Shown: one piece after another, positions 1 to 64,000 of the stretch
How the letters are laid out: each line of letters opens with the position of its first letter
How positions within the stretch are numbered: the stretch's first letter is position 1
Assembly (NCBI GenBank): GCA_943788505.1
Contig: CALSQR010000001.1
Location: 310,001-374,000, forward strand
Source: an uncultured bacterium
GTDB taxonomy: Bacteria; Bacteroidota; Rhodothermia; Rhodothermales; UBA10348
DNA: 64,000 nt
Direction of reading: 5' to 3'
Notes under the pieces: model-generated
What the model was told of the DNA's origin: nothing
The model's database searches: none
What the model saw: only the letters and a program-made list of their open reading frames with translations
Translations under genes and position numbers: made by a program

Positions 1-2
1 CT

Positions 3-926
3 TTAGTCTCTAAGGCTTGCCAGTATTTCCCCTGCGATGTCTGATGTCTCTCGTTCGCCCACATCAATCCATTGGGCATCCGGATACCTTCGGTACCAGG
101 TTAGTTGTCGCTTTGCGTACCGGCGGGAATTGCGTTTAATCAGTCGTACAGCCTCTTCTATTGGGTACTCCCCAGTGATGGCGGGAATTAATTCCTGATA
201 CCCAATAGTTCGAAAGGCATTGCCCGTCACATCAGCACCGGCTGACATGAGTTGTTCTACCTCTCGTAATAAGCCGGACGCCATCATTGCCTCAACTCGC
301 TGGTCTATACGCTCATATAGTTGTTGCCTAGGGCGGTGCAGGATAATGAGACGAAACGTCTGGTTCGGCAGGGGAGGAGGAGTATGAAAGCTGCTAAGCG
401 GCATGCCCGTCCCCTCGAACACTTCAAGGCCACGAATGATACGTTGGGTCTTTGATGCGTCTAGAGTGGCAGCAAACGCTGGATCGGCCAAAACGAGTTC
501 TGCATGTAATACGTCAGGACCTTCCTCTTCGAGGCGATGGTTGAGGCGCTCTCTAATGGTGGGTTCGACGAAAGGGATATCCGAGAGTCCCTCAATCAAT
601 GCATGTACATACAGAGTTGACCCACCGGTTATAACAACGTTTTTACCACGTGCTTGAATGTCGGGAATCCGCTCAGTGGCGGCTGCGGCAAAGCGACCTG
701 CCGAATAATCTTGGTCAAGACCATATTCGGCAACGAAATGATGCGAGATCCTGCTCAGCTCCGGCTCCAACGGGCGAGCGGTACCAATTTTGAAGTCAGA
801 ATAAATCTGGCGGCTATCAGCCGAGACGATTTCAGCTCCCATAATCTCGGCCAAATCAAGGCTAATGGCTGTTTTGCCAACGGCAGTTGGCCCAGCAAGA
901 ACTGGAATAGCTGTAAGCTTTTGCAT
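3..926 (-). CDS. miaA: tRNA dimethylallyltransferase
   Basis: P-loop GPTAVGKTAISLDLA, SADSRQIY, NVVITGGSTLYVHALIEGL, TWYRRYPDAQWID are MiaA hallmarks. Confidence 0.95.
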   Translation of the reverse strand: MQKLTAIPVLAGPTAVGKTAISLDLAEIMGAEIVSADSRQIYSDFKIGTARPLEPELSRISHHFVAEYGLDQDYSAGRFAAAATERIPDIQARGKNVVITGGSTLYVHALIEGLSDIPFVEPTIRERLNHRLEEEGPDVLHAELVLADPAFAATLDASKTQRIIRGLEVFEGTGMPLSSFHTPPPLPNQTFRLIILHRPRQQLYERIDQRVEAMMASGLLREVEQLMSAGADVTGNAFRTIGYQELIPAITGEYPIEEAVRLIKRNSRRYAKRQLTWYRRYPDAQWIDVGERETSDIAGEILASLRD

Positions 927-952
927 GATTAAGCCGGAAGAAAACGATTCCT

Positions 953-1862
953 CTAAACGTCCAGGTACTTTCCGGATGAATCATCCGGCCGGGCATGGGA
1001 ATATCTACTCGTGGTTGTGAGGGGACTTATGTCCAAGCGTCTCCTTGACGAGATGCGTTGGAGCCCCATGATCAAGAGAGTGGGACGCATGCGCGTGTCG
1101 AAGCCAATGGGGAGATACAGCGCGATCAACACCGGCCATTGTAGCTGCCTTACGGACGATTCGCCAAATCTGAGGCCGAGAAAGTGGACCTCCTTTAGCT
1201 GAGCGTATCACGGGATCTTTCAACGATCCGAAACCAGCGTGTTGTTCTGCACTGCGCAGATTTATCAATATGGACCAAATAGACGCAGGAACGAGCACAT
1301 TGCGTGTTTTGGACCCTTTTCCTATCAGAGTTATGATGCATTCACTAGGCGAACCAGGGATCTTCTTTTCCTGAACATGCTCCCAATTTAGGGTCACTAA
1401 TTCCGAAACCCTTGCACCAGTCGAATAGAAAAGACGCAAAAGAACTGAATTGCGCTCTGAATCGGCTGTGTGCAAAATATCTTGGACCTCATTCTCTGTA
1501 AGGATGCGCTGTGCAAGCATATCAGGGATTTTAGGAAGGGATATGGCCGCGCCAACATTGAACGAGAGGTAGCCAACCTTATGCCCGAAGCTAAAAAGAC
1601 TCTTTACCGATGCAAGTTTGCGTGCTCGAGAAGAGACGGCCAATCCTTCGCCTTCCAGGTGATCCAGCCAACTCCAGATGTCATCCAGCTTAGCCCTGGT
1701 CAGTTCTACGCCTGTAAATAAAAGGAACTGACTGATGTCCCTGGAATAAGCTTCCTTTGAGCTGACCGCTTTTGAGCGAAGCCAAAGTGCTATCAAATGA
1801 TCATCACTGTTGGCATTCGTGATTCGGTCATCTCTGGGGACGTATGGTGTGATATCTGACAT
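953..1862 (-). pseudogene. Xer-type tyrosine recombinase, frameshifted near 1028; catalytic Tyr tail in alternate frame ending at TAG 953-955
   Basis: ORF 1005..1862 carries STGARVSELVTLNWEHV, GKGSKTRNVLVP and HWLRHAHASHSLDHGAPTHLVKETLGH, then ends KSPHNHE*. The other frame from 1027 reads SPLTTTSRYSHARPDDSSGKYLDV*, the usual R-Y tail. Confidence 0.85.
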
Positions 1863-1863
1863 A

Positions 1864-1891
1864 ATGTAACATAAGGTTAATTACGTTACAT
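1864..1891. promoter_or_regulatory. dif-like Xer recombination site candidate (11-6-11 palindrome)
   Basis: ATGTAACATAA GGTTAA TTACGTTACAT; reverse complement of the right arm is ATGTAACGTAA, 10/11 identical to the left arm; left arm 10/11 identical to E. coli dif ATTTAACATAA as recalled. Confidence 0.6.
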
Positions 1892-2058
1892 AGTCAATAC
1901 GAGTAATCAGAGAGCATACTTGGCTCGGTTATCCGTTGCGGCACAACCTTATAAGTGCTACCTCAAAGAATATACTGTAGCAAGTACGTTCATAATCCGG
2001 ATCATTCTTACCTACCGGTAGTGTGTCGATGTGGTTACTCTTAAACAAATAATCTTGC

Positions 2059-2616
2059 ATGTTCTGGTTGCTTTTACTATTTGTCGTCGTTCCAGCTGTT
2101 GAGCTCTACATACTGATACAGATTGGAGCTTCTATTGGGGCTGGCAATACATTGCTGCTCATTCTTGCCACGGGTGTCGCTGGCTCTTGGCTAGCCAAAA
2201 CGCAAGGAATGGCTACATGGCGGGCACTCAACGAGCGTTGGTATGCGGGTCAGATTCCTGGTAAAGAACTGATGGATGGTGCCATAATATTGGTGTGCGG
2301 TACACTGTTGCTCACGCCAGGTGTGTTGACGGATGCCATAGGACTTCTTGGGCTGTTTCCTTTGACACGTTCTGCCTTCCGTGGCGTCTTAAAACGAGTG
2401 TTTACATCAATTCCCACAGTACGGGTCCGTTTTGGTGCGGCTACATCATACAATGATATAAGAGGTAATCAGACACAGAATGCGTCCTCTGCCACATCAG
2501 AGAACAGCAATACGAAGGATTTTATCAGCCAAGGGTCATCAAAAGTCACGGGCCAAGAATCACCAGTGCTCTCAGGCTCGGCAAAATCACGCCCCTCGCA
2601 TGAGAACCCATCTTGA
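2059..2616 (+). CDS. FxsA family membrane protein
   Basis: VPAVELYILIQIGASIGAGNTLLLILATGVAGSWLAKTQG, GTLLLTPGVLTDAIGLLGLFPLTR. Confidence 0.85.
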   Translation: MFWLLLLFVVVPAVELYILIQIGASIGAGNTLLLILATGVAGSWLAKTQGMATWRALNERWYAGQIPGKELMDGAIILVCGTLLLTPGVLTDAIGLLGLFPLTRSAFRGVLKRVFTSIPTVRVRFGAATSYNDIRGNQTQNASSATSENSNTKDFISQGSSKVTGQESPVLSGSAKSRPSHENPS

Positions 2617-2658
2617 AGGGTTAGAAGTAGCTGATATCACCTAAAAGGATGTGCTTTA

Positions 2659-3156
2659 ATGAACGCGAATATTGCTCAGATACTTTTACGACTCGACTCA
2701 ATTGATTCGCTGATACCACATCTGCACTTACAGTCGGATGCCGTTTCGGCGTGGTCGGTTGGTCAACAAATAGACCACGTTATTAGCGCGACATCTACGT
2801 TTTCAGTTTTACTACTTCGCGATCGCAGGAGTGATGGCAAAGCGGAGAAGAACGCCTTTAAGGACCCTGTGCTCTCAAAAGGAGCTTTTCCGCGTGGCGT
2901 AATTAAGGCACCAAAAGGCCTTGACAACCCCTCTCAACCTGAACCTATTCCCCTTTCTAGAGCTATACTAAAATGTCGTACTAGAGTTAGTAAGCTGGAA
3001 GGGCTGTCTGCTGAGGCGGTAGCAACGCACCAATTAATGGGTGAAATGTCTAGAGATGAAATCATTCGTTTTCTGATCATTCACCTAGATCATCACCTAG
3101 CCATAATTCAAGATATACTCGCCGATCACAATATTTATATTGGGACTGACGACTAG
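2659..3156 (+). CDS. DinB-like / DUF1569-like helical bundle protein
   Basis: SVGQQIDHVISA and HLDHHLAIIQDIL pattern of metal-binding His residues. Confidence 0.55.
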   Translation: MNANIAQILLRLDSIDSLIPHLHLQSDAVSAWSVGQQIDHVISATSTFSVLLLRDRRSDGKAEKNAFKDPVLSKGAFPRGVIKAPKGLDNPSQPEPIPLSRAILKCRTRVSKLEGLSAEAVATHQLMGEMSRDEIIRFLIIHLDHHLAIIQDILADHNIYIGTDD

Positions 3157-3220
3157 AGATAATTGGACGTTATAAACGCATTTTATACGATTATAAGGTC
3201 TGATGTGATTATCGTACTGA

Positions 3221-4423
3221 CTACTGCACGTGTCGAAACGTTGTACGAGAATACTCTTGATCCCAATCATGTCCGAGCACTAATTGGGCACTCATGCGAC
3301 CAATTTGATCTGAGCTCTTAGCTGACTTTCCGCATCCACCCATGGCTGCCCAGCAGTTGTTTTCAATTTGATCAATCACTGGATATCCCGACTTCGTATA
3401 CGTCAAAAGACAGGGTTTTGAGCGAACTAAGGCGCCGCTCAAAGAAGGTATCAGTGTCGTAAGTCGTTCTTTCAGCATTCGAGCCGTCCGAGCGCTGCCT
3501 TCGCTTCTCATGTATTGGTCAGCGAGTGCAACTGTCGAAATGTCGATGTCTCGGTCGTGATCCGCACCAATTTTTATCCAGGATCGCCCATCTGGATACG
3601 CCACTGGCGGAAGGATGTATGCATACGGTAGGTCAGGATGATCGTCATAATTCCAGATGATGCCAGGCATGCGGTCAAATGTAGCTTTCATGGCCGGCGA
3701 TACCTCAGCCAATAGAACGGTCTCTGGACGAATCGAGAGAGCCATTGGGATAGGTACCACGTCGGGCATCAGTTTCCCATAAGTGCCCATACAAAGGAGT
3801 AACCGCTCAGCGACTACGCTTCCCTCCCCTGTTTTAATATGCCATCCATCCCCCTCGCGTCTCGTTTCAAGGGCTACATCATGTAAGAATGTCATCCCGT
3901 TGGAAAGCCCGATTGATAACTGAGCTTCAATCAGTTGTAAGGGATTGACAATTCCAGATGGAGACGGCTCAATATGAAACTGGGTAGCGTCTGCAAAACG
4001 CAAATACGGGAAGAGGTGCTCGACCTCATCGTTCGAAACGGGCACAACATCGCCCCGGACTTCAGAGAGGGTTGCAACAACGGATGACAGCTCGCTCCTC
4101 GGATGATTAAGTGGCAGATCGGCCCGAAGATGGCCACAAGGCGTGTGAAAAGGAATGCCAGATTCCTCTTCGATGGTTGAGTATCTCGATTGAGATGCGT
4201 GCGCTAGATGTGCCCAGACGGGATCAGGACTAGTAAGCCGTGTGATACGGGCCTGATCGTAATGACTGGCATGAACGCCATGACGATTCCCTTGTGTTGT
4301 GCCAATGAGCGCTACGCGAAGTCCTTCTTTTGCCAAGTATTTTGCTGCGGCTGAGCCGATCAACCCTGCGCCAACTACGGCGACATCGGCAGAAACTCTT
4401 GAGGCGGAGGCGTTTCCCATCAT
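3221..4423 (-). CDS. FAD-dependent oxidoreductase (sarcosine / N-methyltryptophan oxidase-like, DAO family)
   Basis: VAVVGAGLIGSAAAKYLAKEGLRVALIG dinucleotide fold; C-terminal GGCGKSAKSSDQIGR. Confidence 0.8.
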   Translation of the reverse strand: MMGNASASRVSADVAVVGAGLIGSAAAKYLAKEGLRVALIGTTQGNRHGVHASHYDQARITRLTSPDPVWAHLAHASQSRYSTIEEESGIPFHTPCGHLRADLPLNHPRSELSSVVATLSEVRGDVVPVSNDEVEHLFPYLRFADATQFHIEPSPSGIVNPLQLIEAQLSIGLSNGMTFLHDVALETRREGDGWHIKTGEGSVVAERLLLCMGTYGKLMPDVVPIPMALSIRPETVLLAEVSPAMKATFDRMPGIIWNYDDHPDLPYAYILPPVAYPDGRSWIKIGADHDRDIDISTVALADQYMRSEGSARTARMLKERLTTLIPSLSGALVRSKPCLLTYTKSGYPVIDQIENNCWAAMGGCGKSAKSSDQIGRMSAQLVLGHDWDQEYSRTTFRHVQ

Positions 4424-5022
4424 AGCTGAGACGTTAATACGTGGACCAACTCCCTTTCCACTTCAAGCCAACCTTCGTCGGCGTACCAATCAACTGTGGT
4501 TCCTGAAACTTCCGATCCGGGCGCTTGGCTGTCAATCAATTCTTTTCGGATTAGGCGTATGGCGTCGGGCTGAGGCCCCCAAACAAACTGTATTTCGTCA
4601 TTTTCGCCAACTCCAATAAACTTGGGAATAGAACGCGCCCCACTTGAAAGGAAGTGGTCCAGAATATCGAGATGGTCATCCTTGAGCAGAATGCTCAGAT
4701 GAAGATCTTCCCTTAGTGCAACGGCATCCCGAATCAAGGGCAGGCTATACGCTGAATCCACACACCAGTCATCTGTGATGAATAGCCAAGTGGCGGGCCC
4801 TGGAGCTGACATGACGGCAGACCTGAAAGCATCTGACATTGACCATAATTGATCGACACGCTGCTGACGTTCCGAGTTGTACTTAGAGTAGAAGCGATAA
4901 CGACGCGCAATCTTGTCGAGGCCTTTCATTGAAAGGACATTCTTGGCAAGCCACTGAGACATGTAGGCCTCAAAGGTGAGTCCATGCCGAATGCGCTGAA
5001 GTTGGGAGCTGGTAAGATTCAT
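4420..5022 (-). CDS. Thioredoxin-family protein
   Basis: TWLFITDDWCVDSAYSLPLI and SIPKFIGVGENDEIQF; ATGA overlap with the downstream oxidoreductase. Confidence 0.7.
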   Translation of the reverse strand: MNLTSSQLQRIRHGLTFEAYMSQWLAKNVLSMKGLDKIARRYRFYSKYNSERQQRVDQLWSMSDAFRSAVMSAPGPATWLFITDDWCVDSAYSLPLIRDAVALREDLHLSILLKDDHLDILDHFLSSGARSIPKFIGVGENDEIQFVWGPQPDAIRLIRKELIDSQAPGSEVSGTTVDWYADEGWLEVERELVHVLTSQL

Positions 5023-5132
5023 TCACGTGTGATGCCTGGCACTCCTAGGTAGTTCCCTCTCGGCGAAACCACATAACATCGTGCGTCTCGTTTGGTCCCA
5101 AAAAACAGTATTACAACAGGCTAGAAGACCAA

Positions 5133-6974
5133 TCAAACCAAGTAGGTTGCCATATCCTTTCCTGCAAGAACATACCTAGAATGTACGTCCAGATACGTGT
5201 CTCGAACTAGTATATCTACGTCCTCAGATGACATGAAACCCGATGAAAAGTCCCCCACGACCGGATCGATAACAAGCCTACTAGCATTGATAAAATGGCC
5301 TATTAGCTCCTTCGGATTCTCATCGCCCACAGCAATACGAATATTGGTTGGTGTAATTCCGGACTCTTCTAATGCTTCTGCGTCCAATTCTGAGTGCGAT
5401 GTGAAAGCTGGGCAAAGGATCGTTGTGTTGCACTGGCCAAGACTCACCATGTGGTTGAAGACAGGTGACAGACTGTCAAAAAAGCTGATAAAGGTTTCTG
5501 ACGGCAAGCCCGAGTCCTCAAAGTCAATTGTAAATAAAGGAGCTGCGAGGCCAAAGCGCAGATTAGACTTTCGGAGGTCGTAGTTCCAATGTCCTTCGAT
5601 GGCATTGCAATGGACATTTATACCCGGGTGAGTAGCCAAAAAGCGGGCTAGGATGAGCGTGTTGATGCATTTCTTCAGCATCCTCATCTCAAGTGTCTTG
5701 ATGCCCGAAATCACTTCAAACGCCTTGTCAGCATCAAGGAAGGCACCCTTAATAAAAAAAGCGTCCCAAAACAGCGTGTCATTCCATTCTACCCCGTTTA
5801 CGGTCTCTCCTTTGGGAATAAACATGCGTTCATTCTTTGCAATTACGACCCCGGCCGTAGCATTTCCATTCCCCGTCAGATCCTTGGTGTAGGAGTGGAT
5901 CAGATAGTCCGGACGTTCTGCAGAATCTTCTCGCTGAAGAGGTTTATCCAAGAATGGTGTCGCAACAGTTGAATCATGCATTACCGTCCAACCCCGTTTG
6001 TGTGCCTCACGGGCCATCCCCGGGACATCGAGAACGTATCCGTGCGGGTTACAAGGCGATTCTATGTAGAGAAACACCTTTGCTCCGGCAGAAATGCGTT
6101 CCTCATACTTTGAGCTCAGTTTGTCGGCATGACGATTGAAATCGTCTGTTAAATACCCATCAAACCACTCCACCTTGACACCCAATCTCCTCGGGTCCCC
6201 ATAGAAATCGTGCATCAGCTGGTAAGTACCACCATAGACATTGCGGGAAACCAAGACAATGTCTCCTTGACCAAGAACATGGCCTAATAGGGTATCAATA
6301 GCGGCCATTCCAGAGTTGAAATTCCAAGCGAGATACTCTGAAGCGAACTTGCCAGCTTCTAGATCCACAATGTGGTTAGCCAGGGAAATTGATGTAGGAT
6401 TTAGCAATCGAGAATAAATCTCGTGCAGCGCCTCTTTTCCATGAAAGGCATCATCTACCCACTCTGTACAGGCATAGATATAGGTTGCTGTACGTACAAT
6501 TACTGGGTTGGCAGAAAACAACGCAGTTACATTGTCGAAGATTGGATACGGACCCTTAGCCTGCATAGAATCGTCCGACAGATCAAGCTCCTGGTAGGCT
6601 TTCCTAAATGGATTCTGAAGCGTATCCAAGATCTTAGCCACCTGGAAGGAGAGGAATTTCTTGGCATTGAAATATGCAACGCGATCCTTTCTATCTAACC
6701 CGGAAATAGTATCTGAGGTCACCTCCCAAAGTTTTGTTATGTCGGCTTGAGCTTCATAAAGCTGAGTGCAGGCACCCTTCAACGCTCTGCCATACTCTGA
6801 ATCAGGATTTACACCGAAGTGGCGAAGTTGCTCATCAGCAAGTCCGTCTACAGATTCCTCCTTGGAGGATTTACGACGTGGTGACAGCATTCTGGAGGCA
6901 GCCAGACGTTTTTCATCAACGGGATTAGTGGATACAACTGTTGAGACCGGATGATCTGAATGAGAAATGTCCAT
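5133..6974 (-). CDS. PLP-dependent Cys/Met metabolism-type enzyme with long N-terminal extension
   Basis: NFNSGMAAIDTLLGHVLGQGD, YIESPCNPHGYVLDV, HDSTVATPFL, HSYTKDLTGNGNATAG (PLP-lysine region). Confidence 0.8.
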   Translation of the reverse strand: MDISHSDHPVSTVVSTNPVDEKRLAASRMLSPRRKSSKEESVDGLADEQLRHFGVNPDSEYGRALKGACTQLYEAQADITKLWEVTSDTISGLDRKDRVAYFNAKKFLSFQVAKILDTLQNPFRKAYQELDLSDDSMQAKGPYPIFDNVTALFSANPVIVRTATYIYACTEWVDDAFHGKEALHEIYSRLLNPTSISLANHIVDLEAGKFASEYLAWNFNSGMAAIDTLLGHVLGQGDIVLVSRNVYGGTYQLMHDFYGDPRRLGVKVEWFDGYLTDDFNRHADKLSSKYEERISAGAKVFLYIESPCNPHGYVLDVPGMAREAHKRGWTVMHDSTVATPFLDKPLQREDSAERPDYLIHSYTKDLTGNGNATAGVVIAKNERMFIPKGETVNGVEWNDTLFWDAFFIKGAFLDADKAFEVISGIKTLEMRMLKKCINTLILARFLATHPGINVHCNAIEGHWNYDLRKSNLRFGLAAPLFTIDFEDSGLPSETFISFFDSLSPVFNHMVSLGQCNTTILCPAFTSHSELDAEALEESGITPTNIRIAVGDENPKELIGHFINASRLVIDPVVGDFSSGFMSSEDVDILVRDTYLDVHSRYVLAGKDMATYLV

Positions 6975-7000
6975 GGCGACAGCCTGAAATAATGATGTGT

Positions 7001-7055
7001 AGAATATATCGGTGCTCTATCATCTGCAATATGTATTAAATCCGGCATATATTCT
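7001..7055. promoter_or_regulatory. Imperfect inverted repeat in divergent promoter, candidate Lrp/AsnC operator
   Basis: AGAATATATCGG (7001-7012) versus CCGGCATATATTCT (7042-7055), reverse complements apart from a 2-nt gap. Confidence 0.45.
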
Positions 7056-7088
7056 GTCAAACCGAATACTATACGGCCAACTTTACAT

Positions 7089-7565
7089 ATGAAGCGTGTA
7101 GATCGAATTGACGAAAAGATTATCGAGCTCTATCAGAACGATGCTCGGACCACCAATAAGGCGGTAGCCATGGAATTGGGTATCGCTCCTTCAACGGCTC
7201 TAGAACGGACTAGGCGCTTGGAAGAAATTGGCGTGTTCAAAGGCTTTCATGCTGACGTAGAGCCGAAGCACTTGGGCGTACGGCTGCTCGCTATGATTTC
7301 GGTGAGGTTAAGCAAGCACGATCCCCATGCCGTATTCAGGTTTACGAATCACGTTTTGGGGCTAAAAGAGGTGCGAGATGTCTACCATGTGGCCGGGGAA
7401 GATGATTTCCTTATCCATGTGGCCGTCAAGGATTCAGAACACCTGAGAAACGTTGTGCTTGGCGGTATCACGGCACAAGTTGAGGTCGAACACGTGGAGA
7501 CCAATCTGATTTTTGATCACCATAGGGACCACGTTCTTGAATCCTGTTGGGAGACCGAGCACTAG
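7089..7565 (+). CDS. Lrp/AsnC family transcriptional regulator
   Basis: DRIDEKIIELYQNDARTTNKAVAMELGIAPSTALERTRRLEEIGVFKGFHADV; C-terminal RAM-like domain. Confidence 0.92.
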   Translation: MKRVDRIDEKIIELYQNDARTTNKAVAMELGIAPSTALERTRRLEEIGVFKGFHADVEPKHLGVRLLAMISVRLSKHDPHAVFRFTNHVLGLKEVRDVYHVAGEDDFLIHVAVKDSEHLRNVVLGGITAQVEVEHVETNLIFDHHRDHVLESCWETEH

Positions 7566-7611
7566 GAGTTGATCAAAACGAAAGTTGGAGACGATTCTTA
7601 GCCCCTTTCTC

Positions 7612-7647
7612 AGGCCTAATTAGACATCTAGGCCTAATTAGACATCC
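7612..7647. repeat. 18-bp tandem duplication at the 3' end of the topoisomerase B gene
   Basis: AGGCCTAATTAGACATCT AGGCCTAATTAGACATCC, 17/18 identical. Confidence 0.9.
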
Positions 7648-9572
7648 AGATTGTGCACTTCATCTACATTGTTCATAATGAAGTCGAAACGAGCCGAGGC
7701 ATCTTTACCCATCAACTGAGAAATCGTTGTTTCGGTTAGCAAGCGCTCGTCGGTAGGAATCGATACCTGAAGTAATCGTCTTTTCTCTGGGTCAAGCGTA
7801 GTGTCCTTCAGCGTTTGAGGCATCATCTCACCGAGTCCCTTGAATCGCTGCATCTCTATTTTTGCGTTCTTGTTTTTCTTCCTGATTTCAGCCGTGATCT
7901 TCTCTCGATCAGCCTCATCAAGAGCCCAGAAGGTTTGTTTCCCGGAATCCATGCGGAAAAGAGGTGGCTGGGCGATGAAGACGTAGCCCTCCTCGATTAG
8001 AGGTCGCATGTATCGATATAAGAACGTCAGAAGCAACGTAGAAATGTGATGACCGTCTGAATCTGCATCCATCAATAGGATGATCTTGTGATATCGCAGC
8101 TTACTGATGTCGAGAGCCTCCCCTACTCCGCAGCCGACGGCTTGAACTACATTCGACAACTCTTTGTTGTCCATCACCTTCTTTAGAGTTGCCTGCTCGG
8201 CATTTAAGACCTTGCCACGAAGTGGGAGAATAGCTTGCGTCGCGCGGTCCCTCCCCTGTTTGGCAGAACCACCAGCTGAATCCCCTTCGACGATGAACAA
8301 CTCGCACTCATCCGGACTTGTTGATGCACAATCAGCCAGTTTGCCAGGAAGGTTCAAACGGTGACTGACATTCGACTTTCTGCGAACGCTGTTTGCAGCA
8401 GCGCGACTAGCGTGCCTGGCACGCGCTGCCTGGATAACACGGGTAGCTATGGCTTCGCCCGTTGAGGGGTGCCTATTTAGAAATTGCTCGAGTTCTAGGC
8501 GGATGGCGCCCGATACAATACTCTTCGTCTCAGGATTGTTGAGTTTCTCCTTCGTTTGACCCTGAAACTGAGGGTCCACCATGAAGAGGTTGATAATACC
8601 AAAAACGCCCTCACGAATATCATCTGCAGATATCTCCAGCTTTTTAGGAAGGAGATCATGGGTGTCCAGATAGGAGCGGATCGCGGATCGGATAGCGTCT
8701 TTCAACCCTTGCTCATGCGTGCCGCCGTCACTTGTTGGAATACCATTCACGAACGAGTGCAGCGTCTCGCGAGGAGCTTCCGTCCATTGAAGGGTTACCT
8801 CGACCCGCGCCCCATCGTGCATGCCTTCCTGGCGAAGAACAAAAGGATCCGGGTGTACCGGACGAGCTTTGGCTTCAGTCAGCTTGTGGGCGAGGTATTC
8901 TTCAATACCGCCCTCGTGATGGTAATCATGTTTTTCGCCGGTAACCTCATTCTTAAAAGCGATCCGAAGGGAGCCATTCAAATACGTTTTAGTTTCGAGA
9001 TTCTCGGCAATTGTTTCGGGATCGAATTCAACCGTCTCAAAAATGTCTGCATCCGGACGAAAAAACATCGTCGTGCCAGACCCCCTGGACGAGCTCGATA
9101 TCTTTTTGAGTTTAGTTACAGGCTTACCGCGCTCGTAGCGCTGCTCCCATATAGCCCCATCTCGCTTCACCGTCGCTATCAAGCTCTCGGAAAGAGCATT
9201 GACTACAGATGCTCCAACTCCGTGAAGTCCGCCAGAAGTGATATAGTTAGAACTGTCGAACTTCCCTCCAGCATGCAGCGTGGTCAGAATGACTTCAATC
9301 GTGGGAATCTTTTTCGTTGGATGTATATCAACAGGGATGCCTCGACCATTATCTGAGACCGTTATTGATTTACCATCCTTGTGAAGTACAACATCAATCT
9401 GAGAAGCATACCCATTTGTTGCTTCATCGACCGCATTGTCCACAACCTCCCATAAGAGGTGGTGAAGTCCGGGCTTCCCCGTTCCACCGATATACATCCC
9501 AGGTCGTTTGCGTACCGGTTCTAGCCCTTCCAGGACTTGGATATTCTTGCCAGTGTAAGTCGTTGTGCTCAA
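7638..9572 (-). CDS. parE: Type IIA DNA topoisomerase subunit B (ParE/GyrB-like)
   Basis: GLEPVRKRPGMYIGGTG, DNGRGIPVDIH, GGLHGVGASVVNALS, ELFIVEGDSAGGSAKQGRDR, DADSDGHHI. Confidence 0.9.
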   Translation of the reverse strand: MSTTTYTGKNIQVLEGLEPVRKRPGMYIGGTGKPGLHHLLWEVVDNAVDEATNGYASQIDVVLHKDGKSITVSDNGRGIPVDIHPTKKIPTIEVILTTLHAGGKFDSSNYITSGGLHGVGASVVNALSESLIATVKRDGAIWEQRYERGKPVTKLKKISSSSRGSGTTMFFRPDADIFETVEFDPETIAENLETKTYLNGSLRIAFKNEVTGEKHDYHHEGGIEEYLAHKLTEAKARPVHPDPFVLRQEGMHDGARVEVTLQWTEAPRETLHSFVNGIPTSDGGTHEQGLKDAIRSAIRSYLDTHDLLPKKLEISADDIREGVFGIINLFMVDPQFQGQTKEKLNNPETKSIVSGAIRLELEQFLNRHPSTGEAIATRVIQAARARHASRAAANSVRRKSNVSHRLNLPGKLADCASTSPDECELFIVEGDSAGGSAKQGRDRATQAILPLRGKVLNAEQATLKKVMDNKELSNVVQAVGCGVGEALDISKLRYHKIILLMDADSDGHHISTLLLTFLYRYMRPLIEEGYVFIAQPPLFRMDSGKQTFWALDEADREKITAEIRKKNKNAKIEMQRFKGLGEMMPQTLKDTTLDPEKRRLLQVSIPTDERLLTETTISQLMGKDASARFDFIMNNVDEVHNLDV

Positions 9573-9595
9573 TGGAATACTGGGTCCGTGTTAGG

Positions 9596-11936
9596 CTAAT
9601 CTGACATGCCGTCGGTAATCTCGACGGTCGGATAAATGACGCTCTTAATATCGCCCCTTTTGATAATGAGACGACCCTTATTACCCCGGTTTGAAATGGG
9701 GAATTTCGTTGGGCGTACAATTTCACTACGTCCCCTGGACGTTTCTACTTCTAGTCCTTGACGGGCTGCTGCAGAAAGCGCACATCCGAGCACTCTATCA
9801 CTGGCACTCATGCGAATGGCAATAACGCCTTTGGCAGCATTTTTCATGATGGGGATCTGAGAAATCGGGAAAATCAGGCAATTGCCTTCCTTCGTGGCCA
9901 AGCACATGTTTTCCGATCCAGCTCCTGGTTCTACGCGCAGTAGCATTTCGCCTTTCGCCACTTTCATAAACATTCGACCACTAACCGTGGAGGGATCAGA
10001 ATAATTACCCAGCACCATTCGCAATGTTTGGCCATCAGACGTGACCCCCACAGCGAAGGGACCCTCAAGTTCAGGTTCACCCGCTACGAACAGCTCAGGC
10101 TCGACATCCTCCTGAACAATGGGCCGCGGTAGTGCACGTTCGTCCATGGTGACTACTCCAGCGATGTACTCCTTGTCTGAAAAATCAAAAAGCTTCTGTA
10201 CTGGACTGCCGTGACCAGTTAGTGGCTGGAAGATTTTCAGTCCTGGTCGTATAGGCCTTGCCGAAATTGCTAAAGAAAATAACGGACTTACGCGTCGTAC
10301 AAGGAAGAATCCAGCCAACGGAATCTCCATCTCGTACGCGAATACTCTCAACATCACCATAAGAACGTTGTCGCTTTACCCATCCGTCGCGAGTTACAAT
10401 GACAAATACATCTTCCTCGATGATATAATCTTCGGCAGAGTATTCAATGTCCTTGTCAGGCCCTGCAATGGTCGTTCTTCTCTTTTCAGAGTACCGCTCG
10501 CGGATGTCTTTCAATTCCGTCCGAATTAGCTTCCATCGTGCACCCTCATCGCTCAACATCTTACGCAATTCGGCTGCCATCGCTTCCTTCTGCTCTAATT
10601 CCTCTCGAATAGCGTCTATTTCAAGCTGTGAAAGCTTGTACAACTTGGTTTCCAAAACGGCTTCTGCCTGTACGTCATCCAATCGGAAACGATGAATTAG
10701 GCGCGCTGCAGCATCTGACTTGTTTTTCGATGCCCGTATGATGCGAATCGCTTCATCGAGTGCATCAAATATTTTTTCAAAACCATGAAGGATGTGTATC
10801 CGCTTTTCGAGCTGAGATAACTCGTACTCCAGCCGTTTCACCACCACTTCCATCCTGAAATCAAGGAAGTGTCGTAAAATCGTCTGCAGATCTACTCTGG
10901 CTGGCGCACCAACCTCTGGGTTGTCGGTAGGGAGTAGACATGTCAGGTTGACATGGAATCGTGTCTGTAGCTGCGTATGCTTCAATAGAAAAGCCATTGC
11001 CGCTTCGCTCTGGGACCCCCGCTTAATTTCCAGCACGATTCGAACATCATCCGTCGATTCATCCCTTACGTCGACAAGTTGAGGTACCTTTCCTTTGATG
11101 ATGTTGTCTGCAATTTGCTCTATAAGCGTGCTTTTCGTTACTGCGTAGGGAATGCTTGTGATGATAACACGGCTTTTGCCTTCATTCTCATACTCGCCAC
11201 GAAGCTCGATCGGCCCCTCCCCTTTGGAGTAGATCTCGATCAACTGCTCCTGTGTGTTCAGGCACCGCCCACACGTTGGGAAGTCTGGTCCCGTGACAAA
11301 ATTCTCAACAAGCGTCTGCGTCCTTGCGTTGGGCGATCCAATCATGTAGATCGCCGCATCTATCAGCTCAGTCAGGTTGTGCGGAGGAATGTTTGTCGCC
11401 ATACCCACCGCAATTCCAGATGCTCCGTTTAAGAGCAAATTGGGAATCCTAGCAGGTACAACTACCGGCTCGAATAACGAGCCGTCAAAATTGGGTCTAA
11501 AAGCAACCGTTTCCTTGCGGATTTCAGACAACAATTCCATTGCAAGTGGTCGCAGCCTGGCCTCCGTATACCGCATTGCTGCTGGGGAGTCACCATCGAG
11601 CGAGCCAAAATTACCATGACCCTCTACAAGTGGAGCTCTAAGAGAAAACTCTTGAGCCATCCGCACCATTGCATCATAGATAGCGGAATCACCGTGCGGG
11701 TGATATTTCCCCATGACCTCTCCGACTACCGTTGCGCTTTTCTTAAACCGCGCGTCTGGATACAAGTGTAGGTTGGTAAACATCGCATATAAGATGCGAC
11801 GTTGCACGGGCTTTAGGCCATCCCGAATATCGGGAAGTGCGCGCGCCGTAATAACGGATAACGCGTAGTTTAAATAACGCGATCGCGTTGTTTCGTGTAG
11901 GGGGATGACATCTACAACAGGCATGATCGTCAACAA
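9596..11936 (-). CDS. parC: Type IIA DNA topoisomerase subunit A (ParC/GyrA-like), split by a +1 frameshift near 10220
   Basis: ORF 10185..11936 has [34 protein letters not shown] and [18 protein letters not shown] but ends [19 protein letters not shown] 9596..10360 continues as [23 protein letters not shown] plus the C-terminal beta-pinwheel. Confidence 0.9.
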
Positions 11937-12042
11937 TAACGGTCTTATTGATACGTCAAGGTAATGTACGAAAGTCCCCGGGCAATCTCAGAGACGAAAT
12001 CAGCCACGCTGAAAATATTCTAGGGAACTCGCGGCTTAGTGC

Positions 12043-12072
12043 ACTTATGAGTAACCTACTTATGAGCAACCT
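12043..12072. repeat. 15-bp tandem duplication just downstream of the AlbA_2 gene
   Basis: ACTTATGAGTAACCT ACTTATGAGCAACCT, 14/15 identical. Confidence 0.9.
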
Positions 12073-12076
12073 AATG

Positions 12077-12790
12077 TTATCCGTTATAGTGGATCATGTA
12101 GAAATCACCACGGGCTTCGCGATACTGATCCAAAATTCCTGCTCGAGTTAGCGTTACCAGCAATTTGCCAGCAGCTGAAACATCCAAATCAGCAATCTGC
12201 GCGAATCCATCTACGGTTACCTTGCTGTATTGCTCGAGGTAGCGCATGAGAAGAAGCTCCGTCTCTCCAAATTCAAAATTGACCCCGTTTGGAGAGTGCT
12301 CGTGCTGCATAAGCATGACTGACTCCGGCGATGCCTCCAAGCTCATGTCTTCAACACGTACATAGGCTGGCCCACTGCCATCTTCCACATTTACCACGAG
12401 AAAATGTGGTTTCCGCGGACTGTCTGGTACGGTGACCAGAATAACATCACGCTTCGACGTAATCGGTATGCGCTGCGCAGACCAAACGATACGGGGGCGA
12501 CAGTTCATCCTCAACGCACGCCTGAGCGCAAACTCTTCCTCTTCAGAGTCCTTCACGCCTAGAATGGAGCCATCGTCGTCTACGCCAAGCAAAAGGTGCC
12601 CTCCCCCTGAGTTGGCGAATGCCAGAACCTCCTTCGCCAAACGCTCCGGCTCAGGCACCCTCCTTTTGAATTCGAGATGCCGCCCTTCGCCTCTCGCGAC
12701 TAATCGTTTCAGATCCTCAATAGTCATGCTTCCGGGTACGGCTTCAAGTTCAATCAGGAATCTGTTCGATCCACTCTTCTTGCTTTGCAC
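12077..12790 (-). CDS. AlbA_2 / Schlafen-type putative DNA-binding domain protein
   Basis: EGRHLEFKRRVPEPERLAKEVLAFANSGGGHLLLGVDDDGSILGV. Confidence 0.8.
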   Translation of the reverse strand: MQSKKSGSNRFLIELEAVPGSMTIEDLKRLVARGEGRHLEFKRRVPEPERLAKEVLAFANSGGGHLLLGVDDDGSILGVKDSEEEEFALRRALRMNCRPRIVWSAQRIPITSKRDVILVTVPDSPRKPHFLVVNVEDGSGPAYVRVEDMSLEASPESVMLMQHEHSPNGVNFEFGETELLLMRYLEQYSKVTVDGFAQIADLDVSAAGKLLVTLTRAGILDQYREARGDFYMIHYNG

Positions 12791-13784
12791 TGCGCATCAT
12801 CAGGCAGCGAACTGCCTCGGCCGGCGGAACTCCTTCAAACAGGATAGAGTGAACTGCAGCAGTGATGGGCATCTCAACCTCAAGCTGTGCAGCTAATTGC
12901 ATAACTGATGCAGTAGTTCGTACGCCCTCAGCTACCATAGTCATCGCCTCTAGTGCTTGGTCTAGCGACTTGCCCTGGCCGATTGCAAACCCGAGGTTGC
13001 GGTTACGACTCAGAGTACTCATACATGTTACAACCAAGTCCCCAATTCCAGCCAAACCTGCAAACGTGCCTTCAACTCCACCCATGGCCACGCCAAGCCG
13101 CTTGATTTCAGACAGCCCCCTTGTGAGAATGGCCGCTTTGGCATTGTCCCCGTAGCCAACGCCGTCTGAAATACCTGCTGCGATAGCCAATACGTTTTTG
13201 ACTGAACCAGCTATCTCGACCCCAATAAGATCCGTATTGACGTATACTCGTAGGGTCGATGTCATGAACACTTGTTGAATCAATCGGGCAGTCGCCAGAC
13301 TTGTGGATGAGGCCACGACCGTTGTAGGCGTTGACATAGCCACTTCTTCTGCGTGACTTGGACCGTACAAAACAGCCACGTTAGCTGGCCCTAGCTGTTG
13401 AAAAACATCCAGTAAAACCTGGGACGTAGTCATCAATGTCTCATTTTCGATGCCTTTTGCAGCTGTTATGATGACCTTCTCAGGTGTTGCAAAAGGAATT
13501 AGTCGCTCTGCAACGCCTCGAACATCTTGGGATGGGACCGTAATTAACCATAATGTGCATCCATTGACTGCCTCGGCCAAATCATCGGTGATAAGCACCG
13601 AGTCGTGGATAACCGCCTCTGCCAAATAACCAGGGTTGTGCCGTGAAGTACGCATGGCATCAGCGGCCTCTTTTCTTCGAGCCCACAGCCTCACATCATG
13701 ACCTTTTCCGGCCAAGCTGATTGCAAGAGCTGTTCCCCAGCTTCCTGCACCAATAACTGCTACGCGATGTATGGAGTCCGTCAC
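12750..13784 (-). CDS. gpsA: Glycerol-3-phosphate dehydrogenase [NAD(P)+]
   Basis: VAVIGAGSWGTALAISLAGKGHDVRLWAR, AAKGIE, VLYGPSHAEEVA, GSVKNVLAIAAGISDGVGYGDNAKAAILTRGLSEI. Confidence 0.95.
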   Translation of the reverse strand: MTDSIHRVAVIGAGSWGTALAISLAGKGHDVRLWARRKEAADAMRTSRHNPGYLAEAVIHDSVLITDDLAEAVNGCTLWLITVPSQDVRGVAERLIPFATPEKVIITAAKGIENETLMTTSQVLLDVFQQLGPANVAVLYGPSHAEEVAMSTPTTVVASSTSLATARLIQQVFMTSTLRVYVNTDLIGVEIAGSVKNVLAIAAGISDGVGYGDNAKAAILTRGLSEIKRLGVAMGGVEGTFAGLAGIGDLVVTCMSTLSRNRNLGFAIGQGKSLDQALEAMTMVAEGVRTTASVMQLAAQLEVEMPITAAVHSILFEGVPPAEAVRCLMMRSAKQEEWIEQIPD

Positions 13785-13841
13785 TGAAATAATTGCTTGG
13801 GTCAGCCCCTTACGAAATGTATGGAATGCAAATGCGTTCCG

Positions 13842-14525
13842 TCAGCACTCTTTCTTTCCAGCAAGTCCTTGCGAGGGACGAAAAGAACGAATGCGACTCT
13901 CTTCTCCATTGATCAATCGTTTGATATTTGCACGGTGCGCGTAAAAGATGCTTGCTGCAAGTGCTAACGAGAGGACAAAAATGCTGGCATCATATCCTTC
14001 GGAGTGAATAACGTACTTCTCCACCGCTATGGCACTTGGATAGGTAAAAGTAGCAGCGAGAGAGGCAACCGATGCGTACCGGGACAGGAATAGTACTGCC
14101 GCAAATACCCCGAGAGTTACAAGCATTACCATGGGGGTTATGGCAAGTAGGACACCAGCGGTTGTATTAACACCCTTCCCACCTCTAAAGCCAGCCCACA
14201 GAGGATAATTATGTCCAGCAACAGCAGTGACGCCGGCCAGCAGCCGAACTACAGAGTCAACTTCCCAAAAACCTAACCCAGTCGGCAACGTGTCGATTCG
14301 AATCGTAGCAATCAGTCCTGCAGCCACAATACCTTTAGCCAAGTCAATAACTGCAGCCATCGACCCACACTTCCAACCGAGCACTCTGAATGCGTTTGTG
14401 GCGCCAGCATTCCCACTTCCGTGTTCACGTAAATCTATTCCATGGAACAGCCTTCCTACCCATACACTGGATGGAATAGACCCAACCATGTAGCTCAGAA
14501 CAAGAATCAAAGCCACTGACTGCAT
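13842..14525 (-). CDS. plsY: Glycerol-3-phosphate acyltransferase PlsY
   Basis: YMVGSIPSSVWVGRLFHGIDLREHGSGNAGATNAFRVLG, GHNYPLWAGFRGGKGVNTTAG. Confidence 0.95.
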   Translation of the reverse strand: MQSVALILVLSYMVGSIPSSVWVGRLFHGIDLREHGSGNAGATNAFRVLGWKCGSMAAVIDLAKGIVAAGLIATIRIDTLPTGLGFWEVDSVVRLLAGVTAVAGHNYPLWAGFRGGKGVNTTAGVLLAITPMVMLVTLGVFAAVLFLSRYASVASLAATFTYPSAIAVEKYVIHSEGYDASIFVLSLALAASIFYAHRANIKRLINGEESRIRSFRPSQGLAGKKEC

Positions 14526-14576
14526 GCCGAAGACACCTTGAATCTGATTGATGAAAGAAAAGCGCTTTTTTGAACG

Positions 14577-14777
14577 CTAGGTGGTGATGAATTCAAATCT
14601 TCTTTGACGGGACTCGTGCGTAAGATACGCATCCATCTCATGCCGACTGAACCCTTGCGGCAAAAAAAGCCTCCCTCCTACCTGACAAAAAAGCGATACC
14701 GTTTTACCGGAATTAGAAAAAGAGGATTTGGAACTACGACGTTTTGATGACTGAACCGATGGTAATTGCGCCATCAT
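14577..14777 (-). CDS. Small hypothetical protein
   Basis: 66-aa ORF partly filling the purM-plsY gap; no recognised family; start may be internal. Confidence 0.35.
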   Translation of the reverse strand: MMAQLPSVQSSKRRSSKSSFSNSGKTVSLFCQVGGRLFLPQGFSRHEMDAYLTHESRQRRFEFITT

Positions 14778-15732
14778 CCTTCATTGTTGCCAAGACGGAT
14801 TCCTTCTCTGCTGCTGGAATTACGGCAATTAATCCTATACCTAGGTTGAAGGCTGAACGCATATCATCTTCCGGTACTGATCCGAGTTGCTGGATTAGAG
14901 CAAAAAGAGCTGGACGCTTCCAAGATGCATAGTCAACATCGATGGTCAATCCCTCTGGCATTATTCGTTTCGAATTACCGGGAATGCCTCCACCAGTGAC
15001 ATGCACTAATCCACGCACGTCGGAAGACTGACGAAGCGCCTTAATAACTTCTAAGTAGGAAACGTGGATTTTGAGGAGAGCTTCTCCCACCGATTCGCCC
15101 CCCAGAACTGCTGGGCGATCGTGCACATCATGGTGACGAAAGAGAACGTGTCTAGCAAGGCTATATCCGTTCGTATGTAGTCCTGAAGAGGGAAACCCGA
15201 TCAAAACATCTCCTTCCTCAATAGTTGATCCATCAATGATAGATTCTTTGTCTACCACGCCAACAATTGTACCGGCCAAGTCATACTCGCCGCTTTCATA
15301 AATGTCAGGCATTTCAGCAGTCTCTCCACCAATCAGCGCACATTTATTCTGTTCGCATGCCGTGGCAAAGCCCTTTATGACTTGAAATGCTGCGTCCTGC
15401 TCAAGCTTACCAGTCGAGAAGTAATCAAGGAAAAACAATGGCTCCGCACCACAGACAGCAATGTCGTTTACGCAATGGTTAACAAGGTCTTGCCCTACTG
15501 TGTCGTGTTTGTCCATCGCGAATGCGACTTTCAGCTTAGTCCCAACGCCATCGACTGAAGAAACAAGAACAGGGTCTCGATAGGCGCGCCAGTCAACTTG
15601 GAAAAATGCTCCAAAGGCACCGATGTCTGTCATTACACCAGGCGTAAATGTGCGACGAACCAGTGGCTTGATACTATTGACCATCGCTTCGCCTGCTTCA
15701 ATATCTACGCCAGCATCCTTGTACGTTGTCAT
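14734..15732 (-). CDS. purM: Phosphoribosylformylglycinamidine cyclo-ligase
   Basis: YKDAGVDIEAGEAMV, SSVDGVGTKLKVAF, CALIGGETAEMPDIYESGEYDLAGTIVGVVD. Confidence 0.95.
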   Translation of the reverse strand: MTTYKDAGVDIEAGEAMVNSIKPLVRRTFTPGVMTDIGAFGAFFQVDWRAYRDPVLVSSVDGVGTKLKVAFAMDKHDTVGQDLVNHCVNDIAVCGAEPLFFLDYFSTGKLEQDAAFQVIKGFATACEQNKCALIGGETAEMPDIYESGEYDLAGTIVGVVDKESIIDGSTIEEGDVLIGFPSSGLHTNGYSLARHVLFRHHDVHDRPAVLGGESVGEALLKIHVSYLEVIKALRQSSDVRGLVHVTGGGIPGNSKRIMPEGLTIDVDYASWKRPALFALIQQLGSVPEDDMRSAFNLGIGLIAVIPAAEKESVLATMKDDGAITIGSVIKTS

Positions 15733-16060
15733 GAATTCTTTTCTTCCTTTTGTGTGCCGTTGTCGAAGTTCCGGCGGTGTAATAGTTACAAAATAGCGTG
15801 TGAAGCATTCATCGACTGAGTAAACCGAATGAAAAGACCGATTTCAATCTGCACCAAGCGCTCAACGATCTAATGATCCGTGGACCGTTACAGTCTTTCT
15901 GCCAGTCGACCGTTACTCCCAATCACCTTGATTGACCTCAACCTGTTATGTCGCCCTAATATCGTCGACATCCGAACAGCGCCCTTCAGCGCGACCTAAT
16001 CTATGATCTCTGCTCAGGAGGGCGACAGCGTTTTACCATTTGGTGTCGTCAGAGAGATTG

Positions 16061-16903
16061 TTATCTAAATGTCGTCTGCCCAAACAGAGCTTGCCATTGA
16101 ACATGAATGCGAGATCGAAATGGCAACACGAATCCTGCATCTTTAAACGACTCTGACGCATGTTCTGCTAATCGAGTCCACTCTAATGCAGAGAACCACC
16201 AGATTTTGAAGCGCCGTCTATTTAGACGATTCAAGTCCAAAGAAAGCGCAATGGAGTCAGCCAAATATTGCCGAATCATTACACACTGCCTCCAGACGAG
16301 TTGATCTCGTTCTTTGGCACTCGAAGGTTTGGTCGATCGGTTAGAAATCACGGAAAATGGTGACACCGACGTCTCATCTAATAAAAGTCGCCTCACGCCA
16401 TCAAGACCTGCGATAGCAAGCACAACGCCATCCACAGCCCGGTGTCTCCAAATTCCACCTAATCCCAATTCACTTGCGATTTTTCTACAAGATGGAAGAA
16501 ATACTTGCTTCAAAACCTGCTCGCGACTTTTACGCTGCGAGTTACCTAGAACTTCTGGTGCATCCGATGCGGCTAATATTGTCCTCGCTCCGTCATCAAC
16601 GCTGCTTTTTCCTAAGGCTGCCCCTGTGTCGATAAACCCCTGAATAGTCTCCTCCGAAAGAAAATCAGACGGAACAGATCCTGGCGAAGGCACCCAAATA
16701 CTCGATGAGTGTCCTTGTAGAGATTGAGACGTCCATGCATTTAAGCCATGAGTTGAGCCATACGACACCCAGAGCCGGCCAAACCAGTTCGACCAAGAGG
16801 CCGCTTCTGCTTTACGCTCAGCGGGAAGTAATGCAGTCACCCAGTCAAGACGGAACGGCTCATCTCGAATGTCCATCTCAGCCATTTCAGTCCGATCTAT
16901 CAT
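16061..16903 (-). CDS. Hypothetical protein, last gene of the LuxE-like/ECH cassette
   Basis: 280-aa ORF with ATGA-type overlap with the upstream enoyl-CoA hydratase gene; no family recognised. Confidence 0.6.
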   Translation of the reverse strand: MIDRTEMAEMDIRDEPFRLDWVTALLPAERKAEAASWSNWFGRLWVSYGSTHGLNAWTSQSLQGHSSSIWVPSPGSVPSDFLSEETIQGFIDTGAALGKSSVDDGARTILAASDAPEVLGNSQRKSREQVLKQVFLPSCRKIASELGLGGIWRHRAVDGVVLAIAGLDGVRRLLLDETSVSPFSVISNRSTKPSSAKERDQLVWRQCVMIRQYLADSIALSLDLNRLNRRRFKIWWFSALEWTRLAEHASESFKDAGFVLPFRSRIHVQWQALFGQTTFR

Positions 16904-17709
16904 GCTGAATCTGGATGGTCATGGTCCCATGATTGCACCCACGGAGGACTCTTTTTGTCCAAGAATGCCCTGACCCCGTCCTGGCAATCCTTGCTTTGGC
17001 GTGCGCTCGCATTGGCCTTTGCCGCATGCAACATGGCGTCCTCAAAAGACAGATTGGCTATTTCATCCAGAAGTCTCTTAGTACGAGTAATGGCCTCTCT
17101 CGACGTAGAACGCGCTATAGTCTCGACGTATCCAGCAACCTTTTCTTCTAATTGAGACGCGGATACAGCCTCTGTTATGAGGCCTATCTGGGCTGCATAT
17201 GTTGCGGAAATGAGCCTACCGCTCAGCAAGAGATCTCGGAGATCAGCCTCCTTGAGCCTGTTTCTTAACAGTACCGAGACAAGCGCTGGCACAAATCCGA
17301 TTCGTACTTCTGTGAATCCGAACTTCGCCTCGTTCACTGCAAAAGCAATATCACATGCAGCAACTAGGCCTGAGCCGCCTGCTATTGCATGACCATTGAC
17401 CCTCGCTACTACGACTTTGGGCGAGGCCCTGATGGCACTGAAGAGGTCCGCTAGAGCGCGTGAGTCGGCTAGATTATCTTCTTGCGATGCAGACGAAAGC
17501 GATGCCAATGCATCTAGATCAGCTCCTGCAGAAAATGTTGAGCCAGCGCCTGTAAGAACAATCACGCGTACAAAATCATCCTGTGAGAGAGAGCGGATGA
17601 TGCCCGTTAGTTCTCCTACTAAGCGTTGATTCAGTGCATTGCGCCGATCTGGTCTATTCAGCGTTACCGTTATTATTCGGCCATCCAGACTGTGTTCAAT
17701 GGCTGTCAT
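16900..17709 (-). CDS. Enoyl-CoA hydratase/isomerase family protein
   Basis: VTLNRPDRRNALNQRLVGEL, GAGSTFSAGADLDAL, VNGHAIAGGSGLVAACDIAFAVNEAKFGFTEVRIGFVPA. Confidence 0.92.
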   Translation of the reverse strand: MTAIEHSLDGRIITVTLNRPDRRNALNQRLVGELTGIIRSLSQDDFVRVIVLTGAGSTFSAGADLDALASLSSASQEDNLADSRALADLFSAIRASPKVVVARVNGHAIAGGSGLVAACDIAFAVNEAKFGFTEVRIGFVPALVSVLLRNRLKEADLRDLLLSGRLISATYAAQIGLITEAVSASQLEEKVAGYVETIARSTSREAITRTKRLLDEIANLSFEDAMLHAAKANASARQSKDCQDGVRAFLDKKSPPWVQSWDHDHPDSA

Positions 17710-18739
17710 TCATGTCCTCCATTAAGAAGTTGCATCCTCTAAGTTCTGCACCCGAGAGCCTTCCTAGAACATGGAATCCGTCACCCCTTCGAATGGCTCT
17801 GTCTTCAGTTAGCACTGCACTGGCACTCCAGCAATTAGCCAGATCCATTAGTGCTAAAACCCCTTCATTCCCCTCTGAGACCTCTCTCAGAGGATCCATG
17901 GGGTCTAGAATAGCAAATCGCATCCAAGGAGGCGTTCTAAATAAGCCATCTCCCCCACTATAACACTGCGACATCAACTCACACATGCCATATTCAGACC
18001 TGATTTGCTGTATTGCAAGCCCGAAACCTGATGACAAGTGATTGTGCAGCGATTCTCTATCCACCTCTCTGCGATGCGTCTTCATTCCTCCTGTTTCCAA
18101 AATAACTGATTGATCAGGTAGTTGTATTGGCTCCTTTTCCAACAGATCCAGTAAGCCAAAGGCTGCGCCGAACAAAAGGATTGGGCGCTTTTCGATATCC
18201 GCCTTATCAATCGCTTTCTTTAAGATGTCTATATCATCAAGGAAAAAAGACGAGCCTTGGGCACCCCGCTCGTTAATGAGCAATTGCACCATATATACCA
18301 ACGAGCTTCGGTCTGCGTAGTGTGGTAGGTGCCCTAGAATTAACGGCTTTGTTGTACCCGCGTAGTCTCTGATTGCGTTCTCATCCTGTGCTGCCATCGA
18401 TTCCCAAAACTGGTCGAACCCTGTTAAAACACTTCGTTCGTACAGGCTAAGGTCTAGCACATAGTGCTTCGCCCTTTGAGGTGACGTCGTTGCAGAGCTT
18501 TCAAACACGATTTCAGCGTCTGAAGGATCAAAGCTGCAAACCTCTGTAAGCTTGAAAGCTTGCACGGGCAGATACGTGTACCCCTTGAATCCTTCTACTA
18601 CGGGATTATAGAGACGCTGATACGTCATGACAGCAGTAGCCCAACCATTGAACGTGCTGTCATCACCTGCCTTGAGGCTATGAAAGCCCTGCGCTACAGT
18701 TTGTATAGACACTTCGTGTGTAGAATCCTTTTTGCTCAT
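17696..18739 (-). CDS. LuxE-like acyl-protein synthetase / PaaK-related family
   Basis: FESSATTSPQRAKHYV (SSxTT motif), LETGGMKTHRREVDRE, SEYGMCELMSQCYS; likely start MSKKDSTHEV. Confidence 0.7.
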   Translation of the reverse strand: MSKKDSTHEVSIQTVAQGFHSLKAGDDSTFNGWATAVMTYQRLYNPVVEGFKGYTYLPVQAFKLTEVCSFDPSDAEIVFESSATTSPQRAKHYVLDLSLYERSVLTGFDQFWESMAAQDENAIRDYAGTTKPLILGHLPHYADRSSLVYMVQLLINERGAQGSSFFLDDIDILKKAIDKADIEKRPILLFGAAFGLLDLLEKEPIQLPDQSVILETGGMKTHRREVDRESLHNHLSSGFGLAIQQIRSEYGMCELMSQCYSGGDGLFRTPPWMRFAILDPMDPLREVSEGNEGVLALMDLANCWSASAVLTEDRAIRRGDGFHVLGRLSGAELRGCNFLMEDMNDSH

Positions 18740-20469
18740 CAGGGATCGATACGCATTACAGGGTATGTCGCTCCAGCATCGATCCATTTATCCAACATGG
18801 CCCAATTCAGCAAGCCGTCATCAGAACGGGGCTCAAGAAGGTAGAAGGCAAGTCTTGCAAGTGGCTGGTTACCAGAAACGAGTAGACTACCAGGCGACAA
18901 CACCAGATCTTTTTTGTCCCATGTACCAAACACGACGCGTTCGTTGATTTGCTGAAATGCTCGTTCAGCAACCGATGTAGAGTCTACAGTAAATGATGAC
19001 ACAGTCCTGTCCGTGGCAGACTTGATGGTCTCATAGTGTACTCCGTGAGCAGAAAGTGCCGCCCCTACAATTTCGGCTGCCTCTGCAGAAACGACCCATG
19101 CAGCAGGTATAGAAGATGTTTCTGTTGGTGAGAAAGCCCCGAACTCGGGCATTGATTGAAACCAGGTAGAATCAGTCCGATGCAGGATTGTGGAGCCACT
19201 AAACGGATTAACTCTCTCTTCTGCGGCACCCATACGAATGTCAGTTGCTTCTGAATTCATGACCGGCACGAAATGTAGACCTTGCACTAGGCCAGGGTTC
19301 GTTGCCTTGTCTGCCTGTAGTATGACCTCTTGCAGAGTACTGACGTTGCGAGAGGCATAGTTGACTATTTCTTCGACAAACTTGAGGGTTACCAAGATGC
19401 GGTCCTCAAACGTAGCATAGGCATAGGCCTCGCTGAGAATCGGAATACGGTTTCGGAGACCGATATAGTTGTTATTGAATCTGGGGCGATGATCAAAGGT
19501 GTACCAGCCAGCTTCTGCCCGCCGAAACGGCAAATTGCCGTAGTAATACGTATCCCATCCAGTGTCTTCCATGACATTCTGCCGAACTTGCGGAAGAAGT
19601 TCATTGCGAAGTAGCTCGTCAATGGAGGAATCTGTATTGGGATTTAATGCTGGAGAATAGGTCAACATGTACCCATGACGAGTGCCGTTCGTTGTGTGTA
19701 GATCTACAGAAACATGTGGGTCGTATTCGTTCATGAACCGAATCAACGAACGGGCCTCGGGACTTTTCATTTTCATGTGATCCCGATTGAGATCAAGCCC
19801 TTCTGCATTAGGTCTTTGGCCCATGCCTCCGAAGGGTCCGTTTTGTCGCGGCCTATTGTAAAGATTCACTAGCTCGTTTCCATCCGCATTATAAATTGGT
19901 GCCATAATCAAGACTAACGAGTCAGCCCATGAAGCATGCTCTCCGCTAGCGAGGGACCGTATAAGCATGAGGAGAGCCTCCTTGCCACACACCTCGCCAG
20001 CATGAATGTTACCCTGGACAAAGACGCGCAACTTTCCAGATTGCATTACAGACTCTGGACGTGCGTCAGCTATATCACCAAAAACTACAAGAGGTAGAGA
20101 TCTTCCCTCATTCGAGTACCCAAAAGACGTTTTATGGAGCATAGGATGCTGAGAGACAGCTACCTCAAGAAACGCGTTTGCCTCATCGTATCTGGTCGTC
20201 TCTTGGAACGATGTTCTTTCGGGAGTTGTCAGCAAAAAGGATAGGTCAGCCGTCTGAGCAAACAGAAACGACGGAAGAGCCAGCGTAGAAATGCACCAAG
20301 CCAGTAACAAAGGGATGGCCGTTCGAATCAATGCATCTAAATTGATTGTCTTTTGAAGCGAGATCTGAGCCATAGGATTGATAGGATTCAGAGGTTTCTC
20401 ATCGGAAGGTGTTTTTGCGCGCGAACAAAGCTCTTTTCCGTAATTCATAGTTAAATGTAGGGCTGCCAC
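18739..20469 (-). CDS. M14 family zinc carboxypeptidase, secreted (start may be nearer 20373)
   Basis: NIHAGEVCGKEALLML, MAPIYNADGNELV, GLDLNRDHMKMKSPEARSLI, VDLHTTNGTRHGY. Confidence 0.85.
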   Translation of the reverse strand: MAALHLTMNYGKELCSRAKTPSDEKPLNPINPMAQISLQKTINLDALIRTAIPLLLAWCISTLALPSFLFAQTADLSFLLTTPERTSFQETTRYDEANAFLEVAVSQHPMLHKTSFGYSNEGRSLPLVVFGDIADARPESVMQSGKLRVFVQGNIHAGEVCGKEALLMLIRSLASGEHASWADSLVLIMAPIYNADGNELVNLYNRPRQNGPFGGMGQRPNAEGLDLNRDHMKMKSPEARSLIRFMNEYDPHVSVDLHTTNGTRHGYMLTYSPALNPNTDSSIDELLRNELLPQVRQNVMEDTGWDTYYYGNLPFRRAEAGWYTFDHRPRFNNNYIGLRNRIPILSEAYAYATFEDRILVTLKFVEEIVNYASRNVSTLQEVILQADKATNPGLVQGLHFVPVMNSEATDIRMGAAEERVNPFSGSTILHRTDSTWFQSMPEFGAFSPTETSSIPAAWVVSAEAAEIVGAALSAHGVHYETIKSATDRTVSSFTVDSTSVAERAFQQINERVVFGTWDKKDLVLSPGSLLVSGNQPLARLAFYLLEPRSDDGLLNWAMLDKWIDAGATYPVMRIDP

Positions 20470-20632
20470 AAGACACTATTTTACGGAGTTTTTAATGCGA
20501 TAAGGGACTATTTCATAGGAATTCACTAGGATCAATGACAGAATTCGATCAGTAAACGTAATTTGTGGTTTGGATCAGCCTGTAACGCGGGCAGTACAAA
20601 TGCTCACACAGGGCTGAAATCGACATTATCCC

Positions 20633-21700
20633 ATGGCCTCTACTCCTACCGACGTCCAGCTTTCCATCATCCCGGAATCGAGGGTGTCTCTAATCGACGT
20701 GTCTGAGCGAGTCGAAAAAGAGAAAGCAGAATTTTTTCAGGAGTACCGAAAAAGTGCGTTTGCGTCGCATCATACAACGGCTGGATATTTCGAACAGAGC
20801 TTTGCCCGACGTTTGAAAGATGACCCCGAGACGCTAGAAGCATACGTGGGCTCGTTCAAAAAGCTATTTCCTCCAAATGCCGATTATCGTCACGATCAAA
20901 TGGAGTTTCGGGACGAGTTGTCAGATGAACAAAAGCTTGTCGAACCCAAAAATGCAGATTCGCACCTGACGTATATCGGTTCAGGTCTGGAAAATTGCGT
21001 CACATATCTCAATGAGAATCGCTCTCCTGTCTACTTCATAGACCTCGATGGTACAAATGGTGAAGAACGACGCAATCGTAAGACAACCATTATCGGATAC
21101 AATAGCGAAGCACTCGTAAAAGAACAGCTACTTCGTATTCCGATGAGCAATCACCCCATTGACTCGATTAACCTCTGGGACGAAAGGGTTGGCGTTCTGC
21201 AGCTACTTGAGGAGCGTATTAAAGAATTAGGACTAGAGAAAGGCCGCATTGACCTATCTCTTGCAGCAGATGAGCATAACACCGGGCTTACGGTGAATGA
21301 ATACGAAACGCTTTTAATGAGGCACGATCTTCCAGAAGTGCTTAAAAATCCTGTTCGTTTTATGGCGCAACGAGGTGTAAATATGCTTCGTGATCCGGGC
21401 GCCATCAAGGAAAAGGCGAAGGATTACATGAAGTATGACCTGGTCCATGTAGTCAACGAGTTTATTGACTCAATGGGACTAAGTGAGTCAATGGTCGAGC
21501 GCATCATAGACAAGTTTTTCCAAGTACCAGCTTCTCGTTTTCTACGTATGAAACGCAAGGTTAGCCTGATCGTCTCAGATGGCGGCACAGGAGAAGGCCG
21601 TATTGTTAACGGCACGTATCAGAGCCCCATACTTGTTCAGTGGCGCCGCAATCACGAACGTGTACGCAATATTAACGTCACGTTTACCCGTTTCGAGTAG
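20633..21700 (+). CDS. Uncharacterised protein; N-terminus with possible YjbQ/UPF0047-like motifs
   Basis: SHHTTAGYFEQSF, PPNADYRHDQMEFR, NADSHLTYIGSGLENCV, PVYFIDLDGTNGEERRNRKTTII. Confidence 0.55.
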   Translation: MASTPTDVQLSIIPESRVSLIDVSERVEKEKAEFFQEYRKSAFASHHTTAGYFEQSFARRLKDDPETLEAYVGSFKKLFPPNADYRHDQMEFRDELSDEQKLVEPKNADSHLTYIGSGLENCVTYLNENRSPVYFIDLDGTNGEERRNRKTTIIGYNSEALVKEQLLRIPMSNHPIDSINLWDERVGVLQLLEERIKELGLEKGRIDLSLAADEHNTGLTVNEYETLLMRHDLPEVLKNPVRFMAQRGVNMLRDPGAIKEKAKDYMKYDLVHVVNEFIDSMGLSESMVERIIDKFFQVPASRFLRMKRKVSLIVSDGGTGEGRIVNGTYQSPILVQWRRNHERVRNINVTFTRFE

Positions 21701-21778
21701 TACTGTCCTTTGAAAGGGCGGCTTTGGAAAGTCGTCGTGATTGACAGACCACCGCATCACCTTTCCCTGCACTACTGT

Positions 21779-22555
21779 TTAGATTAACGAGCGTGACTGA
21801 ACGCCATCAACAGTAATACACGCCCCTGAAACCCAGCTGGCGCGCTCCGAGGAAAGAAAAGTGACTACGTCGGCTACTTCCTCCGCTGTTCCAAACCGTC
21901 CGAGTGGAATATTCTCTGAAATGAAGGTGGCCATCCCTTCAGGATCGCTAATACACCTTTTATCCCACGACCCACCGGGAAAACGAATGGATCCTGGAGC
22001 TACTGAATTCACTCTAATGCCGTCTTTGCCCAACTCAATGGCCATAATCTTTGCGGCACTGATCAACGCGGATTTTGTCGTGTTATAGATAGAAAGGCCT
22101 GCACCACCTGCTTCACGTCCAAAAATAGAGGAAATGAAGACGATAGAGCCGCTACCGGACGCTTTCATACTAGGAATCACTTCCCGTGCCGAGCGGAGAT
22201 GTGCTTTAAGATTAAGTTCGAGAATGTCATCCCAATCCTGATCTGTTGAATCGGCAAATTGGCCGCGACGATTACCTCCTGCACTGGCCACCAGCACGTC
22301 CACACCACCAAACAATTCAGTTGCTTTATCTGCCAGCTGTTTTGCAGCCCCGAGATCAGTTATGTCTACCGTAAGTCCGTGAGCATCTGCTCCACTAGAC
22401 CTAAGCTCATTCACTGTCTCCATCAGAGCTTCCTCTCCCCGAGCACATACCAACAAACGGCACCCTTCGGCGGCAAGTGATTGAGCAATTGCTTTGCCGA
22501 TACCGCGACTACCACCGGTTACGATGGCTGATTTTCCTTTGAGTCCAAGTTGCAT
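21779..22555 (-). CDS. SDR family oxidoreductase
   Basis: KGKSAIVTGGSRGIGKAIAQSLA, ASAGGNRRGQ, SSIFGREAGGAGLSIYNTTKSAL; start chosen at MQLGLKG. Confidence 0.9.
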   Translation of the reverse strand: MQLGLKGKSAIVTGGSRGIGKAIAQSLAAEGCRLLVCARGEEALMETVNELRSSGADAHGLTVDITDLGAAKQLADKATELFGGVDVLVASAGGNRRGQFADSTDQDWDDILELNLKAHLRSAREVIPSMKASGSGSIVFISSIFGREAGGAGLSIYNTTKSALISAAKIMAIELGKDGIRVNSVAPGSIRFPGGSWDKRCISDPEGMATFISENIPLGRFGTAEEVADVVTFLSSERASWVSGACITVDGVQSRSLI

Positions 22556-22665
22556 GAGTGAACTTTCTTTTAGTGGGAACGAGTAGCTTATAAAATAGCG
22601 ATCTTTCAAACGCATTTTGCGTTGACCTTCTTCATTCCGGATGAATTCCTTACACCAAGGCTGAC

Positions 22666-23181
22666 ATGCTCTTCTCACACCTTCCTGACGAGTCTGACTG
22701 CTGGATTTACGCTAGCGACCGAGCTCTATCAGCAGAACAAATAGATCTTCTGACGTCACTCTTCAATAAATTTAGTCTTGACTGGTCATCCCATGGCCGC
22801 AAAGTACATGCGGGCTTCGATGTAGTCGACGCCCGGATAATGATCGTCTCTGCTCATATTGCCGGTGGAGATATAAGTGGTTGCGGAATTGACAAATCCC
22901 TTCATCTGCTGCAGGAAGTAGCCGAAAATCGCTCATTTTCATGGGTCAGTGCGCTACACATCGTTTATCGTTCTGATGAAGGCGAAATTGAAGTTGTTTC
23001 AAGAAAAGGGTTTAGAGAGTTGGCAGAAACAGGTCAGGTTCATTCCGAGACACCCGTAGTTGATCTATCAATCCGCCGCCTAGGAGAGTTAAGAGCACGA
23101 GGAATGGAAATACCGGCCTCTTCCTCTTGGCATGGCCAGGTATTTACTCTCAAGCCACAAGCGGAAACTGTTTCTGAATGA
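22666..23181 (+). CDS. Hypothetical protein
   Basis: 171-aa ORF; its stop overlaps the start of the K+ channel gene (ATGA). Confidence 0.6.
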   Translation: MLFSHLPDESDCWIYASDRALSAEQIDLLTSLFNKFSLDWSSHGRKVHAGFDVVDARIMIVSAHIAGGDISGCGIDKSLHLLQEVAENRSFSWVSALHIVYRSDEGEIEVVSRKGFRELAETGQVHSETPVVDLSIRRLGELRARGMEIPASSSWHGQVFTLKPQAETVSE

Positions 23182-24221
23182 GTACTCCCTATCCTTCAGT
23201 AAACTCTGGAAGTGCTGGCGGAATACTCGCTAGCAGGGAGTTGATTGGTGCAAATCTATTCCTGGCCGGCGTTTTGCTGGTAGGAACTGTAGGGTACTCA
23301 TTGATCGAAGGATGGTCATTGTCTGACAGTTTGTACATGACATTCATCACTTTGACAACTATTGGGTTTGCTGAAGTACATGAACTCTCCCCTGCGGGAC
23401 GACTGTTCACCATATTAGTCGGATTAACTGGGATAGGTAGTGTGGCATTTATCGCTACCCGAACTGCCCAACTTTTGCTCAATACAAGAGCGTTCAGGGT
23501 TCGTGCAATGATGAAATCAATCAACGCAATCAATGATCATTACATTTTAGCTGGCTTCGGACGCATTGGCGAAAGAATAGCACAAGACTTGATGCGCAAC
23601 GACATGTCGTTCGTCGTCATTGAGGCAGATGAAGCAAAAGCATCCGAGATCGAGCGCCAGGGTATGAAGTATCTCATTGGTAACGCTGAGGACGAGGATA
23701 CCTTGTCTGCCGTGGGAATAGAAAGGGCCAAGGGATTGATCCTCACACTGCCAGAGGACCGTGCCAATGTTTTCGCAACGCTGGTAGCCAGGGAAATGAA
23801 TCCCGATTTGTATATCCTAGTCCGCACAGATACGAATGCCAATCGGCGGAAATTAATTCGCTCTGGTGCCGATAAAGTTGTCGCTCCGTACGAAATCGGT
23901 GCAGACAGGATGGCCCAAGTATTATTACGCCCTTCTGTTGACCGCTTCATGGAGCGGGTCCTGCAAGCCGATGCCTTCAACTACACCATGGACGAGGTGC
24001 TTGTCTTGCCTGAGTCCTCCTTAGCGGGTAAAACGTTGCAGGCAGCAAACTTCAGGCAGCAGTTTGAGGCGATTGTTGTTGCTGTTATGGATGGTAAGAC
24101 TATGGGAATGTCGTTCAATCCTGGACCAACTGAGCTTATCAAGCCCAATGATACGTTGATCGTTATGGGCAGTGTTGATATGATTGCGAAACTCAAAAAG
24201 GAAGGATGTAGTCCCAATTGA
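23178..24221 (+). CDS. Potassium channel protein with ion-channel pore and TrkA-N/TrkA-C domains
   Basis: SLYMTFITLTTIGFAEVHELSPAGRLFTI pore helix, HYILAGFGRIGERIAQDLM, TrkA-C tail. Confidence 0.88.
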   Translation: MSTPYPSVNSGSAGGILASRELIGANLFLAGVLLVGTVGYSLIEGWSLSDSLYMTFITLTTIGFAEVHELSPAGRLFTILVGLTGIGSVAFIATRTAQLLLNTRAFRVRAMMKSINAINDHYILAGFGRIGERIAQDLMRNDMSFVVIEADEAKASEIERQGMKYLIGNAEDEDTLSAVGIERAKGLILTLPEDRANVFATLVAREMNPDLYILVRTDTNANRRKLIRSGADKVVAPYEIGADRMAQVLLRPSVDRFMERVLQADAFNYTMDEVLVLPESSLAGKTLQAANFRQQFEAIVVAVMDGKTMGMSFNPGPTELIKPNDTLIVMGSVDMIAKLKKEGCSPN

Positions 24222-24326
24222 GTCAATTTGACAGACCAATTTAGTTTTTAAGCCCTCAACACACGGAACGGAATGATAATTGACGTGGTAGCCAGTGTCA
24301 GTCATCACCCCACGATTATTCGGCCC

Positions 24327-25274
24327 ATGCGCACTCCTCGCTTTTTTCTACTGCCTCTCCTTGCGTTGTTTTTCGTCCTGCCAGCTCGCGCTCAATTTTA
24401 TCTGAATCAAGGTGAATTGGCAGAGATCATGCATGAGTGTACGCCTGAGCTAGAGCGTCTTCCCGCCGTTCACTACAGCTATAAAGTGCTCTATAACTCG
24501 CGTAACAACAACGTTTTAGCCAGAAACACTTTTTATAAGATTATCGGCGAGGAAGATGTTAGCACGGGGCGTAGTCGGTCCTTATTAGTTGGACTTTTAA
24601 ACAGGCAGTTGATGCATGAAGTCAGCATTGGGGATACGCTTGTAGTGCCGGACAAATGGGATTTGGACTTCTGCGCTTACTCGCCCTTTCCTCGGTTTTA
24701 TGCTGGTGGACTGAGTTTTGACAAGCTCTTCGTCATCGATAAGTCCATTCAAGCTTGGGCCGCGTACGAAAGTGGACGTTTAGCTCGCTGGGGTATCGTA
24801 AACACGGGTGATCCCCAACACCGTACGCCAAACGGACGATTCAATTTTAATTGGAAGACAGAGTATCGTGTCTCCTCACACAGCCCGCCAGGTGAACCAT
24901 GGGAGATGTACTGGGTCTTCAATTTCGTCGAGTCCAGAGGTATTCATATTCATCAATACCCGATGCCTAGTGGTGGCCCAATGAGCCACGGCTGCGTTCG
25001 ATTGGTCGATGAAGACGCCCAATGGATCTACAAATGGGCAGATTCGTGGACCATGGGCTCAACGGGATTTCGCTCGGGATACGGGACCGTAGCCAAGCCC
25101 GGCACAACACTCATCGTCATCGGAGACGACCCACCAGGCAATCCGTCAACGTTCGAAAAGAATGGACGGATGCCGGCACTAAACATGGTCCAACTGCCTG
25201 CGCACCCGTACGACATTCCGGCAGGAACGAATCAGCAGGAATACTTCGATCGCGTGCGCGGTACTCAGCCGTAA
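24327..25274 (+). CDS. L,D-transpeptidase (YkuD) family protein
   Basis: TPNGRFNFNWK, IHIHQYPMPSGGPMSHGCVRLVDEDAQWIY active site; signal peptide MRTPRFFLLPLLALFFVLPARAQ. Confidence 0.85.
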   Translation: MRTPRFFLLPLLALFFVLPARAQFYLNQGELAEIMHECTPELERLPAVHYSYKVLYNSRNNNVLARNTFYKIIGEEDVSTGRSRSLLVGLLNRQLMHEVSIGDTLVVPDKWDLDFCAYSPFPRFYAGGLSFDKLFVIDKSIQAWAAYESGRLARWGIVNTGDPQHRTPNGRFNFNWKTEYRVSSHSPPGEPWEMYWVFNFVESRGIHIHQYPMPSGGPMSHGCVRLVDEDAQWIYKWADSWTMGSTGFRSGYGTVAKPGTTLIVIGDDPPGNPSTFEKNGRMPALNMVQLPAHPYDIPAGTNQQEYFDRVRGTQP

Positions 25275-25300
25275 AGATCATTTCTACACTAATTAGGTGA

Positions 25301-26277
25301 TTAGGAAGCTTGGAGCAGCTGCTTTCTCAAACGCCGCAGGCCTTTTGAGATGAAAAGTGCTCTAATAGTCCCCACATAGTGTCGGACTACGGCATTATCT
25401 CCTTCTTTCGGCGGAAGACCAATGGCGTACGAGGGCGGAAAAAATGAAAAACCATGCTTGGCTGACAAGTGGCGATAGACCTCTTGCTCCACAAGCCAAC
25501 TTTGCATCATCTTCTTGAACTTCTCTGTACCTAAAAGCTCATTTGCGTAATTAATGTTCATGAGCGACTCTGGAAGACAACCAAATCCAGAATTGAAGCC
25601 CACAGTTCCCTCCGATACCTCACCTTCTTTCTTTGCCTTAATCGGTTCCTACCTCCTAACGTGCAGTTCCCTGTTCCACCGGCACGTCAACGCGGCGTCT
25701 TCTTTTTTATTTGCTAGCCAGTCTAGGACTTCTTTTGGCGACTTCAGCACGAGGACGTCGCTATCCATTAAGATCCGTTTACCGGACGTCTGAAATATCC
25801 ATGGGTTAAGGAGTTTCAGCGCTATTCCATTATTCGAAGCCAATCTGAGTAGGTTTTTCGCCCAAGGCACATCTTTGCTAGCTTGTTTCAATGCCTCATC
25901 TCGAGAAACAACTCTCACACCAGGAAGCACAGAGTTTACTTGGTCAATATGTTTTTTTCAAGACTCCCATCACCATATAGAAATACTGGAATTCGTTTGG
26001 GTAGCTGGATCATGAGCGAGTAGAGCGCCCATATGGCGAACTTTACTTCACTATCTTTCGTCAAGATGTGTACCGCAGTCTCACCAGTCTGATATTCAGG
26101 AATTAAAATAGGAGGTAGCTTCAGAGCCTCACGTAGATACTTTCTACCGATGACTCTCAACAAGATGCGATAGATAGAACTATACTTGAACCCGTGCTGA
26201 GACACGAATCTGTAATGTGCCCGACTTAGTTCATCGAGCAGCTTGAATCGAAGACGATCAAATTGTGATTCTTTCAT
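25301..26277 (-). pseudogene. Glycosyltransferase-like gene interrupted by a -1 frameshift at an A7 run (25952-25958) and an in-frame TAG (25649-25651)
   Basis: Three collinear ORF pieces: IPVFLYGDGSLEKN | KKHIDQVNSVLPGVRVVSRDEA...ILMDSDVLVLKSPKEVLDWL...HVRR* | EPIKAKKEGEVSEGTVGFNSGFGCLPESL. Confidence 0.7.
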
Positions 26278-26321
26278 TGCCTTATTTTACCGTAATCTTG
26301 ACGGGCCGAGAAATCTGACGA

Positions 26322-27440
26322 TCACTGAATCATGGAGAAGAGCCGGCCGAATCGTGGCAACATGGCGTCTTTGTCCCAGCTGAAATAGACGAGAATTGCT
26401 TTACCGACCACGTGATCCATGGGAACGAACCCCCAAAAGCGACTGTCCTCTGAGTTGTCCCGGTTGTCACCCATTGCGAAGTAGTAATTCTGTTCGAAGG
26501 TGTATTCGGATACGACTTGCCCATCTATCAGAAATCCTCCATCCGGAGTGCTAGCTGTCTGATGTCCCTCGTAGCGACTGATCACCGTTCTATAAATTTC
26601 CCAATTTTGGTCTGTTAGGGTGACGCTCTCCCCTTCCGATGGAATTGTTACCGGTCCGTAGTTATCTGGCGTCCAGCCTCTTCCTGGCGGATACATAGCT
26701 GCATCATATACAGAATTCGTTGGAGCTATCGCCGGCTCGACCCGATCAACCCATGGCCAGGAGGCGATGACACTAGCGGCATTTTCGGTGGTGATAAGCT
26801 GCACTTTAGACGGATCAGCACCTTGAATCACGTCAGAAATACCAAGCTCTTCAAGCGCAGATCTGTTTAACTGTACTCTGGGGTCTGTCTTGTGAATCAA
26901 CCAATACTGCTGCATTTCTTCTTGTAATGGGATAGACTCACCATCTACAATGACCTGCTTGTTCTGAACTTGAATCGACTCACCAGGTAACCCCATAATT
27001 CGCTTTATGTAGTGCATTCGGCGCTCAATTACATCTACCTCATCTGCTGGCCAGTTGAAGACGACGGCATCTCCGCGCTTGACGTCAGAAAAACCAGGCA
27101 AGCGTGTGTATGGAAAGGACAAGCCTTTCAGGTAAATCTGAGTAAAAGGCACGCCTATTGTCATGGGCGTTCTCGTACCATAATGCATCTTAGATACGAA
27201 GAGATAGTCTCCGACAAGGAGGCTCTTTTCCATGGAAGGGGTTGGAATCCGGAACAGATCAAAGAAAATCGTCCTTAGGATTACCATGACCACGATGGCG
27301 AATATCATGGCATCCAACCATTCGCGTACCTTCCCTTTCTGGGGCACAGCACGATCTTGAGACTGCTGTTGAGCCTTTTGTCGTTCTGCGCGGCGCTTGG
27401 TTCGCTCGCTTTTTCTGGATTCCTTTCGGCTTTTTGCCAC
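26322..27440 (-). CDS. lepB: Signal peptidase I
   Basis: FRIPTPSMEKSLLVGDYLFVSKMHYG, YIKRIMGLPGESIQV, FAMGDNRDNSEDSRFWGFVP. Confidence 0.93.
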   Translation of the reverse strand: MAKSRKESRKSERTKRRAERQKAQQQSQDRAVPQKGKVREWLDAMIFAIVVMVILRTIFFDLFRIPTPSMEKSLLVGDYLFVSKMHYGTRTPMTIGVPFTQIYLKGLSFPYTRLPGFSDVKRGDAVVFNWPADEVDVIERRMHYIKRIMGLPGESIQVQNKQVIVDGESIPLQEEMQQYWLIHKTDPRVQLNRSALEELGISDVIQGADPSKVQLITTENAASVIASWPWVDRVEPAIAPTNSVYDAAMYPPGRGWTPDNYGPVTIPSEGESVTLTDQNWEIYRTVISRYEGHQTASTPDGGFLIDGQVVSEYTFEQNYYFAMGDNRDNSEDSRFWGFVPMDHVVGKAILVYFSWDKDAMLPRFGRLFSMIQ

Positions 27441-27441
27441 G

Positions 27442-28341
27442 TTAACTGCCTTCTTCCTTATCGGATTGTTCTATGGGATCTGCCTCCGTTTCGGGAGCAA
27501 GGATAGGCGCAGGTCGTCCTGTGCTCAAATCCGGACGGTCAATACGCTGGTCGAAATAAGATGCTCCATCAAATCCCGTCAAATACCATGTCTGTTGATC
27601 TACGTTGTAATAGTAGTCGGTAAAAGGTCTACGGCGCGCTTTTGGAATGAGTTGCCCTAGAAACTGTTCTTTAATGACCGAAAGAGATGACCTAAATCTC
27701 ATATCCGCAGCCAACACGATACCTCGGTCCCAGGGACCGTTTACATCCAGGACGATCACATTGATAGAGTCGTTCAATGCGAACCAATATTCAAATTCGA
27801 TTACCTGCTCTCGCAATAAGGAATCTGGATATCCCATTTCAACTAGCGTCTTGGTTGGTGCACCAAACAAGTCTTGAAGCCGGGAGCGTATATCTCGGGT
27901 TCGTAAGGTGTCTAGCAGCGAACGCGAGTTACTACCTGTGAAAGCCCATCGTGTTGAGTCAAACAAGTCCTTATAAACGGGTGCTTCCAATCGGTTAATT
28001 GAAGTCCATGATTGGACCCTAAAAAGCTCCAGCGGGTCAGGAAGACTGGCAGCAAGCCGATCATGCTCTAGTTGCTGTAGCCAGGCACGAAGCGAATCAC
28101 TTTGGTTTGGAATCCTTTCGAAGTCACGATAGGCTATTCGCTGCCCGGCTCGCTTGGCATCTCTTTCTGCTAAATAGCTTGTCCTGGCTTGCATGTAGCG
28201 TCGCAAAAGCTCAGAGGAAGTGATTTCTTGAGCAGTAGCTGCTTGAATTGTTGCAAAACCAAAGGCTGCACTGAATACAACCACCAAAATGAGGAGCACC
28301 CAGCGACGCGTTCTTACCGTGTCTGTTCGGGGTCTCTTCAC
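27442..28341 (-). CDS. Secreted hypothetical protein between lepA and lepB
   Basis: N-terminal hydrophobic signal WVLLILVVVFSAAFGFATIQAATAQ; tightly packed between lepA and lepB. Confidence 0.65.
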   Translation of the reverse strand: MKRPRTDTVRTRRWVLLILVVVFSAAFGFATIQAATAQEITSSELLRRYMQARTSYLAERDAKRAGQRIAYRDFERIPNQSDSLRAWLQQLEHDRLAASLPDPLELFRVQSWTSINRLEAPVYKDLFDSTRWAFTGSNSRSLLDTLRTRDIRSRLQDLFGAPTKTLVEMGYPDSLLREQVIEFEYWFALNDSINVIVLDVNGPWDRGIVLAADMRFRSSLSVIKEQFLGQLIPKARRRPFTDYYYNVDQQTWYLTGFDGASYFDQRIDRPDLSTGRPAPILAPETEADPIEQSDKEEGS

Positions 28342-28346
28342 CGGTA

Positions 28347-30152
28347 TCAGTCCTCCATCGAGAGAACAGCAAGAAATGCCTCCTGGGGCACTTCGACACT
28401 GCCAACCTGCTTCATGCGCTTTTTACCTGCCTTCTGCTTTTCAAGAAGCTTGCGTTTACGGGAGATATCTCCGCCATAACATTTGGCAGTAACGTCCTTT
28501 CGTAGCGCCTTGACCGTTTCGCGCGAAATAATTCGAGACCCGACTGCAGCCTGTAAGGCAACGTCATACATCTGTCTTGGAATCAATTCACGTAGCTTGG
28601 ATACCAATCGTCGACCCATGTCATACGCTTTATCGCGGTGGACGATAGTCGATAGGGCATCTACTGGATCACCGTTGATCATAACGTCTAACTTGACGAG
28701 GTGACTTTCACGGTAATTCAGGTATTCATAGTCAAGAGACGCGTATCCGCGACTAATACTTTTCAGCTTGTCATAATAATCGAAGACGATCTCAGCCAAC
28801 GGAAGATGGTATTCCAGACTGACTCGTTCTGTGTCCAAGTACTGCGTATTGATGTAGGTACCTCGACGATCCTGACACAATTGCATCAGTCCTCCGATAT
28901 ACTCAGTTGGCGTGATAATTTCCGCCTTGACGTATGGCTCAGATATCTGACTTATCACACCAACTTCTGGCATGTTCGACGGGTTCTCGACGGTTATCTC
29001 CGATGAATCCGTTTTTAACACCTTGTACTTTACGTTCGGGACCGTCGTGATAATATCTAGTCCAAATTCGCGGTCGAGCCGTTCCTGAACAATCTCCATA
29101 TGGAGTAGTCCCAGGAAACCAACTCGAAAGCCAAATCCTAGGGCGATCGATGTCTCAGGCTCAAATGTCAGAGCTGCATCATTGAGCTGAAGTTTCTCAA
29201 GGGATGCTCTAAGCTCCTCGAATTCGTCTGCATTGGTCGGATAAACACCAGAAAAGACCATTGACTTGGCTTCCCTGAACCCAGCAATAGCTTCGGTGGC
29301 TCCACGCTCGCGTGTCGTTACTGTATCACCGACCTGCGTATCCTTGACGTTCTTGATGGACCCAATAATGTAGCCAACATCTCCAGCTGTCAATTTCTTA
29401 ACAGGCTCCATCTTCATGCGCAAGAAGCCAATCTCTTCTGCATCTGTTTCCTTGCCTGTGGCCATGAAGCGGATGCCTTGACGCGACTCCAACGTGCCAT
29501 CAAAAATACGCGCGTAGACAATGGACCCTCTGTAGGTATCAAACACGGAGTCAAAAATCAGAGCCTTCAGAGGCGCATCAGGATTGCCTGAGGGCTCCGG
29601 AATTCGCGCTACAATCTTCTCCAGTAGGTCGTGCACTCCAACACCTGTTTTGGCACTGATCCGGAGAATGTCCTCCGCTGGTTCGCCAATCAGGTTTTCA
29701 ATTGTTTGAGCAACCGCGTCTGCATTGGCGCCCGGTAAATCGACTTTGTTTAGTACAGGAATGATTTCGAGGTCGAGCTCCATGGCTAGAAGGAGATTCG
29801 AAATAGTCTGTGCTTCGATTCCCTGGGCAGCGTCCACTACCAGAATTGCCCCTTCACACGCCTCTAGGGCTCGCGAGACCTCGTAGGTAAAGTCTACGTG
29901 TCCCGGTGTGTCGATCAGGTTGAGCACGTACGGAGACCCATCGTCAGCCGTATAATTCATGCGGATCGCGTGACTCTTGATCGTGATCCCGCGTTCCCGT
30001 TCCAAATCCATGGAATCCAGGACCTGGTTTTGAAGCTCTCGCTTAGATAGCGTGCCGGTAAGTTCAAGAAGCCGGTCCGCCAGCGTACTCTTTCCGTGAT
30101 CAATATGTGCGATGATGCAGAAATTCCTGATTCTGCTTTGCTCAGTAGACAT
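28347..30152 (-). CDS. lepA: Elongation factor 4 (LepA)
   Basis: [45 protein letters not shown]-terminal [25 protein letters not shown]. Confidence 0.97.
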
Positions 30153-30548
30153 TCAGGCGGACAGCTGGCGTGATGGTGTCAGGATTGGGTTTGATCGACG
30201 TATAATAACATCAGTACTCCCCGGTTCCTGTGATCCGGGTTTGCTGCTGCACATTCGGTGTGAATCCTCTTAACTACAATCTGATTCCCAACTAATCGTT
30301 AGCTTTGAGAACAACGTATTTGCTATCGGGTTGGATCAGCAAACGGGACAGGTCAGGGAGAAAAGGGGACAATAAATGGAATTTATTTTTTGATTTTACA
30401 GCTTGAAACGTCCGTACTTCTTGAAAAGAACCACCCTATCCCGCTGTGCCACTAAGCCTTACAGCTATTAACTAATGTTCTTATTGATCAAAAGGCCAAT
30501 TTTGGGTAATTCGCGCTCTCTTCGTGTACTAGAGTTGACTGAGGGTAA

Positions 30549-31148
30549 TTGAGCATGCGATCCATTGCGGAAGAGCAGTTTCAATCCTGGAGTCACGGTC
30601 TTTTACAGTCCGACGAGGCGTCTTACGCCGAGCTCTTCGATGCGAGCTATGATGCACTTCATCGTTATTCGATGTACATCACGCACGACGCTGTCTCGGC
30701 TTCTGACATCTTACAAGATGTGTATTTAAAACTGTGGCAGGTGCGCGAAACTATCGATCCGGAACGTTCTCTTAGAGCGTTGATGTATCAGATGGTGCGC
30801 AATTACTCACTCAATCACGAACGCCAGAAGAAGCGGCATGCCGCAGAAGCCATTGAGGCTGATCACCCTTCTGTCGGCTTTGACAGTGTGAATGACGATG
30901 AGATTGATGCAGCCCTTCTGAAGATGCGTCTTCAGGAATGGATTGACGAAATGCCGGAACGCAGAAAAGAAGCGTTCATGCTGAGTCGTTTCGAGGGTTT
31001 GAGCCATGAAGAGATAGCTTCTTTAATGGACCTAGCACCCAAGACTGTTAACAATCACATCGTTCTGGCACTCCAGCACATTCGGAAGAAGCTGGAGGCC
31101 TTTAAGGAACGGGAATCATTTTATGGCTCCCGCCCCTCGAACACATAG
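30549..31148 (+). CDS. ECF-type RNA polymerase sigma factor (FecI-like)
   Basis: DILQDVYLKLW, MPERRKEAFMLSRFEGLSHEEIASLMDLAPKTVNNHIVLAL. Confidence 0.92.
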   Translation: MSMRSIAEEQFQSWSHGLLQSDEASYAELFDASYDALHRYSMYITHDAVSASDILQDVYLKLWQVRETIDPERSLRALMYQMVRNYSLNHERQKKRHAAEAIEADHPSVGFDSVNDDEIDAALLKMRLQEWIDEMPERRKEAFMLSRFEGLSHEEIASLMDLAPKTVNNHIVLALQHIRKKLEAFKERESFYGSRPSNT

Positions 31149-31180
31149 GATGTATTGCACATAAGATGTATAACACATTG
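31141..31180. repeat. 16-bp imperfect tandem repeat, about 2.5 copies, spanning the sigma-factor stop codon
   Basis: ACACATAGGATGTATT GCACATAAGATGTATA ACACATTG. Confidence 0.75.
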
Positions 31181-31187
31181 AGTTTTT

Positions 31188-32129
31188 GTGAGCCTAAGAA
31201 ACTTCACATACGAACCAACTGAGCAACTCTTCGACGGTCTATCGACTGACGAGAGTATTCAGCTTGGACACATCTGGGATCTGTGCGAAAGCGCGCAGCA
31301 AACAGATACTGATCCTAGGAAAGCACAGGTTCGTAGCGCAGTCTTGGCACAAATCAACGATAGTGCAGCTTTTTCGTCGGCACATTCTGTTGAATCTCGT
31401 CCAGCACGACCACCTGCACGGATTTATAGGATGCGGTTTCGTGCAGTTTCAATCGCTGCCGCAGTTGTTTTAGGCCTCAGCATGCTGTTATCCCCTTCCC
31501 ATGATCAGTTCAGGGCGCCGACCGGGTCAGAGTTGACCACTGTCTCTCTTGCAGATGGATCTACAGTTGACCTTGCTCCTGGAAGTCGCCTTATTGTCAA
31601 AAAAGGTTTCAACGACCATCATCGTGATGTGGCACTGATTGGAGATGGTTTTTTTGATGTGCAGCCTGGCACTACACCATTCGAAGTTTCAACATTTGAT
31701 GCCACAACTACTGTTCTTGGTACAAGCTTTGGTATTTCGGCTTGGCCAGGAGCAATCGCGGCGAGTACAGAAGTATTAGTCGCCACCGGTCGCGTACAGG
31801 TTCAGGGTAGTAACGGTGAAGTCTTACTTGCTGCCGACCAGATGACCAGTTCTGATGACGTCACGATTCAAGAAGTTGATATATCGGCAAAGTTAGCATG
31901 GCTATCGGGTGGGTTCTCCTATCAAGATGAGCTGATTGGGAATGTACTGGACGATGTAGAACGCAGGTTCGACATCAAGGTAAAAGCTCCTTCTTCCATT
32001 CGTCTTCGTCCCATAACAATCCATCGAAATGAAGTGGGTGATGCGAGCGAGTTTCTGGGGGATATTGCTGCAACCATCAGTGTTCGATATCGTCAAAGAG
32101 CAAACGGATACGAAATGTACCTGAACTAA
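31188..32129 (+). CDS. FecR-family anti-sigma factor
   Basis: LADGSTVDLAPGSRLIVKKGFNDHHRDVALIGDGFFDVQPGTTPFEVST; hydrophobic segment AVSIAAAVVLGLSMLL. Confidence 0.88.
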   Translation: MSLRNFTYEPTEQLFDGLSTDESIQLGHIWDLCESAQQTDTDPRKAQVRSAVLAQINDSAAFSSAHSVESRPARPPARIYRMRFRAVSIAAAVVLGLSMLLSPSHDQFRAPTGSELTTVSLADGSTVDLAPGSRLIVKKGFNDHHRDVALIGDGFFDVQPGTTPFEVSTFDATTTVLGTSFGISAWPGAIAASTEVLVATGRVQVQGSNGEVLLAADQMTSSDDVTIQEVDISAKLAWLSGGFSYQDELIGNVLDDVERRFDIKVKAPSSIRLRPITIHRNEVGDASEFLGDIAATISVRYRQRANGYEMYLN

Positions 32130-32158
32130 TCCGCGTCACATCTACGGACTATGTTCAG

Positions 32159-32189
32159 CCGATTCCTTAATGGGGAAATCGGTTTTTTT
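32159..32189 (+). terminator. Intrinsic terminator-like hairpin between FecR and TonB receptor
   Basis: CCGATTCC TTAAT GGGGAAATCGG TTTTTTT. Confidence 0.65.
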
Positions 32190-32267
32190 GTATACATAAG
32201 TCATTAGTGAGTGGACGACTACGCGATTAGATCGGCATTTTTTGTATCTTGCTTATCTCAGATCTCC

Positions 32268-35186
32268 ATGCGGCACTCTGAATTTCCACAGGACGTCATT
32301 CCTTTCGGACATTCCAACTCCAGCCAGTCTTACCTGAACGGTGCTACGGGCATTCGATCCACCGTTCTCCTGTTGACCTCGTTGCTGACGGTCACTGTTT
32401 TCCTGTCTCCAATCTTAACTACCGCTCGTGCTCAGGATCAGTCTGCGCGCTACACGATGGCTTGGCGTGGGGTATCACTGAGTAGCGCCCTATTACAGTT
32501 CCGGGAGGCTACGCGTATCGACATTTCCTGGGATCCTCTTCTCACAGAAGGCAAACGTGTGTTTTGCGTGGCGGAAAGCCTGCAATCTGAAGAGATCCTT
32601 CAGTGTATTCTAAAGGGAACAGGTCTAGATTTTGTTAGGCGCTCTAGTGGTCTTTATGTATTGGAGGTTGCTGCAGAGGGAATCCCCCTGTACGGAGATC
32701 TACGTGGGATTGTGCTGGATGCTGAGACTGAACAACCACTTTCCTTTGCCCATATTCTCATTGCTGATGCCGATCGAGCAAGTATCGCTAATCTGGATGG
32801 TCTGTTCATTTTCCCAAGACTTCTGGCCGGAGAGTACCGCCTTAGAGTGAGTCATCTAGGGTATGCAGCAAACGAGACGACGGTAACAATCGCTGCGGGT
32901 TCAAGCGAGAGCATAGAGGTAATTCTTGAGACTGATGAACCGTTACTGATATCTCAGGTCATTGTAGATGGAATCGGAATGATGCCCTCCTCCACCCTAC
33001 TCGGAGCTCCATCTGCCAATCAGGAAGAGGTCTCCTCGCGCCTCTCGTCGGGATCCGTAGGAGTGTTGCAAAGCCTGGACGCCATGCCGGGGGTTCGAGT
33101 TAATGACGCCACAGCGGACATACATATTCAGGGAGGTGAAGCAGGAGAGCACCAATTTAGGCTAGATGGAGCTCCTGTATTCCTCCCGCTTAACGTTGCC
33201 TCTTTCATTGGGCCGTTTAGCCCATTCGCCCTCGGGAAGATCACCGTCAACAAAGCTGGCTTTGGTGCCACGTTAGGAAGTCAGATTTCAGGAGTGATAT
33301 CTGCGAAGCATGATCTGCGCGCGCCATCCTCGAGAGTCTCGATGTCCGGTGGCAACGGCCAATTGACCCTACAGGTGGACCCGCTCTCTACGAATGCTCG
33401 ACATTCTGGGTTTTGGATACGTCCATCGGGAGCGCGAATCACAACGCTTGGGGCAGCAAGAATTGGCACATGGAGCCTACTAGCGCCGCCTGCACTAGCA
33501 AACCTAATGGATGATTGGAACGTGATTGATACATTTTTACTGTCGGCTTTTGCAGAGAACAATACCCCCTTCGCCAATTTCCCATCAACGGGAGAACCGG
33601 CTATCCAGTTCGCAGATATTCACGCAGCGACTAAGATCCAGTCTGGTTTACGAACAATCACGGCCTCCTCGTATTGGGGGCGTTCAAGTCTGGGAAACAA
33701 CCTCGCCGGCCTAGATATCACAGATGTTGACTTCCCTGCTTCTAGCACATCAAACACAGGTGCTAACAGGTTTAAGGATCTGTATTCCTGGCAGAATGGA
33801 ATGTCTCAGATTCGTGTTTCTGATGTTCGCAGTGCTCATACTCTCACTACATTCGGCGCCCGAGCCAGTTATTACCGCCTCCGACATGACTTTGACGCTC
33901 CAGGAGAGGCATCTGAGCTAACTACCGAAGATGACGGAAACCGCATTTTCGAAACCGCAATTGATGGCAATTTGAACTGGTTTCCGGGCAACGGCCACGA
34001 AGTCGAGATAGGAGGCGAATTGATTCACACTAGCAGCCGATTTACGGTCGCTGGTACGCAACAATTTCCGCTAATTCATGATTCGAATGGTTGGCGCTTG
34101 GCGTCCTACGTTCAAGACCGGGTCAAGGCAGGTGATCATGCTGTCTTTGAGGCGGGAAGTCGCTTCACATGGTTGCATGCAAAACAAAGTCTTTACGCAG
34201 AACCTAGGCTCTCAGCCCGATTCGACTGGGTGGACACGCCCGTGGGTGGTTATTCACTCTATTTGGGCACTGGATTATATCGGCAATTCGTTTCGCAGTT
34301 TGACGTAAGTAGCAGGAGTCCTCGGACATTTGTCTCGTCAACGAGATTCTGGATGGGTAATGACGCTACGGTAACCCCACCAAAAGCAGCTCATTTTGCC
34401 GCTGAAATGCTGTTTTTACCCACTAACAAGTGGTCGATTTCGTTGGAGTCCTTCTACAAACGTCAGTATCACATCCTTTCTGTGGACTATTCGGCTACCA
34501 CGGGAGAACGAATAGAACTCCAACAAGGTGATTTCCTGGAATCAACTCGAGGTCATTCCTGGGGTGTTTCTACTGGAGTGAAACGAAAAGTAGGCCTTGG
34601 GAACGTGAAAGCGCGCTTAGATCACACTGTTTCCCGCAGGCAGATTGCCAACCTATTCGGCAATGAATCGTTATCTGTACCCTGGAATGAGCCACTTCGT
34701 CTGGAATTTTCTGCCGACTTTGTACCCATGAGGCGCACTGTAGTATTAGCTCGGTGGCGTAGTATTTGGGGACGTGAATGGGGCTACCGTAAGTCTTATT
34801 ACGACTTCCTAAGTGCTCACCTGAATGACGTTGATTCTCTTCTTGACCAGATGCGGGAGAATGGTGTTTCCGGAGATGCTATTCGACGCGTTGAACGCCA
34901 AATTTCGAATTACAACCTGACGGATCCTGAATCGCATGTCCTGGCCCCTATCCATCAACTCGACGTGAGTGTAGCGTACTCTCTCGATATAGGGAAATAC
35001 GCACTTCAGTTAAGGGGCGATATCGTCAACGTCTTAAATCGTCAGAATTCGGCCGAATGGCGGTTCCAAATGGATGAGGATTCGTACTTCGGCGGCGGAG
35101 CTACTTCCTCTACGGGCTTGCTCGAACGATCGGACCGATTACTCCTTCCCCGCGTCTTCTCCTTCGCTGCTCGTCTCACTTGGTGA
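32268..35186 (+). CDS. TonB-dependent outer-membrane receptor with N-terminal STN domain and carboxypeptidase-regulatory-like domain
   Basis: STN-like VSLSSALLQFREATRIDISWDPLL; GIVLDAETEQPLSFAHILI...GEYRLRVSHLGY; plug IHIQGGEAGEHQFRLDGAPV. Confidence 0.85.
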   Translation: MRHSEFPQDVIPFGHSNSSQSYLNGATGIRSTVLLLTSLLTVTVFLSPILTTARAQDQSARYTMAWRGVSLSSALLQFREATRIDISWDPLLTEGKRVFCVAESLQSEEILQCILKGTGLDFVRRSSGLYVLEVAAEGIPLYGDLRGIVLDAETEQPLSFAHILIADADRASIANLDGLFIFPRLLAGEYRLRVSHLGYAANETTVTIAAGSSESIEVILETDEPLLISQVIVDGIGMMPSSTLLGAPSANQEEVSSRLSSGSVGVLQSLDAMPGVRVNDATADIHIQGGEAGEHQFRLDGAPVFLPLNVASFIGPFSPFALGKITVNKAGFGATLGSQISGVISAKHDLRAPSSRVSMSGGNGQLTLQVDPLSTNARHSGFWIRPSGARITTLGAARIGTWSLLAPPALANLMDDWNVIDTFLLSAFAENNTPFANFPSTGEPAIQFADIHAATKIQSGLRTITASSYWGRSSLGNNLAGLDITDVDFPASSTSNTGANRFKDLYSWQNGMSQIRVSDVRSAHTLTTFGARASYYRLRHDFDAPGEASELTTEDDGNRIFETAIDGNLNWFPGNGHEVEIGGELIHTSSRFTVAGTQQFPLIHDSNGWRLASYVQDRVKAGDHAVFEAGSRFTWLHAKQSLYAEPRLSARFDWVDTPVGGYSLYLGTGLYRQFVSQFDVSSRSPRTFVSSTRFWMGNDATVTPPKAAHFAAEMLFLPTNKWSISLESFYKRQYHILSVDYSATTGERIELQQGDFLESTRGHSWGVSTGVKRKVGLGNVKARLDHTVSRRQIANLFGNESLSVPWNEPLRLEFSADFVPMRRTVVLARWRSIWGREWGYRKSYYDFLSAHLNDVDSLLDQMRENGVSGDAIRRVERQISNYNLTDPESHVLAPIHQLDVSVAYSLDIGKYALQLRGDIVNVLNRQNSAEWRFQMDEDSYFGGGATSSTGLLERSDRLLLPRVFSFAARLTW

Positions 35187-35795
35187 CGTCGTTGCGCCTT
35201 CTGATAGACTAGAGTCACTTCTTGCGTTGAGTAGGCTTTCCTCAACAACCGTGTGGAATCGACGCTGATAAGAGATAATTCCTACTACACCAAGAACGAT
35301 TGCCATATCGGCTACATTCCAAATCGGAAATAGCGCCAGATACTTTCCTCCGAGGAAGGGAATCGCTTCAGGCACCATTCCACGCCAGACATTGATGTGT
35401 ATAAAATCAACTACTTTGCCCAGAAAATACGGGTCGTCGTGTAGAATCTTACCGTAAAAGACGCGGTCGATAATGTTGCCAATTGCACCACCGAGTACCA
35501 TGCTAAGGCTAATACGATAGGGGCGAAACATTCCTCCGACCCGGTACAGATACACAATGATGAGAATCGTGGCCACTATCGAGAAGATGCTAATCAGGGC
35601 AGGTGGGCCAAACTGGATTCCAAAGGCCATACCTGGATTCTCGATGAAAGTCAGTTTGAGCCAGTCTCCAAAGACAGAAATCGATTGACCCCGATACATC
35701 GTCTTCAAAACGGTGACTTTCGAAAGTTGATCTACAATGATGATCATAGCCACCATCATCATCGACTTTATCTTCCAATTGCGAGCAGAATCCAT
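35139..35795 (-). CDS. lspA: Lipoprotein signal peptidase (LspA) with acidic Ser/Glu C-terminal tail
   Basis: IVDQLSKVTVL, GGAIGNIIDRVFYGKILHDDPYFLGKVVDFIHI, FPIWNVADMAIVLG. Confidence 0.92.
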   Translation of the reverse strand: MDSARNWKIKSMMMVAMIIIVDQLSKVTVLKTMYRGQSISVFGDWLKLTFIENPGMAFGIQFGPPALISIFSIVATILIIVYLYRVGGMFRPYRISLSMVLGGAIGNIIDRVFYGKILHDDPYFLGKVVDFIHINVWRGMVPEAIPFLGGKYLALFPIWNVADMAIVLGVVGIISYQRRFHTVVEESLLNARSDSSLSEGATTSPSETSSEGEDAGKE

Positions 35796-35864
35796 AGACC
35801 GGTAGATTTATCCCCGACTCGACTCGCTGCCTCACGACATCAGAGCGCCCGAAGAAAAGAACTA

Positions 35865-36281
35865 TTACTTCTTCTGGGCGAGCTTTGCTTCAATTGATAT
35901 TTCCGTGTGAGGCACTGATTCAAGGCGTTCCTTCGAGATAGGATTACCGGTAACCTTACACACACCGTAGCTTCCGCTAGCAATTCGGTCCAAGGCACGA
36001 TCCAAGTACCCGATGTATTTTTGCTGCCGAGCTACCATCAAATACAGCTTCTCACGGTCCATCGCATCTGTTCCTGCGTCCGCCATGTGGAAACTGTATG
36101 CAGTATCGTTTTCCGCCTGCTCACGCGCATCTTCAAGCTGCGCACGCATACGGGCTACATCATCGCTTGCTGACTCACGCTTCTCAGTTATCAGCTGCTT
36201 GAAATGATCCAGTTCTTCCGGGGTAAACGGTGAACGCAGTGCAACAGCTGGTTTCTGGTCCTTGTTTTTTTTCTCTGCCAT
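35865..36281 (-). CDS. TraR/DksA-family regulator
   Basis: ALDRIASGSYGVCKVTGNPISKERLESVPHTEISIEAK, helical N-terminus. Confidence 0.85.
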   Translation of the reverse strand: MAEKKNKDQKPAVALRSPFTPEELDHFKQLITEKRESASDDVARMRAQLEDAREQAENDTAYSFHMADAGTDAMDREKLYLMVARQQKYIGYLDRALDRIASGSYGVCKVTGNPISKERLESVPHTEISIEAKLAQKK

Positions 36282-36318
36282 GATAATTGAACGTGTTTAC
36301 GGTACGGATTCAAGTTGC

Positions 36319-39300
36319 TCAATTGCTGACCAACCGAATACCGACCGTCAGTCTCTCAGTGTTGATATCGAACTCCGAAATGAGTTCGCCATCAGGATTC
36401 GCAGCGGATTCAAACTCTAGACTCAACGTCTCGTTCCTGACCCATTCACCATGCTGCTCGAGTGCAGTTTCCATTCCTTGCGAACCTGTATAGCGGACCG
36501 AAATACGGTCGGTGACATCATATCCAGCATCTTTTCGCATATTCTGAATACGATTGATCGCTTCTCGTGCCAAACCCTCGGTTCGGAGTTCATCTGAGAT
36601 GGCCGTATCTAGCGCCACTGTGACCGTGTTCTCTTGGCCAACTAGCCAGCCTTCGATTCCTTCGCTAACGATTTCAAGATCATCTCCCGAGAGCACAACT
36701 ATTTCACCGTCCAGGTCAAGATTGAGCTCTCCTGTCGCTAAGTACTGGTCTATTTCTTCTGATGACATTGCCCTGATAGCCTGAGAGGCTGCTTTCATGT
36801 GACGTCCCAGTCGTTTACCTAATGCTTTGAAATTAGGTTTAGCCTGCCGACTAACAACTGATGAGGAGCCTTCCACAAAAGTAATGGACTTAACGTTCGT
36901 CTCTTCACGGATGATCGAAGCAACAGTCTCAACAATCATTTCCTCGACGTCAGGCCCAGTGACAACCATGATTCCCGGTAGAGGCTGACGCACATTTATT
37001 GATGCCGTATTTCTCAAGCCCAGTACAAGTGAAGAGATCGTTCTAGCCAAGTACATTTTATGCTCTAAATCCGAATCGAATGCATCAGCATGGTCCGACA
37101 CACCAGGAAACGTAGTAAGATGCACGGATTCTGCCTCCAACAGACCCAATGGACCATTCACATTATTGAACATCCATTCGGCATAAAACGGAGCAATCGG
37201 GGCCATTAACCTCGCGACGGTCAATAGACACTCCGCTACCGTCTGGTAGGCTGCATGTTTTGACTCTTCCCCTTCCCCCGTATCCTTGGCACTCCAGAAC
37301 CGGCGACGATTTCTGCGGATATACCAATTGGATAACTCATCGACAAAACCTTCAACGATACGTGCAGCTTTCGTGGGGTGGTACTCGGTGAGGGCAGCTT
37401 CCACCTGAACACCGGCAGTATGCAGTCGGGAAAGGATCCATCGATCCATTTCAGGGCGTTGACCTACCGCAACTGCTTCACCATACTCAAATCCATCAAC
37501 GTTAGCATAGGTAGCGAAGAATGAATAGACATTCGTGAGGGTATTGAAGAAACGGCGTTGTATATCAATAATACCTCGCTCTGAAAACTTCAGATTTTCC
37601 CATGGCGGCGTGTTACTCATCATGTACCAGCGAATCACATCTACGCCATGCGTGTCGATCAACGCGAACGGATCAACTGCGTTGCCCTTGCTTTTGGACA
37701 TCTTCTCGCCCTTCTCATCCAGCACTAAGCCGTTCACAACCACGTTGCGGTACGCAACGTCGTCCATAACGAGCGCTGCAATAGCGTGAAGTGTGTAGAA
37801 CCAGCCTCTTGTTTGGTCAACTCCTTCCGCAATGAAATCACCGGGGAAGTTGCGCTCAAATACTTCCTTGTTCTCAAAAGGATAGTGCCACTGTGCAAAT
37901 GGCATAGCCCCAGAATCAAACCAGACGTCAATGAGGTCTTCTACCCGGCGCATGGTACCACCATCTGGAGCCGACCAGGTCAGTTCATCGACAAATGGAC
38001 GATGTAAGTCGACATCTTCATCATTCTCGGGTAACTGGCCCGGGCACTTCTCCCTCAACTGGGCAATCGAACCGATTACTTCAATGTATTCAGATTCTGG
38101 AGCATCTGATTGCCAAATTGGAAGCGGCGTACCCCAGTATCTACGACGGCTTAGCGCCCAGTCCACATTGTTCTTTAACCAGTCTCCAAAACGCCCTGTA
38201 CCAATACCGGCGGGCTGCCAATTGATGGTATCATTAAGCTCCATCAATCGGTCCTTGATTGCAGTGGTTCGGACAAACCAGCTGTCAACAGGATAACTCA
38301 TGAGGGGTGTTCCTTTACGCCAATCATGAGGGTAATTGTGGAGATACGTCTCGTGCCGATACATCAGTCCGCGGTCTCGCAAATCTCGTGAAACCACTTT
38401 ATCAGCATCCTTGAACCACATCCCAGCAACAAGTCCGAACTCTTCTCGGAAACAGCCATCGGGCTCAACGGCATTTAACATTGGCAGGCCTGTCTTTTGG
38501 GCTGTCTCGAAGTCTTCTGCACCAAACGCAGGTGCGGTATGAACCAATCCCGTTCCGTCTTCTGTGGAGACGTAATCTGCGGGAACGATGCGCCATGCAT
38601 TTTCGGTGCCTTCCGTTCCGACAAAGAAATCATACAGAGGCTCGTACATCCGTCCAACGAGGTCTGAGCCGACATACTCTTCAACAACCTCATACTCCTC
38701 TTTAATCACAGAGAGCCGGGCTTTAGCCAGAATCAAGTCGTGCTCGCCGATGTCATCTGTCGTCAATCGTATTCTGACATAGTCGATCTTTGGACCTACC
38801 GCGACGGCAACGTTAGATACTGTTGTCCAAGGTGTTGTTGTCCATGCGAGATAGTACAGATTGGCGTCTTCGGAGGAACGAAACCGAGTGTAAATACTCG
38901 GGTCCTGGACCTCCTTATACCCAAGACTGACTTCATGCGATGAGAGTACTGTACCGGAACCAGGGCTATACCACTGAATTTTAAATCCTTTATAGAGATA
39001 CCCCTTCCGATGCATCTCACTGAGAAGCCACCATACGCTCTCTATATAGCTTGATTTAAACGTGATATATGGATCATCAAGATCGACCCAGTACCCCATG
39101 CGGGTAGTCAATTGATCCCATAGGCCTTTATACCTGAGAACGCTCTCGCGACAGGCAGCATTGTACTCAGCAATGCCATATTCCTCTACCTGGTGCCGGC
39201 CCTCCAAGCCCAATTCTTTCTCAATTTCGATCTCTACAGGCAACCCATGTGTATCCCAGCCAGCTTTGCGTTCAACTTGGAATCCTTCCATGGTTTTGAA

Positions 39301-39510
39301 CCGACAGAAGATATCCTTAATGGTCCGGGCCATCACATGGTGGATCCCTGGTTTGCCGTTAGCCGTTGGGGGGCCTTCAAAAAAGGTGAACGTCTCTGCC
39401 CCTTCGTGCTGCCGAATACTTTTGCCGAAAATATCTTCCTTTTCCCAAAAGGATAAGACGTCCCTTTCGAGCTTATCGGCGTTGATTTCTTTGAATTCGT
39501 TGAAGGCCAT
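36319..39510 (-). CDS. ileS: Isoleucyl-tRNA synthetase
   Basis: FFEGPPTANGKPGIHHVMART (HIGH-like), DEKGEKMSKSKGNAVDPF (KMSKS). Confidence 0.96.
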   Translation of the reverse strand: MAFNEFKEINADKLERDVLSFWEKEDIFGKSIRQHEGAETFTFFEGPPTANGKPGIHHVMARTIKDIFCRFKTMEGFQVERKAGWDTHGLPVEIEIEKELGLEGRHQVEEYGIAEYNAACRESVLRYKGLWDQLTTRMGYWVDLDDPYITFKSSYIESVWWLLSEMHRKGYLYKGFKIQWYSPGSGTVLSSHEVSLGYKEVQDPSIYTRFRSSEDANLYYLAWTTTPWTTVSNVAVAVGPKIDYVRIRLTTDDIGEHDLILAKARLSVIKEEYEVVEEYVGSDLVGRMYEPLYDFFVGTEGTENAWRIVPADYVSTEDGTGLVHTAPAFGAEDFETAQKTGLPMLNAVEPDGCFREEFGLVAGMWFKDADKVVSRDLRDRGLMYRHETYLHNYPHDWRKGTPLMSYPVDSWFVRTTAIKDRLMELNDTINWQPAGIGTGRFGDWLKNNVDWALSRRRYWGTPLPIWQSDAPESEYIEVIGSIAQLREKCPGQLPENDEDVDLHRPFVDELTWSAPDGGTMRRVEDLIDVWFDSGAMPFAQWHYPFENKEVFERNFPGDFIAEGVDQTRGWFYTLHAIAALVMDDVAYRNVVVNGLVLDEKGEKMSKSKGNAVDPFALIDTHGVDVIRWYMMSNTPPWENLKFSERGIIDIQRRFFNTLTNVYSFFATYANVDGFEYGEAVAVGQRPEMDRWILSRLHTAGVQVEAALTEYHPTKAARIVEGFVDELSNWYIRRNRRRFWSAKDTGEGEESKHAAYQTVAECLLTVARLMAPIAPFYAEWMFNNVNGPLGLLEAESVHLTTFPGVSDHADAFDSDLEHKMYLARTISSLVLGLRNTASINVRQPLPGIMVVTGPDVEEMIVETVASIIREETNVKSITFVEGSSSVVSRQAKPNFKALGKRLGRHMKAASQAIRAMSSEEIDQYLATGELNLDLDGEIVVLSGDDLEIVSEGIEGWLVGQENTVTVALDTAISDELRTEGLAREAINRIQNMRKDAGYDVTDRISVRYTGSQGMETALEQHGEWVRNETLSLEFESAANPDGELISEFDINTERLTVGIRLVSN

Positions 39511-39622
39511 ACGGCTACCAAATAGGGCTTTAGTACAGAAAACGGAAGATAGCGACTATCGTGATCAAGACTGAGACTGATTGCGCCTTGAACTCATACA
39601 AAAAGCCGAATTACGACTTTCC

Positions 39623-40456
39623 TCAAATTCGCGGAAGCAACGCCTTAAGCATCTTAGATAAAGGGTCACTAGCACGTGCTGCTGCGGCTAGGACATCTTC
39701 AATTGAAATTGGCTGCAATGTATCGGGAAAGCATTCATCGGTAATGACTGAAAATGCTACAACCTGAACACCCATATGGTTGGCCACTATCACTTCTGGG
39801 ACCGTACTCATTCCGACAACATCAGCCCCCATCTTGTGAAGCATGCGGTATTCTGCCCGTGTCTCCAAGTTTGGTCCAACGACAGAGATATAGACTCCTT
39901 CGTGCAGCTTGATGTCCAATTCCGTGGCTACTGCTCTTGCTTTCGCTCGCAGGTCGGCGGGATATGGATCGCTCATGTCTGGGAAACGAGGGCCCCAAGA
40001 GTCTTCGTTAGGCCCTTCAAGCGGATTGTGGCCCGTCAGGTTAATGTGATCCTCAATAAGCATGATATCACCCGAACGAAAGGCTGGATTCATGCCTCCG
40101 CTGGCATTGGACACAATTAAGGTCTTAATCCCACACGCTGCCAATGCACGTATCGGCAGCGTTACCTCTTTAGAGGAATAGCCCTCATAAATATGAGCTC
40201 TACCCTGCATGGCGACGATCTTTCGCCCAGCGAGTGTACCCAAAAGAAGTGTTCCTGCGTGGGACTGTACTGTTGACTCAGGGAAACCAGGTATATCACT
40301 GTATGACAACTCCTTCTCAACCGTAATGGCCTTCGAAAGACCATCTAAGCCTGTCCCCAAGATCACTCCTACGTCTGGAACAGATCCAAAAGAGTCAGCG
40401 ATAGCCGCTGCAGCTGCTGCTACTTTTTCATAATACGTCGACGACGATTGCATCAA
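39623..40456 (-). CDS. Purine-nucleoside phosphorylase
   Basis: GVILGTGLDGL, MQGRAHIYEGYSSKEVTLPIRALAACGIKTLIVSNASGGMNP, GPNLETRAEYRMLHKMGADVVGMSTVPEVIVANHMG. Confidence 0.92.
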   Translation of the reverse strand: MMQSSSTYYEKVAAAAAAIADSFGSVPDVGVILGTGLDGLSKAITVEKELSYSDIPGFPESTVQSHAGTLLLGTLAGRKIVAMQGRAHIYEGYSSKEVTLPIRALAACGIKTLIVSNASGGMNPAFRSGDIMLIEDHINLTGHNPLEGPNEDSWGPRFPDMSDPYPADLRAKARAVATELDIKLHEGVYISVVGPNLETRAEYRMLHKMGADVVGMSTVPEVIVANHMGVQVVAFSVITDECFPDTLQPISIEDVLAAAARASDPLSKMLKALLPRI

Positions 40457-41445
40457 TTTCCTGCCCCATCCTGCTCCTCATCCAGTCCTTTTAGGATTTC
40501 GTGGATCTTTTTGATCTCCTCATCGGCAGATTCATCTCCTACCATGCGCTTCTCCGCGTCATGGTCTTCTTCAGAGGTCTCATCATCCGCAGGCTCAACG
40601 GACTCAAAAACCGGAGTTACGCGCCAAGACGGTGACCCCTCCTTGTGTGATGATTCTTCGTCATCGGACTCGTCGTCATCGTCGTACTCCAGATCGTCGT
40701 CGTCATCATCATCGTCTTCCCACTCTTCATCATCCTCATCTGAGGAGTCGTCATCATCATCGTACTCAAGGTCGTCGTCTGCATCGTCGTCGTCTATATC
40801 CTCGTCTTCATCCCAGTTATCTTGAGGTGTTTCTGAAGACTCACCTTCTTCTTGTGGTTGAGGATCTTGCCATCCGGCGAAAATATCATCTAAATCGATC
40901 GATTCATCACTCTCAGCTGCATCTTCGCCTGCCTTTTCATCGCGAATCAGTTCGATTTCTCGATGCGGGGATGCTCCAGCTAATGTTCTATCAGATGTAT
41001 CTGATTCGAAATGACGCAACATTTCCATTTCGGAAACCAGAAATGAGCGCAGTTTGGCCACAATCTCCTGCTGGCGAACCGAATACCTTGCTGTTTCTCG
41101 CTTGATCTCCAGTCTACTTGAATCAGCTTCCCTCTGCATCTCAACAATTCTGTTCTCTGCTTCTTCAAGCATTGCAGCCGCTTTTCGCTCTGCCGACTCA
41201 ATTGTCTGGCGAGAACTTGTTCTGGCTGTTTGGAGAGCCACCTCCAGTGCCTCCTCAACTTTCATATAGTGCTCAAGCGTCAGTTGCTGTTCCTGGATCT
41301 TGTCATTGTTTCGACGAAGATCATCAACCATTTCCTGCCATTCTGTGGCAACCACCTGAAGAAACGAGTCTACCTCCTCGGCATCATACCCACGGAATGT
41401 CCGGGCGAATTCCTGTTTGCGGATGTCCAGTGCAGAAATTTTCAT
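40453..41445 (-). CDS. DivIVA-domain protein with long Asp/Glu-rich C-terminal tail
   Basis: MKISALDIRKQEFARTFRGYDAEEVDSFLQVV DivIVA N-terminus; coiled coil; acidic tail. Confidence 0.88.
   Translation of the reverse strand: MKISALDIRKQEFARTFRGYDAEEVDSFLQVVATEWQEMVDDLRRNNDKIQEQQLTLEHYMKVEEALEVALQTARTSSRQTIESAERKAAAMLEEAENRIVEMQREADSSRLEIKRETARYSVRQQEIVAKLRSFLVSEMEMLRHFESDTSDRTLAGASPHREIELIRDEKAGEDAAESDESIDLDDIFAGWQDPQPQEEGESSETPQDNWDEDEDIDDDDADDDLEYDDDDDSSDEDDEEWEDDDDDDDDLEYDDDDESDDEESSHKEGSPSWRVTPVFESVEPADDETSEEDHDAEKRMVGDESADEEIKKIHEILKGLDEEQDGAGN
40640..40800. repeat. Low-complexity GAT/GAC/GAG repeat encoding the acidic tail with a duplicated DDDLEYDDDD motif
   Basis: IDDDDADDDLEYDDDDDSSDEDDEEWEDDDDDDDDLEYDDDDESDDEESS. 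Confidence 0.85.
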
Positions 41446-41559
41446 GGCATACAGATTGGATAGCGGACTGAACTACCGGGAGACCCCGGCCTCTTCTATT
41501 TGACATACTAAGATACAGAAATCATAGCGTATCCCGTAGCGCACAACCTCCTTCCTTTG

Positions 41560-42252
41560 CTAGCGTGTACCGAAGATTGCACTGCCGACTCGTACATGGG
41601 TCGCCCCCTCTTCGATCGCTACCTCGTAATCGGAACTCATGCCCATCGAAAGCTGGCAAACACCATCTAACAAACGATCAGAGATGCTTTCACCCAGTCG
41701 GCGCAGTAAAACTAGTTCAGGGCGAGCTTTTTCAGCATCACTAACGGGTGCCGCTAGAGTCATGAGACCCGTAGGTATGACTCTATCACAAGCAGAAATT
41801 GCGTCCAAAAACCTACCAAGATCATCTGGTTCAATACCGAATTTGGATGTTTCACCAGAGACATTGACCTGAATTAAACATTTCAAGCTGGTATCCTCGG
41901 CCTCGAGACGAGCCTGAAGGGCTTGTGCAAGCCTAGTACTGTCAAGAGCGTGAAACAGCGAAGCGCGCCCAATAATGTCTTTGACTTTATTGCGTTGCAA
42001 ATGCCCAATGTGATGCCAAACAATCGGGTGCTCTACCGTACCTGAACCCAATTCATCAACCTTCGAAATCAGCTCTTGGACCTTGTTTTCTCCAAAGTCA
42101 ACTTGCCCTGCACGGCTGGCTGCAACGATATCCGATGATGGAAATGTCTTTGAAACCGCTATCAGCGTGACGTCATCCGCGTTTCGACCTGACCGAGCGG
42201 CTGCGTTGGAGATCGACTGCCGCATGGCAGCCAGTCTGTCTTCGAGAGTCAT
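41560..42252 (-). CDS. YggS-family PLP homeostasis protein
   Basis: LIAVSKTFPSSDIV, DFGENKVQELISK, WHHIGHLQRNKVKDI, LSMGMSSDYEVAIEEGATHVRVGSAIFG. Confidence 0.93.
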   Translation of the reverse strand: MTLEDRLAAMRQSISNAAARSGRNADDVTLIAVSKTFPSSDIVAASRAGQVDFGENKVQELISKVDELGSGTVEHPIVWHHIGHLQRNKVKDIIGRASLFHALDSTRLAQALQARLEAEDTSLKCLIQVNVSGETSKFGIEPDDLGRFLDAISACDRVIPTGLMTLAAPVSDAEKARPELVLLRRLGESISDRLLDGVCQLSMGMSSDYEVAIEEGATHVRVGSAIFGTR

Positions 42253-42268
42253 ATCGAAAAAGGGAATA

Positions 42269-44800
42269 TCACGTTTCTGAACGAAGTACTTCGAGAGCGG
42301 AACGGTCATACACACCCCGGGAATTGAAGTGCCCGATGATCAAGGTTAGCCCGATGACCACTCCCATGATTGTAAGAATAGCTCCTGGTGCAAGAATCAA
42401 CTCAGTTGCGAAAACGAATCGAGCAATGCACCATCCGGCAATCACGGACAAAAGCACGCCTGTTGCGGAAGAAACTAGGCCCAGCACCAGATACTCAACG
42501 GACATAATCCTAAGAACCGTTTTACGAGACGCTCCTAGCGTCTTAAGAAGAACAGATTCTTCAATCCGTTGGAAACGACTAATCAGGACGGCACCTGCAA
42601 GTACGATCAAGCCTGTTGAAATGGAAAAGAGGGCCATGAACCGTGCAACGAATCCAATTCGAGAGAAAATGGCGTCAAACACAGAAAGGACCAGTGAGAT
42701 GTCGATCGATGAAACGTTGGGTTGGCTACGGATTACTGCACCTTGGACAAGGGCGGAGGCCTCTTCAGAGTCTGCTCGCGTCATAACGACGTGCGTTGCA
42801 GGTGCATTGTCCAGAGTACCATCCGGGAATACCACAAAGAAATTGGTCTGCATGCGACGCCAATCCACTTCTCTAAGGCTAGCTACCTCAGTCTCTACCG
42901 GAATGCCTTGAATATCGAATACAATCTGGTCACCAATCATGACCTCCAGTTCCGAAGCAACCCCCACCTCTACAGAAACTGGGATAGGTCCGCTACCAGA
43001 GTGTGCACCAACAAATTCGCCTTCTAGAAGCGTTTCTGAATCTGTAAGACGGTCTCGATAGGTAGAGCGATATTCTCGTCGGTGAGCCCATGAAGTGCGC
43101 ACGGTAGAATCGGCTCTCATTTCATCTACACTTAAGCCTTTGACAGACTGAATCCGCATTGTTACGATCGGAACATCCTCCATTACAGGAAGCCCAGTTT
43201 GCTCTACTGTAGCAATAAGCTCATCGACCTGATCGGGCTGAATGTCGAAGAAAATGAGATTGGGGCGCTCTTCTGCTCCAGCGACTGTGATCTGCCCCAG
43301 TAACGTCTGCTCACTAATCAACATAGTTGTGACAAGAAACGTACCCAATCCCAGTGCCAGGACCATCATCAGAGTCTGGTTATTGGGTCGATGAAGATTG
43401 GCAATTCCTTGCTTGATCGTATAAGAAGTGCGTATCGGGGGTCTGCGCACTAAAAGCCACATGACACCTTTTGCAGTCGCTGCTAATAGAAGAAACACCA
43501 CCAGAATGCCGCCGGCGTAGGAAAGCCCCATCAATGGCGTTGGGGCTTGAATCATGGCAAACCCTGTAGTTCCTAGCCCAACAACTGCGGCAGTGGCCCA
43601 CCACATCCACCCTTTCTCGAGTGCGGTTGTATCTACTCCTGAACGTAATGCAGCGAGCGGAGATACGTTTCTCAGTGACAGGAGAGGCAATAGTGCGAAC
43701 AGAATAGTGACACCTAAGCCGATGCCAGAGCCCATAAATACGGCTGGCCAAGAGATATTGAATGAGACATCAACAGGCAGGAAGTCACCCAAAATGATTG
43801 GTATCAAGGTCTGAATACTAACTCCAACCACACTTCCTGCTAATGCGCCAAATAGTCCCATTCCAAGGGCTTGCATCAGGTACACTCCCACGGTGGACCA
43901 GGTTGACGCGCCATAACAGCGGAGGACTGCGATCGTCTGAACGCGTTGACGGACATAGACGCTGATGCTTGACGCCACGCCCAAAGAACCTAAAAGCAAT
44001 GCGGTGAAACCGACAAGTCCCAAGAACCGATACAAGTTTGTTAGCGCTTCGTCCCAGTTTTCACGCTCTTCTTCTACCGTATCAATTCCTACGCGTTCTT
44101 CCTGTAAGCTTTCACGTAATGGTTCAGCCGTTGCCTCCACATCTCGCTCATCCTCGAAGCGAAAATACACCTCGTAATCTGCACGACTACCCATGGCAAG
44201 CAACGTGGTATCGACTCTTGCCAAGGGCACATAGATACGTGGACTGAACAGCATGATGGCCGCCGACTCCCTTGGCGTTTGCAGTAGACGCCCTTCAACG
44301 CGATACATACTGCGCCCAATCTTGACCGAATCCCCCACCACTACTCCATATTGTTGCATCAGTGTGCCATCCACTAACGCACCGTCGCCGCTCAGATATT
44401 GTTCTGCGGCTTCAGGTGGATCTGTTTCAATCGCCCCATAAAATGGATAACCTGCCTCATTTCCTCGAACAGTAACTAGGCGTGAAGAGGCAGTACGTGG
44501 GAAATATGCCATGGAGGAAAAAGAAGTCCTACGACTTTGTATGCCTCCAAGAGAATCCACAATTGACTCAACATTGTCACTGAACGGCTTTGAACTCTCC
44601 AAGCTCATGTCGGCGCCGAGCAACGTTTGTGCTTCTGCATCAATGGCTGTACGCAGGTTGTCTCCAAACGAATTAATAGAAACGAGCGCAGCTACGCCAA
44701 GAACCATAGAGGAGACGAATAGCGCTAATCGCCCACGGTTACCCCGTGTGTCCCTACGAGCAAATCTGAACATCCATCGCTGCATGTTAGTCGCCTCCAT
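42269..44800 (-). CDS. ABC transporter permease, FtsX/YbbP-like
   Basis: Multiple TM segments; VFLLLAATAKGVMWLL; SRFQRIEESVLLKTLGASRKTVLRIMSVEYLVLG. Confidence 0.85.
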   Translation of the reverse strand: MEATNMQRWMFRFARRDTRGNRGRLALFVSSMVLGVAALVSINSFGDNLRTAIDAEAQTLLGADMSLESSKPFSDNVESIVDSLGGIQSRRTSFSSMAYFPRTASSRLVTVRGNEAGYPFYGAIETDPPEAAEQYLSGDGALVDGTLMQQYGVVVGDSVKIGRSMYRVEGRLLQTPRESAAIMLFSPRIYVPLARVDTTLLAMGSRADYEVYFRFEDERDVEATAEPLRESLQEERVGIDTVEEERENWDEALTNLYRFLGLVGFTALLLGSLGVASSISVYVRQRVQTIAVLRCYGASTWSTVGVYLMQALGMGLFGALAGSVVGVSIQTLIPIILGDFLPVDVSFNISWPAVFMGSGIGLGVTILFALLPLLSLRNVSPLAALRSGVDTTALEKGWMWWATAAVVGLGTTGFAMIQAPTPLMGLSYAGGILVVFLLLAATAKGVMWLLVRRPPIRTSYTIKQGIANLHRPNNQTLMMVLALGLGTFLVTTMLISEQTLLGQITVAGAEERPNLIFFDIQPDQVDELIATVEQTGLPVMEDVPIVTMRIQSVKGLSVDEMRADSTVRTSWAHRREYRSTYRDRLTDSETLLEGEFVGAHSGSGPIPVSVEVGVASELEVMIGDQIVFDIQGIPVETEVASLREVDWRRMQTNFFVVFPDGTLDNAPATHVVMTRADSEEASALVQGAVIRSQPNVSSIDISLVLSVFDAIFSRIGFVARFMALFSISTGLIVLAGAVLISRFQRIEESVLLKTLGASRKTVLRIMSVEYLVLGLVSSATGVLLSVIAGWCIARFVFATELILAPGAILTIMGVVIGLTLIIGHFNSRGVYDRSALEVLRSET

Positions 44801-45503
44801 TCATAGAAGCCGAGGCCATTTCGCGCGGATTGGAGTCAGATACGACTTCGCCACCCTTCAATCGAATCACCCGATTGGTCTTGTTGGCCAGTTCGAGATC
44901 GTGGGTAACCAGTACTAGCGTCGTACCTGCGTCGCGGTTAAGACGAAACAGAATATCAACTACGTGCTCTCCCGTCTCAGAATCTAAGTTGCCTGTGGGC
45001 TCATCGGCGAAGAGAATGGCAGGCCGGTTAATGAATGCTCGCGCCAAGGCAACTCGCTGCTGTTCTCCCCCGGAGAGCTGCGACGGGAAGTGGTCGAAGC
45101 GGTCTTCTAAACCAACATCCTTTAGCAAGGCTTCTGCTTCATGTTTTACATCAAGGCGTCCCTGTAATTCAGCTGGCACCATCACATTTTCAATAGCTGT
45201 AAGAGTGGGGATAAGCCGGAAAGACTGAAATACAAAACCAACATGCATATTCCGGACCCTAGCGCGGTCGTCCTCTGAAAGCGGACCGAGATTCCTGTCG
45301 CAAAGTGTAACACTTCCTCCCGACGGAGAATCTAACCCAGCACACAACCCAAGCAACGTCGTCTTGCCGCTTCCGCTCGGACCCACAATAGCGCAGGTAT
45401 CTCCGGCTTCCAATTGGAACGAGACATCATGTAGGACGGTAAGCGAACGGCTGCCACTTTGGTAGGTTTTAGTCAAGTCACTTACCCGCAAAACATCATT
45501 CAT
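44787..45503 (-). CDS. ABC transporter ATP-binding protein (YbbA/LolD type)
   Basis: GPSGSGKTTLLGLCAGLD, LSGGEQQRVALARAFINRPAILFADEPTGNLD. Confidence 0.95.
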   Translation of the reverse strand: MNDVLRVSDLTKTYQSGSRSLTVLHDVSFQLEAGDTCAIVGPSGSGKTTLLGLCAGLDSPSGGSVTLCDRNLGPLSEDDRARVRNMHVGFVFQSFRLIPTLTAIENVMVPAELQGRLDVKHEAEALLKDVGLEDRFDHFPSQLSGGEQQRVALARAFINRPAILFADEPTGNLDSETGEHVVDILFRLNRDAGTTLVLVTHDLELANKTNRVIRLKGGEVVSDSNPREMASASMNGGD

Positions 45504-45566
45504 TCGGTTTGCCTGTTTCTTGCCCGACAGTTTTCGGGTATTGGTTTCAATACAGAGTCGTTATTA

Positions 45567-46289
45567 ATGCGCCTTCCACTGTGTGCTATCCTGATTCTCT
45601 TTCTCGTCTCTTGCGGCTCGCCGTCCGACCGTGAAGCGACCATAACAGTTCCTGAAGAGTCAGTGACCCAGGACGAATCGAGTGTAACCCCACCCTCAAC
45701 AGCCGATGCACCCACATCGGATGATTCGGTACGCATCGTATTCCTCGGAGACAGCATTACTGCCGGTTATGGACTCAACACGGAGTCAGCCTTTCCGGCA
45801 CTCGTTGGGATGCAATTAGCGGACGCAGGTTACACGGTTCGCGTAATTGATGCTGGGATATCTGGAGATACTAGTTCGGGTGGCCTTAACAGGGTGGAAT
45901 GGCTACTTCAGGAGCGAGTCGATATTCTCGTACTTGAGCTCGGCGGCAATGACGGATTGCGTGGAATCGATCTTTCCCTAACAAAGTCGAATCTTGGCGG
46001 TATTATCGATAAAACACGCCAAGCTTGGACCGATGCTGAAATTGTACTTGTCGGAATGGAGGTCCCGCCGAACCTAGGCCATGAGTACACTACTCAATTT
46101 GCTTCCATGTATCCAGAAGTGGCTGCATCGCATGGTGTAAAGCTTATTCCCTTCATTGGAGAAGGCTTCGGAGCAATCACTCATTTGCTTCAAAATGATG
46201 GTATTCACCCGACTGCGGAAGGGCACCGCATCATTGCCGAGAGAGTCCTTGCAACCTTAGAGCCGTTGGTGTCCAGCTTGCAGCCCTAA
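45567..46289 (+). CDS. SGNH hydrolase / arylesterase, TesA-like lipoprotein
   Basis: LFLVSCGS lipobox; VFLGDSITAGYGLNTESAFPAL, DTSSGGLNRVEWLL, LELGGNDGLRGI, NDGIHPTAEGHRIIAERV. Confidence 0.9.
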   Translation: MRLPLCAILILFLVSCGSPSDREATITVPEESVTQDESSVTPPSTADAPTSDDSVRIVFLGDSITAGYGLNTESAFPALVGMQLADAGYTVRVIDAGISGDTSSGGLNRVEWLLQERVDILVLELGGNDGLRGIDLSLTKSNLGGIIDKTRQAWTDAEIVLVGMEVPPNLGHEYTTQFASMYPEVAASHGVKLIPFIGEGFGAITHLLQNDGIHPTAEGHRIIAERVLATLEPLVSSLQP

Positions 46290-47734
46290 AGTGCCTTGAC
46301 CTCGTTGGTTACCGCCGAAATCGAGTCCTTAGCGTCTCCAAAGAGCATCTGGTTATTTGAGTTGTAGAACAACTCATTGTCAATACCTGCATATCCAGGA
46401 CGCATAGAGCGCTTAAGGACGATAGAAGTAGCGGCATGGTCCACGTTCAAGATTGGCATTCCATAGATAGGGCTACTCTTGTCGTGTCTGGCTGCAGGGT
46501 TTACGACGTCGTTCGCGCCGATGACGACAGCTACATCAGTTGTCTCAAATTCACCGTTGATCTCATCCATTTCAAACAGCTGATCATACGGCACATTTGC
46601 TTCGGCCAGTAGCACATTCATATGTCCTGGCATACGTCCTGCAACCGGATGTACCGCGAATTTGACTTCTACATCCTTCTTCGCCAGCTCCTCTGCTAAC
46701 TCCCTAACGGCATGCTGGGCCTGAGCAACTGCCATCCCGTACCCTGGCACGAAAATGACCTTATTCGCGTAGCTGAGCAGGATAGCGACATCGTCAGATG
46801 TAGTTGAATTAACCGTAAGACCTTCCGTTGAGGTTGCTCCGGATGGACCACCACCAGAATCTCCCCCAAAGCCACCAATCAGGACATTGAACAACGACCT
46901 GTTCATGGCCTCGCACATAATATTGGTCAGGATAAGTCCAGAGGCGCCAACCAGTGCCCCGGACACAATAAGGGCGGTGTTATTGAGTACGAATCCGGTT
47001 GCTGCTGCTGCAAGGCCTGAGTACGAGTTCAGAAGAGCAACCACAACGGGCATATCAGCTCCCCCAATAGGAATAACCAGAAGAATGCCGAGTACGGCGC
47101 CAGCGAATCCAATAGCGATACCTGCTTCGACCATGGGATTCAGCCATAAACCAGCTGCTCCAAAGTCGCCCATGTGCAATACCATCCAGACTATGGAGGC
47201 GATTGCCCCTGCCATGAATAGGACCGTGAATACCCTCATGCCAGGAAACGAAATAGGGTTTCCTGAAACTTTGCCAGAAAGCTTTCCGAAAGCGACAAAC
47301 GAGCCGGTGAAAGTGACCATCCCAATAAGAATGGACAACGAGATGGTAACCGCATCAACCCCACCTAGATGGGAGACAAGGCTTGGATCGTGCCTGAACT
47401 CAGATAGAACCTTCGCGATTTCAGCGCCTGCTACGAGGGCAGAAGCAATTCCGCCAAATCCATTAAATGCTGCTACGAGCTCTGGCATACCGGTCATTTC
47501 GACTCGCCGAGCAAGAACAGCGCCTACTCCAGCACCTATTACAACACCAATGATCATTTGAACCGGTGTTACAATCTCTTGGATGAATAACGTAGCGACA
47601 ATGGCCACGAACATACCCAAGGCTGCAAGCTGGTTACCCTTTCGGGCCGTTGCCGGTGACTGCAACCGCTTCAGTCCATAAATGAACATGATGGCGGAGA
47701 TGAGATAGGCGATATCAATAATGTTCTGCTTCAT
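46286..47734 (-). CDS. pntB: NAD(P) transhydrogenase subunit beta
   Basis: VIFVPGYGMAVAQAQHAVRELAEEL, HPVAGRMPGHMNVLLAEA, VVIGANDVVNPAA. Confidence 0.95.
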   Translation of the reverse strand: MKQNIIDIAYLISAIMFIYGLKRLQSPATARKGNQLAALGMFVAIVATLFIQEIVTPVQMIIGVVIGAGVGAVLARRVEMTGMPELVAAFNGFGGIASALVAGAEIAKVLSEFRHDPSLVSHLGGVDAVTISLSILIGMVTFTGSFVAFGKLSGKVSGNPISFPGMRVFTVLFMAGAIASIVWMVLHMGDFGAAGLWLNPMVEAGIAIGFAGAVLGILLVIPIGGADMPVVVALLNSYSGLAAAATGFVLNNTALIVSGALVGASGLILTNIMCEAMNRSLFNVLIGGFGGDSGGGPSGATSTEGLTVNSTTSDDVAILLSYANKVIFVPGYGMAVAQAQHAVRELAEELAKKDVEVKFAVHPVAGRMPGHMNVLLAEANVPYDQLFEMDEINGEFETTDVAVVIGANDVVNPAARHDKSSPIYGMPILNVDHAATSIVLKRSMRPGYAGIDNELFYNSNNQMLFGDAKDSISAVTNEVKAL

Positions 47735-47777
47735 CAGGAATCTTCAGAATGAGGTTGTCGGGTGCAGCGGGATTCGC

Positions 47778-48050
47778 CTATGCTTTCTTTTTGAACATCT
47801 GAAGCATCCGGTCTGTGACCAGAAAACCTCCGACTACGTTGATGGTCGCGACTATAACAGCGCCCATGCCTATGTACATGGCCCATTTATCACCAACCAT
47901 GCCCGCAACGACAAGCGCTCCGACAATGGTTATGCCGGAAACCGCATTGGATCCAGACATTAGCGGGGTGTGCAATGTCGCTGGGACTTTGCTTATGACC
48001 TCACTACCGATGATGGATGCGAGAATGAAAACGATGAGATTCGTGAGCAT
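47778..48050 (-). CDS. NAD(P) transhydrogenase subunit alpha, membrane part
   Basis: PLMSGSNAVSGITIVGALVVAG; separate small TM subunit between alpha and beta genes. Confidence 0.88.
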   Translation of the reverse strand: MLTNLIVFILASIIGSEVISKVPATLHTPLMSGSNAVSGITIVGALVVAGMVGDKWAMYIGMGAVIVATINVVGGFLVTDRMLQMFKKKA

Positions 48051-48070
48051 CGATACGTCCAGTTGTTTGG

Positions 48071-49207
48071 TCAGGAAGGGTTGAGTAATGATTTGACTCG
48101 TTCGTTCACGACGGCTCCGCCACGCGTGATACAAGAGCCCGTAAACACTTCGTCTTCTTCGTTTGGAGCAAAGCCGTTTTCGTCAGTGAAATCTTGCAAC
48201 ATAGCTAACAAGGTCTTCGAATAGAGCTGGCTCGCATGGACCGGCATATCGGCGGTCAGATTTGTTGCGCCAATGATTGTGACACCATGCCGTACAACAG
48301 TTTCACCAGGAACTGTTAGCTCGCAGTTACCACCATTTGAGGCAGCCATGTCGACAATTACAGAGCCATGTGCCATGGCCTTGACGGCCTCTTCGGATAT
48401 CAAAAGCGGAGCAGGCCTTCCCGGGATTAGTGCCGTGGAGACCACAACATCAGACTTGCCGATAAAAGGAACCAGGAGGCCAACTTGCTGCTTGGCTTTT
48501 TCCGCGACCAAGGCCTTAGCATACCCACCGGAATCTGAATCGTCCTGTCCTTCAATCTCAAGTTCTACAAAACTTGCTCCCAAACTTTGAACTTCCTCAC
48601 CAACAGCCTCCCGGATGTCATAGGCCGACACCTTAGCTCCTAAACGACGAGCTGTTGCAATAGCCTGCAATCCAGCTACACCTGCACCAAGGATCAGCAC
48701 ATTAGACGGCCGAACCGTTCCAGCCGCCGTTGTAAGAAGCGGGAAGAACTTTGGGAGGATGGTAGCGGCGTGCAGCACTGCCTTGTACCCTCCAATAGAG
48801 CTGAGAGCAGAAAGGGCGTCCATTTTTTGAGCACGTGAGATGCGGGGCACCATTTCCATGCTCAAAGCCGTCACACCGCGAGCTGCGACAGCTGAGGAAA
48901 TTCCCGGGTTATCAAGTGGAGCTAGAAAACCGATGTAGGCACCTCCCTCTTTCATCAGCGGGATTTCATCTGACGACGGTGGGCGGACTTTCACAAGGAT
49001 ATCAGCAGAAAATGCCTCCTCCTTGCTACATATCTGCGCCCCCACAGCTTCGAACTCGTTATCCGCCATGAAGGCAGTGTCTCCGGCACCTTTCTCAACG
49101 AGAACGGTTGCGCCAGCTTTGACAAGACGTGCTACGACTTCCGGAACGAGCGCGACTAGGCGCTCTCCGGTAGCGGTTTCTTTCGGAACTCCGATGGTAT
49201 ACGGCAT
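48071..49207 (-). CDS. pntA: NAD(P) transhydrogenase subunit alpha, soluble NAD-binding part
   Basis: IGVPKETATGERLVALVPEVV, VLILGAGVAGLQAIATARRLGAKVSAYDIR, VIVDMAASNGGNCELT. Confidence 0.93.
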   Translation of the reverse strand: MPYTIGVPKETATGERLVALVPEVVARLVKAGATVLVEKGAGDTAFMADNEFEAVGAQICSKEEAFSADILVKVRPPSSDEIPLMKEGGAYIGFLAPLDNPGISSAVAARGVTALSMEMVPRISRAQKMDALSALSSIGGYKAVLHAATILPKFFPLLTTAAGTVRPSNVLILGAGVAGLQAIATARRLGAKVSAYDIREAVGEEVQSLGASFVELEIEGQDDSDSGGYAKALVAEKAKQQVGLLVPFIGKSDVVVSTALIPGRPAPLLISEEAVKAMAHGSVIVDMAASNGGNCELTVPGETVVRHGVTIIGATNLTADMPVHASQLYSKTLLAMLQDFTDENGFAPNEEDEVFTGSCITRGGAVVNERVKSLLNPS

Positions 49208-49312
49208 AATTTCAGGTGCGGCTCTGAGAAAGTTGTGACCTATATACAAATGGCTGGTACACCCTGCAATCTTCGAATTCCTGTACACGCCCCACAGGAA
49301 AACCCTTACAGG

Positions 49313-50386
49313 CTAGCCATTACCTTTTTCGAAGTCGTTCATAAAACTAACAAGTGCCCTTACAGCATCTTGGGGGCACGCATTGTAGATAGACGCGCGA
49401 ATTCCACCAGCGCTTCTATGGCCTTTCAATGCCACCATTCCGTGACTTTTTGCTGCAGAAATAAATGACGCCTCCAGATCCTCCGTTGGGAGCTTGAATG
49501 TGACATTCATATTTGACCTTGAATCCGGGCTCGCAACTCCTGTGTAAAAGTCAGTAGAATCAATGCGATCATATAGCAGTGCCGCTTTTTCGTCATTTAG
49601 TGACTTCATTTTGGCTAAACCGCCTTTACCTTTGATCCAACGCAGCACTTTTTCCACCATGTAGACAGCAAATACTGGTGGCGTATGAAAAAGGCTCTTC
49701 GCATGAGTGCGGTAATCCAACATTGTTGGAAGGCCCTCAGGAATACGATCAAGAAAGTCTTGGCGAACCATTACCACGGTAGCTCCAGCCGGCCCAATGT
49801 TCTTCTGTGCACCTGCGTACATGCAGCCATACTTGTCCATGTCAATGGGTCGGGATAAGAAGTCACTCGAAGCATCACAAATCATTGGGACAGTAATGGC
49901 TGGATCACTCGCCATTTGTGTACCATAGATTGTGTTATTGGAGGTGATATGCACGTACGCTGCATCATCGGAGATGTCCCAGTGTTCTACTGCCGTGATA
50001 TGACTGAAGTTATCTGCCGCACTTGAGGCGGCCGTGTGAACGCTTCCAACCCGGCCCGCTTCTGCCAGTGCCTTTTTTGCCCAAGACCCGGTTACTACGT
50101 AATTGCCGCTTGTTCCCGGGGTCAGGAAATTGAGCGCAGTCTGGTAAAATTGTAGCGAAGCCCCTCCCTGCAGGAAGAGAATGTGCCACTCATCTCCTAG
50201 GCCCAAAAGTTCTCTGAGATGGGTGCGCGCAGCGTCTGCGACGGCTGTGTATTGAGGTGAGCGGTGACTTATCTCCATGATGGAGGCACCGGCGTCCTTA
50301 AAAAGCAGCATTTCATCTCGCGCTTCTTCAAGCACTTCAACGGGTAGCGTACCAGGACCTGCGGAAAAATTAAATAGTCGTTCCAT
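49313..50386 (-). CDS. serC: Phosphoserine aminotransferase
   Basis: FNFSAGPGTLPVEVLEEA, FLQGGASLQFYQTALNFL, CDASSDFLSRPIDMDKYGCMYAGAQKNIGPAGATVVMVR. Confidence 0.96.
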   Translation of the reverse strand: MERLFNFSAGPGTLPVEVLEEARDEMLLFKDAGASIMEISHRSPQYTAVADAARTHLRELLGLGDEWHILFLQGGASLQFYQTALNFLTPGTSGNYVVTGSWAKKALAEAGRVGSVHTAASSAADNFSHITAVEHWDISDDAAYVHITSNNTIYGTQMASDPAITVPMICDASSDFLSRPIDMDKYGCMYAGAQKNIGPAGATVVMVRQDFLDRIPEGLPTMLDYRTHAKSLFHTPPVFAVYMVEKVLRWIKGKGGLAKMKSLNDEKAALLYDRIDSTDFYTGVASPDSRSNMNVTFKLPTEDLEASFISAAKSHGMVALKGHRSAGGIRASIYNACPQDAVRALVSFMNDFEKGNG

Positions 50387-50444
50387 GACGAAATCGTTCA
50401 GTGTTCAGAGGATTAATGGTCAGCACGAGCCAAATCTAGAGGAC

Positions 50445-51647
50445 CTACAGCTCAATCAAGGAGACGGCCAGAATGTCTTCTAATACTGCAATCTTGTCAG
50501 CTGCAGAAGAATCCGCAAAACCGTCGAACCGAATGTATGCACAAGCGGCTCGGCCTTCGTCAAAAACGACGTTCTCCATTTCCTGCACATTCCAATTAGC
50601 GATACTCATCTCGTTCAGCACTCTTGCAAGCACACCAACCTTGTCAAGGTGGCGCACTGTAAGTTGATGCGTGGCATCTGATTGCGCAGCCAAGTTCACG
50701 CAGTTAGGAACGTCCCCAGTAGTGTGATACGATTCCACAACTCGGGCTGCTTCTTGCGCGATGGCTTCTTGCGCCTGCTCTGTTGAGGCGCCAATATGAT
50801 GGGTCAGATACACCGACGTATTGGAGGCAAGCTCATGTGAGAACGCGCCCGTCTTTACCGATGGTTCATCTGAAAATACATCGAGTGCCGCCCGGACTCC
50901 CTTGCCTTCGATAGCCTGTTTCAACGCTCCCTCATCTACTACGGCATCACGTGTTGTATTGATGAAAAAGGCCCCTGGCTTCATCACTTCAAAGAAAGCT
51001 GCATCGGCTAATTTCTTCGTGTCAGGCTTAGATGCGACATGTAAGGAGACGATATCCGCATCCTTTGCCACCTCAACAGGTGATCCGCGCCAGCCAACAC
51101 CCAGCTCAGCGGCCCGCTCTTTTGTCAAAGACCGGCTCCAAGCGATGACGTTCATGTCCATACCCCGGGCCCGCTTTAGGACTTCTTGGCCGATGTTACC
51201 CATCCCTACGAGTCCCAATGTTTTTCCTTTAACGCCTGATGCTTTGCCATAGAGCGCTTTATTCCAGACTCCGTTCCGCGCATCCATCACGTTGTCTGGG
51301 ATAGAGCGATCAAGCGACAGGATTAGTCCCATGGTAAGCTCAGCGACAGCCGCTGAATTCTTTCCAGGGCAGTTTGCCACGAAAATACCTAATCCTGAGG
51401 CGGTGCTTACGTCAACATTGTCATAACCAGCTCCAGCACGGACAATGAGCTCGAGCCCGGGTGCTGCACGCAGGTCGGCTTCCGTCACTTTAGTTGAGCG
51501 AACGACCAGAACCTGCGGGTTTAACGTGGAAAGCGCCTTAGTCAGCTCCTCACCTTTCAAGCCGGGTTGATTATCAACCTGGCAACCAGCAGCGTGAAGA
51601 CGATCCATGACGGACTGTGAAAGGCTGTCTGCAAGAAGAACTGTCAT
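50445..51647 (-). CDS. serA: D-3-phosphoglycerate dehydrogenase
   Basis: RAGAGYDNVDVSTASGLGIFVANCPGKNSAAVAEL, LGLVGMGNIGQEVLKRARGMDMNVIAW, C-terminal ACT-like domain. Confidence 0.93.
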   Translation of the reverse strand: MTVLLADSLSQSVMDRLHAAGCQVDNQPGLKGEELTKALSTLNPQVLVVRSTKVTEADLRAAPGLELIVRAGAGYDNVDVSTASGLGIFVANCPGKNSAAVAELTMGLILSLDRSIPDNVMDARNGVWNKALYGKASGVKGKTLGLVGMGNIGQEVLKRARGMDMNVIAWSRSLTKERAAELGVGWRGSPVEVAKDADIVSLHVASKPDTKKLADAAFFEVMKPGAFFINTTRDAVVDEGALKQAIEGKGVRAALDVFSDEPSVKTGAFSHELASNTSVYLTHHIGASTEQAQEAIAQEAARVVESYHTTGDVPNCVNLAAQSDATHQLTVRHLDKVGVLARVLNEMSIANWNVQEMENVVFDEGRAACAYIRFDGFADSSAADKIAVLEDILAVSLIEL

Positions 51648-51745
51648 TTTCTAGAGGATGCAATTTGGTGGAAAGGTACAACAAAGGACGTAAGTCAGGC
51701 GAGGACAAATACCCTGGCCACTGCAATCAAATGGTCATGCCCTTA

Positions 51746-52942
51746 CTAGAACAGATGAACCAAAAGACCACTCCGCAATTTTGGTTCAAACCAAGTTGAT
51801 TTGGGTGGCATTAACAGTCCGGCGTCAGAAACCGCAACGAGTTCTTCGATACTGGTCGGGTACATCGAAATAGCCAATTGAGCATGACCCTCATCAACAA
51901 CTCGTTCTAGTTCCTTTGTCCCTCTTATGCCGCCAACGAAATCAATGTTGGGATCCGTCCTGGGATCTTCGATAGATAACATGGGTCGTAGAATGGCGTC
52001 TGAAAGACGGCCAACATCTAGATCTTCTACGCTATTTGAAGATGTCGGCTCTGGAAGGGTCATGGTAAACCATGATCCGTCGATGTACAGGCAAATGTCC
52101 CCTTTGGTTGATGGGACAGGGTTTTCCGTAGGAGTAAGATCAAACCTGCCTCCAAGAGATTGGAGAAAGGCCTTTGGCGTGACAGGTAGCTTACGGATGA
52201 TCCGGTTGTAAGCTAGAATTTCCATATCTGCCATTGGAAACAGAACGGCCGGAAAAAACCTGACTTCCCCATCTTCGGCTAGCTCCGCTGCCGCGCGACT
52301 AGCCGCCTTGCATCGATGATGACCGTCTGCTACATACAGATGATTTACTTGTTGGAAAAGAGAGGCTAGGGATAGCGCATCGTCCACTTTCCAGATGGTG
52401 TGCTGGACTCCGTCTGCCGCCGTCAAGTCGTACAGTGAATCTTGCTCTTGCGTGGTTGCAATGACGCTTGCAATGGCCGCGTCATCTTTAAATGTTAGCA
52501 TGACAGGCTCTGCGTGGGCCCGCTGTTCCAGGATGTGCCGCGTTCTGTCGTCCTCCTTCACAGGCCGAGTCAGCTCGTGCTTGAGAATCACATCGTTGTC
52601 GTAGTCATCCACTGACACACACCCAAAGATGCCGGTTTGCGCCCTACCATTCATTATCAATCGATAGACGTACAGCGAAGGCTCCTCCTCTTGTAGAGAG
52701 GCTTTACTTGCAGCATATTTTCGGAGATTGTCCGCTCCCGTTTGGTAAACGATATCTGCATGCTCATCAATTCCTTGCGGCAAATCAATTTCCGGCCGGA
52801 TGACATGCAGGAAACTTTTAGCATTACCCTTTGCCAGGGCGCGGGCCTCCTGTGTATTGATAACATCATAGGGCACACAGGCGATTTCGCGTGCGTTCTC
52901 TTGAACGGGACGGAGCGCCCGGAATGGATGTACGACAGCCAT
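51746..52942 (-). CDS. DUF1015 family protein
   Basis: PFRALRPVQENAREIACVPYDVINTQEA, LYVADGHHRCKAASRAA, ending LRSGLLVHLF. Confidence 0.88.
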   Translation of the reverse strand: MAVVHPFRALRPVQENAREIACVPYDVINTQEARALAKGNAKSFLHVIRPEIDLPQGIDEHADIVYQTGADNLRKYAASKASLQEEEPSLYVYRLIMNGRAQTGIFGCVSVDDYDNDVILKHELTRPVKEDDRTRHILEQRAHAEPVMLTFKDDAAIASVIATTQEQDSLYDLTAADGVQHTIWKVDDALSLASLFQQVNHLYVADGHHRCKAASRAAAELAEDGEVRFFPAVLFPMADMEILAYNRIIRKLPVTPKAFLQSLGGRFDLTPTENPVPSTKGDICLYIDGSWFTMTLPEPTSSNSVEDLDVGRLSDAILRPMLSIEDPRTDPNIDFVGGIRGTKELERVVDEGHAQLAISMYPTSIEELVAVSDAGLLMPPKSTWFEPKLRSGLLVHLF

Positions 52943-53277
52943 TGATCATTAAGCTATGTAGTGGAAAAATACCTTCATGTGAGGTCACAAAGGATGTTGG
53001 AAAATAAGACGCATATAACAACTGACCTAGAAAGGGTTTCTTCCAGCCTGCTATCGTCATTCCTAAGACCCGTATTTAACTACTTGCGCTCGGACGCACT
53101 TGGCTGGAAAGCCCTTCACGTAGGCTATGTTAATCGGAGGCTTTTGTACTGTCATCTTGGCAACCATGAATAAGACACGAACAACGTTCTTCCCCATGTC
53201 AAGATTATGTGACTACCTGTTGATTGAGATCGCCATTGTTGGATTTGGTGAGACGTGACGTATATTCCGTGCTCTAC

Positions 53278-53350
53278 CGCGGGGTGGAGCAGCTGGTAGC
53301 TCATCGGGCTCATAACCCGAAGGTCGCAGGTTCGAATCCTGCCCCCGCTA
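53278..53350 (+). tRNA. tRNA-fMet (CAT), initiator type
   Basis: CGCGGGGTGGAGCAGCTGGTAGCTCATCGGGCTCATAACCCGAAGGTCGCAGGTTCGAATCCTGCCCCCGCTA; C1:T72 mismatch and GGG:CCC anticodon stem. Confidence 0.95.
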
Positions 53351-53355
53351 CAACG

Positions 53356-53394
53356 AAGGGCTTCGATTGAAAGATCGAGGCCCTTTTTGTTTTC
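53356..53394 (+). terminator. Intrinsic terminator after tRNA-fMet
   Basis: AAGGGCTTCGAT TGAAAG ATCGAGGCCCTTTTTGTTTT. Confidence 0.85.
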
Positions 53395-53459
53395 AGCAGT
53401 TTGTGATGGGCACAGAACAGCTTAGCCTTTTGCCATGCAATTCCCGTCACTGACGGCGT

Positions 53460-54638
53460 TTAAGCATCGAAGAAACGGGCTAATTCCTCGTATTGGTTTC
53501 TAGCGTCTTGGTAACCTACGTCGATCAGTCCAGTGGTGTAAGCTGGTTCGAAAAGTATCATTGATAACCAATCTGGACTTTTCGTGTCTTTACTTCCCAA
53601 CCCACGTCCAATCAGCTTCAGAACTCCACTCAAGTCGTGTTGAAAGTCCCCTGATAGCTTGCCTAGATCCCTAGAAGGCCGAATGACTAGCAAGTCGATA
53701 GGTCGCAAGTCTTGACGGCTTGAGGGCGGTATATGCCTTATCAACTCGTTAATGCGCACCATGCCTGCCGCGTCTTGATCTAATCGATCTAGAAAAACAG
53801 CGTTGAGCAATACACCGAATATCTGAGCTGCAGGAGGATATCCGACTACTACCGGGTCTGCTGATTCAGTTGAATTACTGCCGTATCTCGTAGAGACAGC
53901 TAATATTTTTGTTGCGCCAAGATGGACAGCAGGACTCAACGGCTCAACCTGCCGAATACCTCCGTCTCCGTACCACGCGTCCCCAACCTTGATCGCGGGA
54001 AACAGGAAGGGCAATGACGATGAGGCCATAATATGGTCTACCTTCAAATGGACCTGTTTGCTGATTCGCCTTGGGCGCTCCCATCGCGTTAAGGGATCCC
54101 CCTCGATCCATGTCACGGACCGCCCGGTAGCATACTCTGTTCCAACGAGTGCGCAGGCCTTCAAGGCTCCTTTTTCAATATTGGTAGCAATACCACTCAG
54201 CCTGCCATCTTCCGCGCCCATCACTTTCCTTAGATACCCCTGAAGTGGTGTGGTATCCACAAGTCCCGTCCTGGGCAAAAGCTCCTGATCATGATCAGAT
54301 GAACGCTTCATCATGCTCATCATTACAGAAAAGCTAGATTCAGGCTCATATACATCTTCTGGCGTTAGCTGACTCCAGCAACCGACTAAATGAGCTACAG
54401 CGTCCCTTGTATTGCCTACATGGTTAGCAAGCTGAGCTGCGTTGATTGAGCCGGCGGAGACGCCAGTTATTACTCCCAGCGGATCAAGTGTTATTCGATC
54501 TGAAATGAATTGTAACACGCCAGCCTGATAAGCCGCTCTAGCTCCCCCGCCACTCAGGACCAGCGCAGTACAAGCCGGCAAGCTAGGCGCAGTTCGTTCG
54601 CGGAATATGGATTGAAGTGTCTTTATCATATCTATCAT
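53460..54638 (-). CDS. Patatin-like phospholipase family protein
   Basis: ALVLSGGGARAAYQAGVLQFI, GVSAGSINAAQLA, YGDGGIRQVEPLSPAVHLGATKI. Confidence 0.9.
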   Translation of the reverse strand: MIDMIKTLQSIFRERTAPSLPACTALVLSGGGARAAYQAGVLQFISDRITLDPLGVITGVSAGSINAAQLANHVGNTRDAVAHLVGCWSQLTPEDVYEPESSFSVMMSMMKRSSDHDQELLPRTGLVDTTPLQGYLRKVMGAEDGRLSGIATNIEKGALKACALVGTEYATGRSVTWIEGDPLTRWERPRRISKQVHLKVDHIMASSSLPFLFPAIKVGDAWYGDGGIRQVEPLSPAVHLGATKILAVSTRYGSNSTESADPVVVGYPPAAQIFGVLLNAVFLDRLDQDAAGMVRINELIRHIPPSSRQDLRPIDLLVIRPSRDLGKLSGDFQHDLSGVLKLIGRGLGSKDTKSPDWLSMILFEPAYTTGLIDVGYQDARNQYEELARFFDA

Positions 54639-54735
54639 GAATTACATTGAAACGGCCCCCAGCGCAAAAGAGCCGAAGACGTAACTTCCCACCCACCCCA
54701 GTAAAGTGCAAACGGGGCAACTACCCCCATCTAGA

Positions 54736-55641
54736 ATGTCCAACCCTTCGATCTATTTCCTGTTCATTGATGGTATTGGCTTAGCCCCGAAGAACGGTTC
54801 AAATCCATTTTCCGAACTTGAACTACCAGGGTTTACGGCACTCGCTGAATCGCCCTCTTGGACATCTGACCTACTCGTTCAGAGCACTACGCCTTCATTG
54901 CTGATCCGCGGTATTGACGCCAATCTAGGTATTGATGGGTTGCCTCAAAGCGGGACTGGTCAATCGACGATTTTTAGTGGGGTCAACTGCGCACAACTTG
55001 CCGGCCGGCATTACGGGCCCTATCCGCATTCAACATCAAGGGACGTCCTTCTCGAAAAAAATATCTTTCGCAGAGTTGGACCTGGCCGCTCAGTTTTTGC
55101 GAATGCCTATCCAGAACGCTTTTTCCGCTATGCCGAGCGGCGAGACAGATGGCCTACTACTACCCGATGCTGCCTTGATAGCGGGATTAAAATTCGAACC
55201 ATTTCGGATCTCGAGGAAGGGAACGCGCTAGCGGCTGATATTACCGGTGCCGGTCTTGCTGCTGTCTCAAAGGCAAACGTAACAACTATTTCGGAATCAG
55301 CAGCGGCAAAACGAGTTAGGTCCATGTGCTCTTCAAACGCGTTGGTCGTATCAGAATATTTTCATACTGACAAAGCTGGACATGCTCAGGATCCTATTGC
55401 CGCTACCTCGTGCCTTCGGTCCCTGGATCGGTTTATATCCTGCTTATTAGATGAGCTTGATTGGTCCCAGACGACCATGGTTCTTACAAGTGATCACGGC
55501 AATATGGAAGACCTGTCGGTCAAAACGCATACTAGGAATCCCGTTCCTCTTGTTGTGCGCGGTCCGTCTGCCCATTATTTCAGCGAGGTTTCAGACCTTT
55601 CTCAACTAGCTGACGCGGTAGAATTAGCCGTCCGATTGTAA
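54736..55641 (+). CDS. Alkaline-phosphatase-superfamily metalloenzyme (phosphoglycerate mutase-like)
   Basis: YFLFIDGIGLAPKNGSNPF, PQSGTGQSTIFSGVNCA, VVSEYFHTDKAGHAQD, LTSDHGNMED. Confidence 0.75.
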   Translation: MSNPSIYFLFIDGIGLAPKNGSNPFSELELPGFTALAESPSWTSDLLVQSTTPSLLIRGIDANLGIDGLPQSGTGQSTIFSGVNCAQLAGRHYGPYPHSTSRDVLLEKNIFRRVGPGRSVFANAYPERFFRYAERRDRWPTTTRCCLDSGIKIRTISDLEEGNALAADITGAGLAAVSKANVTTISESAAAKRVRSMCSSNALVVSEYFHTDKAGHAQDPIAATSCLRSLDRFISCLLDELDWSQTTMVLTSDHGNMEDLSVKTHTRNPVPLVVRGPSAHYFSEVSDLSQLADAVELAVRL

Positions 55642-55718
55642 AACGTCCCCTTCTTAATTCAGTTGGCGTCTCTTGCTAATAGCCTACTAATGGTTTACTG
55701 CGGCCATCTTTCAACGAT

Positions 55719-57971
55719 TTACCGTAGCGCGTCAGCCTCTTCTTCCGATCCAAGAAATCTTCTATCAAGAATCTCAAGGATTAGTCTATCAGCATCCTCA
55801 AGGCTCTCCAGAGCTTCAATAATGGCACGTACATCCACAGAAATCGTCCTGCCGAAAGTGTCTTCAAAGACGTATTCGTTTTGCAATGATTCAAGATTTC
55901 CATCCAATACCAGTCCGACGATGCGTAGCTGAGCATCTAATAAAGGAGAACCTGAATTCCCTCCGGCAATGTCATTCGTTGAGACTAAGTTCAGTGGTAC
56001 TGCCTGATCTATCTGGTCACGAGCCTCAACCCATCGTTGTGGTAGGTCCCACTCCTCCTGACCGTATAGGGAGTCAGCCAACTGATACATACTCCCGAAA
56101 GTGGTGTAGGCAGGCCGTTTCTTACCGTTAACTGCGTATCCAGCAACACGTCCATCCATTAAGCGCAACGAAAAATCGGCATCTGGAGGAGCTGCATTCC
56201 CGTCAATTTCGAAGCGTATCTGCGCAAGGCGCTTCAGCAACTGGTCTTCCCTTTCTCGAAGCTGCTGAAGTTCGGCGTCCACCGTGAAGTAGAGTGATCC
56301 GATCATGTTCACTAAGTCCACCGTCACGTCCTTGGACGCCAGATAATTAACTTCCAGAATATCTCGAAAGCCCGTAGAATCCCCTAATGCGGTATATGTA
56401 ACGATGGAATCAGCTAACGCTTCGGCACTTATCCCTGCAAACATTCGCCTAACGGTTGGATCTTCGGCGCCGAGTGCCGTCTCGAAATCTCTCAGCCGAT
56501 GCGCAATAATCGCCTTTTCCAACTCAGGTGGCCAGTCCTCAATCTTGACACCGTCGTCAAATATGTCCTTCAAGACCTCAGGTGGAGCGCCACGTTGCTT
56601 TGACAACGCGTAAACATACCCGTACATAGCCCTAGCTAGGATATGGGACGATATGGACGGATTCATGAATTGCGTAAACGCTGCGGCGCGTCTAGCTGAA
56701 ATACGTTTGGACTGCTGAATTAAAGTCAGATCACGGAAAATAGACTTGAATTCAGCCATCTCCGTATCTGTGCTGTCCAAAAAGGCCTCGACACTTCTCT
56801 CCCACGCTTGTGTCTTGGAGATAACAGTGCCATCTAACAGAGCGCGATACTGACCTTCAAGGGCTTTTTGCATATTTCGCGCGCTCATTAGATCATTTCG
56901 CACGTCGAACGAATCAGTCTCAGAAATGATACCCCCAAGAAAGAGCTCTAAGACATTGGTACGATCAGCAAGAATCTCAAGTGCTGGCGGTAGCTGTGTA
57001 TCTCGTAGGAATTCTAGTTGACTCACAGTAACCAAGCGTTTCGTTGAGCCCGGATTTCCGATCACAAATACGGCCTCACCCGGATCCGCTCCCGTTAGAT
57101 CCCACGTAAAGAAGTCGCTTGTCTGCAAGGGGGCTCCATCCTCCCAGATCCGGAAAAAGGCGACATCCAGCGTGTGACGGGGATACGTGAAGTTGTCAGT
57201 TTCGCCACCAAACTGTCCAAGCTGCAGCTCAGGCACCCACACTAAACGAACATCGTTGTACGTGCGAAATGTCAGAGCCGAGTAGATCTGACCTGGAACG
57301 CGTTCTACTAGTTCAGCCTCACGTTCCGTTGCCTCGCTACCGAAACGCTCTGTCATTCTACGCTGAATTGAATCCATCCGTTTTTGACGAGCCTCTGAGC
57401 GTGGTCCTTCCCCTTTCACCCCTTTTGCAGCGCCCGTTACTTCCTTGCTCACATCCTCAATAGATATAAGTTGACGCACGGATAGGTCACGGATTTTTCG
57501 CTCTGCCGTCGTGTCGGAAGCATAAAAGCCATTATCCAGGAGCTCTTCATCTGGACCTGAGATCATGGACACCCAGTCTCTAGCGCAGTGGTGATTCGTC
57601 ATCACTAAGCCATTAGGACTGATCAGACTGGCCGAACATCCCTCTCCGAACTTCAAAGCACCACGTCGAGCCTTCGTTAGCCATGCCTCATCTATCGTGA
57701 TACCGTATTCTGACTTGATCCAGTCAATAGGAGGATTTTCAAACGTCCACATTCGACCATCATCAAAACGTCCAACCGTAGCATCTGCATAGGGTGACGC
57801 TTCAGGCGTGGGCATCTCCTGAGATACATCCTCTTGCCGCTTTGGTGGAGCCTCGGGCCGAGCAGACACCCTGACGACCTGCCTTGGAGGTGAACAGGCG
57901 CTGACAGCGAACAAGACCAAAATGATTGGAAATCTCCTAGTCAAAAAGGTTTTTTGTCGAATGTTTGTCAT
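55719..57971 (-). CDS. S46 family peptidase (dipeptidyl-peptidase 7/11-like)
   Basis: FGEGCSASLISPNGLVMTNHHCARDWV, LQLGQFGGETDNFTYPRHTLDVAFFRIW, NDIAGGNSGSPLLDAQLRIVGLVLDGN. Confidence 0.93.
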   Translation of the reverse strand: MTNIRQKTFLTRRFPIILVLFAVSACSPPRQVVRVSARPEAPPKRQEDVSQEMPTPEASPYADATVGRFDDGRMWTFENPPIDWIKSEYGITIDEAWLTKARRGALKFGEGCSASLISPNGLVMTNHHCARDWVSMISGPDEELLDNGFYASDTTAERKIRDLSVRQLISIEDVSKEVTGAAKGVKGEGPRSEARQKRMDSIQRRMTERFGSEATEREAELVERVPGQIYSALTFRTYNDVRLVWVPELQLGQFGGETDNFTYPRHTLDVAFFRIWEDGAPLQTSDFFTWDLTGADPGEAVFVIGNPGSTKRLVTVSQLEFLRDTQLPPALEILADRTNVLELFLGGIISETDSFDVRNDLMSARNMQKALEGQYRALLDGTVISKTQAWERSVEAFLDSTDTEMAEFKSIFRDLTLIQQSKRISARRAAAFTQFMNPSISSHILARAMYGYVYALSKQRGAPPEVLKDIFDDGVKIEDWPPELEKAIIAHRLRDFETALGAEDPTVRRMFAGISAEALADSIVTYTALGDSTGFRDILEVNYLASKDVTVDLVNMIGSLYFTVDAELQQLREREDQLLKRLAQIRFEIDGNAAPPDADFSLRLMDGRVAGYAVNGKKRPAYTTFGSMYQLADSLYGQEEWDLPQRWVEARDQIDQAVPLNLVSTNDIAGGNSGSPLLDAQLRIVGLVLDGNLESLQNEYVFEDTFGRTISVDVRAIIEALESLEDADRLILEILDRRFLGSEEEADALR

Positions 57972-58015
57972 CTTCCGGAACTCAGTGGCTTCGTTATGAA
58001 TAACAGGCGCCGCTT

Positions 58016-58101
58016 GCGAGAGTGGCGGAATTGGTAGACGCGCTAGATTTAGGATCTAGTGTCCACAGGACGTGGGGGTTCGAGTCCCCCCTCTCGTACC
58101 A
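58016..58101 (+). tRNA. tRNA-Leu (TAG), CCA encoded
   Basis: GCGAGAGTGGCGGAATTGGTAGACGCGCTAGATTTAGGATCTAGTG...GGGGGTTCGAGTCCCCCCTCTCGTACCA; long variable arm. Confidence 0.95.
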
Positions 58102-58115
58102 TCTCCCGAAAGGGA

Positions 58116-59012
58116 TCAGTTTATCATTGATGTATAATCGGAAAGGTGAGCCGGATCTGCCTTTGATAGATCATCAAAGGCCTGCGAGGCCTCTTGGCTA
58201 CCTTGGAATACCCCTACGATTTCTTTGTATTTCGCCGAATAGAACTGATCCAGGTAGTACGCACGAGTGACGTCTTCCCTCAAAGTGGCTAGATCGCGGA
58301 CGATCGAAAGCATTACTTGTCGGGCATCGTCCGTATTTTCGATAAAGTTGTCCAGGCAACTGTAGTGATAATCGAAATACGCAGTTCTAAGAACAGAGAA
58401 TCTCGGGTCCATGACGTTTGAAATTAATTCTCCTCTACTCTGATCCCCACCAAGCGAACTCCACCCAACGGCACCTGTGTTTTGCGCCGTTAAGGCTATA
58501 GTACGTGCTTTTTCGAAATGTGGTTGACCACCCAGCTCATCAAAAGTATCGTAATCAAATCCCAGCATCATGTAGGCGTAATAATTCAGTACTGATGTGA
58601 TAGGGTCATACTTATCTGGTTGGAAGATTAGCGGCGTACCTTGCGAATATTCAAACTGCCAATCCTCGTCACTGATTGTCAGGACCTGTGTCCTTTGAGC
58701 TGAGCCGTAGATGGGCCTTGTGGAACTGAGCACCAAGCGGGCCCTAAACTGAGTAAGGGTAATTGCTTCGGTGAACGCTATCTGCATGGAGCAATTAATG
58801 CGCTCCTCTTCCTCAAAGCGATCATCAGTCCACCGACGCATGTTAATGTATTCAACTGTGCGCTGTTCTAATTCATCCAAGAAAGTGTAATCAGAACCGG
58901 ACAACTGCCGGTAATCGACTTGTACAGAACAATTTAATTCTTGTGCCTGCGTTGGCAGGACAAGCAGTAGAGCAATTGATACTAGGGCTAGTAGTGACCA
59001 GAGTCTGAGCAT
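58116..59012 (-). CDS. DUF4835 / PorD-like family protein
   Basis: QELNCSVQVDYRQLSGSDYTFLDELEQRTVEYINMRRWTDDRFEEEERINCSMQI; signal peptide. Confidence 0.75.
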   Translation of the reverse strand: MLRLWSLLALVSIALLLVLPTQAQELNCSVQVDYRQLSGSDYTFLDELEQRTVEYINMRRWTDDRFEEEERINCSMQIAFTEAITLTQFRARLVLSSTRPIYGSAQRTQVLTISDEDWQFEYSQGTPLIFQPDKYDPITSVLNYYAYMMLGFDYDTFDELGGQPHFEKARTIALTAQNTGAVGWSSLGGDQSRGELISNVMDPRFSVLRTAYFDYHYSCLDNFIENTDDARQVMLSIVRDLATLREDVTRAYYLDQFYSAKYKEIVGVFQGSQEASQAFDDLSKADPAHLSDYTSMIN

Positions 59013-59119
59013 AGTGCGTGATTTCCTCGTTGCATTGGTCGGGTGAACACGCCAATCGCGGTTACGGTTTCCTCATTTGCGGGTCGATGGTGCGAACCGA
59101 AGCCATTCCGTGACCAACT

Positions 59120-61036
59120 GTGTTTCAAGGCTATTCACCAGCATACCTGAGGCTAAAGATGTCCTCGCTGAGGAAAGTGCGATGCACGTTTCTGTCGTAT
59201 GGGCAGGTTAAACGCTTCATGTTTTCGTATCTGGTCATTTGGATATGCATACCCAGTCTCGCCATCGCAAAGAAGCATGCTGATGAACAGGATCAGGCTC
59301 GGTCGGATACCTTGGACTTCTACGTTGACCCGGAAGATGCAAAGACGTGGGTTGAGGCCAACGAATCTGCCTGGCTTGGCCAATTTACTGGAATACTTGT
59401 TTCACGTTGGAAATGGTCGTCTAACGATGGCTCGTCCTCAGCGCCGGGCGGACCTTTTGCGGTGCGCACGCAACTGCGAGTCGCCACTGAAGATGGTGTC
59501 ACCCTCGAATTATCGATGTCCAAAGATGCCTTTGAACCTTGGGGCACGGGAGGCCGAGTACCATGGAAAGGCCCGGAATTGATCCGCGGCTTTCTTAGCG
59601 GAGAGCTCAGGAAATGGCACTTCGTGGGCGGATATTTCAAAAGCACTCAAGGGTATCGCTTGACTAGTGGACCTCGCGCGTACTCCTCGATTTCGCGAAC
59701 AAATCCGTTAGCTATGCCTGCATCTGGGATGAAAATGAAGGGCTACTCTGGGACCGGACATGGACCAGTTCGCTTCGGCGTTGCAGCGGTGCGTGAGATT
59801 GGCCCCATCAGACTTCATGGCTGGTGGAGTCGATCGAAAACCACGGCTAGGCTTGAAGGCTTCGCTCTCTTTGACGGCTCCACAGTGCGACAGCTGGTTG
59901 TCGACGTTTCCAGCACCTCTGCATTCACTAGCGCCAAGAGCCTGCTGAGACGCCGTCAACTCCGGCTACAAGCCACCGGTGCAGCTATTGACATGCGAAC
60001 CAAGCGATATGTTGGCTCTCTTCTAGTCGAGTCGATAACGGCTCGAGCCGGCCCAGATCTAGATCCGGCACCTGCCCTACTTTCACAGCCTTACGTACTG
60101 ACAGGCTGGTTTAACCAATTTCGATTTCGAAGCGTACACTTTTCTACAGAATCGGCGTTTCTGGGAAAAAGACTAACTGCTTGGCGTTCAGCTATTCGAA
60201 CAACTCAACCGCGTAAAATGCCAAGTGCTTTAATAGATGTTTACCACAGGAGCTCTTCGCAAACTAGTCCATTTTCATTGCGACCTGCCTTCAAGACGAC
60301 GGCTGATAAAGAGACGTCCGTAATCAGTGCCCTATCATGGCGCCCCTGGCGGAGTGCTAGTGCTAAACATTTCGAGAACCCTTGGCCTCTATGTAATTCG
60401 ACTGACGAAGGTGCCTACCAGTCCAAAACGAGAAATGGAGGACTGCCTAAACTCACTGCAGGTATCCAGTGGCGTGCGCATACGTTTCAGGATGGGGAGG
60501 AATCAAGAAATGACATCAGAGCTTTTGTATCGGCCATCTGGGCGCCTGCTTCATCGAACTGGATTCGTGCAACCATAAAGAGAGCTGTGAGATCTGATCG
60601 TGAGATGAGCCAGCTGTATCAGACGTTTCAGAACCGCCTTTTTATGCTCAACGTGCGACATAAGATCACGCCAACCTGGGATGCAGATCTACACCTACAA
60701 ATAGGCGCTGAGTCGGAACGTAGAATCTCAGGACGTTCTTTACGAAAAGGTCTAGTTATCTTGGGTTTGCGACGATCCCGACAGGTCTGGAGCAGTCGTT
60801 TATGGCACGCTCATGCAGTGGGACACAATGAAACGACCGTCTTCTATGCTAGCATACCAACCGTGAAAGGTGGTTTTCCATTACTGGCGATGGCTGCGCC
60901 TGCCTCACGATCTGTCATGAAAATTGCTTTGACGCACGAAAGGTGGATTTTCGAAGCCTTGGTTCAGCGTATCTGGCCTACCTTTCAGCGTGAGACAGAA
61001 CACCGCCTATCTTGGCAAGTTACGCGAATTTGGTAG
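59120..61036 (+). CDS. Putative outer-membrane beta-barrel protein, uncharacterised
   Basis: Signal-like MFSYLVIWICIPSLAIA; alternating pattern; GYFKSTQGYRLTSGPRAY..RTNPLAMPASGMKMKGYSGTGHGPVRFGVAAVREIGPIRLHGWWSRSK. Confidence 0.5.
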   Translation: MFQGYSPAYLRLKMSSLRKVRCTFLSYGQVKRFMFSYLVIWICIPSLAIAKKHADEQDQARSDTLDFYVDPEDAKTWVEANESAWLGQFTGILVSRWKWSSNDGSSSAPGGPFAVRTQLRVATEDGVTLELSMSKDAFEPWGTGGRVPWKGPELIRGFLSGELRKWHFVGGYFKSTQGYRLTSGPRAYSSISRTNPLAMPASGMKMKGYSGTGHGPVRFGVAAVREIGPIRLHGWWSRSKTTARLEGFALFDGSTVRQLVVDVSSTSAFTSAKSLLRRRQLRLQATGAAIDMRTKRYVGSLLVESITARAGPDLDPAPALLSQPYVLTGWFNQFRFRSVHFSTESAFLGKRLTAWRSAIRTTQPRKMPSALIDVYHRSSSQTSPFSLRPAFKTTADKETSVISALSWRPWRSASAKHFENPWPLCNSTDEGAYQSKTRNGGLPKLTAGIQWRAHTFQDGEESRNDIRAFVSAIWAPASSNWIRATIKRAVRSDREMSQLYQTFQNRLFMLNVRHKITPTWDADLHLQIGAESERRISGRSLRKGLVILGLRRSRQVWSSRLWHAHAVGHNETTVFYASIPTVKGGFPLLAMAAPASRSVMKIALTHERWIFEALVQRIWPTFQRETEHRLSWQVTRIW

Positions 61037-61159
61037 GATGAGATCTGTTTACCTCAAGCGCATGCTCGCCTAACAAAGTTGCTGTTCCGGTGCGACAAAC
61101 AATCCCTGGATTGCTAGCTGCGTTGCGTTGAAAGCAGTGACCGTATCAAGAAAGGGTTT

Positions 61160-61186
61160 AGTGATCGATTCACAGAATCAATCACT
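61160..61186. terminator. Hairpin at the 3' end of the BlaI-like gene, possible weak terminator
   Basis: AGTGATCGATT CACAG AATCAATCACT, 11-bp stem with one wobble. Confidence 0.35.
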
Positions 61187-61580
61187 CGCCAGATTTTCGG
61201 CGATCACGAATCATAACTTCCAAGCGAGAAAGCTCGTCCTGGTCTAGGCTAGGCTCAGAAGCGTCTAACAGCGCCGTTATGGCGTCCGATACCGATCCGT
61301 GGAAAAACGTCGAAAGTGTATGCTTTATAGCGTGTTTACTCGCTTCTTTTCTAGGTACACTTGGAGAATAGATAAATCTCGGACCAGATTTCTCGTGCGT
61401 GACCTGCCCCTTCTGCTCGAGAATCCGTAGCAAAGCCCGTACAGCAGAGTATCCTGGACCATCAGACAGGCGATCCATCACGTCTGCTACGGTGGATGCA
61501 CCCCGCAAATACAGGATATCCATAATCTGCCGTTCTCGACGACTTAGATTCCTACTAGGTGAAGGTGTTGAAGGCGACAT
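61182..61580 (-). CDS. BlaI/MecI/CopY family transcriptional regulator
   Basis: LSRRERQIMDILYLRGASTVADVMDRLSDGPGYSAVRALLRILEQKGQVTHEKSGPRFIYSP. Confidence 0.9.
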   Translation of the reverse strand: MSPSTPSPSRNLSRRERQIMDILYLRGASTVADVMDRLSDGPGYSAVRALLRILEQKGQVTHEKSGPRFIYSPSVPRKEASKHAIKHTLSTFFHGSVSDAITALLDASEPSLDQDELSRLEVMIRDRRKSGE

Positions 61581-61647
61581 AAAAAGGCTTGTGCTAACTA
61601 TTTAACAGAGATACACCCACATTACCTGAAGACATACAGTTTACCCA

Positions 61648-64000
61648 TCAATATTCTTCGACGACATCCCAGATGCCTTGCCACTGCTTCACCCCCGTAC
61701 GGTATGCAACCACATAGGACAAGTTGAAATCGAAGAAGTGCAAGAATCGAAGTTTCATCCCTGCACCAAATGAATAGCTGGAGTAGCGCTCGGCGGCATC
61801 AGACGAGCGCTGTACCGAATCAGCACCCGCAGTTAGATACAAGGCACGGATGTAACCAGGAAGCGTTAGCCAGCCATTATCTGGAAACAAAAGTGGTTGA
61901 GTAACCTGCAGTCCGTAACGGACATAATTGTCCGCCAATAATTGGGCGCTATCCCAACCGGGTGGTTTGAAAAACGTCAGTCCAAAAATTGAAGGATTGT
62001 TTTGTTTAAGCATCCCGGCGTTCAGGCGAATCGATGTATTCGTCCCGCGCAATAAGGGCACATACCAATTGACAAAACCAATCCAGCCCTTGCGTCTCTC
62101 ACCGATGTCGCGGCTCGCTTCCCAATCGCCAAACCAACTGATACTTTGACCGGAAGTAGGCTTTATATCTCTTGGATTGCGAAGTAACCTCCTGCCATAA
62201 AACACCGAGGGCGACAAGGACACGTACGACCTCGATTGTTGTAGTTCATTGAAATCGTCATCTAAAAACCGATCAGACCGGTAACTGATGGAGAGTTGAG
62301 AGATGAGACTTGTCCTGTCTACATTCTGTTCGATCGTAACAGGCAATTGAACATATGCCGACATCGCAACACGATCACGAATAACTCGAGTAACCCCCTC
62401 CTGTCCGCCTATTACAGCGTCAACAGTACTCGGTCGTCGCTCTACAGAAACGCCGGGGCGAATTGGTAGGGCAGCTGTCTGAAACCCAAATTCGCCCCAA
62501 AGATGGTTTTTCTGAATGATCCCTTCCCCGTACCAAACATGTCGCTGCAAGGGGTCAGTGCCCTGAGCGGCGACCCCAATCCCGAAGCCCGATCGAGCGT
62601 CATCTTCATTTTCTCTCGGACTATCTAGATACAATGTTGGATATATCATTCGAGGCGAGAGGTACTTCCAAGACCGATACCGACGTGAAGTAGCAAACGC
62701 GTCATTGGATGACAGCTTATCATCTGACGAACCCAAAGCCGTTGTTTCCCAATCGATTGACCATGTTGCGTTAGCCAAATCTCTGTTGATCTCTTCGACC
62801 CATGGCCCAAAAACGGAGGCGATTTTTAGGTCAAACTGCTCCCTACCATACTCCACGAATGTTACTCTGCTACCATCAGGACTAACATGTCCTTCCATAG
62901 CGGCATATAGCACATTTGTTACCCGTTGGATTCGTTCAGTCTGAGCATCGAGCACATAGACGTTTAATATCCCGGTTCTATCTGAGGTGAACGACAGGTA
63001 CCTACCCGATGCGCTCCAGGATGCGTCATATATGGTACTTCCTTCAAAGCCAACCCATGGTCGAATCGTCCATTCATCATCCGCCGTATCAATCAGAAAA
63101 AGAGCCTGATGATTACCAATCTTAGCAATTACAGCTAGAGAATCGGATAACGGCCTCGGAGCCAGTGAAACAAATTCGACAGCGGGATAGCTTAAAAGCA
63201 CCTCAGCTTCATCTCTGTGTCCAAACACCACTAACTCTCTGTACGGACCATCAGAACGAAGACCAATCGTACGACCATCGGACAAACGTACAGGGTTGAA
63301 AACACCTTGCGACCCCGGTAAGCGCCGCTCCTTACCCGTACTTGGATCCAACTCCCATGATGACACCTTCCTGATCTGAGCAGACAACGGATGCTCTTCA
63401 TACCGGGAGTACAATATCTGTCCACTGGCCGATATAGAATAAACAGCATCATCCGATATCTCATTGCGTGTCAGGCGAGTACGACTCCCGTCTTCAGACG
63501 TTACGTGGAAGCCTCGCGCAAGATCGTAGCCTAAATCAAACGAAAGTACCTCAGTTTCTGAAATCCAATAGGGTCTGCGGTGTGTACGCCCTACATGGGC
63601 ATCCAACGTTAGCGAGGGGAATATCGGGCCGAGAGAGGCAACAAGAGCATTTTCTCGTACCTGAAACCACTGCCTAAAACGCTCCTCGATTAAAGCCGGT
63701 GACTCTCCAGTAGCGTGTCGCAGATTAAACCCAAAGCCAGAAATCGGTAATTGCTGCTGCCACTTTAAGGTACTTGTTACTGCATCTCGCCCATACGTGG
63801 TGACGAAAAACTGTGTGAACAAGGCCCCTCCTTTATAGAATCGATCAAAGGGTCGGGTGTAGGAAGGCGCTTCGAGAAGCTGTGTCAACGACCAATCTGC
63901 CTCTTGAATTCCCGCACGGGCCTGCATCAGGAAATAAGGATGATTTAAACGTCCTGCCCCCTTCGGAACCTGACTCTCCCTAAATACAGCCAGTCCCTCG
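61648..64000 (-). CDS. Partial: C-terminal part of a peptidase-like protein with TolB/PD40-type propeller and C-terminal outer-membrane barrel (start beyond window)
   Basis: Frame stays open to 64000 (EGLAVFRESQVPKGAGRLNHPYFL upstream of M63927); SASGRYLSFTSDRTGILNVYVLDAQT, VSPDGSRVTFVEYG repeats; barrel-like C-terminus. Confidence 0.7.
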   Translation of the reverse strand, partial: EGLAVFRESQVPKGAGRLNHPYFLMQARAGIQEADWSLTQLLEAPSYTRPFDRFYKGGALFTQFFVTTYGRDAVTSTLKWQQQLPISGFGFNLRHATGESPALIEERFRQWFQVRENALVASLGPIFPSLTLDAHVGRTHRRPYWISETEVLSFDLGYDLARGFHVTSEDGSRTRLTRNEISDDAVYSISASGQILYSRYEEHPLSAQIRKVSSWELDPSTGKERRLPGSQGVFNPVRLSDGRTIGLRSDGPYRELVVFGHRDEAEVLLSYPAVEFVSLAPRPLSDSLAVIAKIGNHQALFLIDTADDEWTIRPWVGFEGSTIYDASWSASGRYLSFTSDRTGILNVYVLDAQTERIQRVTNVLYAAMEGHVSPDGSRVTFVEYGREQFDLKIASVFGPWVEEINRDLANATWSIDWETTALGSSDDKLSSNDAFATSRRYRSWKYLSPRMIYPTLYLDSPRENEDDARSGFGIGVAAQGTDPLQRHVWYGEGIIQKNHLWGEFGFQTAALPIRPGVSVERRPSTVDAVIGGQEGVTRVIRDRVAMSAYVQLPVTIEQNVDRTSLISQLSISYRSDRFLDDDFNELQQSRSYVSLSPSVFYGRRLLRNPRDIKPTSGQSISWFGDWEASRDIGERRKGWIGFVNWYVPLLRGTNTSIRLNAGMLKQNNPSIFGLTFFKPPGWDSAQLLADNYVRYGLQVTQPLLFPDNGWLTLPGYIRALYLTAGADSVQRSSDAAERYSSYSFGAGMKLRFLHFFDFNLSYVVAYRTGVKQWQGIWDVVEEY

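Follow-up and report, generated by a model that had tools for sequence, protein, structure and literature searches.

A dif-like site beside a single canonical Xer recombinase at the predicted replication terminus of an uncultured Rhodothermales bacterium

Given a near-palindrome that lies directly against the start of a recombinase gene, we asked whether this sequence is a chromosomal recombination site or an operator through which the gene regulates itself. The window, meaning the whole 64,000-nucleotide stretch analyzed here (C1:310001-374000), belongs to a genome of two contigs and 2.755 Mb. On its forward strand, positions 1864-1891 read ATGTAACATAA-GGTTAA-TTACGTTACAT. Read on the minus strand, which carries xer, the same positions give ATGTAACGTAA-TTAACC-TTATGTTACAT, where ATGTAACGTAA is the reverse complement of the right arm. 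Inspection confirms the 11-6-11 architecture described in the initial annotation, with 11-bp arms that agree at 10/11 positions around a 6-bp center. The reported distance of 1 bp from the xer ATG is also correct, as the xer ORF spans 1005-1862 and only base 1863 lies between the site and the complement of the start codon. The site falls within the divergent intergenic region between xer and fxsA and overlaps the xer leader in this genome, such that it may also affect xer expression. Symmetry alone was dropped as evidence, because chance alone would produce about 0.5 sites per 64 kb that combine a 6-bp spacer with at least 10/11 symmetry; any significance must come from position and conservation. 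The genome-wide search for further copies of the 28-mer, proposed with the initial annotation, was run at up to three mismatches, and returned one match in the window and no second copy in the whole 2.755-Mb genome, indicating that the site is single-copy.

To place the site on the chromosome, GC skew was evaluated from sampled 20-kb stretches and one continuous 104-kb segment (C1:290-394 kb). Skew sampled along C1 is mostly positive before 310 kb and negative after it. All long ORFs point rightward in 290-310 kb, and nearly all point leftward in 310-326 kb. Within the continuous segment, the maxima of the cumulative curves are at 312352 for GC skew and at 312440 for keto skew, which places the site (C1:311864-311891) 460-550 bp from the peaks. 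The dnaA gene at C2:1137030 coincides with the sign change in skew on C2. If the contigs are joined in the arrangement implied by the skew, C1 to the reverse of C2, the two arms of the chromosome measure 1.449 and 1.306 Mb and the site lies 52.6% of the circle from dnaA. The suggested comparison with the terminus therefore comes out in favor of a dif-type location, roughly opposite dnaA, and the same holds for a related complete genome (G015), where the site (3136373) and the only dnaA (1512655) are 50.8% of the circle apart and the skew change again falls at the site. A second dnaA-like gene is present in the genome under study at C1:1146415, and just one of the two, C2:1137030 or C1:1146415, coincides with the skew minimum. 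Two full-length dnaA-like genes are also found in G061, G062, G076, G084, G102 and G103. The genome encodes an FtsK-gamma domain. KOPS-like GGGNAGGG is distributed 61:16 in favor of the ter-ward strand where base skew predicts 60%, a polarity modestly above the base-skew expectation.

The adjoining gene, which we name XerW, is read here as a 285-aa ORF on the minus strand. A domain search identifies a tyrosine-recombinase catalytic domain (Phage_integrase) and a SAM-like N-terminal domain, and the catalytic domain aligns with XerD (1a0p) and XerA (4a8e). The best-scoring models are XerC and XerD, but at scores far below their curated cut-offs. Orthologues are about 300 aa long. The 3' end shows a feature that the initial annotation missed: a G4 run at 1021-1024 (C4 on the xer strand) contains one base more than in orthologues, and the ORF as read stops ahead of the catalytic tyrosine, ending in ...GHKSPHNHE where orthologues read GHKSLTTTSRYTHARPDDSS. 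The conserved tail LTTTSRYSHARPDDSSGKYLDV, catalytic tyrosine included, is intact in the next frame. Among the R-K-H-R-H-Y residues, R..HxxR..H is in frame, and the tyrosine is found only in the shifted frame here and is intact in orthologues. The tail shows no further decay, as would be expected if the extra base were an assembly error or had arisen by mutation very recently.

Conservation was examined in 104 genomes of the order, with E<1e-80 defining a strong XerW match. The locus is syntenic across genera in the order miaA-xer-site-fxsA-dinB; in the window, miaA (3-926, minus strand) is the conserved left neighbor of the slot, fxsA (2059-2616, plus strand) the conserved right neighbor and a DinB_2-like gene (2659-3156, plus strand) the next. 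Upstream of orthologous xer genes at Rhodothermales-labelled loci, the sequence ATGTAACATAA-TTAACC-TTATGTTGCAT recurs, its distance to the start codon differing between loci, and relatives yield the consensus YAACATAA-TTANCC-TTATGTTNC. The core YAACATAATTANCCTTATGTTNC, allowing up to three mismatches, is present in 32/104 genomes, compared to three for a reversed-pattern control. It occurs in 27/28 strong-XerW genomes versus 5/76 others (Fisher 8e-19, uncorrected for shared ancestry), which bears out the expectation that the same palindrome would precede orthologous xer genes. Four of those five other genomes carry a weaker XerW relative beside the site. The single exception among strong-XerW genomes is G072, where XerW is present and the site was not detected. 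The site adjoins the recombinase gene in most genomes and is unlinked in some relatives: it precedes xerW by no more than 300 bp in 20 genomes, is at a distance of 0.4-32 kb in eight and is on a different contig in three, and in several of the unlinked cases it is still near miaA. At one locus (L009, 2917-2963), xer is preceded by a pair of 11-6-11 dif-like palindromes that overlap each other, of which part may represent a duplicated or accessory half-site.

Collectively, a 28-bp 11-6-11 near-palindrome with dif-like arms, present once, located at the skew switch and conserved with orthologous xer genes, is very probably the dif site of this chromosome, served by a single Xer recombinase, consistent with the dif reading first offered for this locus. 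On this sequence-based reading, xerW and its site make up one unit, linked in cis, at the replication terminus. A homotetramer of XerW would bind two 28-bp copies of the site, contributed by the two sisters of a chromosome dimer, and would catalyze strand exchange across the 6-bp center. Activation by FtsK would then place resolution of the dimer under FtsK control at the division septum. The weakness on the XerW side is the catalytic tyrosine, which is missing as read here because of the frameshift.

An analysis of the remaining genomes reveals that the slot does not always hold XerW. Other genomes of the order, including five assigned by a classification tool to the same genus, lack XerW and its site. 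Many carry instead X2, an Xer-like protein of about 318 aa (roughly 25% local identity), which is found in 61/104 genomes but in 3/28 strong-XerW genomes (Fisher p = 1e-9), and is absent from the genome studied here. In the congeners G081 and G082, X2 lies between miaA and fxsA, in the place that XerW occupies in the window, and the further neighbors are the same genes. Directly upstream of X2 in both is a different 11-6-11 palindrome, TTGTACGATAA-CTATTA-TTATCATACAT. This X2 gene with its own site of other arms in the congeners' miaA-fxsA slot is new beyond the initial annotation. Loci L308 and L309, set against window positions 3-3156, display this arrangement of X2 and a different 11-6-11 site. 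Related palindromes of the X2 type occur in G089, G090, G093 and G035, and X2-only genomes have X2-type arms beside X2. In G037, G036 and G020, dnaA and X2 are separated by 46.7-47.6% of the circle, but synteny of the slot means that this does not count as independent terminus evidence.

Several genomes hold both genes. The slot of G091 contains X2 and XerW as a tandem pair, and in G043 they are divergent with an XerW-type site between them. Genomes of family f12 also carry the two in tandem, and in several of these GATAA-6-TTATC sites precede X2 and XerW-type or variant sites precede XerW. In a phylogenetic analysis, XerW, X2 and the L003-type paralogues described below each fall into a supported clade of their own. 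Among family members, XerW of the genome under study groups with those of G091 and G094, and the congeners' X2 groups with those of G089, G090 and G093. The broad tree has long branches at XerD and XerA, and no deep placement of XerW is drawn from it. The Xer and dif unit appears to have been exchanged or reciprocally lost, to judge from these sequences. Reciprocal loss from an ancestor with both units is the simple reading, and exchange through recombination in the flanks may be another.

The presence of further Xer-like proteins raises the question of whether XerW is half of a two-recombinase system, with X2 or an L003-type paralogue as its partner. The genome contains six integrase-domain genes. 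One of these, L003 (C1:889747-890277), has by inspection lost both catalytic arginines, with GLSE in place of GLRxSE and HSLTH in place of HxLRH. Four others resemble mobile-element integrases as judged by eye, which leaves XerW as the single canonical Xer. L003-type Xer-fold proteins recur across the families examined (L228, L247, L249, L250, L252-L254, L256-L259 and L261), and from their sequences the type is a conserved Xer that is apparently inactive. A XerCD pair was considered and rejected, as there is no match at XerC/D level and the L003 paralogue is without the catalytic arginines; no genome of the family exceeds the PRK00283 cut-off. We consider a partnered XerW unlikely. Adjacent XerW and X2 genes in G043, G091 and family f12, together with an arginine-less L003-type protein in examined genomes from several families, would fit such a pairing. 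However, X2 is missing from 25/28 strong-XerW genomes, f12 genomes have a separate site of each type, the L003 type lacks both arginines and occurs in X2-only genomes too, and both arms at 1864-1891 are XerW-like.

The palindrome could otherwise be an autoregulatory operator of xer, or of fxsA, and no recombination site. Its placement 1 bp from the xer ATG, between divergent genes, favors this reading, as binding at such a position would probably affect expression. Nevertheless, site-to-start-codon distance ranges from 1 to more than 100 bp across orthologues, and genomes whose xer is 1-32 kb from the site, or on a different contig, still retain it, which an operator role alone does not readily explain. 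Many relatives also share an asymmetric central hexamer, TTANCC, and this, like the position at the skew peak, argues against an operator. We therefore regard this explanation as highly improbable and retain a dif site as the preferred reading.

XerW belongs to a wider clade that extends beyond the order. Among 79 XerW-clade loci from many phyla, including Armatimonadota, Cyanobacteria, Chloroflexi, Synergistota and Planctomycetota, 38 have an 11-6-11 palindrome of at least 9/11 symmetry no more than 260 bp upstream, compared to 7% of control windows. A palindrome of at least 10/11 symmetry is found upstream at 19/79 loci (controls, 1.85%). With the Rhodothermales loci excluded the latter figure is 14/57 (p about 2e-12); the 14 loci are L029, L030, L031, L033, L036, L038, L046, L054, L055, L059, L072, L078, L084 and L085. 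Kono et al. predicted dif in all Bacteroidetes tested, and their prediction failed in Cyanobacteria and Planctomycetes (PMC3025954). It is possible, from sequence, that the upstream palindromes in other phyla are dif or resolution sites where none have been predicted. Plasmids also carry relatives of the clade (NZ_CP045507.1, NC_019759.1 and 82 other records, mainly cyanobacterial), mostly without a linked 11-6-11 geometry. Some of these plasmid recombinases are near replication or partition genes. A plasmid origin of the XerW unit was considered and is not proposed, since an upstream 11-6-11 palindrome of at least 9/11 is linked in only 1/12 plasmid relatives examined, no more than background, with otherwise mixed spacings. 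It is most improbable that a mobile element (a plasmid-type resolution module, an IMEX or an integron-like element) uses the palindrome for attachment or resolution and lies near the terminus by chance, because although distant XerW relatives (<60% identity) are common on plasmids (84 records), the site is single-copy, its locus is syntenic across genera with no mobile-element genes noticed, the distribution of XerW in the order follows taxonomy, and the 12 plasmid relatives examined show a linked palindrome no more often than background.

These observations, taken together with the dif reading, lead to a broader proposal that we hold to be on balance likely. In this Rhodothermales-like order, single-Xer/dif units of two kinds, XerW with CATAA-6-TTATG and X2 with GATAA-6-TTATC, would be interchangeable in one miaA-fxsA slot at the terminus, even within a genus, by way of tandem double-unit intermediates. 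The XerW unit would belong to a cross-phylum clade that often has its own linked 11-6-11 site, including in Cyanobacteria and Planctomycetota, in which dif had not been predicted successfully before, and for such phyla candidate sites are now supplied. The natural series of X2 only, X2 and XerW in tandem, and XerW only, found at one syntenic slot with arms that change with the recombinase, makes it testable how a cell changes its dimer-resolution system. The difficulty with such a change is that recombinase and site have to be replaced simultaneously, and a path is provided by the linkage of the two and by the coexistence of both units in tandem. We found nothing relevant on dif/Xer in Rhodothermus or Salinibacter in the open literature, and an earlier description outside open papers is possible.

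Comparison with known systems places XerW by its parts. The XerCD/dif system of E. coli and most bacteria shares a 28-bp site of 11-6-11 architecture, and FtsK-gamma is present here as well. The E. coli XerD arm is TTATGTTAAAT, to which the arm TTATGTTACAT is close. Unlike XerCD/dif, there is one canonical Xer here, the arms are near-identical and the site is linked to the gene, and XerW scores 158 against an equivalog cut-off of 329.6 bits for XerD and 142.8 against 335 for XerC. Described single-recombinase systems include XerS/difSL, XerH/difH, archaeal XerA and a Legionella system (PMC5357621, PMC2731167, PMC9765430), and linkage of site and gene is a possible hallmark of XerS and XerH (PMC5357621). 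XerS/difSL of Streptococcus and Lactococcus likewise pairs one tyrosine recombinase with a linked dif-type site at the terminus (PMC5357621, PMC2731167), but difSL is atypical, with a length of 31 bp and an 11-bp center, in contrast to the 28-bp 11-6-11 site here, and XerS has 356 aa; XerW reaches 42.8 bits against the XerS model cut-off of 267. XerH/difH of Helicobacter and Campylobacter shares one recombinase, a central hexanucleotide and a site near the skew peak that is usually gene-linked (PMC2731167), whereas XerH, at 354-362 aa, belongs to another clade and uses other arms, and only the C-terminal part of XerW matches XerH (5jjv, E 2.6e-10), with XerD (1a0p) matching better. In archaeal XerA/dif and the Legionella dif/Xer system too, one recombinase acts at a 28-bp-type dif located close to the terminus (PMC5357621, PMC9765430). 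XerA is another recombinase, described as FtsK-independent, whereas FtsK-gamma is present here and may be involved, and the Legionella recombinase is probably different as well. The analogy drawn initially with XerS/difSL and XerH/difH thus stands for architecture and fails for protein family, as XerW is neither XerS nor XerH. That is to say, the XerW system, as judged by its gene and site, resembles single-recombinase systems by anatomy and falls outside XerS, XerH and XerCD by protein family, and to the few single-recombinase dif/Xer systems described it adds a candidate in a Bacteroidota-related order.
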